Of a stretch of DNA of 35,443 bases, positions 1 to 35,443 are shown piece by piece. The position numbers and the translations under genes were made by a program. The stretch spans positions 10,801 to 46,243 of the forward strand of contig JAQVMU010000004.1 in assembly GCA_028703475.1 (NCBI GenBank), in the 5' to 3' direction. A model generated the notes under the pieces. That model searched no databases and had not been told where the DNA came from. It saw nothing but the letters and a program-made list of their open reading frames with translations. Origin of the DNA: Atribacterota bacterium. GTDB taxonomy: Bacteria > Atribacterota > Phoenicimicrobiia > Phoenicimicrobiales > Stramentimicrobiaceae. Position 1 is the stretch's first letter, and each line of letters opens with the position of its first letter.

Positions 1-37
1 GCCTTGATTCTTAATGGTTTTAATTTTTGAAATAAAA

Positions 38-124
38 TGGTGCCGGGAGGGGGATTTGAACCCCCACAAGCATATGCCCACCAGCCCCTCAAGCTGGCGC
101 GTCTACCTATTCCGCCATCCCGGC
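38..124 (-). tRNA. tRNA-Leu (anticodon GAG)
   Basis: Read on the minus strand this folds as a class II tRNA of 87 nt. The acceptor stem is GCCGGGA paired with TCCCGGC, the discriminator is A73 and CCA is encoded. The anticodon stem CCAGC/GCTGG encloses the loop TTGAGGG, giving anticodon GAG for CUC/CUU leucine codons. The long variable arm and the T arm (GGGGG, loop with TTCAAAT, CCCCC) fit tRNA-Leu. It is the last gene in the direction of transcription within the window. Confidence 0.96.
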
Positions 125-135
125 AAATTAAAAGA

Positions 136-425
136 CAGTATATAGTATACCGTATTAAGTATAACGTTTTTGTGTATAATTGTTGTTTTAAAATAACGAA
201 TATAGAGATAAAACCTAAGAACTAAAATATAAATCTTTTTTTATTCATTAATTACTAAAAGTTATTTTTAGCATTATGAGCTTACTAACTTCCCCTGTTA
301 ATTAATTGATGTTTTCCCGTATGTCTGCTTTAAATATTAGACTTCCACCTTAAATTTACAATTGTAACCTACATTTATACTTACATTCTTTTCACGTTAT
401 ACGGTATACGTTATACGTAATACTA
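136..425. repeat. AT-rich gap bounded by imperfect inverted repeats
   Basis: This roughly 300-base stretch between tRNA-Leu and the nicotinate phosphoribosyltransferase gene holds no convincing gene. Its two ends, 136-168 and 393-425, are related in inverted orientation: 24 of 33 positions agree without gaps, built from GTATAC, CGTAT and GTATAACGT words. The right copy contains the stop codon of the neighbouring gene. A small non-autonomous element of about 290 bp with decayed terminal repeats is possible. The words are simple (GTATA-rich), so two unrelated copies of a dispersed palindromic repeat are an equally good reading. Confidence 0.35.
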
Positions 426-1460
426 AATTAGTTTAACTAATTTATTATTCTCAATAATTCCTGGAATCCGTCCCCTCTTGGCAACTGGTTTTCCCTCTAC
501 TTCTTTAATATCAAGAGTCATGTCTATTGGTGAGGCATCACTAATATAGCTACCTACTCCAAAGGCATCAACAGCCTCTTTGTTAAGAATTTCAATTCTT
601 CCAGGATTGATTCCACCAGAAACAAATATTTTTACGTGAGTAAAACCTGCCTGATCTAATCTTGCCCTGACCTCTTTCACTAAATCAGGAGTGACACCAC
701 CTCTTTCACTTGGCGTGTCAAGCCTGACACCTAACAAATCTTTACCCAGAGCCTTAGAAACTCTTATTGATTCCTCTGCCTCATCTTTAAAGGTATCAAT
801 CAGCATAACCCGGGGAACATCCTCAGGAGTACAGTCATTGTAAGCCTTTGCTGCTTTTACTGTATCACCGGTGATAATGATGACTGTGTGTGGAATGGTA
901 CCCTGTGGTTCTTGCCCCATTAATTTTGCACCCAGTACACAGCTTGCTCCGTCAATGCCGCCAATAATAGCTGCTCTTTCCATAACTGGAGCAACAGCAG
1001 GGTGAATATGTCTTGAACCGAAACATATTACTCTTTTACCATTTGCTACATTATGGCATTCCCTGGCAGCCGTAGCCCAGGCAGAACTACTTGCTAATGT
1101 TCCTAAAATAATTGTCTCAAAAACACCAAATTCTTTATAGGGACCTTTTATTCTCATTAATGTATCTTTTGCAAAAAAAGAATCACCTTCTTGTAGTGAC
1201 CAAAGGCTTATATTTTTGTCTTTCAACAAATTATATACTTCCTGCATTCCAGCAAAAATACCATTTCTTCTTGCAAAAATCTCTGCAGTAACTATAGTAT
1301 TATCTAATTTTAAATATTCAAGTATTTCTAACGCCCTTATAAAATATATATCTGTTGTCAATCCTTTTTCAATCTCATCATGATTTGCTGAAAAAAATTT
1401 TCTATCAGGATTAACCTTGTATTCCTTAATCTCAGCAGTTGAATGAACAAAGTAATTCAT
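423..1460 (-). CDS. pncB: Nicotinate phosphoribosyltransferase (short form)
   Basis: Predicted to condense nicotinate with PRPP to give nicotinate mononucleotide, the Preiss-Handler salvage step to NAD, in the cytoplasm. The 345-residue product carries family hallmarks: GLTTDIYF (33-40), the basic GSRHIHP loop (148-154) holding the expected catalytic histidine region, and a C-terminal VSGGIN phosphate-binding turn in a TIM-barrel-like fold. It is shorter than the 390-490 residues of many bacterial enzymes and resembles the compact type known from archaea and some anaerobes. The ATG at 1460 lies 21 bases after the secG stop; a weak AAGGATG sits about 12 bases upstream, so it is probably the distal gene of the gap-tpi-secG transcript. 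The related nicotinamide enzyme is less likely because of the GLTTDIYF and GSRHIHP motifs. Confidence 0.9.
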   Translation of the reverse strand: MNYFVHSTAEIKEYKVNPDRKFFSANHDEIEKGLTTDIYFIRALEILEYLKLDNTIVTAEIFARRNGIFAGMQEVYNLLKDKNISLWSLQEGDSFFAKDTLMRIKGPYKEFGVFETIILGTLASSSAWATAARECHNVANGKRVICFGSRHIHPAVAPVMERAAIIGGIDGASCVLGAKLMGQEPQGTIPHTVIIITGDTVKAAKAYNDCTPEDVPRVMLIDTFKDEAEESIRVSKALGKDLLGVRLDTPSERGGVTPDLVKEVRARLDQAGFTHVKIFVSGGINPGRIEILNKEAVDAFGVGSYISDASPIDMTLDIKEVEGKPVAKRGRIPGIIENNKLVKLI

Positions 1461-1481
1461 TATTTTATTCGCATCCTTATA

Positions 1482-1706
1482 CTATCTTATAATACTAATC
1501 AATATTGAAGAAACCATATACAATACTGCAATAGTGGTGGTTATTTTGAGCAATAAGGCCTCTTTGCCTTTTCTTCCGCTATGGTTAGCAAAGGTTCCAC
1601 CGCCAAAAATTCCACCTCCCTGACCAGCTTTTCTGGACTGGAATAAAACAACTCCAATAAGTGCTAAACTTGTAATAATCTGTATAAGCATTAACCATGT
1701 AGGCAT
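1482..1706 (-). CDS. secG: Protein translocase subunit SecG
   Basis: Small membrane partner of SecY and SecE in the preprotein translocation channel. The 74-residue product has two hydrophobic helices (about 3-22 and 51-73) joined by a glycine-rich cytoplasmic loop with the family pattern QSRKAGQGGGIFGG followed by GRKGKEALL. Length is normal for the family. ATG start with AGGAGAGGAT upstream. Its place just after tpi matches the glycolytic-operon end seen in many Clostridia, where secG follows eno or tpi. Confidence 0.93.
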   Translation of the reverse strand: MPTWLMLIQIITSLALIGVVLFQSRKAGQGGGIFGGGTFANHSGRKGKEALLLKITTTIAVLYMVSSILISIIR

Positions 1707-1848
1707 TGGTAATCCTCTCCTTTATAGTTTTAATACCTTGAATATAATTATTATCCATATATGCTTATGAATCATAACATATTTGTAATTCCGAATCAAG
1801 CTAATCAAATGCTAAATTTATACACTTTCATACTTTTTAATCTAAATT

Positions 1849-2604
1849 TTACTCTGCATACTTGACTATTTCAGAAAAAGAGAGTGCTTTGAGACTCGCC
1901 CCGCCGACTAATGCACCATCAATATCCGATTCAACCATCAGTTCTTTGGTATTCTCTGGTTTAACGCTTCCACCATATAATATCCTTATTTTTTCAGCAG
2001 TATTTTCATCATATCTTTGTTTCCAAATGCATCGAATATATTTAATCATATCATTAGCATCCTGTGAAGTTGCTGATTTACCAGTACCAATAGCCCATAT
2101 CGGTTCATAAGCGAAAACAACCTTTTCGGCATCTTCAGGTTTAAGTATTTCAAAAATTGCTTCCACCTGTTCCCTGACTATATCTTTGGCAGTGCCGGAT
2201 TCTCTTTCTTCTAATTTTTCCCCTACACATATTATTGGTTTAATTCCGGACGAAAGAGCCTTGCCAACCTTTCTGGCTACTTCCTGTGAACTCTCATTAA
2301 AGTATTCTCTTCTTTCTGAATGACCCAAAATCACATAATCACAACCGATGTTCTTCAGCATATTGGCTGAAATTTCTCCAGTATATGCACCTTCATTCTG
2401 AAAATACATATTTTGAGCTCCTAACAAAATATTAGTATCCTGTATTATTTCTCTGGTTACCCACAGGGAAGTAAAGGGGGGACAAATAACAATTTCGGTT
2501 TTCTGGTATTCTTTCACAAAATCAACCAGTTCCTTCACCAGTGAAATGCTTTCCGTAATTGTTTTATTCATCTTCCAGTTTCCTGCTATTAATGGCTTCC
2601 TCAT
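1849..2604 (-). CDS. tpiA: Triosephosphate isomerase
   Basis: Interconverts dihydroxyacetone phosphate and glyceraldehyde 3-phosphate in glycolysis and gluconeogenesis. The 251-residue product is full length with all catalytic elements: N9-W-K11 at the first strand, H95 in GHSERR, E167 in AYEPIWAIGTGK, and the phosphate-binding LYGGSVKPEN near residue 209. The ATG start has a strong AGGAGG nine to ten bases upstream. It follows gap with only about 130 bases between, a space filled by a hairpin; pgk, which normally stands between gap and tpi in Bacillota, is absent. secG follows. Confidence 0.97.
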   Translation of the reverse strand: MRKPLIAGNWKMNKTITESISLVKELVDFVKEYQKTEIVICPPFTSLWVTREIIQDTNILLGAQNMYFQNEGAYTGEISANMLKNIGCDYVILGHSERREYFNESSQEVARKVGKALSSGIKPIICVGEKLEERESGTAKDIVREQVEAIFEILKPEDAEKVVFAYEPIWAIGTGKSATSQDANDMIKYIRCIWKQRYDENTAEKIRILYGGSVKPENTKELMVESDIDGALVGGASLKALSFSEIVKYAE

Positions 2605-2628
2605 TGTCTTATCCTCCTACAATAAATA

Positions 2629-2686
2629 GTTAGACAGGGAATTAAGAATAACAAGGTATGTAATTCAGGGAATTTCCCTGTCTAAC
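2629..2686 (-). promoter_or_regulatory. Intergenic hairpin between gap and tpi
   Basis: A perfect 12-bp inverted repeat (2629-2640 with 2675-2686, GTTAGACAGGGA and its complement) encloses 34 bases. On the transcribed strand no run of U follows the stem, so it does not look like a plain intrinsic terminator. It may be an mRNA processing or stability element that separates gap from tpi expression, or a scar where pgk was lost. Function is inference; the repeat is seen directly. Confidence 0.5.
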
Positions 2687-2737
2687 TTAAAATCAACAAA
2701 ATTAAAAAGAATTATTCATAATACACAAAAATAGGCA

Positions 2738-5276
<2,539 letters not shown>

Positions 5277-5324
5277 CAGTTTCTCCCTAATTATAAAATT
5301 AGCTTTAAAGAGATTATCAAAAGA

Positions 5325-5354
5325 ATTATAACATGATTTAAACTATTTATACAA
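5325..5354 (-). promoter_or_regulatory. Predicted sigma-A promoter for rpoN-gap
   Basis: On the minus strand a perfect TATAAT (5330-5325) is preceded by a TG one base upstream, making an extended -10, and by TTGTAT (5354-5349) with an 18-base spacer. It lies about 50 bases before the rpoN start in the 126-base gap after whiA, so it would drive rpoN and probably gap, tpi and secG. A small CTAATT/AATTAG hairpin lies at 5288-5303, close to the ribosome-binding site. Confidence 0.6.
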
Positions 5355-5402
5355 AAAAGCATGTTACTATTTTAATCACAGAACACCTGTTGTATGTTTC
5401 TA

Positions 5403-6356
5403 TCAAGAAATGTAGACATCTTTTGTTAAATAGCATGAAGCTAACTGTTCGATTTTTCTTAGACGATGATAAACCCCTGATTTAGAAATACTACCTCCAA
5501 TAGTATTAGCAAGTTCCTTTATGCTTGCATATGGATTATCTAACCTGGCTTGAATAACTTCTTTTAGATTATCCGATAAATTATCCATTCCTATATGCTC
5601 TTTTATAATATCAATATAAAGCAATTGCCGTGATGCTGATAAAATAGTTTTATCAAGGTTTGCTGTTTCGCAGTTAACCAATCGGTTAACTGTATTAATT
5701 AAATCTTTCCTTGCAATAATATCCTGCAGATTGAGTAAGGCTCTTTGTAAGCCGATAAACTGTAAAAATTCAAATATTTGTTCACTTTTTTTAATATAAA
5801 CCGCCCACTTTTTTTGCCATCGACTTATTTTCGATGAGAAAGATGCACTTTCCAATACATCCCAAATAATTTTGGCCTCCTCCCTGCAGCAACAAGATAT
5901 TTCCAGATGATACATTCTTTCCGGGTCATTCACAAATCCTCCGGTCATAAATGCACCCCGCAAGAAACCTTTGTTTGAAAAATGCCCCGTGCAACTGTTT
6001 TTACTGTCAATTGATTGTTGTTTTTTGGTTATTTTCCCATTTGAATCTACAATTAAATTTAATTCACTCAAAATATATCTTAATTTTTTGAAATCAGCTA
6101 TTTTTATAAGGTAATTTTTCCTATATTTTTTTCTTTTTATAGTTTCAATTTCTACTTCATAGTCAAATATTTTTTTGAATAAAAAATAGACTGCTTTAAT
6201 CATAACAGGGTTCTCTATATTTATGGAAAGCAGGTCTTTCTTTTTATCTATATGCCCATTTAGAAGAACAAAAGCCATTAACTCTCCCTTTTGTTCCAAT
6301 CTATCCTGTGGTCTAATCTGTGCTAATTCTTGTTTTACCAGGGAAGAAAAATACAT
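5403..6356 (-). CDS. whiA: WhiA-type DNA-binding protein
   Basis: Member of the WhiA family: an N-terminal domain related to LAGLIDADG homing endonucleases, thought to be inactive, joined to a C-terminal helix-turn-helix. In actinobacteria it controls sporulation genes; in Bacillota it affects chromosome segregation and division. The 317-residue product shows the family start (YFSSLVKQELAQI), the second LAGLIDADG-like stretch around FLRGAFMTGGFVNDPERMYHLE (about 128-150), and a C-terminal ASIKELANTIGGSISKSGVYHR helix-turn-helix. The start overlaps the end of yvcK closely (5 bases apart) with AGGA just upstream, so rapZ, yvcK and whiA form one transcription unit. Confidence 0.94.
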   Translation of the reverse strand: MYFSSLVKQELAQIRPQDRLEQKGELMAFVLLNGHIDKKKDLLSINIENPVMIKAVYFLFKKIFDYEVEIETIKRKKYRKNYLIKIADFKKLRYILSELNLIVDSNGKITKKQQSIDSKNSCTGHFSNKGFLRGAFMTGGFVNDPERMYHLEISCCCREEAKIIWDVLESASFSSKISRWQKKWAVYIKKSEQIFEFLQFIGLQRALLNLQDIIARKDLINTVNRLVNCETANLDKTILSASRQLLYIDIIKEHIGMDNLSDNLKEVIQARLDNPYASIKELANTIGGSISKSGVYHRLRKIEQLASCYLTKDVYIS

Positions 6357-6361
6357 TTATC

Positions 6362-7660
6362 CTAATTTTTCTCCTTATGTATGATTTCCATGATTAATTT
6401 GGCCAATTTTTCAGAGCTATGTCGGGCAAAATTATATTCTGAAAGCAGTTCCTGGCTAATAATGTTTGTTTTCTGGTCATATTTTGTATTCAATAAGTCA
6501 TTTTTCACAGGAAAAGCACCTTCATCCTGGTATTTAACAGCCATTTTTTTATCCAGTTTTTTATTATTTAGCAGTACATAATCAAGGCAGTTTTGTTTAA
6601 GATATTTTATTACTTCTGTTAAATGCATTGAGGTAGAATAGTTATCGGTTTCCCCTGATTGAGTCATTACATTACAGATATATATTTTTGTGGCGTTTGA
6701 TTTACATATTGCCTCGGGAATATCCTTTACCAGCAAATTACAAATAACACTGGTATACAAGCTTCCAGGACCAAGTATGACTGTATCAGCTCCTTCAATT
6801 GCCTTTATCGTATCAGGTAGTGGGAGTGCTAAAGATGGTTCGATGAAAACATTGTCAATCTTTCCTTTACCTTTTGCTATATTGCTTTCTCCCTTTATTA
6901 TTATATTATTCTTTAACCGAGCACACAATGTTACATTTTCAATTGAAGAAGGCAGAACCCTCCCCCTTATTGCCAATATTTCACTGGATTTTTTAACTGC
7001 CTCTGAAAAATCTCCACTAACCTCAGACATGGCAGTTATAAATAGATTTCCAAAACTATGTCCCTGCAAGCTACCATCTTTAAATCTATATTGAAATAAT
7101 TCAGTCATCAAAGACTCCCTGGTAGAAAGGGCTACTAAACAATTCCTTATGTCTCCCGGGGGTAAAACTCCTAATTCATTCCTTAATAAACCTGAGCTTC
7201 CTCCGCTATCAAAAACAGTCACAATAGCTGTGATATTACTGGTATATTGTTTAAGCCCTCTCAATAAAGTATGCAGACCAGTCCCTCCCCCTATTACAAC
7301 AATATGGGGCCCTTTTTCTAATTTTCTTTTTGCATAAATAATCTCGGGGATTTGATCAATTTGCTGAGGTATAACTTTTTTTAAAATGGACCGGTTTATA
7401 TTAGATATTCCAAGAATAACCATTGCTGAACCTGCTAAAATAAGTATTAATCCAGATAAATGGGGGGCAATATTGTAATATATAAACAAGCTTCTTATTT
7501 GATTTTTTATCCATAAAAATCTGGTTAAATCAAGTAGAAAGATTAAACCAACGGCCATCAGGATTATTCCAGCTAAAACAATTAGCAAAAATCGCTTTAC
7601 TTGCATCCCGGGATAAAACCATTTTGCCAGGGAAGCTAAGTTATAATATTTTTTACTCAT
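6362..7660 (-). CDS. yvcK: YvcK/CofD-like protein (gluconeogenesis and envelope factor)
   Basis: Homologue of B. subtilis YvcK, which is needed for growth on gluconeogenic carbon and for normal cell wall synthesis. Related to the 2-phospho-lactate transferase CofD and binds UDP-sugars in studied cases. From the chosen ATG at 7660 the product has 432 residues: two N-terminal membrane helices (about 24-46 and 68-86), then the core with GGGTGLHTLL (124-133), FDSGGSSG and PPGDIRNCLVALS motifs. Membrane-anchored versions are known in Clostridia. An in-frame ATG at 7690 would add ten residues and overlap rapZ by 29 bases; 7660, next to the rapZ stop, is preferred, but neither has a strong ribosome-binding site. 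Confidence 0.93.
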   Translation of the reverse strand: MSKKYYNLASLAKWFYPGMQVKRFLLIVLAGIILMAVGLIFLLDLTRFLWIKNQIRSLFIYYNIAPHLSGLILILAGSAMVILGISNINRSILKKVIPQQIDQIPEIIYAKRKLEKGPHIVVIGGGTGLHTLLRGLKQYTSNITAIVTVFDSGGSSGLLRNELGVLPPGDIRNCLVALSTRESLMTELFQYRFKDGSLQGHSFGNLFITAMSEVSGDFSEAVKKSSEILAIRGRVLPSSIENVTLCARLKNNIIIKGESNIAKGKGKIDNVFIEPSLALPLPDTIKAIEGADTVILGPGSLYTSVICNLLVKDIPEAICKSNATKIYICNVMTQSGETDNYSTSMHLTEVIKYLKQNCLDYVLLNNKKLDKKMAVKYQDEGAFPVKNDLLNTKYDQKTNIISQELLSEYNFARHSSEKLAKLIMEIIHKEKN

Positions 7661-7661
7661 T

Positions 7662-8549
7662 TTAAAGCTTCTCTTTATATCTTTTTTCATCTTTCTTAAT
7701 ATCTCTATGCCTTTTAAAAATATTATGATTTTTTGCTTTTAATAGTTGGTACAATTTATTGACAATAAAAACTGAACGATGCCTCCCTCCAGTACATCCA
7801 ATAGCTATAGACAGATAATTTTTTCCTTCATCAACATAATGAGGAAGAATAAAATCTATCAGTGAAATAAGCTGATCAACAAATTGCTGGGTAACGGGGA
7901 ATTTCATTAAATAGTTCTTGACTTTATCATCACTACCGGATAGACCGCTCAATTCATCATGATAGTACGGATTGGGTAAAAATCTGACATCAAAAACCAG
8001 ATCAACATCTATTGGCATACCATATTTGTACCCAAAAGAGATCAAACTGATATGCATTCCTTTGGCAGAATTCGTCTGAGAATATCTGCGGATTTCAGTA
8101 TTCAATTGTCTGGGACTTAAATGAGAAGTATCTATAATCATTGTAGATTTTGATTTTAAATCTTTTAATTTTTTCCTTTCCTGACGAATGTTTTCAAGAA
8201 TACTTTGCGAAAACTGTAGAGGATGCTTCCTTCTTGTCTCGCTGAACCTTCGGACTATAACATCGTCTTTTGCTTCAAGAAACAATATTTCAGGATTAAT
8301 GCTCATGGATTCCAATTCTTTTAAAGACTCATCTAATTCCCGAAAAAATATTTCACTCCTGATATCCACAACAAATGCAATTTTTGATAATTTTCCTCGT
8401 GATTTGAGGCACATTTCGGCAAATTTTGGTATTAACTGTGGGGGGATATTATCAACACAAAAAAAATCTAAATCTTCAAAGCACTTTATAGCTATACTTT
8501 TACCAGCCCCGGAGAGTCCGGTAATAATTATAAAACGGCTATCTTGCAT
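7662..8549 (-). CDS. rapZ: RapZ/YvcJ nucleotide-binding protein
   Basis: P-loop protein of the RapZ family. In E. coli RapZ targets the small RNA GlmZ for RNase E and so tunes GlmS; the Bacillota member YvcJ is linked to competence. The 295-residue product has a Walker A motif GLSGAGKS (11-18), a central VVDIR stretch, the family's FGYKYG and the C-terminal signature IGCTGGRHRSV. An upstream extension of 25 codons has no family match; ATG at 8549 is chosen since AGGA lies just before it and the protein then begins MQDSRFIIITG. The rapZ-yvcK-whiA order is conserved throughout Bacillota and Actinobacteria. Confidence 0.95.
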   Translation of the reverse strand: MQDSRFIIITGLSGAGKSIAIKCFEDLDFFCVDNIPPQLIPKFAEMCLKSRGKLSKIAFVVDIRSEIFFRELDESLKELESMSINPEILFLEAKDDVIVRRFSETRRKHPLQFSQSILENIRQERKKLKDLKSKSTMIIDTSHLSPRQLNTEIRRYSQTNSAKGMHISLISFGYKYGMPIDVDLVFDVRFLPNPYYHDELSGLSGSDDKVKNYLMKFPVTQQFVDQLISLIDFILPHYVDEGKNYLSIAIGCTGGRHRSVFIVNKLYQLLKAKNHNIFKRHRDIKKDEKRYKEKL

Positions 8550-8568
8550 AATGTCCTCATAAATAAAT

Positions 8569-10254
8569 TTACATATTTTCCGGAGCACCAATTCCCAGTA
8601 AAGAAAGCGCATTTTCCAGAACAATTTTAATACAAGAGATTAAATAAAGTCGTGCGTTGGAAAGATCTCTATCTTCACTAATTACCTTATATTCAGTATA
8701 GTATTTGTGAAAACCTGCTGCTAACTCATGCAAATAACTAGCAACCATATGGGGTTTCCAATGAATGGCACTTTTTTCAATTACTTTTCTGAAATTGGCC
8801 ATTTTTTTTATTAATTCCAATTCATCCTCTTTATCAAGCACCTCCAGATTGACTTCCTCTTTAATTCTATCATCTAATATAATATTATTTTCCATTGCTT
8901 TTTTAATTATACTGCAAATTCTGGCATAAGCATATTGGATATAATAAACCGGGTTTTCCATAGATTGAGATTTGGCAATATCCAAATCAAATTCAGTATG
9001 ACTGTCATGGCTATGCATTAAGAAAAAATAGCGGGCTACATCTTTACCCACCTCATCTAATAAGTCTTTCAGGGTAATAAATTCTCCACCCCTGGTACTC
9101 ATTCCAACCATTTGCCCATCCCTTATCAGGGTTACAAATTGTACAAGCAACACCTGAAATGTATCAGGATTATAGCCTAATGCCTGAATTGCTGATTTCA
9201 TTCTCTTGATATAGCCGTGATGGTCAGAACCCCAGATATCAATCAAAGTGCTAAAACCTCTTTTATATTTATCATCATGATAGGCAATATCAGAAGCAAA
9301 ATAAGTGGGTTCTCCATTCTCTCTTATTACCACCCTGTCCTTTTCATCTCCAAATTCAGTGGCTTTAAACCAAAGTGCCCCATTATCATCATAAATATAC
9401 TTTTCTTTACGCAGTCTTTCCATGACCGTCTGGACCTTATTTGAAATATAAAGGGATTCCTCACTGAACCAGTTATCAAATTTTACGCCAAAAGACTCCA
9501 AATCCTTTTTTATATCTTGCAATATTGTCTTGTGAGCAGTTTCCTTGAAAAAAGCAATCTGATCGGAGGTATCTTTTTCCCCAATTTGTTCTATAAACTC
9601 CTCCTTGATTTCTCTGGCCAGGGAAGTAATATATTCTCCCTGGTATCCATTTTCCGGGAACTCTGTCTCTTTACCTATAAGATTTTGATACCGGGCAAAA
9701 ACTGATTCTCCCAAAATGTCTATCTGTTTACCATGATCATTAATATAGTATTCTGTAAATACATTATAACCAGCTGCTTTTAATATTTTTGCTAATGCAT
9801 CTCCAACTGCAGCACATTTTCCATGTCCAACATGTAACGGCCCGGTTGGATTAACACTTACAAATTCAATTAATATCTTTTCACCCTTACCTGCATCCGA
9901 ACAGCCAAACTGTTTCCCTTTTTGCATAATTTCCTTTAATATTTTATACAATACGGAGCTTTCAAAATAAAAATTAATAAACCCGGGACCAGCTATTTCG
10001 ATTTTGCTTATTGAAACATCACTTTTTTTATTAATTTCCTGTACAATATTGTTAGCAATTTCTCTTGGTGGTTTTTTAAAAATTCCGGCTAACTGTAAAG
10101 CAATATTAGTAGATAAATGGCCGTGTTCAGGGTTTTTAGGAGTAGTCAAGATGATATTTGGGAATGCTTCTGAATTAACTGATTGTTCTGGAGAACATTT
10201 TTGAATTGCTTCTTTTATTACCTCTATCAGATGCTCATTAACCTTCTTATTCAA
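8569..10254 (-). CDS. argS: Arginyl-tRNA synthetase
   Basis: Class I synthetase that charges tRNA-Arg. The 561-residue product carries the ArgRS N-terminal tRNA-binding domain (about 1-110), the HIGH-type motif as PTGPLHVGHGK (about 135-145), the degenerate second motif GMSTRGGEF in place of KMSKS as usual for ArgRS, and a DALR anticodon-binding domain ending in LSLLGIGAPENM. The start is TTG, supported by AGGAAGG seven bases upstream. A tRNA-Arg(CCU) gene stands 53 bases upstream in the same direction, so tRNA and synthetase may share a transcript. rapZ follows after 19 bases. Confidence 0.97.
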   Translation of the reverse strand: MNKKVNEHLIEVIKEAIQKCSPEQSVNSEAFPNIILTTPKNPEHGHLSTNIALQLAGIFKKPPREIANNIVQEINKKSDVSISKIEIAGPGFINFYFESSVLYKILKEIMQKGKQFGCSDAGKGEKILIEFVSVNPTGPLHVGHGKCAAVGDALAKILKAAGYNVFTEYYINDHGKQIDILGESVFARYQNLIGKETEFPENGYQGEYITSLAREIKEEFIEQIGEKDTSDQIAFFKETAHKTILQDIKKDLESFGVKFDNWFSEESLYISNKVQTVMERLRKEKYIYDDNGALWFKATEFGDEKDRVVIRENGEPTYFASDIAYHDDKYKRGFSTLIDIWGSDHHGYIKRMKSAIQALGYNPDTFQVLLVQFVTLIRDGQMVGMSTRGGEFITLKDLLDEVGKDVARYFFLMHSHDSHTEFDLDIAKSQSMENPVYYIQYAYARICSIIKKAMENNIILDDRIKEEVNLEVLDKEDELELIKKMANFRKVIEKSAIHWKPHMVASYLHELAAGFHKYYTEYKVISEDRDLSNARLYLISCIKIVLENALSLLGIGAPENM

Positions 10255-10307
10255 CGATACCCTTCCTCTCTTGGTTCAATGTTTTATGGAAAAAATAAAT
10301 ATAATAG

Positions 10308-10383
10308 TGGAGCGCCCGAGAAGAGTCGAACTTCCAACACGGGGCTTAGGAAGCCCCTGCTCTATCCATTGAGCTACGGGCGC
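10308..10383 (-). tRNA. tRNA-Arg (anticodon CCT)
   Basis: 76 nt including an encoded CCA. The acceptor stem is GCGCCCG/CGGGCGC. The D loop AATGGATA supplies A20, the main arginine identity base. The anticodon stem GGGGC/GCCCC encloses TTCCTAA, giving CCU for AGG codons. The discriminator reads U73, whereas A or G is usual for arginine tRNAs. It lies directly upstream of argS on the same strand. Upstream, TAAAAT with TTGTAC 17 bases before it could be the promoter. Confidence 0.95.
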
Positions 10384-10491
10384 TTATCTTATAATAATTA
10401 ATTCGAAAACCATTTTAACATAAAATATTAATATGTACAATTTGATTATTATTGTTTTAATAAGAAAAAGAATAAAACAATATATAAATTT

Positions 10492-11457
10492 TTAATATAA
10501 ATGACAAGCTACAAAATGTTTTTTTTCAATTTCTCTTAGGAGAGGTTCCTCTCTTGAACAAATTTCCATTGCTTTTGGGCATCGGGGATGAAAACGGCAT
10601 CCTTTTGGAGGATTAGCCGGACTTGGCACATCTCCCTGTAAAATAATTCTTTTCTTCTTAAAATCAGGATTGGGAACAGGAACAGCTGAAACTAACGCCT
10701 GCGCATAAGGGTGTAGTGTATTCTTAAAAAATATTTCTTTTGATGCTATTTCTACTATTTTTCCTAAATACATTACCGCAACCCGATCGCTGATATATTT
10801 AATAACACTTAAATCATGAGCTATAAATAAATAAGTCAGATTGAACTCTTCTTGTAAATCTTTAAATAAATTAATAATTTGTGAGCGAATTGAGACATCT
10901 AAAGCAGAAACCGCTTCATCACAAATAATCATTTTGGGGTCTAATGCTAAAGCGCGAGCTATTCCAATTCTCTGTCTCTGTCCTCCGCTGAATTCATGTG
11001 GAAAACGATCCATATATTCCGGTACAATGCCTACCTTTTCCAATAAATCCCCCACTTTCTGGTACCTTTTTTTAAAATTGTATATGTTATGTGCTGCTAA
11101 TCCTTCAGCAATAATATTTCTTACCTTCATTCTAGGATCCAGGGAGCTATAAGGGTCTTGAAAGATAACCTGTAAGTCTTTCCTGTACTTTCGCATCTGG
11201 CCTTTTTTTATCTTTGCAATGTTTTTTCCCTGAAATAAAATATCACCACCGGTAGGCTCCTCCAACCGAAGTATAGTCATAGCAGTAGTTGATTTCCCAC
11301 AACCTGACTCCCCGACAAGTCCCAATGTTTCTCCTGAATATATGTCAAAACTAATACCATCAACAGCCTTTACCCACCCTACTGTTTTTCTGAATACACC
11401 TTTTTTTATCGGAAAATACTTTACTAAATTTTTTATGCTTACTAATGTATTATCCAT
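10492..11457 (-). CDS. oppF: Oligopeptide/dipeptide ABC transporter ATPase, OppF/DppF type
   Basis: One of two ATPases energising a peptide importer. The 321-residue product has Walker A GESGCGKS (around 49-56), Q loop, signature FSGGQRQR, Walker [10 protein letters not shown] and a switch histidine in LFIAHDLS. The C-terminal oligopeptide-transporter domain carries four cysteines, C287, C293, C300 and C318, with the same spacing as in OppD; in some DppD/DppF proteins such a set holds a [4Fe-4S] cluster. Its ATG overlaps the end of oppD by 8 bases, with GGGAGG upstream, so translation is coupled. It is the last gene of the opp operon. Confidence 0.95.
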
Positions 11458-12484
11458 CTGTTGACAACCTCCCGGTAAAAGACACTTTTTGTGCCTCCTT
11501 TTTTACTTTGTCAATATGCCAACAACTAACTGAATGATTTTTTTCAATTTCCACCAGGGGAGGTTCTTCTTTACGGCATTTTTCTGTAGCAAAAATACAG
11601 CGCGGATTAAATTTGCATCCTTCCGGAAAATGTAGTGGGTCAGGAACAACACCCGGAATTGACTCTAACTTCTTTATATCCATATCTAATCTTGGAATTG
11701 AAGTAAGAAGGCCAAAGGTGTAAGGATGTAGAGGTGAATAGAATATTGAACGGGTAGTAGCATATTCAACGATCTTGCCGGCATACATAACTGCAACTCT
11801 ATCAGCAATTTCAGCAATAACTCCCAGATCATGTGTTATCATAATCATAGAACTGTTAAATTGCTCTAAAAGTGACTTCATCAATTCTAAAATTTGAGCT
11901 TGAATTGTAACATCCAAAGAAGTTGTCGGCTCATCTGCAATCAGCAAAGCAGGGTCACATGCTAAAGCCATGGCTATCATAGCCCTCTGTCTCATGCCTC
12001 CACTTAATTGATGAGGGTACTCATCGATACGCTGCTCCGGGATTGGAATCCCTACTTTTTCTAAAAGTTCAATTACCTTTTTTCTGGCTTTTATTTTTTC
12101 CATTTTAAAATGCACTTCTAATGCCTCAGTTATTTGAAAACCAATAGTAAGAACAGGATTCAGGGAAGTCATGGGTTCCTGAAAAATCATAGAAATATCC
12201 TTCCCTCTAATCTGGCGCATCTGTTTTTCACTTTTTTTTAGTAAATCCTCTCCCTTAAAAAGTATCTGTCCACCAACTGTCTTACCTGGATAATCAAGCA
12301 ATCCCATAGTGGAAAAAGCTGTAACGCTCTTACCGCAACCTGATTCTCCTACTAATCCAAGGGTCTCTCCCTGATATACCTCAAAATCCACACCATCTAC
12401 TGCCTTTACAACTCCGTTCTCGGTAAAAAAATATGTTTTCAGGTCTATAACCTGTAATATTTTATTCTTATCTTTTTGCATCAT
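11450..12484 (-). CDS. oppD: Oligopeptide/dipeptide ABC transporter ATPase, OppD/DppD type
   Basis: Second ATPase of the peptide importer. The 344-residue product has Walker A GESGCGKS, signature LSGGMRQR, Walker [10 protein letters not shown] and MITHDLGV. The C-terminal domain has C290, C296, C303 and C321 in a C-x5-C-x6-C-x17-C pattern, possible [4Fe-4S] ligands. The start codon overlaps the oppC stop in the classic ATGA arrangement, with GAGGTG upstream; a second ATG follows at once (MMQ), so the exact start is uncertain by one codon. Confidence 0.95.
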
Positions 12485-13419
12485 AGCTCACCTCTCAAAC
12501 GGGGATCTAAAATATCTCTCAAGGTATCTCCCACTAAATTCCATGCAAGAACAAACAACACAATAAATAGTGCCGGGAAAAACACTGCATACCAGTATTC
12601 TCCTGCATTCCCGGGAGATCCTACAATCCAGTTACGGGCAAAACTGACCATTTGCCCCCAATCTGCATACCCAAGAGGCGCCCCTACTCCTAAAAAACTT
12701 AGTGCAGCTGCAGTAATAACCATAGATCCTATATTCATACTTGCCTGTACCATTACAGGAAATATTGTATTTGGCAGCAAATGGCGCACAATGATATTAA
12801 AGTCTTTTACTCCCAAAGCCCTGGCAGCATTAATATAGACCTCTTCTTTTACACATAGAATGCTACCTCTTATCACCCTGGCATAGCCCATCCAGCCGAA
12901 TGCCACCAATGCAATCATTACTTTATCCAGCCCTCTGCCCAGAATAGTAGTTAAAACCATGGCAGCCACCAGGAAAGGAATAGATAAAAATATATCAGTA
13001 ATACGCATCAATAATTCATCTATCCATCCTCCGAAATAAGCAGCAATAGAACCACTTACAACACCAATAAACATGGATAAGGTAACAGTAATTATGCCAA
13101 TTCGAAAAGCTGTTCGGGTACCCCATATCATTCCATAAAATATGTCATATCCCCCTTGGGCGGTGCCAAATATTGCAGTTTCCCTTGTAATAGGCTGTCC
13201 CAAACTATCATAAATAAGTCTTATATCGTCCGACATGGAAAAACCCGGAGGTTGTGGCTCAACATCCCAGGACATTCTGGGTATTTGATATGGATCAGAT
13301 GCAAACAGTGGTGGGGCAATATAAGGAGCAAATATGGCAATCAGAATAAAAATAAAGAGCAATATTAAACCAATCAATGATGTAGTGTTACTGAAAAGTT
13401 TTCTGATGATACGATTCAT
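12481..13419 (-). CDS. oppC: Peptide ABC transporter permease, OppC/DppC type
   Basis: Membrane subunit of the peptide importer. The 312-residue product has an N-terminal membrane helix, an extended extracytoplasmic segment with FGTAQGGYDIFYGMIWGTRTAF (the counterpart of the usual LGTDxxGRD motif), and five further helices. The EAA loop that contacts the ATPases is seen as YINAARALGVKDFNIIVRHLLP. An in-frame TTG ten codons upstream lies within oppB; ATG at 13419 is preferred because TTGGAG precedes it and it begins 5 bases after the oppB stop. The loop after the first helix is longer than in many OppC proteins. Confidence 0.93.
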   Translation of the reverse strand: MNRIIRKLFSNTTSLIGLILLFIFILIAIFAPYIAPPLFASDPYQIPRMSWDVEPQPPGFSMSDDIRLIYDSLGQPITRETAIFGTAQGGYDIFYGMIWGTRTAFRIGIITVTLSMFIGVVSGSIAAYFGGWIDELLMRITDIFLSIPFLVAAMVLTTILGRGLDKVMIALVAFGWMGYARVIRGSILCVKEEVYINAARALGVKDFNIIVRHLLPNTIFPVMVQASMNIGSMVITAAALSFLGVGAPLGYADWGQMVSFARNWIVGSPGNAGEYWYAVFFPALFIVLFVLAWNLVGDTLRDILDPRLRGEL

Positions 13420-13423
13420 TTTC

Positions 13424-14461
13424 TTACTCCAATCTAACCCTTGGATCAATTAAGGCATAAGAAACATCAACAACTAAATTTCCAATAACCATAATAAAGG
13501 CAAATAATAAAGCAAATCCAATTACAGATCCATAGTCCAGTTGTTGAGCTGAAGAAGCAGCCCAGTAACCCAATCCGGGATAGGTAAATACTGTTTCGGT
13601 AATTACTACCCCTCCTAACATTCCGATAATCATCATTCCTGCAACTGTTATCACTGGAATCATCGCATTTTTTCTGGCATGAAGATAAATAACAGTATTT
13701 TCGTCAACTCCTTTGGCACGAGCTGTTCTTATATAATCTTTTCTAAGCGTATCCAACATACTGGATCGGGTAATTCGTAATAAATATGCCCAGGAAATAT
13801 AGGATAAAGTAATAATCGGACCAATCAAGTGTTTCAACGCATCCCAAAAAATATCTAAGCGTCCATTCAAAAGCGCATCAATGGTTATAAAATGAGTGTA
13901 CGTATTAAAACTATCACCGGTATAAACAATATACTGTGCCCAGGTACTCAACCGTCCCGGTGGTAACCAGCCTAATATTCCATAAAAAATAAATAATACC
14001 AATAGCCCAAAAATAAATGTGGGTAGAGACCAGCCAATAATAGCCGTTACCCGAATAAACTGGTCTATCAAATCATTATGATGTACCGCTGAGATGACTC
14101 CTAACCAGATTCCCACTATTATTACCGGAATAATAGAATATAAAACCAGCTCCATAGTAGCAGGAAGCCTCTGCATGATGGCATCCCACACTGGCTGATT
14201 GGCAGTTGGAGACCAGCCAAAATCAAACCTTACTATTGAACCCAGCCAATGAAAATAACCTGCTGGAAACGGATCATCTAAATGATATTTTGCAATCAAA
14301 TTTTGTGCAGCCTGGGGATTCTTCAGAACACTGGGGTTATTAACATATGTTGCCAATCTTTCCATTGGACTTAAAAGTGAAAAAAGACAAAATATCAGAA
14401 AAGAAACTCCTAACAAAATTATCGGAAGAATTAGCAGACGTCTGATTATATAGGATAACAT
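13424..14461 (-). CDS. oppB: Peptide ABC transporter permease, OppB/DppB type
   Basis: First membrane subunit of the importer. The 345-residue product begins MLSYIIRRLLILPIILLGVSFLIF, typical of OppB, and has about six helices. The EAA loop reads DYIRTARAKGVDENTVIYLHARKNA. The ATG at 14461 has AGGAGC about ten bases upstream. A strong 14-bp hairpin stands in the 187-base gap between oppA and this gene. Confidence 0.94.
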   Translation of the reverse strand: MLSYIIRRLLILPIILLGVSFLIFCLFSLLSPMERLATYVNNPSVLKNPQAAQNLIAKYHLDDPFPAGYFHWLGSIVRFDFGWSPTANQPVWDAIMQRLPATMELVLYSIIPVIIVGIWLGVISAVHHNDLIDQFIRVTAIIGWSLPTFIFGLLVLFIFYGILGWLPPGRLSTWAQYIVYTGDSFNTYTHFITIDALLNGRLDIFWDALKHLIGPIITLSYISWAYLLRITRSSMLDTLRKDYIRTARAKGVDENTVIYLHARKNAMIPVITVAGMMIIGMLGGVVITETVFTYPGLGYWAASSAQQLDYGSVIGFALLFAFIMVIGNLVVDVSYALIDPRVRLE

Positions 14462-14563
14462 GATTATTTGCTCCTATTTTTTAAAATCTTGAAAATATAC
14501 TCTATTGTTTACCTCATCTCAAATAAATTACTATTATTTATAGTAAAATTATTATGCAAAATA

Positions 14564-14597
14564 CAATGGAGTGAAAGCAATAACTTTCACTCCATTG
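14564..14597 (-). promoter_or_regulatory. 14-bp hairpin between oppA and oppB
   Basis: A perfect inverted repeat, CAATGGAGTGAAAG at 14564-14577 and its complement at 14584-14597, with a 6-base loop. No clear U-run follows on the transcribed strand. Such hairpins behind binding-protein genes are known to protect the upstream mRNA and to lower expression of the membrane genes (malE-malF is the classic case). Here it would keep OppA in excess over OppBCDF. The sequence is seen directly and the role is inferred; a leaky terminator is the alternative. Confidence 0.65.
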
Positions 14598-14648
14598 GTT
14601 ATACACAACTCTGTAAATATAAACAATTAGTGAAATATAAATTACTCT

Positions 14649-16502
14649 TTATTCTTTATAAATTGTATAGTAATCAGCGCTTTCCGGCAAACCTGATATC
14701 ATGGCATTATAGTACCAGCCTTTTACCCAATCTCTTTGAACATGGATTCCAATAGGCTGATATATGTATAGTGCCACTGCATTATCATGAGCAAGCTGGG
14801 TCAATTCTTGGTAAATATCTGCTCTTTCCTCCGGATCAACTGATTTTAAAGCAGCATCAATTAGCGGGTCAATATTTTCTCTTGCCCATTCCCTGTAAGC
14901 TTCTCCATAATAACCGCTGTAGGTTCCGGTACTGCCTAAGAACGTAGGAACCCAGTTGTGAGGATCAGGATAATCCGCAAGCCAACCTATAACATAGATA
15001 GGTAATTGTTCCGCCAGGAATTGTTTCAGGTAAGATGACCACTGAACACCAACAGAAGTAAGCTCAAATTTGGGATTTACCATTCTGGCATAAGTGGAAA
15101 TCATATCACAAGCTGCTTTTCGAACATCATTCCCTTCATTATAGAAGATATTGAATTTACATCCCTTTTCCCAGAGCTCTCCATCCCATGCTTGCTGGAA
15201 TTCTTCTCTTGCTTTTTCAATATTAAATTCATAGAACAATTCCGGGTCATCAGAATATCCTAACAATCCCTGTGGAATTGGGCCAGGGTTTCTGATTGCA
15301 TGTCCGTTCATGGTTGTTTCAATATTAACTTCATACGGGAACAGGTAAGAAAAACCTCTTCTAACATGAATATCAGAGAAGAAGTCAGGTGGTATTCCAT
15401 TTCCATCCAATTTACCGCTTCCCAGATTAGCATTACCTTCAGCATTTAAAGTCCACGGCATATGAACAACAGTATTTTGCAGAGTCGGCAAACCTGTTAT
15501 TAGCTCAACTCCCTCTAAATCCTCAACTTCATTAACATTGGTAACCGGAACATATACTATATCAGCATCTCCATTTTGCAGCATCAATTTTCTGGTTGTC
15601 CATTCATTTACATACTGGTAAACTACCTCTTTTAATTTAGCAGGACCTCTCCAGTGGTCTTCAAAACTCTCCAGCATTATAGTTTCTTCCGGTACCCATC
15701 GTGTTAACTTAAACGGTCCAGTACCATTGGCAATACTATATAATGGGTCATCTTCATTAGCCGGGTCATGATATTTCCACCAGGTGTCGGCTTTTCCGTC
15801 CCATGCACCGTTTTCAATTGACCAGCTCTTGTTGATAATTGCTGACCAGGCACCACCATGTGCTAAAATGTTTAAGAACGGGGCATATGGCTGGGCAAGG
15901 TGTAAAACAATATTATTGTCCTGCACTTCTACAACCCTGTCTATATAATCAGTATATACTTTAATCATAGCCTCTTCATATTCTGGCAGGAGCTCATCGT
16001 TCTCAAACATATCAGAATAATTTTCTACTCCAGCTACTTCAACTGCAAGTCCTTCAATGCTTCCTACTCCCAAAAGCGGCTCTAAAATCATCCACATAGG
16101 GCCACCAGCCCTATCAAAAATCATACCTCTTTCAAAGGTATACTCTACATCCTCAGGAGTAAGGATGTTACCATTGTGAAATTTAACATCCTTCCGAATT
16201 GGAAAAATATAGGTTAATCCATCTTCAGAAATTAATTCATTTTCGGCTGAGGGTACCTCGGTTGCTATCATTGGTACAAATTCTGATAGGCTTTCACCGT
16301 CGTAAGCAATAAGGTTATCATATATCTGAAAGATTACCTCTCCGCTGGCAGTATCATAAGCCCAATGAGGGTCCATTGTTTCCGGTCCACCGATTGCAGC
16401 ATAAACTATACGCTCAGGGTTTGGTACCTGTGCATTTACGCTGCTTGTAACTCCTATTACAAGTAAAACTACTATAATTATACATAATATTTTACTCTTC
16501 AA
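14649..16502 (-). CDS. oppA: Peptide-binding protein of ABC transporter (SBP family 5)
   Basis: Extracytoplasmic receptor of the peptide importer. The 617-residue product is a family-5 solute-binding protein, longer than typical DppA (about 535). The N-terminus has K3, a hydrophobic core (about 5-18) and the site VNA before QVPNP, a signal-peptidase-I cut. There is no lipobox cysteine, unlike most monoderm Bacillota receptors, so the protein is probably soluble in a periplasm. Family landmarks include ETMDPHWAYD, the YTFERG region, a GTGPFKLTRW motif and GWLADYPDPHNW near the C-terminus. The start is TTG with a very strong AAGGAGGAG upstream. Substrate (peptide or other) cannot be told from sequence. 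Confidence 0.92.
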   Translation of the reverse strand: MKSKILCIIIVVLLVIGVTSSVNAQVPNPERIVYAAIGGPETMDPHWAYDTASGEVIFQIYDNLIAYDGESLSEFVPMIATEVPSAENELISEDGLTYIFPIRKDVKFHNGNILTPEDVEYTFERGMIFDRAGGPMWMILEPLLGVGSIEGLAVEVAGVENYSDMFENDELLPEYEEAMIKVYTDYIDRVVEVQDNNIVLHLAQPYAPFLNILAHGGAWSAIINKSWSIENGAWDGKADTWWKYHDPANEDDPLYSIANGTGPFKLTRWVPEETIMLESFEDHWRGPAKLKEVVYQYVNEWTTRKLMLQNGDADIVYVPVTNVNEVEDLEGVELITGLPTLQNTVVHMPWTLNAEGNANLGSGKLDGNGIPPDFFSDIHVRRGFSYLFPYEVNIETTMNGHAIRNPGPIPQGLLGYSDDPELFYEFNIEKAREEFQQAWDGELWEKGCKFNIFYNEGNDVRKAACDMISTYARMVNPKFELTSVGVQWSSYLKQFLAEQLPIYVIGWLADYPDPHNWVPTFLGSTGTYSGYYGEAYREWARENIDPLIDAALKSVDPEERADIYQELTQLAHDNAVALYIYQPIGIHVQRDWVKGWYYNAMISGLPESADYYTIYKE

Positions 16503-16569
16503 TTCTATCTCCTCCTTACAAAATACAAAATTTACTTAATAGTCTACAACTAATGGTGACAACTCAGTA

Positions 16570-16587
16570 TTACATTAACCACCTCCC
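16570..16587 (-). promoter_or_regulatory. Start-stop element in the oppA leader
   Basis: About 70 bases before oppA the minus strand reads GGGAGGT, a five-base gap, then ATG directly followed by TAA. This is a near-ideal ribosome-binding site in front of an ORF of one codon. It could load and stall ribosomes in the leader, affecting oppA expression or mRNA stability, or be the relic of a lost short gene. No membrane or coding ORF continues from it. The elements are seen directly; function is inferred. Confidence 0.4.
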
Positions 16588-16735
16588 TTACAATGCCATT
16601 ATCTGACTTAAATATATGAGAAGTTTAATTTGAAATGTTATATTGTAACCGATTTTGTAAAACAATCTTATAAATTGTTAAATCTAAGGCTAATTATCAA
16701 TCAAAAGTCAACTTTATATTTAAATTATGTATTGA

Positions 16736-18583
16736 TTATACTCCTAATTGCTGACCGGTAGCAAGTTTTGCACCCTTCATAAGACTATCTAACTCCTCGC
16801 CTTCCAGTGTTTCTTTTTGTAATAAAGTTGTAGCAACTTTTTTCAGCTTCCGCTTATTTTTTATCAGTATTTCTTTCGCTTTACTATAAGCATTCTCAAT
16901 GATTTTCTCAACTTCCTTATCAATCTGAAAGGCAATTTCATCACTATAGTTTCTATCTTCAGATATGTCTCTACCAAGAAATATTTGATGTTCTTTTCTA
17001 CCTAAGGTCATAGGACCAATGGTCTCACTCATACCAAATTCTGTGACCATCTGACGGGCAATTTTGGTCGCCCTCTCTAAGTCATTTTGAGCACCGGTAG
17101 TTATATCTTTAAAGATTATTTCTTCTGCAACTCTACCTCCAAGCAATACACTTAATCTTTGCATTAATTCAGACTTGCTGATTAAAAACCGGTCTTCTGT
17201 AGGCAATTGCAAAGTATAGCCAAGAGCTGCACTGCCCCTTGGGATGATAGAAACCTTATGAACCGGATCACCATTAGGCAAAAGCTTTGCCACTAATGCA
17301 TGTCCTGATTCATGATAAGCCACAATTTCCTTTTCCTTTTCATTCATAAGTCTACTCCTTCTTTCAGGACCGGCAATAACCCTGTCAATTGAGGCTTCAA
17401 ACTCTTCCATGGATATAGATTTTTTTCCTTTTCTTGAAGCTAACAAGGCTGCTTCATTCACCAGATTAGCCAGGTCGGAACCTACAAACCCAGGAGTCCT
17501 TCTAGCTAGGACCTTTAAATCTACATCCTTATTCAAGGGCTTCCCTTTTGCATGAACCTTCAATATCTGCTCACGCCCTAGCAGGTCCGGACGGTCTACA
17601 ACAATCCTGCGGTCAAAACGTCCGGGTCTTAACAAAGCCGGATCAAGCACATCAGGTCTATTGGTCGCAGCTATTAATATGACACCTATATTCTGGTCAA
17701 AACCATCCATTTCAACCAGTAATTGATTAAGGGTCTGTTCTCTTTCATCATGTCCACCACCAAGCCCTGCTCCCCTGTGGCGGCCTACTGCATCAATTTC
17801 ATCCATAAAAATAATACATGGGTTATTTGTTTTAGCCTGTTTAAATAAATCTCTTACCCGTGATGCTCCTACTCCAACAAACATCTCCACAAAATCAGAG
17901 CCACTTATACTGAAAAAAGCAACCCCTGCTTCACCGGCAACAGCTCGCGCTAATAATGTTTTTCCTGATCCCGGAGGTCCATAAAGAAGAACTCCTTTTG
18001 GTATTTTTGCACCCAGCTGATTAAATTTAGCAGGATTCTTTAAAAATTCTATAACTTCCTGTAATTCTTCCTTTGCTTCATCAACTCCGGCTACATCCTC
18101 AAAGGTTACCTTAGGAGTCTCTTTTCCCATTAATTTAGCCTGACTTTTTCCAAAAGACATTACCTTATTACCGCCGCCTTGCATCTGCCGCATCATAAAA
18201 ATCCAGATACCGATAATTAACGCCATAGGCAATAAGGATGAAAGTATTCGCATCCACCATGACAATTCTACCGGTGGTTTTGCCTCAATATTAATATTCT
18301 TATCCCTTAATATATTCATGAGCTCAGGATCATCAGGTAAATAAGTTGAAAATTTCTGATTATTTGATAATTCCCCAGTTGCAGTATTCCCTGAAATAGA
18401 TACACTTATAACATTATTGCTCTCCACTTCACTTAGAAACTGAGAGTAGGAAAGCTCACTAACAGAAGAACTGGGTTCAAAAAATGAGCTTAAAACAGAA
18501 ATAACTACAATTAATATTAAAAGGTATAAACCGGCATTTTTAAAATTTTTGTTCTTGAAATTATTTGGATTTATCTTAGCCAA
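16736..18583 (-). CDS. ftsH: ATP-dependent zinc metalloprotease FtsH
   Basis: Membrane-bound AAA+ protease that degrades unassembled membrane and short-lived regulatory proteins. The 615-residue product has two membrane helices (about 17-35 and 112-132) flanking an extracytoplasmic domain, the AAA module with Walker A GPPGSGKT (202-209), Walker B IIFMDEID (257-264) and second region of homology ending RPGRFDRR, then the zinc motif HESGH (424-428; HEAGH is the commoner form). The C-terminal coiled stretch runs to [21 protein letters not shown] start with AAGGAGAAA upstream. The tilS-hpt-ftsH order matches Bacillota. About 230 non-coding bases separate it from oppA. Confidence 0.97.
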
Positions 18584-18640
18584 TTTTTTCTCCTTTGTGT
18601 ATAAAATAACAACTTTTCAAAAAAGTTGAAATGCAAGGTA

Positions 18641-18669
18641 ATTTTAGCATATTTTATATATAAAAACAA
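18641..18669 (-). promoter_or_regulatory. Possible sigma-A promoter for ftsH
   Basis: In the 151-base gap between hpt and ftsH the minus strand has TTGTTT (18669-18664), a 17-base spacer and TAAAAT (18646-18641). A small AACTTTT/AAAAGTT hairpin follows in the leader. The region is very AT-rich, so chance matches are likely. Confidence 0.35.
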
Positions 18670-18734
18670 ACATAAAAAAAATAATTATGTTTTAGAAGAC
18701 ACATATTTTAGTTAATTAAAACTTAATATTATCT

Positions 18735-19298
18735 CTATTGTTTGTCAGTATCATTCATCTGATAGTATTGGGATTTCAAAACTAAAATATAAGGGATATT
18801 TCGATATAGTCCGTTAAAGTCCAGACCATATCCGACTACAAATTTATCAGGTATGTCAAAACCACAATAATCGATAGGTACATCAATCCTTCTTCTTTCT
18901 ACCTTATTCAGCAAAGCACATACTTTCAGACTTGCAGGATTTCTTGATTTTAACATTCGAATTAAATAATCTAAAGTTAATCCTGTATCGACTATATCTT
19001 CAATAATTAAAACATCCTTTTTTTCAATATTTTCATCCAAATCCTTTATAATCCTTACAACTCCGGATGATTCTGTGGAAGTGCCATAACTTGAAATATC
19101 CATAAAATCCATTATTATTGGCACTTTGATATTACGAGCCAAATCTGCCAGGAAAATGATTGCGCCTCTTAAAACTCCGATACAGATCAACTGTTTGCCT
19201 TTGTAATCCCTGGATATTTGATTGCCTAATTCCTGTATTTTCTTTTGTATCTGATTCTCCGGTATTAATATTTCTTCAATTTGTTCCTGTCTTATCAT
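18735..19298 (-). CDS. hpt: Hypoxanthine phosphoribosyltransferase
   Basis: Salvages hypoxanthine (and usually guanine) to IMP/GMP with PRPP. The 187-residue product has the family elements: an N-terminal VLRGAIIFLADLAR, the flexible-loop SSYGTST, the PRPP-binding VLIIEDIVDTGLTLDYL (about 95-111) and a base-contacting FVVGYGLDFNGLYRNIPYI near the end. ATG start with AAGGAG upstream; the Shine-Dalgarno overlaps the region of the tilS stop 13 bases before, so it is co-transcribed with tilS, an arrangement kept in most Bacillota. Confidence 0.96.
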   Translation of the reverse strand: MIRQEQIEEILIPENQIQKKIQELGNQISRDYKGKQLICIGVLRGAIIFLADLARNIKVPIIMDFMDISSYGTSTESSGVVRIIKDLDENIEKKDVLIIEDIVDTGLTLDYLIRMLKSRNPASLKVCALLNKVERRRIDVPIDYCGFDIPDKFVVGYGLDFNGLYRNIPYILVLKSQYYQMNDTDKQ

Positions 19299-19311
19299 TT
19301 TTTTGATCTCC

Positions 19312-20766
19312 TTAGCTTTCTATATTTTTTTTGCGGATTATTTTTTTTATATGCAAAACTTTTTTTGTTTTTTTAGTAATCTTAAAACGGTCGTCTATCT
19401 GATAATCTGCAACCCATACAATACTATCAGAATTATCAACAACCAGAGTAATCTGGCCTCTTTTAAATTGTGGTATCTTCCAATCAATAAAATATGATTT
19501 AATTTTTTTAAAATACCCACAATTTAAAGGTTTAAAACAGTCCCCATCCCTTCTGTTTCTAATTTTAAGAGGAAGGCCTAATTTATCATAGTCCAGGTAG
19601 GCTTCAGATTTACTCTTATTATTTAAATATTGTTCTTTTATTTTTTCTGAATAATTATATAGTTTAGTTGTCATTTTGATACCTACTTGAGGGTATTCCT
19701 TATCGATAAGCAATGGTAAGTCAAATTCCCATTTGTTTCCTATTTTGTATTGAGTAGTTTTAGTTTTTTTTCTACCCCCAACATAAAATATTTCCAGTTT
19801 ATAATAACTCTTTCTTGCTTTGATATTATCAGGTAAATTAATACATTTTTCACCCCGGTTAAACAGGCACAGTTCTCTAATACTCTCAATGTGATCAAAT
19901 TCAATATCAGCAAGATAATCCTTTATCAAAACTATCCCTTTACGAATAATATGTCTTTGTAACGCTACATGGATTTTCCTGATTTTTTTTATATCCAGAA
20001 CAATTTTGGAAGAACTTTTTTCTATTATACAATCTAAAAGATATTGTTTGGTTATGTCTTCCCAATAATTTAATTCATCTTGAACAATTGTTTGTAATTT
20101 TATTAAACTACTTCCAATTGAGGGATTATATTCTTTGGCAAGTAGAGGTATTAATTGATTTCTAACTTTATTTCGCAGAAACATCGACTCTGTATTTGAA
20201 GAATCTATAAAATAAGTAATATTATTTCTCTTACAATAATCTTCTATTTCCTGCCTGTTACATTCAATTAAAGGGCGAATAATCTGATCTCTTTTTGCAG
20301 GTATACCCCTTAATCCCTGTAAACCGCTACCTCGCATTAATCTCATCAAAACAGTTTCAATCTGGTCATCAGCATGATGGCCTATAGCAATCTTATTTGC
20401 TTTATACTCTTTGTACAAACCTTTAAGAAACTGATATCGCACCAATCTGCCGGCTTGTTCTAAAGATAATGATTTTTCTTGAGCAATAATTGGCACAGAA
20501 ACTGTTAATTGCTCAAAAGGTATATCCATCTGGTTGGCTTCTAACCGGACAAAGTCTGCTTCCTTTTTTGATTCAGCAACTCTTATGCCATGATTAACAT
20601 GTGCTACAATAAGATGCAAATCAAGTCTTTTTTTTATACTGTTAAGAATGTGAAGCAGGCATAATGAGTCAGGGCCTCCGGAAACGGCAACTATAACCGT
20701 GTCTCCCGGATGTAGCATTTGATATTTCCTTATTGTATTATTTACTTTTACTATTAATTTATCCAA
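19312..20766 (-). CDS. tilS: tRNA(Ile)-lysidine synthase
   Basis: Modifies C34 of tRNA-Ile(CAU) to lysidine so that it reads AUA, an essential step in most bacteria. The 484-residue product has the PP-loop SGGPDS (29-34), the HHADDQIETVLMRLMRGSG catalytic stretch, GLRGIPAKRD, and a C-terminal TilS domain with KIRNRRDGDCFKPL. The TTG start at 20766 gives the usual N-terminal length before the PP-loop but has no good ribosome-binding site; ATG at 20718 is an alternative that would trim 16 residues of a conserved helix. A TATAAT occurs about 40 bases upstream without a clear -35. Confidence 0.94.
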   Translation of the reverse strand: MDKLIVKVNNTIRKYQMLHPGDTVIVAVSGGPDSLCLLHILNSIKKRLDLHLIVAHVNHGIRVAESKKEADFVRLEANQMDIPFEQLTVSVPIIAQEKSLSLEQAGRLVRYQFLKGLYKEYKANKIAIGHHADDQIETVLMRLMRGSGLQGLRGIPAKRDQIIRPLIECNRQEIEDYCKRNNITYFIDSSNTESMFLRNKVRNQLIPLLAKEYNPSIGSSLIKLQTIVQDELNYWEDITKQYLLDCIIEKSSSKIVLDIKKIRKIHVALQRHIIRKGIVLIKDYLADIEFDHIESIRELCLFNRGEKCINLPDNIKARKSYYKLEIFYVGGRKKTKTTQYKIGNKWEFDLPLLIDKEYPQVGIKMTTKLYNYSEKIKEQYLNNKSKSEAYLDYDKLGLPLKIRNRRDGDCFKPLNCGYFKKIKSYFIDWKIPQFKRGQITLVVDNSDSIVWVADYQIDDRFKITKKTKKVLHIKKIIRKKNIES

Positions 20767-20837
20767 TTAAAAAACACTTTTTCGTTTTATTTAATAATAT
20801 TATAGAAAAAGTTAATTCCCGGAACTACACTATTGCA

Positions 20838-20914
20838 TGGTGGCGGTGCTGAGATTCGAACTCAGGACACTGCGGGTATGAACCGCATGCTCTAGCCATC
20901 TGAGCTACACCGCC
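20838..20914 (-). tRNA. tRNA-Met (CAT), elongator type
   Basis: 77 nt with encoded CCA. Acceptor GGCGGTG/CACCGCC is fully paired from position 1, so it is not the initiator. Anticodon stem TGCGG/CCGCA encloses TTCATAC, anticodon CAT. Body sequence closely resembles elongator tRNA-Met of Bacillota. A lysidine-bearing tRNA-Ile(CAU) is the other CAT possibility and is less likely from the acceptor and D-arm sequence. Confidence 0.92.
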
Positions 20915-20971
20915 ATAATGGGATAAACATGGCAGATAATAAGAGAAAGCAATAAACTGCTTAATTAATAA

Positions 20972-20998
20972 AAACCTCTAATTTTATTATAGAGGTTT
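20972..20998 (-). terminator. Rho-independent terminator behind tRNA-fMet
   Basis: On the minus strand AAACCTCTA pairs with TAGAGGTTT (9 bp, 9-base loop) and is followed by TTATTAATT, with a T-run made by the end of the stem. It would stop the tRNA-Leu/tRNA-fMet transcript before the elongator tRNA-Met gene. Confidence 0.65.
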
Positions 20999-21010
20999 GA
21001 TTTACTTGCT

Positions 21011-21087
<77 letters not shown>

Positions 21088-21206
21088 ATGCTGTCTATTT
21101 ATCTGAAATTATTAATTACATTAAAGTCTTCTAAAAAGTCGCTTTTTATTTTAGCATTGTTAAAACCTAAAGTCAATGAATATAAGTATATTAATTGATC
21201 GTTAGG

Positions 21207-21292
21207 TGCCGGAGGCCGGAATCGAACCGGCACAAGCCTTACAGCTTCCAGGATTTTAAGTCCTGTGCGTCTACCTATTCCGCCACTCCGGC
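21207..21292 (-). tRNA. tRNA-Leu (anticodon TAA)
   Basis: Class II tRNA of 86 nt without encoded CCA. Acceptor GCCGGAG/CTCCGGC with A73. Anticodon stem CAGGA/TCCTG around CTTAAAA gives UAA. A long variable arm is present. The genome reads CCT after A73 instead of CCA, unlike the other four tRNA genes here, so CCA must be added or repaired enzymatically. A near-consensus promoter ends a few bases upstream. Confidence 0.95.
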
Positions 21293-21303
21293 AAACTTAA
21301 ATT

Positions 21304-21332
21304 ATTATAGGACAAATGACTATGACCGTCAA
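21304..21332 (-). promoter_or_regulatory. Sigma-A promoter of the tRNA cluster
   Basis: Minus strand: TTGACG (21332-21327), exactly 17 bases, then TATAAT (21309-21304). One mismatch to consensus. The expected start point is within about five bases of the mature tRNA-Leu(UAA) 5' end, so the primary transcript would have almost no leader. Confidence 0.8.
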
Positions 21333-21371
21333 TAGAACTTTAGTAAATTTATTCAAATTATCTTCTTAAGC

Positions 21372-21413
21372 AAAAAAGTACTTTTATAATTAGTGATTCA
21401 CTATAAAAATACT
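21372..21413 (-). terminator. Rho-independent terminator of eno-ftsB
   Basis: On the minus strand AGTATTTTTATA, which begins at the ftsB stop codon, pairs with TATAAAAGTACT (12 pairs, one of them T-G) around a loop containing GTGAATCAC, followed by six T. The stem is AU-rich but the position right at the end of ftsB and before the tRNA promoter supports it. Confidence 0.6.
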
Positions 21414-21702
21414 ATTCAATCCTGGTAGCTTTATATAAAATCTCATTAGGTTTAACCATGTCAAGTTCTTCCCGGGCAATTTTTTCAATATAAGGATTAG
21501 TATTCAATAAATCTATCCTTTCAGCCAATAGTTTGTTTTCTTTCTGTAAATCATTAATCTCATCCTCTAATTCATAGATATAAACATTTAACTCAAGAAT
21601 ACTGGCATATTTTTCTGAAAAGACAAATGATATATAAAATATTAATAACAAGATAATTGCCCATGTTATTTTTGATTCAAAAAGAGATCTTATTACAGAC
21701 AT
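21412..21702 (-). CDS. divIC: Septum formation initiator, FtsB/DivIC family
   Basis: Bitopic membrane protein of the divisome that works with FtsL/DivIB (FtsQ) in septal wall synthesis. The 96-residue product has a short cytoplasmic N-terminus, one membrane helix (about 14-30), a coiled coil with leucine heptads (about 36-65), and the family ending NPYIEKIAREELDMVKPNE. Length is typical. ATG starts two bases after the eno stop, with a weak ribosome-binding site, so it is translationally coupled to eno. eno-ftsB pairing is common in diderms too. FtsB and DivIC cannot be told apart from sequence alone. Confidence 0.9.
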   Translation of the reverse strand: MSVIRSLFESKITWAIILLLIFYISFVFSEKYASILELNVYIYELEDEINDLQKENKLLAERIDLLNTNPYIEKIAREELDMVKPNEILYKATRIE

Positions 21703-21704
21703 CT

Positions 21705-24403
<2,699 letters not shown>

Positions 24404-24441
24404 CTCATATATTCCAATCTATCGATTACTTCTAATAAAGT

Positions 24442-24708
24442 TTAATCAAAGGGAATTATTTCTTCTCTAATAACCCTATATAACTCAGAAGATCGGGAAA
24501 TAGATACATTTCCACTTGGTATTTCCAGTACTTCAATTACTAATATTTTATTCCTGAAATTTATTCTTATTCTGTCCTGAGGTTTAATGCTATCGCCAGC
24601 CTTTGCTATTCTATCATTTATAAAAACACTTTGACTGTCACATGCTTTTTTTGCTTCAGTTCTTCTTTTAATAATTCTACTTAATTTAAAATATTTATCT
24701 ATTCGCAA
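24442..24708 (-). CDS. rqcP: S4-domain RNA-binding protein RqcP
   Basis: Small S4 protein that, in B. subtilis, works with RqcH in C-terminal alanine tailing of stalled nascent chains on 50S subunits. The 88-residue product begins MRIDKYFKLSRIIKRRTEAKKACDSQSVFIND, the S4 fold with its typical RIIKRRTEA helix, followed by KAGDSIKPQDRIRINF. The start is TTG with TAGGA about nine bases upstream and 19 bases after the lysS stop. Hsp15 (HslR) is the related alternative, but the short length without a basic C-terminal tail favours RqcP. Confidence 0.88.
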   Translation of the reverse strand: MRIDKYFKLSRIIKRRTEAKKACDSQSVFINDRIAKAGDSIKPQDRIRINFRNKILVIEVLEIPSGNVSISRSSELYRVIREEIIPFD

Positions 24709-24727
24709 AATTATATCCTAAAATATC

Positions 24728-26215
24728 TTATTCTTTTTTCTTCAGCTGTGGAAAAAGAATTACTTCCCTGATTGAATCATTATTGGTTAGCAGCATTACT
24801 AATCGATCTATTCCAATTCCCATTCCACCAGCGGGTGGCATTCCATACTCCAAAGCTTCTATATAATCATAATCAACAAAATTTTGATTAACTTCTCCTT
24901 TGCTCTTCTTTTCTGCCTGTTGTATAAATCGCCTTTTTTGCTCAACAGGATCATTTAGTTCAGTAAAAGCATTTGCCAATTCCATAGAATTAATAAATAA
25001 TTCAAAACGCTCAACAATATTAGGAGAACCGGGTTTCTGTTTTGATAATGGAGAAACATCGACGGGATAATCCATTATAAAGGTCGGCTGAATCAGAGTA
25101 TGTTCTACTTCTGTTTCAAATAGCTCATTTGTTATATTCCCCCTGGTTGAGTTTTCCGGTATTTCTAATTTGTATCTTCTTACTAAATTCTTCAATTCAT
25201 CATTACTGACTTCTTCCATATTGATACCGGTAACTGAAAGGATAGCCTCATTCATAGTCAATCTCTTCCATGGAGGGGTAAAATCAATCTTTTCTCCCTG
25301 ATATTCTATCACAAGCTTACCTTTGAGTTTTTTTAAGACAAATGCAATCATCTCTTCGGCAATATTCATCATCACCTGGTAATCAGCATAAGCTTCATAC
25401 AGCTCCAACATTGTAAATTCCGGGTTATGTTTTGTTGAAATACCTTCGTTTCGAAAATTACGGTTCAACTCATATACCTTTTCAATGCCTCCGACCAGTA
25501 ATCTCTTTAAATACAATTCAGGAGCTATCTTTAAATACAAATCCCTGTGTAAGCTTAGATGGTGGGTAACAAAGGGTGTTGCTGTTGCACCTCCCGGAAT
25601 GGGCTGCAATACAGGTGTTTCTACCTCGAGGTATCCTTTATTGTCTAAATAATCTCTGATAAGCTTAATAATTTTACTTCTCTCTATAAAGACATCACGA
25701 ACTTCGGGATTACTAATAAGATCCAAATAACGCTTTCTATATCTAACTTCTGTATCAGTAAGCCCATGCCATTTTTCAGGTAATGTGCGTATTGCTTTAC
25801 ACAACAATGTAAAGGTGGTAGCTATGATAGTCAGTTCACCTGTTCTGGTTTTGAAGATTGAACCAGAAACTCCGATGATATCACCAACGGAAATTTTTTT
25901 AAATATCTCAAATAAATCTGACCCAACAAGGTTTGACTTTACATAAATTTGTACTTTACCAGTTTGGTCTTCCAGGTCAACAAAAGCGGCTTTTCCATGT
26001 TTTCTCAATGCCTTTATTCTCCCGGCAGCCACGACATTCTCTTCCGACGGTTCTGATGTAGCAATTTCATCAAATTTTTGGATTATTTCTTTTATGCTTT
26101 GTTCTTTTTCAAATCGCTTACCAAACGGATCAATATTTAAATTCTTTAGTTCTTCAATTTCCTTTAACTTTTCTTCTCTTAAGATATTAACATTTTTCTT
26201 ATCTTGTTCTGTCAA
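24728..26215 (-). CDS. lysS: Lysyl-tRNA synthetase, class II
   Basis: Charges tRNA-Lys. The 495-residue product has an N-terminal OB-fold anticodon-binding domain (about 55-150), motif 2 as FRNEGISTKHNPEFTMLE and motif 3 as GMGIGIDRLVMLLTN near the C-terminus. TTG start with AAGGAG about ten bases upstream. greA stands directly before it, as in many Bacillota, but a terminator at 26353-26396 separates them, so lysS should have its own promoter in the 140-base AT-rich gap, where I could not identify a convincing one. No T-box elements are seen. Confidence 0.97.
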   Translation of the reverse strand: MTEQDKKNVNILREEKLKEIEELKNLNIDPFGKRFEKEQSIKEIIQKFDEIATSEPSEENVVAAGRIKALRKHGKAAFVDLEDQTGKVQIYVKSNLVGSDLFEIFKKISVGDIIGVSGSIFKTRTGELTIIATTFTLLCKAIRTLPEKWHGLTDTEVRYRKRYLDLISNPEVRDVFIERSKIIKLIRDYLDNKGYLEVETPVLQPIPGGATATPFVTHHLSLHRDLYLKIAPELYLKRLLVGGIEKVYELNRNFRNEGISTKHNPEFTMLELYEAYADYQVMMNIAEEMIAFVLKKLKGKLVIEYQGEKIDFTPPWKRLTMNEAILSVTGINMEEVSNDELKNLVRRYKLEIPENSTRGNITNELFETEVEHTLIQPTFIMDYPVDVSPLSKQKPGSPNIVERFELFINSMELANAFTELNDPVEQKRRFIQQAEKKSKGEVNQNFVDYDYIEALEYGMPPAGGMGIGIDRLVMLLTNNDSIREVILFPQLKKKE

Positions 26216-26352
26216 TGGTTCTCACTCCTTGAAAATTTACTTATATTTTTTATAATAACAAAGATATTAACCTTCATCATCAGATAAATTATAACTTTAT
26301 TGATATATTTCCTGATTATCTATTTTATAATAGAAAGCCGATAAAAGTAAAT

Positions 26353-26396
26353 AAAAAATGAACAGGCTGTTTATTTGACCATAACCTGTTCATTTT
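26353..26396 (-). terminator. Rho-independent terminator behind greA
   Basis: Minus strand: AAAATGAACAGG pairs perfectly with CCTGTTCATTTT (12 bp, 26385-26396 with 26355-26366) around an 18-base loop, followed by further T (TTATTT). It lies 30 bases after the greA stop. Confidence 0.75.
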
Positions 26397-26425
26397 AAAA
26401 CTAAACTAATTGAAAGCTATAATAA

Positions 26426-26899
26426 TTATTTAATATTTAATATTTTATAATTTAAGCTGCCCGCAGGTACTCTGATTTTAACTTTATCGCCCACTTTTCT
26501 TCCCAAAACTGCTTTACCAATAGGCGAAGCAATGGATATCTTGCCGGAAGATGGATCAGATTCAATATAATCAACTAATGTATACTCTATCTTTTCCTTT
26601 TTCTTAATATCTTCAACAACAATCTTTGAACCTGGAGAAACAACTGTTTGGTCATTTTTCGATGTGTCAATGAGCTCACAATTTTCAATAACCTTTTCCA
26701 ATGTCAATATTCTGCCTTCGATAAAAGCCTGTTCATTTTTGGCAGACCGATATTCAGCATTCTCCGCTATTTCACCGAATGCTACTGCATGGCTTATTTT
26801 TTCAGCAATTTCTTTTCTTTTTACAGTCTTTAATTCATGCAGTTCTGATTTAATTTTTTCCAGCCCTTCTTCAGTCAGCATAATCTTTCGGTCGTTCAT
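26426..26899 (-). CDS. greA: Transcription elongation factor GreA
   Basis: Binds the RNA polymerase secondary channel and rescues backtracked complexes by stimulating transcript cleavage. The 157-residue product has the N-terminal coiled coil (1-75) with the acidic tip in the FGEIAENAEYRSAKNEQAF stretch and a C-terminal FKBP-like domain (ISIASPIGKAVLGRKVGDKV). Length is standard. ATG with TAGGGTG about eight bases upstream. The leader carries a long hairpin beginning near the predicted start of transcription (26933-26980). Confidence 0.96.
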   Translation of the reverse strand: MNDRKIMLTEEGLEKIKSELHELKTVKRKEIAEKISHAVAFGEIAENAEYRSAKNEQAFIEGRILTLEKVIENCELIDTSKNDQTVVSPGSKIVVEDIKKKEKIEYTLVDYIESDPSSGKISIASPIGKAVLGRKVGDKVKIRVPAGSLNYKILNIK

Positions 26900-27269
26900 T
26901 TTTTATACACCCTAACCTTCTCATAAAATTAAAACTAAGACAAGTGGCATCTGGAAACAAGGGGAATACTTATCTTAGTTAACAAAATATTATATATTTT
27001 CTAAATTAGCGACTTTTGTAGTTTTAAATGAATTATAGGGTATTTATAATTTTATGTCAAATAAATATTGTTTTTATCAGTATTATAAAAATATAACATT
27101 TTTTAATTATATTTAATAATTCAAAAAGATAAAAATCATTACTTATAATAATATAAAAAAGTATCTTATTGATTTTATTCAGCTTTAAATAGAGCTGTAA
27201 TAGCTTCTCTCTTGCAAAAAATAAATAAGTTTAATATAATTTTATTTTATACAGGTTTATATTGCATTT
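26900..27269. other. Long AT-rich intergenic region upstream of greA
   Basis: About 370 bases between the oxoamine-synthase gene and greA. The greA-proximal 100 bases hold a TATAAT (26994-26989 on the minus strand, no good -35) and the leader hairpin. The remaining part, 27000-27269, is extremely AT-rich without an ORF, a clear terminator for the upstream gene, or an RNA gene that I can recognise. Confidence 0.5.
26933..26980 (-). promoter_or_regulatory. Hairpin in the greA leader
   Basis: AACTAAGATAAGT (minus strand, 26980-26968) pairs with ACTTGTCTTAGTT (26945-26933): 13 pairs, one of them G-T, with a 22-base loop containing CCCCTTG. A T-rich stretch follows the 3' arm. TATAAT at 26994-26989 would start transcription at about 26982, so the mRNA would begin with this hairpin. 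It could be an attenuator or a 5' stabiliser; GreA is known to control its own leader in E. coli, but homology of mechanism is not shown. Confidence 0.45.
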
Positions 27270-28460
27270 TTAGATTAATCCCAATGATTTTCCGGCTTTC
27301 TCAAATATTTGTAAAGCTTCTTCAATATCCCCCTGAGTATGGTGTGTAAGTATATGAGATCTAAGCCTGCTAGTTCCTTTTGGAACTGCTGGGAATACAA
27401 TAGGGCAAATAAATACACCCATCTCATTAACCATCTTACAAAGCTGTAATGTTTCTTCTTCTCCACCAATAATAATAGGAACTATTGCTGTAACGGTATC
27501 TCCAATATTGTAACCCATGGAATTTATGCCTTCTCTAAATTTTTCCATGTTTTTATGTAAATTCTCAACTCGTTCCGGCTCATCCTCAATCACTTCCAGA
27601 GCGGCAATGGCTACAGCAGCATTGACCGGGGGAATGGGTGCTGAAAAGATAAATGGCCTGGAATTATGTCTTAAATATTGAATCATTTCTTTTTCACCAG
27701 CAATATATCCGCCAACAGCAGGAATAGTTTTGCTAAGGGTTCCCATGTGTATATCTACGGCATCTTTTAATCCGAAATATTCTTCAATACCATGTCCTGT
27801 TTTTCCAAGTACTCCAATAGAATGAGCCTCATCTACCATTACCTTTGCTCCATATTTTTTTGCTAAACGGGATATTTCTGGTAAATTTGCAACATCACCA
27901 TCCATACTGTAAACACCATCAACTATGATTATTTTATTTACATAGTTATCAGAATTTTTTAAAATAGATTCCAGTCTGTCCATATCGTTATGTAAAAAAG
28001 ATTTATGTCTGGCGCCTGAAAGCATACACCCGTCAATAATGCTTGCATGATCAATTTTATCAATTATAATCAAATCACCATTCTGGTAAAGAGAAGTAAT
28101 AGCAGCTAAATTGGTTACATACCCGCTGGTATAAGTAATAGCATCTTCAGCTCCTTTGAATTGGGAGATTTTTTCTTCCAACTTTTTGTGCACCTCTGTA
28201 GTTCCCGATAAGAAACGAACACCTGAAGTGCCTGTACCATATTTTTCAATCGCTTTGATGGCTGCCTCCTTTAATTTAGGATGATCTATCAATCCCAAAT
28301 AATTATATGAAGCCAGCATTATTTTTTCTTCCCCTTCAACCATAACTCTCGATTGTGCAGAATTTTCAATGGTTTTCAGCCAAAAGAAGGTACCATTCTC
28401 TTTCAATCGATTTGCTCTCTCATTCACCTGATTAATTTTTTCCTTTAAAGTTGTTCCCAT
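27270..28460 (-). CDS. Alpha-oxoamine synthase (KBL/BioF/serine palmitoyltransferase family)
   Basis: PLP enzyme that condenses an amino acid with an acyl-CoA and releases CO2. The 396-residue product is complete: SYNYLGL (51-57), TGTSGVRFLSGTTEVHKKLE (76-95), D210-E-A-H213 holding the cofactor pyridine, and the PLP lysine K244 in TLSKTIPAVGGY. The substrate cannot be fixed from sequence: glycine C-acetyltransferase (2-amino-3-ketobutyrate CoA ligase), 8-amino-7-oxononanoate synthase and serine palmitoyltransferase share this fold. No tdh, bio or sphingolipid genes lie near. It is the third gene of an operon with an unknown protein and a regulator, 28 bases after the former; ATG with AGGAGA upstream. 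The best guess is a KBL-like acetyltransferase, but this is not certain. Confidence 0.85.
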   Translation of the reverse strand: MGTTLKEKINQVNERANRLKENGTFFWLKTIENSAQSRVMVEGEEKIMLASYNYLGLIDHPKLKEAAIKAIEKYGTGTSGVRFLSGTTEVHKKLEEKISQFKGAEDAITYTSGYVTNLAAITSLYQNGDLIIIDKIDHASIIDGCMLSGARHKSFLHNDMDRLESILKNSDNYVNKIIIVDGVYSMDGDVANLPEISRLAKKYGAKVMVDEAHSIGVLGKTGHGIEEYFGLKDAVDIHMGTLSKTIPAVGGYIAGEKEMIQYLRHNSRPFIFSAPIPPVNAAVAIAALEVIEDEPERVENLHKNMEKFREGINSMGYNIGDTVTAIVPIIIGGEEETLQLCKMVNEMGVFICPIVFPAVPKGTSRLRSHILTHHTQGDIEEALQIFEKAGKSLGLI

Positions 28461-28488
28461 ATTAATCTCCTGTTCTTTTAAACTGTTT

Positions 28489-29400
28489 CTAATTATTTAA
28501 TTTTTCAATCCTTGGTTTAAAATCTATTTTTTTTAATAATTCGAGGTAATCATTATCCTTTAATTCTTCGGGCTTCTTCCCTGAAACAGCAACCAATAGT
28601 CCCTGATAAACATTAGTTCCAAAGGACCTTCCCTGAAATTGTGGTGTTGTAGTGATCAGGTATTTTACTCCTCTATCTTTTAAATCCTGAACATTTTCTG
28701 AAGTCACTGTATTTGTAATAACAATTTTACCTTCCATTTTATTTGGCATATACTGGCTAATTGCTATATAATCCCCTGCTACTATATCAGTCTGATCAAA
28801 AAAATGAGTAAATTTACTGTTCGAAGTTTCTTGTTTTTTACCGGTAGGATATAGATACTTAATTGGAATATTAACTAAAACAGGTATTATTACCCGGGCT
28901 ATCTTATTTAGCGTGCTCAAGCTATATATAGGTATAGGTATATTTAAACATGAAATAAGATCACCAAAAGTCATTTTACATCCTGCCTCTATCAGTCCTT
29001 CTGCAAGTCCAAATCTATCAACTGTAATGAGTAATAAGGCTTTCTTGTCCTGCAGTACTATATCAGTATGTTTAGTAATATATCTTATAACATCTTTCTC
29101 TAATACATATTTTATTCCGGAACCGTCAACAATAGGAGTTTTTTTGATTACACTTACAATCCTGGCAGACTCTTTAATAGTATACCTTTTTCCTTTAGGG
29201 CCAGAATAAAGATATAAGTCGGTTCCTCCAAGAGTAAAAACATCAACCTTCCCGTCATATTCCTGATACAATTGCATCATTTTTTTTACATCACCGTCTG
29301 TTCCTCTTCTTTCAATTTCTACTTCCTGCCCTAATATATTTACTTTTGCAATATGGTTTCTAGATGAGGAACCTAAGCTAACACCAAGAACTTTTTTCAC
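28489..29400 (-). CDS. Conserved protein of unknown function
   Basis: I recognise this family only from automatic labels such as quinate 5-dehydrogenase, which the sequence does not support: there is no GxGxxG dinucleotide-binding turn. The 303-residue product starts KKVLGVSLGSSSRNH (2-16), then has a RRGTDGD stretch (31-37), VDVFTLGGTDLYLY (52-65), VDRFGLAEGL (127-136), a hydrophobic part (about 165-185), VAGDYIAISQYMP (207-219) and VTSENVQDLKDRGVKYLITTTP (232-253). No signal peptide is seen; it is probably cytoplasmic. The start is GTG with CAGGAGATA upstream, five bases after the regulator gene, so the two are translated together. A link to the oxoamine synthase behind it is likely from the operon alone. 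Confidence 0.8.
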   Translation of the reverse strand: MKKVLGVSLGSSSRNHIAKVNILGQEVEIERRGTDGDVKKMMQLYQEYDGKVDVFTLGGTDLYLYSGPKGKRYTIKESARIVSVIKKTPIVDGSGIKYVLEKDVIRYITKHTDIVLQDKKALLLITVDRFGLAEGLIEAGCKMTFGDLISCLNIPIPIYSLSTLNKIARVIIPVLVNIPIKYLYPTGKKQETSNSKFTHFFDQTDIVAGDYIAISQYMPNKMEGKIVITNTVTSENVQDLKDRGVKYLITTTPQFQGRSFGTNVYQGLLVAVSGKKPEELKDNDYLELLKKIDFKPRIEKLNN

Positions 29401-29404
29401 TTTT

Positions 29405-29947
29405 TTATCTCCTGTTTATTGAAATTGCTTTAACTTTGTTTAATATTTCCATGATTGTCTCTGGGTCAACATATTTATCTTCAGTTATTGGTGATTTTCC
29501 AATTTCTACCCCAACGACTTGTATGCTGAATAATTTTTCCACAACTTCTACTCTTTTATCAGAGCCTAAAAAGACAATCAAATCATAATCTATCAAATTA
29601 CTGATAATAGAAATGATTTCATTAAATAGGTTTGTTTTTGTCCTGTCCTTAATAAAATTAATGCGTTCTTGTTGTGTCAATATTAGAGTGAAATCAATAC
29701 CTACTTCCTGGGCTTTTTTTAAAATTTCCATTTTGTTTTTTATCGGAAAACCAACCAGGGCAATTTTTTTTCCTTTCCTGATTTCTCCCAGGCTTTCGAG
29801 CCTGGAAACAAAAGTTCTTTCAATCCCCAGCTTTCTGGCAACCTCTCCCTGTGTTAGTCCTTCTGTTCTGAGTTTTAATATTTTACTGATTTCCCGCTCC
29901 AACTTTTCCCGGTAGAGAACTTTTTCACCAATTCTAATAATATTCAT
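29405..29947 (-). CDS. Helix-turn-helix transcriptional regulator
   Basis: Likely local regulator of the three-gene operon. From ATG at 29947 the product has 180 residues: an N-terminal Xre-like helix-turn-helix (about 31-52, LTQGEVARKLGIERTFVSRLESLG) and a C-terminal alpha/beta domain (about 58-178) with KKIALVGFPIK and YDLIVFLGSDK strands that may bind a small ligand or partner. An in-frame GTG ten codons upstream falls inside the repeated TGTGTACA sequence and is rejected; AGGAAA precedes the chosen ATG. The strong promoter and repeat elements just upstream suggest autoregulation. I know no characterised member. Confidence 0.82.
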   Translation of the reverse strand: MNIIRIGEKVLYREKLEREISKILKLRTEGLTQGEVARKLGIERTFVSRLESLGEIRKGKKIALVGFPIKNKMEILKKAQEVGIDFTLILTQQERINFIKDRTKTNLFNEIISIISNLIDYDLIVFLGSDKRVEVVEKLFSIQVVGVEIGKSPITEDKYVDPETIMEILNKVKAISINRR

Positions 29948-29958
29948 AAATATTTTCC

Positions 29959-29978
29959 TGTACACATTTTTGTACACA
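29959..29978 (-). promoter_or_regulatory. Putative operator: two TGTGTACA repeats
   Basis: On the minus strand TGTGTACA occurs at 29978-29971 and again at 29966-29959, spaced 12 bases start to start and separated by AAAA. Each contains the palindrome TGTACA. The pair lies between the -10 box and the ribosome-binding site of the regulator gene, covering the expected transcription start. A bound repressor would block the promoter; the regulator encoded just downstream is the obvious candidate. The repeat is direct observation and the regulator assignment is inference. Confidence 0.6.
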
Positions 29979-30006
29979 TTATATATTAATGGAATTTTAG
30001 TGTCAA
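29978..30006 (-). promoter_or_regulatory. Consensus sigma-A promoter of the regulator operon
   Basis: Minus strand: TTGACA (30006-30001), exactly 17 bases, then TATAAT (29983-29978). Both hexamers are perfect. It would start transcription near 29971, inside the repeated TGTGTACA element, and drive the regulator, the unknown protein and the oxoamine synthase. Confidence 0.85.
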
Positions 30007-30079
30007 GATTATTGTATAAATGTTTCTATAAAACTGAATACTGAGGAGTTTTTATAAAATATTCGGGAAGAGGAGCATT

Positions 30080-31174
30080 TCAATTGCTTATAATTCCACC
30101 ACCGATAACATTTTCATTATCATAAAAAACTGCAGACTGCCCTGCTGTTATTGCTCTTATTGGCTCATCAAAAATTACAGTGGCATTTGAATTATCTTTT
30201 TCATCAGGAAATATTTTCGCCCAGAATGCAGCTGAATTGTAGCGAATTTGAACCTGTAAATAAAGAGGACAGCTTTTTTGAATATTAGAAATAATATGAA
30301 CATCTTCAAGCTTCAATTTATTTTTATATAAATCCGGTTCATCACCTATAACAATAGTATTCTTATCAGGATCAATGCTTGTAATATATTTCCTGCTATT
30401 TAGTGACAGCCCAATTTTTCGGCGTTGACCAATTGTATAAAAAGCAATGCCCTTATGTTTACCCAATACATTGCCTTTATCATCTATAAAATAACCTGGT
30501 TTATTATTTGTTTTCCGGTTATTTTTATTTTTTATGAATTTTCGATAATTATTTCCAGGTATAAAACAGATTTCCTGGCTTTCCTTAATATTTGTTATAT
30601 CTATTCCTATTTCAGCAGCTATACTTTTAACCATATCCTTCTTAAGATTGCCAAGTGGAAAAATGCATCTGTAAAATATATTTTTATTCAATCTATAAAG
30701 AAAATATGATTGGTCTTTTCCCTTGTCTACCCCTCTTTTTAAAACAAATTCATTCTGGGTATGGCCCTGCTGAACTCTGACATAATGTCCGGTAGCAAGA
30801 AATTGTATATTCATCTTATCAGCATAAAATTCAAGTAATTTAAATTTAATTCTTTCATTACATAAGATACAGGGATTTGGAGTTATTCCATTATAGTATT
30901 TTCTAATAAAATCCTGTATGACAATTTTTTCAAATTCCTTTCTGTAGTCAATCTCATATAAGGGAATATTTAACTTTTTCGCTATTAGTTGTGCTCTTTT
31001 TCCACCAGTATAATACTTAGGATTATTCTTTTCTTCAGATTTTACTCTATCTTCTTCTTCAACAAGGCTAAAATAGATTCCAGTTACCTGATAGCCATCT
31101 TTTATTAACAAATGAGCAGCAACACTACTATCAATACCTCCACTCATTGCCAGTAAAACATTCTTCTTTTTCAT
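30080..31174 (-). CDS. mnmA: tRNA-specific 2-thiouridylase MnmA
   Basis: Adds sulfur at the 2 position of wobble uridine 34 in tRNA for Lys, Glu and Gln. The 364-residue product has the PP-loop SGGIDS (11-16), NPCILC with C102 and C105, ATGHYVR, the GKDQSYFLYRL signature (about 152-162), and the second catalytic cysteine C203 in ESQEICFIPG. The C-terminal beta-barrel domains end with GQSAVFYD. Insertion around KNKNNRKTNNK (about 215-225) is basic and somewhat unusual. ATG with TGGAGT upstream, 15 bases after the ThiI-like gene; the two form an operon. No cysteine desulfurase is in the window. Confidence 0.95.
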   Translation of the reverse strand: MKKKNVLLAMSGGIDSSVAAHLLIKDGYQVTGIYFSLVEEEDRVKSEEKNNPKYYTGGKRAQLIAKKLNIPLYEIDYRKEFEKIVIQDFIRKYYNGITPNPCILCNERIKFKLLEFYADKMNIQFLATGHYVRVQQGHTQNEFVLKRGVDKGKDQSYFLYRLNKNIFYRCIFPLGNLKKDMVKSIAAEIGIDITNIKESQEICFIPGNNYRKFIKNKNNRKTNNKPGYFIDDKGNVLGKHKGIAFYTIGQRRKIGLSLNSRKYITSIDPDKNTIVIGDEPDLYKNKLKLEDVHIISNIQKSCPLYLQVQIRYNSAAFWAKIFPDEKDNSNATVIFDEPIRAITAGQSAVFYDNENVIGGGIISN

Positions 31175-31189
31175 GATACTAACTCCATA

Positions 31190-32200
31190 TTATATCAGGT
31201 ATTTAGCTATTTCCTGTTCTGCCAATGATTGCACAAACCTTCTGTCATTCATTTTACTGTCAGGATTCCAGATATTAATATCAACAATATCATCAGGAGA
31301 ATTCTTATCACAATATCTTGCTGTAATCTTGCTTGCCAGCTCCAATAATATGTCCATATCTGAAAATTCACTATTAGTATCGAAGTAAAAACGCAATAAG
31401 GAAACAGGTCCTTTAAATTCTTTTGAACTTATGAGAAAATCTGCAGGTTTAACCAGGGAAAATATCTTTTTATTTTCTATCTCATTTCTACCAACTACCA
31501 GCCTAAAATTATTTCTGAGATTAAAGTGACGACCAACTTTTAATAACTCAATGTCATTATCATTAAAATTATTTTTTAGTAAACCTCTTATTCTTTTGGA
31601 AAAACCCGGCTCAGTTAATTTGCATCCTCCCGCGGGAGCAGGATATTTATTAATTCCAAACTTTCTTGCAAGTGCTATTTGTCTTTTTCTTGACCTGCCT
31701 TGCAGGTCAAGTAATCTGAATCGGTTAACAATATTAAGCTTCTCCGGTTTAGTCTCTGGCAACAGTAATGCAGAAAGTGGCCTAAGAATCCATGAACTAT
31801 AACCGGATTCTTTGCTGATTGTTAATAAACTTCTTTTATTCTGCGTCATCGGCCTTTGTCCAAGCACCTCACCACTAATGATAAATGATGCCCCTTCTCT
31901 TTCCATCAACTCACCTGCCTTACGAAACATCAGAATACGACAATCAATGCAGGGGTTAACATTCTTTCCATAACCATATTTTGGATTTAAAGCAACCTCT
32001 TTAAATTCTTCGCTTATGTCTTCTCTTATAAATCTAATATTCAAGTATTTTTCTGCATATGAACTAATTTTGTTTTCTATAAATGGTGTTTTAAGTTGCA
32101 GCCCTATTACATTAATATTCTGCTTTAGTATTATTTTTATTGCCAGTATGCTATCTAAACCGCCAGAATAAAGGGCTACTGCTTTTATTTTATCAGTCAC
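31190..32200 (-). CDS. ThiI/MnmA-like PP-loop sulfurtransferase with extra C-terminal domain
   Basis: Probably a tRNA-thiolating enzyme. The 336-residue product has a PP-loop YSGGLDS (11-17), VNPCIDC with C84 and C87, GEVLGQRPMTQ (110-120), which resembles ThiI's GESLGQ stretch, and a third cysteine C193 in PAPAGGCKLTEPGF. It lacks the THUMP RNA-binding domain of classical ThiI. The C-terminal third (about 230-336, VVGRNEIENKKIF and PADFLISSKEFKGPVSLLRF) looks like the NFACT-R RNA-binding domain, which I recall being fused to such thiouridine synthase-like proteins in some bacteria. Start is GTG with AAAGG upstream. It precedes mnmA in one operon. Exact tRNA target is unknown; s4U8 is one possibility. 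Confidence 0.8.
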   Translation of the reverse strand: MTDKIKAVALYSGGLDSILAIKIILKQNINVIGLQLKTPFIENKISSYAEKYLNIRFIREDISEEFKEVALNPKYGYGKNVNPCIDCRILMFRKAGELMEREGASFIISGEVLGQRPMTQNKRSLLTISKESGYSSWILRPLSALLLPETKPEKLNIVNRFRLLDLQGRSRKRQIALARKFGINKYPAPAGGCKLTEPGFSKRIRGLLKNNFNDNDIELLKVGRHFNLRNNFRLVVGRNEIENKKIFSLVKPADFLISSKEFKGPVSLLRFYFDTNSEFSDMDILLELASKITARYCDKNSPDDIVDINIWNPDSKMNDRRFVQSLAEQEIAKYLI

Positions 32201-32430
32201 AACAACCTTCTTTCTTGTTTTACAAGTATAAGTTTGTATTATATAATTTTAACAATTCTCATTCTTTATATTCAATTTATTTTATACTAAATGATTATAT
32301 AAATAAACTAAGCCTATCCTGTTGAGTTAAAAACAAATATCCATTTATTCTTATTTTATATTCAATAATCAAATATGAATATATTTCATTATGAGATGAG
32401 GCTTTAAAGAGGTGGGAAAAAATCTAAAGG

Positions 32431-32465
32431 AAAAAGGAAGAGGAGTATAATACCTCTTCCTTTTT
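32431..32465 (-). terminator. Rho-independent terminator behind ferredoxin gene
   Basis: Perfect 13-bp inverted repeat (AAAAAGGAAGAGG and complement, 32431-32443 with 32453-32465) with a 9-base loop, placed just after the ferredoxin stop. On the minus strand the stem ends in CCTTTTT followed by CC, so the T-run lies within the stem base. It reads almost equally well in the other direction. Confidence 0.75.
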
Positions 32466-32472
32466 AAAAGAA

Positions 32473-32658
32473 CTATTCACAAGTAATTGCCTCAACAGGG
32501 CAATCTTCGGCAGCCTGTTTGCAAGATTCTTCTGCATCAGCAGGGACAGTATCAACTTTAACAACTGCTACATCATCCTGCAATTCAAATACTTCAGGAC
32601 ATGTGCTTTCACAAAGTCCACATCCTGTGCAAAGATCCTTATCAACTGTTGCTTTCAC
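32473..32658 (-). CDS. Single-cluster [4Fe-4S] ferredoxin
   Basis: Small soluble electron carrier of anaerobic metabolism. The 61-residue acidic product has C10-x2-C13-x2-C16 and C53-P as cluster ligands, the Thermotoga-type arrangement. C20 and C46 are placed where that type forms a disulfide in place of a second cluster; C60 is extra. The start is GTG, seven bases behind a perfect AGGAGGTGA, one of the strongest ribosome-binding sites in the window, which suggests high expression. It has its own terminator and about 180 non-coding bases upstream, so it is probably monocistronic. Confidence 0.94.
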   Translation of the reverse strand: MKATVDKDLCTGCGLCESTCPEVFELQDDVAVVKVDTVPADAEESCKQAAEDCPVEAITCE

Positions 32659-32838
32659 TATATTTCACCTCCTATGAATTTATATTTCTTAATTTGCTGT
32701 ATTTTAGTAAATTAACCTTTTTAAATATTTAATTATCAGGTTAATATTATGTTACAAAATTGGTTAGCCTATTAAAACCTATGACTTATTAAAGATAACT
32801 TAAAAAACTATAAAATTCAAGCCTATTTTCTATATTAT

Positions 32839-33795
32839 CTACAAATTTATTTTTATTTCCATCAAATCTTCGGCGAAAGTAGTTTCGGGATACCTTCTTA
32901 TAACTTCTTTCTTGATACTATCCCAATTGTACTTACTATTTTTTGTTTTCTGATATCTGGGACTAAAATGGGTTAAAACAAGATGCTTAACTTCTGCCTT
33001 TCTTGCCACTTCTAAAGCATCCTCAATTGTGGAGTGAAAGCTTTTTTCAGCCTCCTGCTTTTCATCATTAGAAAATGTAGCTTCATGTATAAGCAAATCA
33101 GCATTTTTAGATAAATCAACAGCATTTTCTGAAAACATAGTATCAGTGCAATAAGATATTTTTCTCATAATTACAGATTTCTTTAAAAAATCATCGGTTT
33201 TTAACATTTTTCCATCTTCCAGGGTTATCTGTTCTTTCCTCTTTATTTCCTTATATATTGGTCCGGGAGGAATACCCAATTCTGATAATCTGTTAACAAG
33301 AATGTTCTTTTTCACATATTTTTCATTAACTGCATAACCAAAACAGTCTATTTGGTGGTTGAGAGCTGCACAGTATACCTTGTAGCTATCCTTTTCCCAT
33401 AATAATTTTTTTGTTTTGTATTTTTCCGGTTTTATCTCATTTATATTGTAAGAATAAGGTATATGTGTACTGGAATAATTAAGGCTATTATTAAGATATG
33501 AACCCAATCCATCTGGCCCAAAAATATCAATAGTGCTTTTTATTCCCTGTAAACCACGAGTAGCAAGCAACCCGGGCAAACCAAAGATATGATCACCATG
33601 CAAATGACTTATAAAAATTGCCCTTAATTTCGATAATTTCAGTCCAGCCGCAATAATTCTTTGTTGTGTTCCCTCTCCACAATCAAATAACCAGAAATTA
33701 CCACTTTCCTCTAAGAAAACAGCCATTGAGGCAACATTTCTTTCATTAGTAGGCATTCCTGCACCAGTACCAAAAAATATAACCTTCTCTAACAT
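32839..33795 (-). CDS. rnz: Ribonuclease Z
   Basis: Metallo-beta-lactamase-fold endonuclease that trims tRNA 3' ends, needed most for precursors without encoded CCA. The 318-residue product has the zinc motif SHLHGDH (63-69), FDCGEGTQQR (37-46), an exosite-like insert around 150-190, a YCTDTMFSE segment, LLIHEATF and THFSPRY. Length fits the short bacterial form. ATG with AGGAATT upstream. It follows mutM by 25 bases. One of the tRNA genes here (Leu-UAA) lacks CCA and would be a natural substrate. Confidence 0.95.
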   Translation of the reverse strand: MLEKVIFFGTGAGMPTNERNVASMAVFLEESGNFWLFDCGEGTQQRIIAAGLKLSKLRAIFISHLHGDHIFGLPGLLATRGLQGIKSTIDIFGPDGLGSYLNNSLNYSSTHIPYSYNINEIKPEKYKTKKLLWEKDSYKVYCAALNHQIDCFGYAVNEKYVKKNILVNRLSELGIPPGPIYKEIKRKEQITLEDGKMLKTDDFLKKSVIMRKISYCTDTMFSENAVDLSKNADLLIHEATFSNDEKQEAEKSFHSTIEDALEVARKAEVKHLVLTHFSPRYQKTKNSKYNWDSIKKEVIRRYPETTFAEDLMEIKINL

Positions 33796-33820
33796 TTTTT
33801 ATTAATTCCTTTTTATTTTT

Positions 33821-34666
33821 CTATTTCTGACATTTAGAGCATACAAAAGTACTTCTATTTTCAATTCTAATAATTTTTAGAGGATTTCCACAGACGGGGC
33901 AAGTATCATTTTTTTTCCCATAGACATTGAGTGTCCCTCCATAGCTGCCTGTATTGCCCTGTAAATCTACATAAGATTCATCAACCATTGTTGTGCCTCT
34001 TAGATTAATGGCATCTACCAAAATCCTCTTAATATTCAAATAAATCTTTTTTGCTTCATCCTCTGATAATGAATATGTCTTGCGCAGTGGATGAATCCTG
34101 GAATTAAAAAGAATCTCATTTGCATATATATTGCCTATACCGGCAATAATTTTCTGATCCATTAATAATTGCTTTATATTTTTTGTACTATCTACTAATA
34201 ATTTATAAAATTTATCAAAATTAAATTCTTCATCCAATGGCTCAAATCCCAGGTTTTCAATTCTTGGCAAATTTTCACCCTTTTCTAAAAGCCATATTTT
34301 CCCAAATTTTCTTACATCATTATAGATCAGCCTACTCCCATCCTTAAAAAAGAAAAACAGATGATTATGCTTTTGTTGTTTTTTGAAAATTTTTGAAGGT
34401 AATTCGTTACTTGATGTATATTCAAATCGACCACTCATACCAAGATGAATTATTAGAGAATCCATTGTATCAAAGTGAATTATTATATATTTTCCTCGCC
34501 TTGTTACACCTGTTATTAGGATGTTTTTTAGCTTATATATAAATTCATTAATCTTGGGTTTTTTTATGAGAATAGGGGTTTTTACTTGGACTTTGATTAG
34601 TATTTTCTTTGTTATTATTTTTTCCAGATCTCTTCTAATGGTTTCTACTTCAGGGAGTTCTGGCAT
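33821..34666 (-). CDS. mutM: Formamidopyrimidine-DNA glycosylase
   Basis: Removes 8-oxoguanine and other oxidised purines and nicks the DNA. The 281-residue product begins MPELPEVETIRRDLE, exposing the catalytic P2 and E3, keeps a conserved lysine in RRGKYIII, the helix-two-turn-helix with GIGNIYANEIL (about 170-180), and the C-terminal zinc finger CPVCG...CSKC. Full length. ATG with GAAAGG upstream. It sits between a HAD phosphatase and rnz. The presence of an oxidative-damage glycosylase is normal even in anaerobes. Confidence 0.96.
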   Translation of the reverse strand: MPELPEVETIRRDLEKIITKKILIKVQVKTPILIKKPKINEFIYKLKNILITGVTRRGKYIIIHFDTMDSLIIHLGMSGRFEYTSSNELPSKIFKKQQKHNHLFFFFKDGSRLIYNDVRKFGKIWLLEKGENLPRIENLGFEPLDEEFNFDKFYKLLVDSTKNIKQLLMDQKIIAGIGNIYANEILFNSRIHPLRKTYSLSEDEAKKIYLNIKRILVDAINLRGTTMVDESYVDLQGNTGSYGGTLNVYGKKNDTCPVCGNPLKIIRIENRSTFVCSKCQK

Positions 34667-34682
34667 TTGTTACCTTTCAAAT

Positions 34683-35330
34683 CTATAGGAAATTTATTTT
34701 TGCAAAAATTTCAGACAGGCTGTTAATTATATTATCAGGATATTTTTTCTGAAAATCCATCTGATAACGGTCAATTAATAAAGTGTTTAATCCAGCCTTT
34801 TTAGCTGCAAGATAATCGGTTTTTTCACTATCGCCTATATGTAATACTCTCTCAGGGGAAATATCCAGTCTTTCGCATATTTCTTTATAAACTGTCTCGT
34901 TTTTTAATTGTGTGAAATCAGTTAAAGCAGAAAATACTGACTGGAAATATTTTTTTAAATCTTTTATTTTTGGTTTTAAAAACTCCCTGGGCATGGATGA
35001 AATACATATTAATTGATATTTTTCTGTTAATTGCTCTAAAACAGTATGCACTTCCGGATATATTTTTATTTCACTCTCATATATCCTGAAAAGTTCTCTA
35101 TAATCTAAATCAAGCTTGTAAAATTCTATCCAATATCTAATATCATACCAATTGATATTGTTATCTCCAACCAGGTCGTATTCTTTTTGTACCATTTTAA
35201 GGGCAGTCTCGAAATCAATATTTTGTTTTTCTGCAACAAGTTCAGGTAATGCTTTTTGCCAGATTAAATCATTGAAATCAGGATCAACTAATGTTCCATC
35301 AACATCGAATGAAATTATTTCAATCCCCAT
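34683..35330 (-). CDS. HAD-superfamily hydrolase
   Basis: Probable phosphatase of unknown substrate. The 215-residue product has motif I FDVDGTLVD (with the nucleophile and general acid aspartates), motif II ICISSMP, a lysine before the segment IKDLKKYFQSVF, and motif III HIGDSEKTDYLAAKKAG. The all-helical insert between motifs I and II (about 15-90) is a C1-type cap. ATG at 35330 has GGGGGGAAG directly upstream; the TTG four codons earlier lacks a ribosome-binding site. The gene begins only about 20 bases after the 5S rRNA 3' end. mutM follows 17 bases after it. Confidence 0.85.
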   Translation of the reverse strand: MGIEIISFDVDGTLVDPDFNDLIWQKALPELVAEKQNIDFETALKMVQKEYDLVGDNNINWYDIRYWIEFYKLDLDYRELFRIYESEIKIYPEVHTVLEQLTEKYQLICISSMPREFLKPKIKDLKKYFQSVFSALTDFTQLKNETVYKEICERLDISPERVLHIGDSEKTDYLAAKKAGLNTLLIDRYQMDFQKKYPDNIINSLSEIFAKINFL

Positions 35331-35352
35331 ACTTCCCCCCAAATAAAAAAAT

Positions 35353-35443
<91 letters not shown>

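Follow-up and report, generated by a model that had tools for sequence, protein, structure and literature searches.

Comparison with described systems

TamH, PigE and KecF, from the synthesis of tambjamine, prodigiosin and koreenceine, combine a transaminase with a thioester reductase like AAR, the acyl-ACP reductase of cyanobacteria (PMC9594044, PMC8341465, PMC6498172), and TamH converts a fatty acyl group to a fatty amine (PMC9594044). Bacterial serine palmitoyltransferase (SPT), structurally resolved from Sphingobacterium (PDB 3a2b and 8guh), is encoded in SPT-bCerS-CerR clusters, and SPT-like genes with neither bCerS nor CerR nearby have been reported in many anaerobes (PMC11334938). Among regulators, the archaeal Tfx/EnfR proteins (PDB 8hno and 8hnp) are the closest described, and EnfR acted in reporter tests by road-block or by overlap with the −10 element (PMC10570040). 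No described gene cluster was found in the literature for quinate 5-dehydrogenase, for COG5322 or for Atribacterota with SPT.

The locus that we analysed lies in a window (by which we mean the whole stretch of DNA, 35,443 nucleotides) from an uncultured deep-subsurface bacterium of the Atribacterota, a phylum that is widespread in the deep subsurface and has an unusual multilayered envelope (PMC7736352). Three genes follow one another on the minus strand, downstream of one promoter:

29978..30006, minus strand: sigma-70-type promoter; −35 TTGACA (30006-30001), 17-bp spacer, −10 TATAAT (29983-29978), both hexamers exact
29959..29978, minus strand: operator, TGTGTACA-AAAA-TGTGTACA, two near-palindromic 8-mers in a 12-bp register
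29405..29947, minus strand: gene 1, regulator, 180 residues from ATG 29947; helix-turn-helix (HTH) at about residues 13-54, C-terminal alpha/beta domain at about 60-175
28489..29400, minus strand: gene 2, conserved protein of unknown function, 303 residues, GTG start
27270..28460, minus strand: gene 3, alpha-oxoamine synthase (AONS), 396 residues, on the serine palmitoyltransferase side
26426..26899, minus strand: greA, next gene 3′ of the operon, with its own exact promoter (27060-27032)

All three genes stand together in each of the 19 loci of the host's own order that were examined, two of which have a cut-off or partial AONS, contrary to what an earlier note on this DNA had named as a refutation, that the three are not found together in other genomes. 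As a unit the set holds within that order; the regulator and gene 2 are the old pair, and the AONS is confined to the order as a lineage-specific third gene, outside the ancient core.

Promoter and operator

The earlier note had described a perfect TTGACA-N17-TATAAT promoter, which is indeed present at 30006..29978 on the minus strand, but it is not, as was also stated, the only exact one in the window, because a second lies at 27060-27032 on the same strand, before greA. The number of exact promoters expected in the window by chance is 0.10 for both, and TTGACA/TATAAT-like elements are retained in relatives of the same family.

The two TGTGTACA boxes are where they had been noticed, at 29978-29971 and 29966-29959 on the minus strand. 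The last base of the −10 element is also the first base of the first box, and this one-base overlap places the pair over the expected start point; in relatives, too, the operator lies just after the −10 element. A pair of such 8-mers is not rare by itself (0.64 expected, with at least two in 13 of 100 shuffles); what goes beyond chance is the 20-bp arrangement. The host's 1.79-Mb genome has no further operator match with up to two mismatches, and in 20 Atribacterota relatives the operator occurs at one site per genome, with zero sites for the reversed control patterns. Of 60 distinct regions upstream of the regulator in Atribacterota and Bacillota, 52 carry the consensus TGTRYACA-N4-TGTRYACA no further than 120 bp from the gene, with at most two mismatches, against about 0.13% of shuffles. 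The repeats are thus kept upstream of orthologues in two phyla, far beyond the Atribacterota, so that the note's other refuting condition, their loss before orthologues, does not apply either. A dedicated site at the promoter that drives the regulator itself, and conserved along with it, gives good support to the view that the double box is the operator of gene 1 and that the operon is autoregulated. The layout of strong promoter, built-in operator, own regulator and uncharacterised gene set is therefore as originally read, although the word ‘inducible’ is not borne out, the geometry fitting autorepression. A second operator in one genome (G063, locus L147) was discarded as unsupported, the surrounding locus having none of the genes.

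The regulator

The most likely start of gene 1 is ATG 29947; a longer frame from GTG 29977 begins within the operator, and homologues start with MxxxRIGEK. The protein has an HTH with a C-terminal alpha/beta domain, as proposed, but ‘Xre-like’ is a loose description, since no Pfam HTH model was reached: the search assigned no family to gene 1, and its relatives scored 16.5-19.1 bits against a gathering score of 23 for HTH_3. A weak profile match to the archaeal Tfx/EnfR regulators (E 1.5e-4) extends across the HTH into part of the C-terminal domain, and the HTH of gene 1 is like theirs. Action by road-block or by overlap with the −10 element, as seen for EnfR in reporter tests, would be a further common feature. 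However, gene 1 falls far under the NCBIfam cut-offs, with 23.4 bits for TIGR00721 (cut-off 60), 27.2 for PRK03975 (115) and 25.9 for EnfR (260), and the order of strands and helices predicted for its C-terminal domain is Rossmann-like rather than the note-head of EnfR; EnfR was absent among the 50 matches listed, and no match reached E ≤ 0.001. On the cut-offs and the predicted fold, membership of Tfx was rejected. The site also differs, EnfR recognizing a 36-bp inverted repeat rather than two 8-mers at 12 bp, as do the genes controlled.

Gene 2

Gene 2 was rightly called a protein of unknown function, having no sequence match in Pfam, NCBIfam or the PDB. In one Bacillota-type phylum it occurs in 187 of 250 genomes, with no match in the plasmids searched, and an alignment of 53 sequences contains an invariant YPTGKKQE motif but no invariant cysteine and no GxGxxG. 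Its AlphaFold model (pLDDT 92.5) predicts a Rossmann-like fold. The fold search gave loose matches (TM at most 0.48), with AAR (PDB 6jzq and 6jzy) having the highest TM-score among the matches listed, and AAR-like enzymes are the usual neighbours of gene 2. The idea of gene 2 as a paralogue of AAR is nevertheless not supported: the hhalign probability is 0.2%, so that no sequence kinship is detectable, and the GxGxxG and conserved catalytic cysteine are absent. An apparent second domain fused to gene 2 in two long frames (L166 and L167) is read-through of GC-rich upstream DNA and matches no family.

The alpha-oxoamine synthase

Gene 3 is, as had been proposed, a pyridoxal phosphate-dependent acyl-CoA condensing enzyme of the alpha-oxoamine synthase family (Pfam Aminotran_1_2, E 1e-56). 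Its best PDB match is the Sphingobacterium SPT (325 bits), with which it shares the fold, and His138, Asp210, His213 and Lys244 align with the catalytic residues of that enzyme. In the tree, gene 3 falls in a clade of 15 sequences with SPTs linked to bCerS/CerR and one other Atribacterota AONS (support 100/98), with KBL, BioF and ALAS outside. It differs from the described SPTs in forming a separate, long-branched clade of one order, in having no bCerS or CerR beside the locus, and in scoring 429.4 bits on the SPT equivalog NF047600 (cut-off 640). The other models of the family were likewise not reached: NF005394 (427.9 bits, cut-off 460) and TIGR01822 (349, 493) for KBL, TIGR00858 (401, 426) for BioF, and TIGR01825, a BioF/Kbl-related subfamily, which gave the best match (438, 535).

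No threonine dehydrogenase lies beside gene 3 and no biotin genes are among those flanking it. The earlier statement that no known threonine, biotin or sphingolipid genes are near is true locally, but a second AONS, of the KBL type (G000:C17), is encoded elsewhere in this genome beside an SDR dehydrogenase, probably of the threonine-dehydrogenase type, and gene 3 itself groups with SPTs.

The third-gene slot in other genomes

Outside the host's order, the position of the AONS is taken by an AAR-like acyl-thioester reductase. In other Atribacterota the slot holds AAR with a class III transaminase like that of the fatty-amine enzyme TamH; there, gene 2 is followed by a transaminase, an SRPBCC lipid-binding protein and AAR, or else transaminase and AAR form a fusion of 879 residues. 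Sister Atribacterota and several Bacillota loci thus have both activities of TamH, PigE and KecF, split or fused in the TamH order, under or beside the regulator system (L161, L175, L177, L179 and L217). The differences are that the window has an AONS in place of both activities, that no natural-product genes surround it, and that gene 2 and a dedicated regulator accompany the module, whose hosts are strict anaerobes. In most Bacillota loci AAR has no adjacent transaminase, so an amine product is not universal.

In a sample of 60 genomes from one Bacillota-type phylum, AAR was found in 37 of the 40 with gene 2 and in two of the 20 without, and the regulator in 31/40 and 0/20, respectively. Among 50 Atribacterota, AONS (21 genomes) and AAR (23) never occur in the same genome (p 5e-9, ignoring kinship; as the genomes are related, such association values overstate independence).

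The operator also precedes unlinked transaminase-AAR fusions in three Bacillota genomes (G093, G096 and G115), and it was not found upstream of unlinked gene 2 in G127, G092 and G134, which points to the acyl-consuming enzyme as the target. In Desulfofundulus and Desulfovirgula, operator and regulator stand before AAR, with gene 2 located elsewhere. No operator was found upstream of the unlinked AAR or fusion in G099, G095, G136 and G123.

Proposed role and alternatives

We judge the chances to be evenly balanced that the operon is an autorepressed module that would direct acyl thioesters to amino-lipids, here through an SPT-like enzyme and a Rossmann-like partner. Gene 1, bound to the double box over the transcription start, would block its own promoter until released by a signal. 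This would probably be a lipid or an acyl intermediate, detected through the C-terminal domain. The controlled enzyme would then draw fatty-acyl thioesters away from normal lipid synthesis. In most Bacillota this would be the AAR-like reductase, giving an aldehyde; in other Atribacterota and some Bacillota, AAR and the class III transaminase, separate or fused, would proceed through the aldehyde to an amine, as in TamH; and in the host's order the SPT-like AONS may have replaced both, condensing acyl-CoA and an amino acid to a long-chain 2-amino-3-ketone. The product here would most likely be such an amino-ketone or a sphingoid-base-like aminolipid. Gene 2, the constant partner, is probably a Rossmann-fold enzyme acting upstream or downstream of the acyl-consuming step.

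The structural match and the tree position of gene 3, together with the precedent in anaerobes for SPT-like genes away from bCerS and CerR (PMC11334938), would also suit a true SPT, the operon then being the entry to ordinary bacterial ceramide synthesis with later enzymes elsewhere or replaced. We consider this unlikely: the host genome has no bCerS-like gene and the sister family has one in 14 genomes, the SPT cut-off is missed by more than 200 bits, and the AAR/transaminase loci in which both gene 2 and the regulator have their place are unrelated to ceramide. That the KBL (2-amino-3-ketobutyrate ligase) and BioF models score near the SPT model might instead suggest a short-chain enzyme of either type, and an operon in amino-acid or biotin metabolism, but the tree separates gene 3 from both, the genome already has its own KBL-type AONS, and the slot is elsewhere occupied by fatty-acyl enzymes, making this very improbable.

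It is also conceivable, if quite unlikely, that the regulator and gene 2 have an unrelated function of their own, such as acyl or redox sensing, with AONS and AAR as passengers in a repressed locus. In favour of this, gene 2 of Pelotomaculum-type genomes has SCP2 and an amino-acid permease for neighbours, and three of the 40 genomes with gene 2 lack AAR; yet the operator follows unlinked AAR or transaminase-AAR and deserts unlinked gene 2, the co-occurrence of gene 2 with AAR is very strong, and the exclusion between AONS and AAR is strict.

Extending the amino-lipid reading beyond the window, we tentatively suggest that the HTH regulator, its operator and the Rossmann-like protein may form an undescribed, widespread module of anaerobic Bacillota and Atribacterota that steers acyl thioesters to aldehyde, amine or amino-ketone lipids, with AAR/transaminase exchanged in one Atribacterota order for a non-homologous SPT-like enzyme. 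If so, that exchange would imply that these Atribacterota make aminolipids of a new class; a regulator family spanning two phyla would have both its operator and its target assigned; a conserved but functionally uncharacterised protein would be tied to fatty-acyl chemistry; and many anaerobes, Atribacterota included, would be predicted to have overlooked aldehyde-, amine- or sphingoid-type lipids.

The gene that follows the operon, greA, is probably a conserved neighbour outside the pathway, and greA-lysS lies downstream in many Bacillota loci too.

The operon, its promoter and its operator

The three genes lie on the minus strand of the window behind the sequence TTGACA-17-TATAATGTGTACAAAAATGTGTACAGGAAAATATTTATG, and the features needed here are listed below.

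Features of the locus
30006-29978, minus strand: exact TTGACA-17-TATAAT promoter of the operon (sequence match)
29405-29947, minus strand: regulator (gene 1)
28489-29400, minus strand: conserved protein without known family (gene 2)
27270-28460, minus strand: alpha-oxoamine synthase (AONS; gene 3)
27060-27032, minus strand: second exact TTGACA-17-TATAAT promoter, directly upstream of greA (sequence match)

Both hexamers of the operon promoter are exact, as the earlier note had observed, but its claim that no other promoter in the window is exact fails at greA. The two TGTGTACA repeats that it placed over the expected start point were confirmed; the boxes lie at 29978-29971 and 29966-29959, the first beginning at the final base of the -10 hexamer and the pair covering the expected start. 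The GTG start of a longer regulator frame falls within this operator, and homologues start at the ATG. Further along, at 31190-32200 (minus strand), a PP-loop protein of ThiI type, whose C-terminal domain is of the RNA-binding NFACT-R_2 kind, adjoins mnmA; PP-loop/MnmA family members are recurring neighbours within the window's order.

As lone 8-mers the boxes are unremarkable in the window, and the 20-bp operator had no further match at ≤2 mismatches across the 1.79-Mb source genome. Conservation of the repeats upstream of orthologues was borne out: among 60 distinct upstream regions of regulator genes, each 120 bp long, 33 carry the exact pattern TGTRYACA-N4-TGTRYACA and 52 match it at ≤2 mismatches, the rate for shuffled sequences at that threshold being about 0.13%. 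The operator sits immediately after the -10 hexamer, with boxes TGTATACA or TGTGTACA in Atribacterota and TGTACACA...TGTGCACA in Bacillota. It was found exactly once per genome, at the regulator locus, in each of 20 Atribacterota genomes, control patterns giving zero matches in the same 20; in the apparent exception, genome G006, it lies some 270 bp upstream of the regulator. The operon is thus very probably autoregulated.

Gene neighbourhoods and distribution

The three genes do occur together in other genomes, at 19 loci of the window's order including the source genome, two of them with a cut-off or partial AONS; adjacency to AONS is limited to this order. Within Atribacterota the source genome falls in a group made up of two families, with 24 genomes (G000-G023). 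The closest relatives of gene 2, at 85-68% identity, come from Candidatus Atribacteria assemblies. Published work recognises two lineages in the phylum, OP9 (Atribacteria) and JS1 (Phoenicimicrobiia) (PMC11227167), and we infer that the window is JS1-like.

A regulator homologue stands immediately upstream of gene 2 in about half of 80 gene 2 loci (42 by ORF clustering). The third slot in Bacillota usually carries an AAR-like acyl-thioester reductase (AAR), a protein of about 363 residues with matches to acyl-ACP reductase and to the reductase portion of PigE; greA and lysS come next, and coaX and dus often stand ahead of it. The partners of gene 2 in Pelotomaculum-type genomes are an SCP2 lipid-transfer protein and an amino-acid permease. 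Two Atribacterota loci outside the window's order (L162, L163) have the order gene 2, class III transaminase, SRPBCC lipid-binding protein, AAR, and at a third, L161, an 879-residue transaminase-AAR fusion is a single case. Such fusions resemble the fatty-amine enzyme TamH; no tambjamine or prodigiosin genes were noted near those listed.

TamH-like transaminase-AAR fusions in Atribacterota and Bacillota
L161:1345-3984
L175:1080-3815
L177:3169-5922
L179:984-3638
L217:663-3284

Among 50 Atribacterota genomes, 21 have the AONS orthologue, 23 have AAR and none has both (Fisher p 5e-9, uncorrected for kinship); p-values for these distributions overstate the case because related genomes are counted separately, although the contrast is still large. 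Gene 2 was present in 187 of 250 genomes sampled from the phylum to which a Dethiobacter genome belongs. In a subset of that sample, AAR occurs in 37 of 40 genomes with gene 2 vs 2 of 20 without, and the regulator in 31 of 40 vs 0 of 20.

The target of the regulator

In Desulfofundulus and Desulfovirgula, operator and regulator precede AAR, and gene 2 is located elsewhere. In genomes G093 and G096 the operator precedes a transaminase-AAR fusion unlinked from both regulator and gene 2, and in G115, where neither of these was found, the operator in front of the fusion has three half-sites (L177:5935-5964). No operator was found before the unlinked fusion or AAR of G099, G095, G136 and G123. Unlinked gene 2 copies, in G127, G092 and G134, are without it. 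We conclude that the target of the regulator is the acyl-thioester-consuming enzyme, and that in the window's order AONS now occupies its position.

Identity of the AONS

The AONS retains the catalytic residues of serine palmitoyltransferase (SPT) and falls under every NCBIfam cut-off. In a 28-row tree it lies among SPTs of bCerS-CerR clusters (support 100/98), with KBL, BioF and ALAS apart; the labels bCerS and CerR are our reading of neighbouring GNAT-like and NAD-epimerase-like proteins. The source genome lacks a bCerS-like gene. Proteins resembling bCerS (about 33% identity) are present in Atribacterota with AAR and without any AONS (G025:C1:660618-661724 and others), so within this phylum the GNAT-like family does not go hand in hand with SPT. 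A second AONS of the source genome, of KBL type and beside an SDR-family dehydrogenase (L186:4086-6316, on contig G000:C17), forms with it a probable KBL-type threonine degradation pair; the operon AONS is therefore not needed for threonine breakdown.

Proposed function

Gene 1 most likely represses its own promoter by way of the operator that covers the start site, a signal derived from lipids most likely lifting the repression; the operon would then yield the enzyme for making an amino-lipid from long-chain acyl thioesters. AAR with a transaminase gives alkylamines, as demonstrated for TamH (PMC9594044), and the expected products of an SPT-like AONS are long-chain amino-ketones. Either route leads to an amine-bearing, acyl-derived chain, which would allow one to be exchanged for the other while the neighbouring regulator and gene 2 stay the same. 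A long-chain acyl substrate seems likely; for an amino-lipid product we put the chances at about even. Operons under autoregulation are a known kind, as are AONS and transaminase-AAR enzymes; we found no description of this gene combination, operator, regulator family or gene 2 in the open-access papers searched.

The N-terminal helix-turn-helix of gene 1 is weakly similar to archaeal Tfx/EnfR proteins. EnfR has a note-head C-terminal domain (PMC10570040), whereas that of gene 1 is predicted to be Rossmann-like; a fold search with gene 1 gave no significant match.

No sequence family was found for gene 2, in which the motif YPTGKKQE is invariant across 53 homologues. Its model is confident (pLDDT 92.5) and matches Rossmann dehydrogenases and periplasmic binding proteins. 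AAR has the top TM-score among the listed matches (0.48, rmsd 8.4); a profile comparison with AAR was negative, and kinship is therefore not claimed. Gene 2 probably takes part, as enzyme or carrier, in the acyl-thioester conversion itself, any particular role being tentative.

In one relative, G022, gene 2 is broken by a frameshift or stop (L174:2984-3978, the same DNA as L008), either through sequencing error or through decay; the regulator, operator and AONS beside it are all intact.
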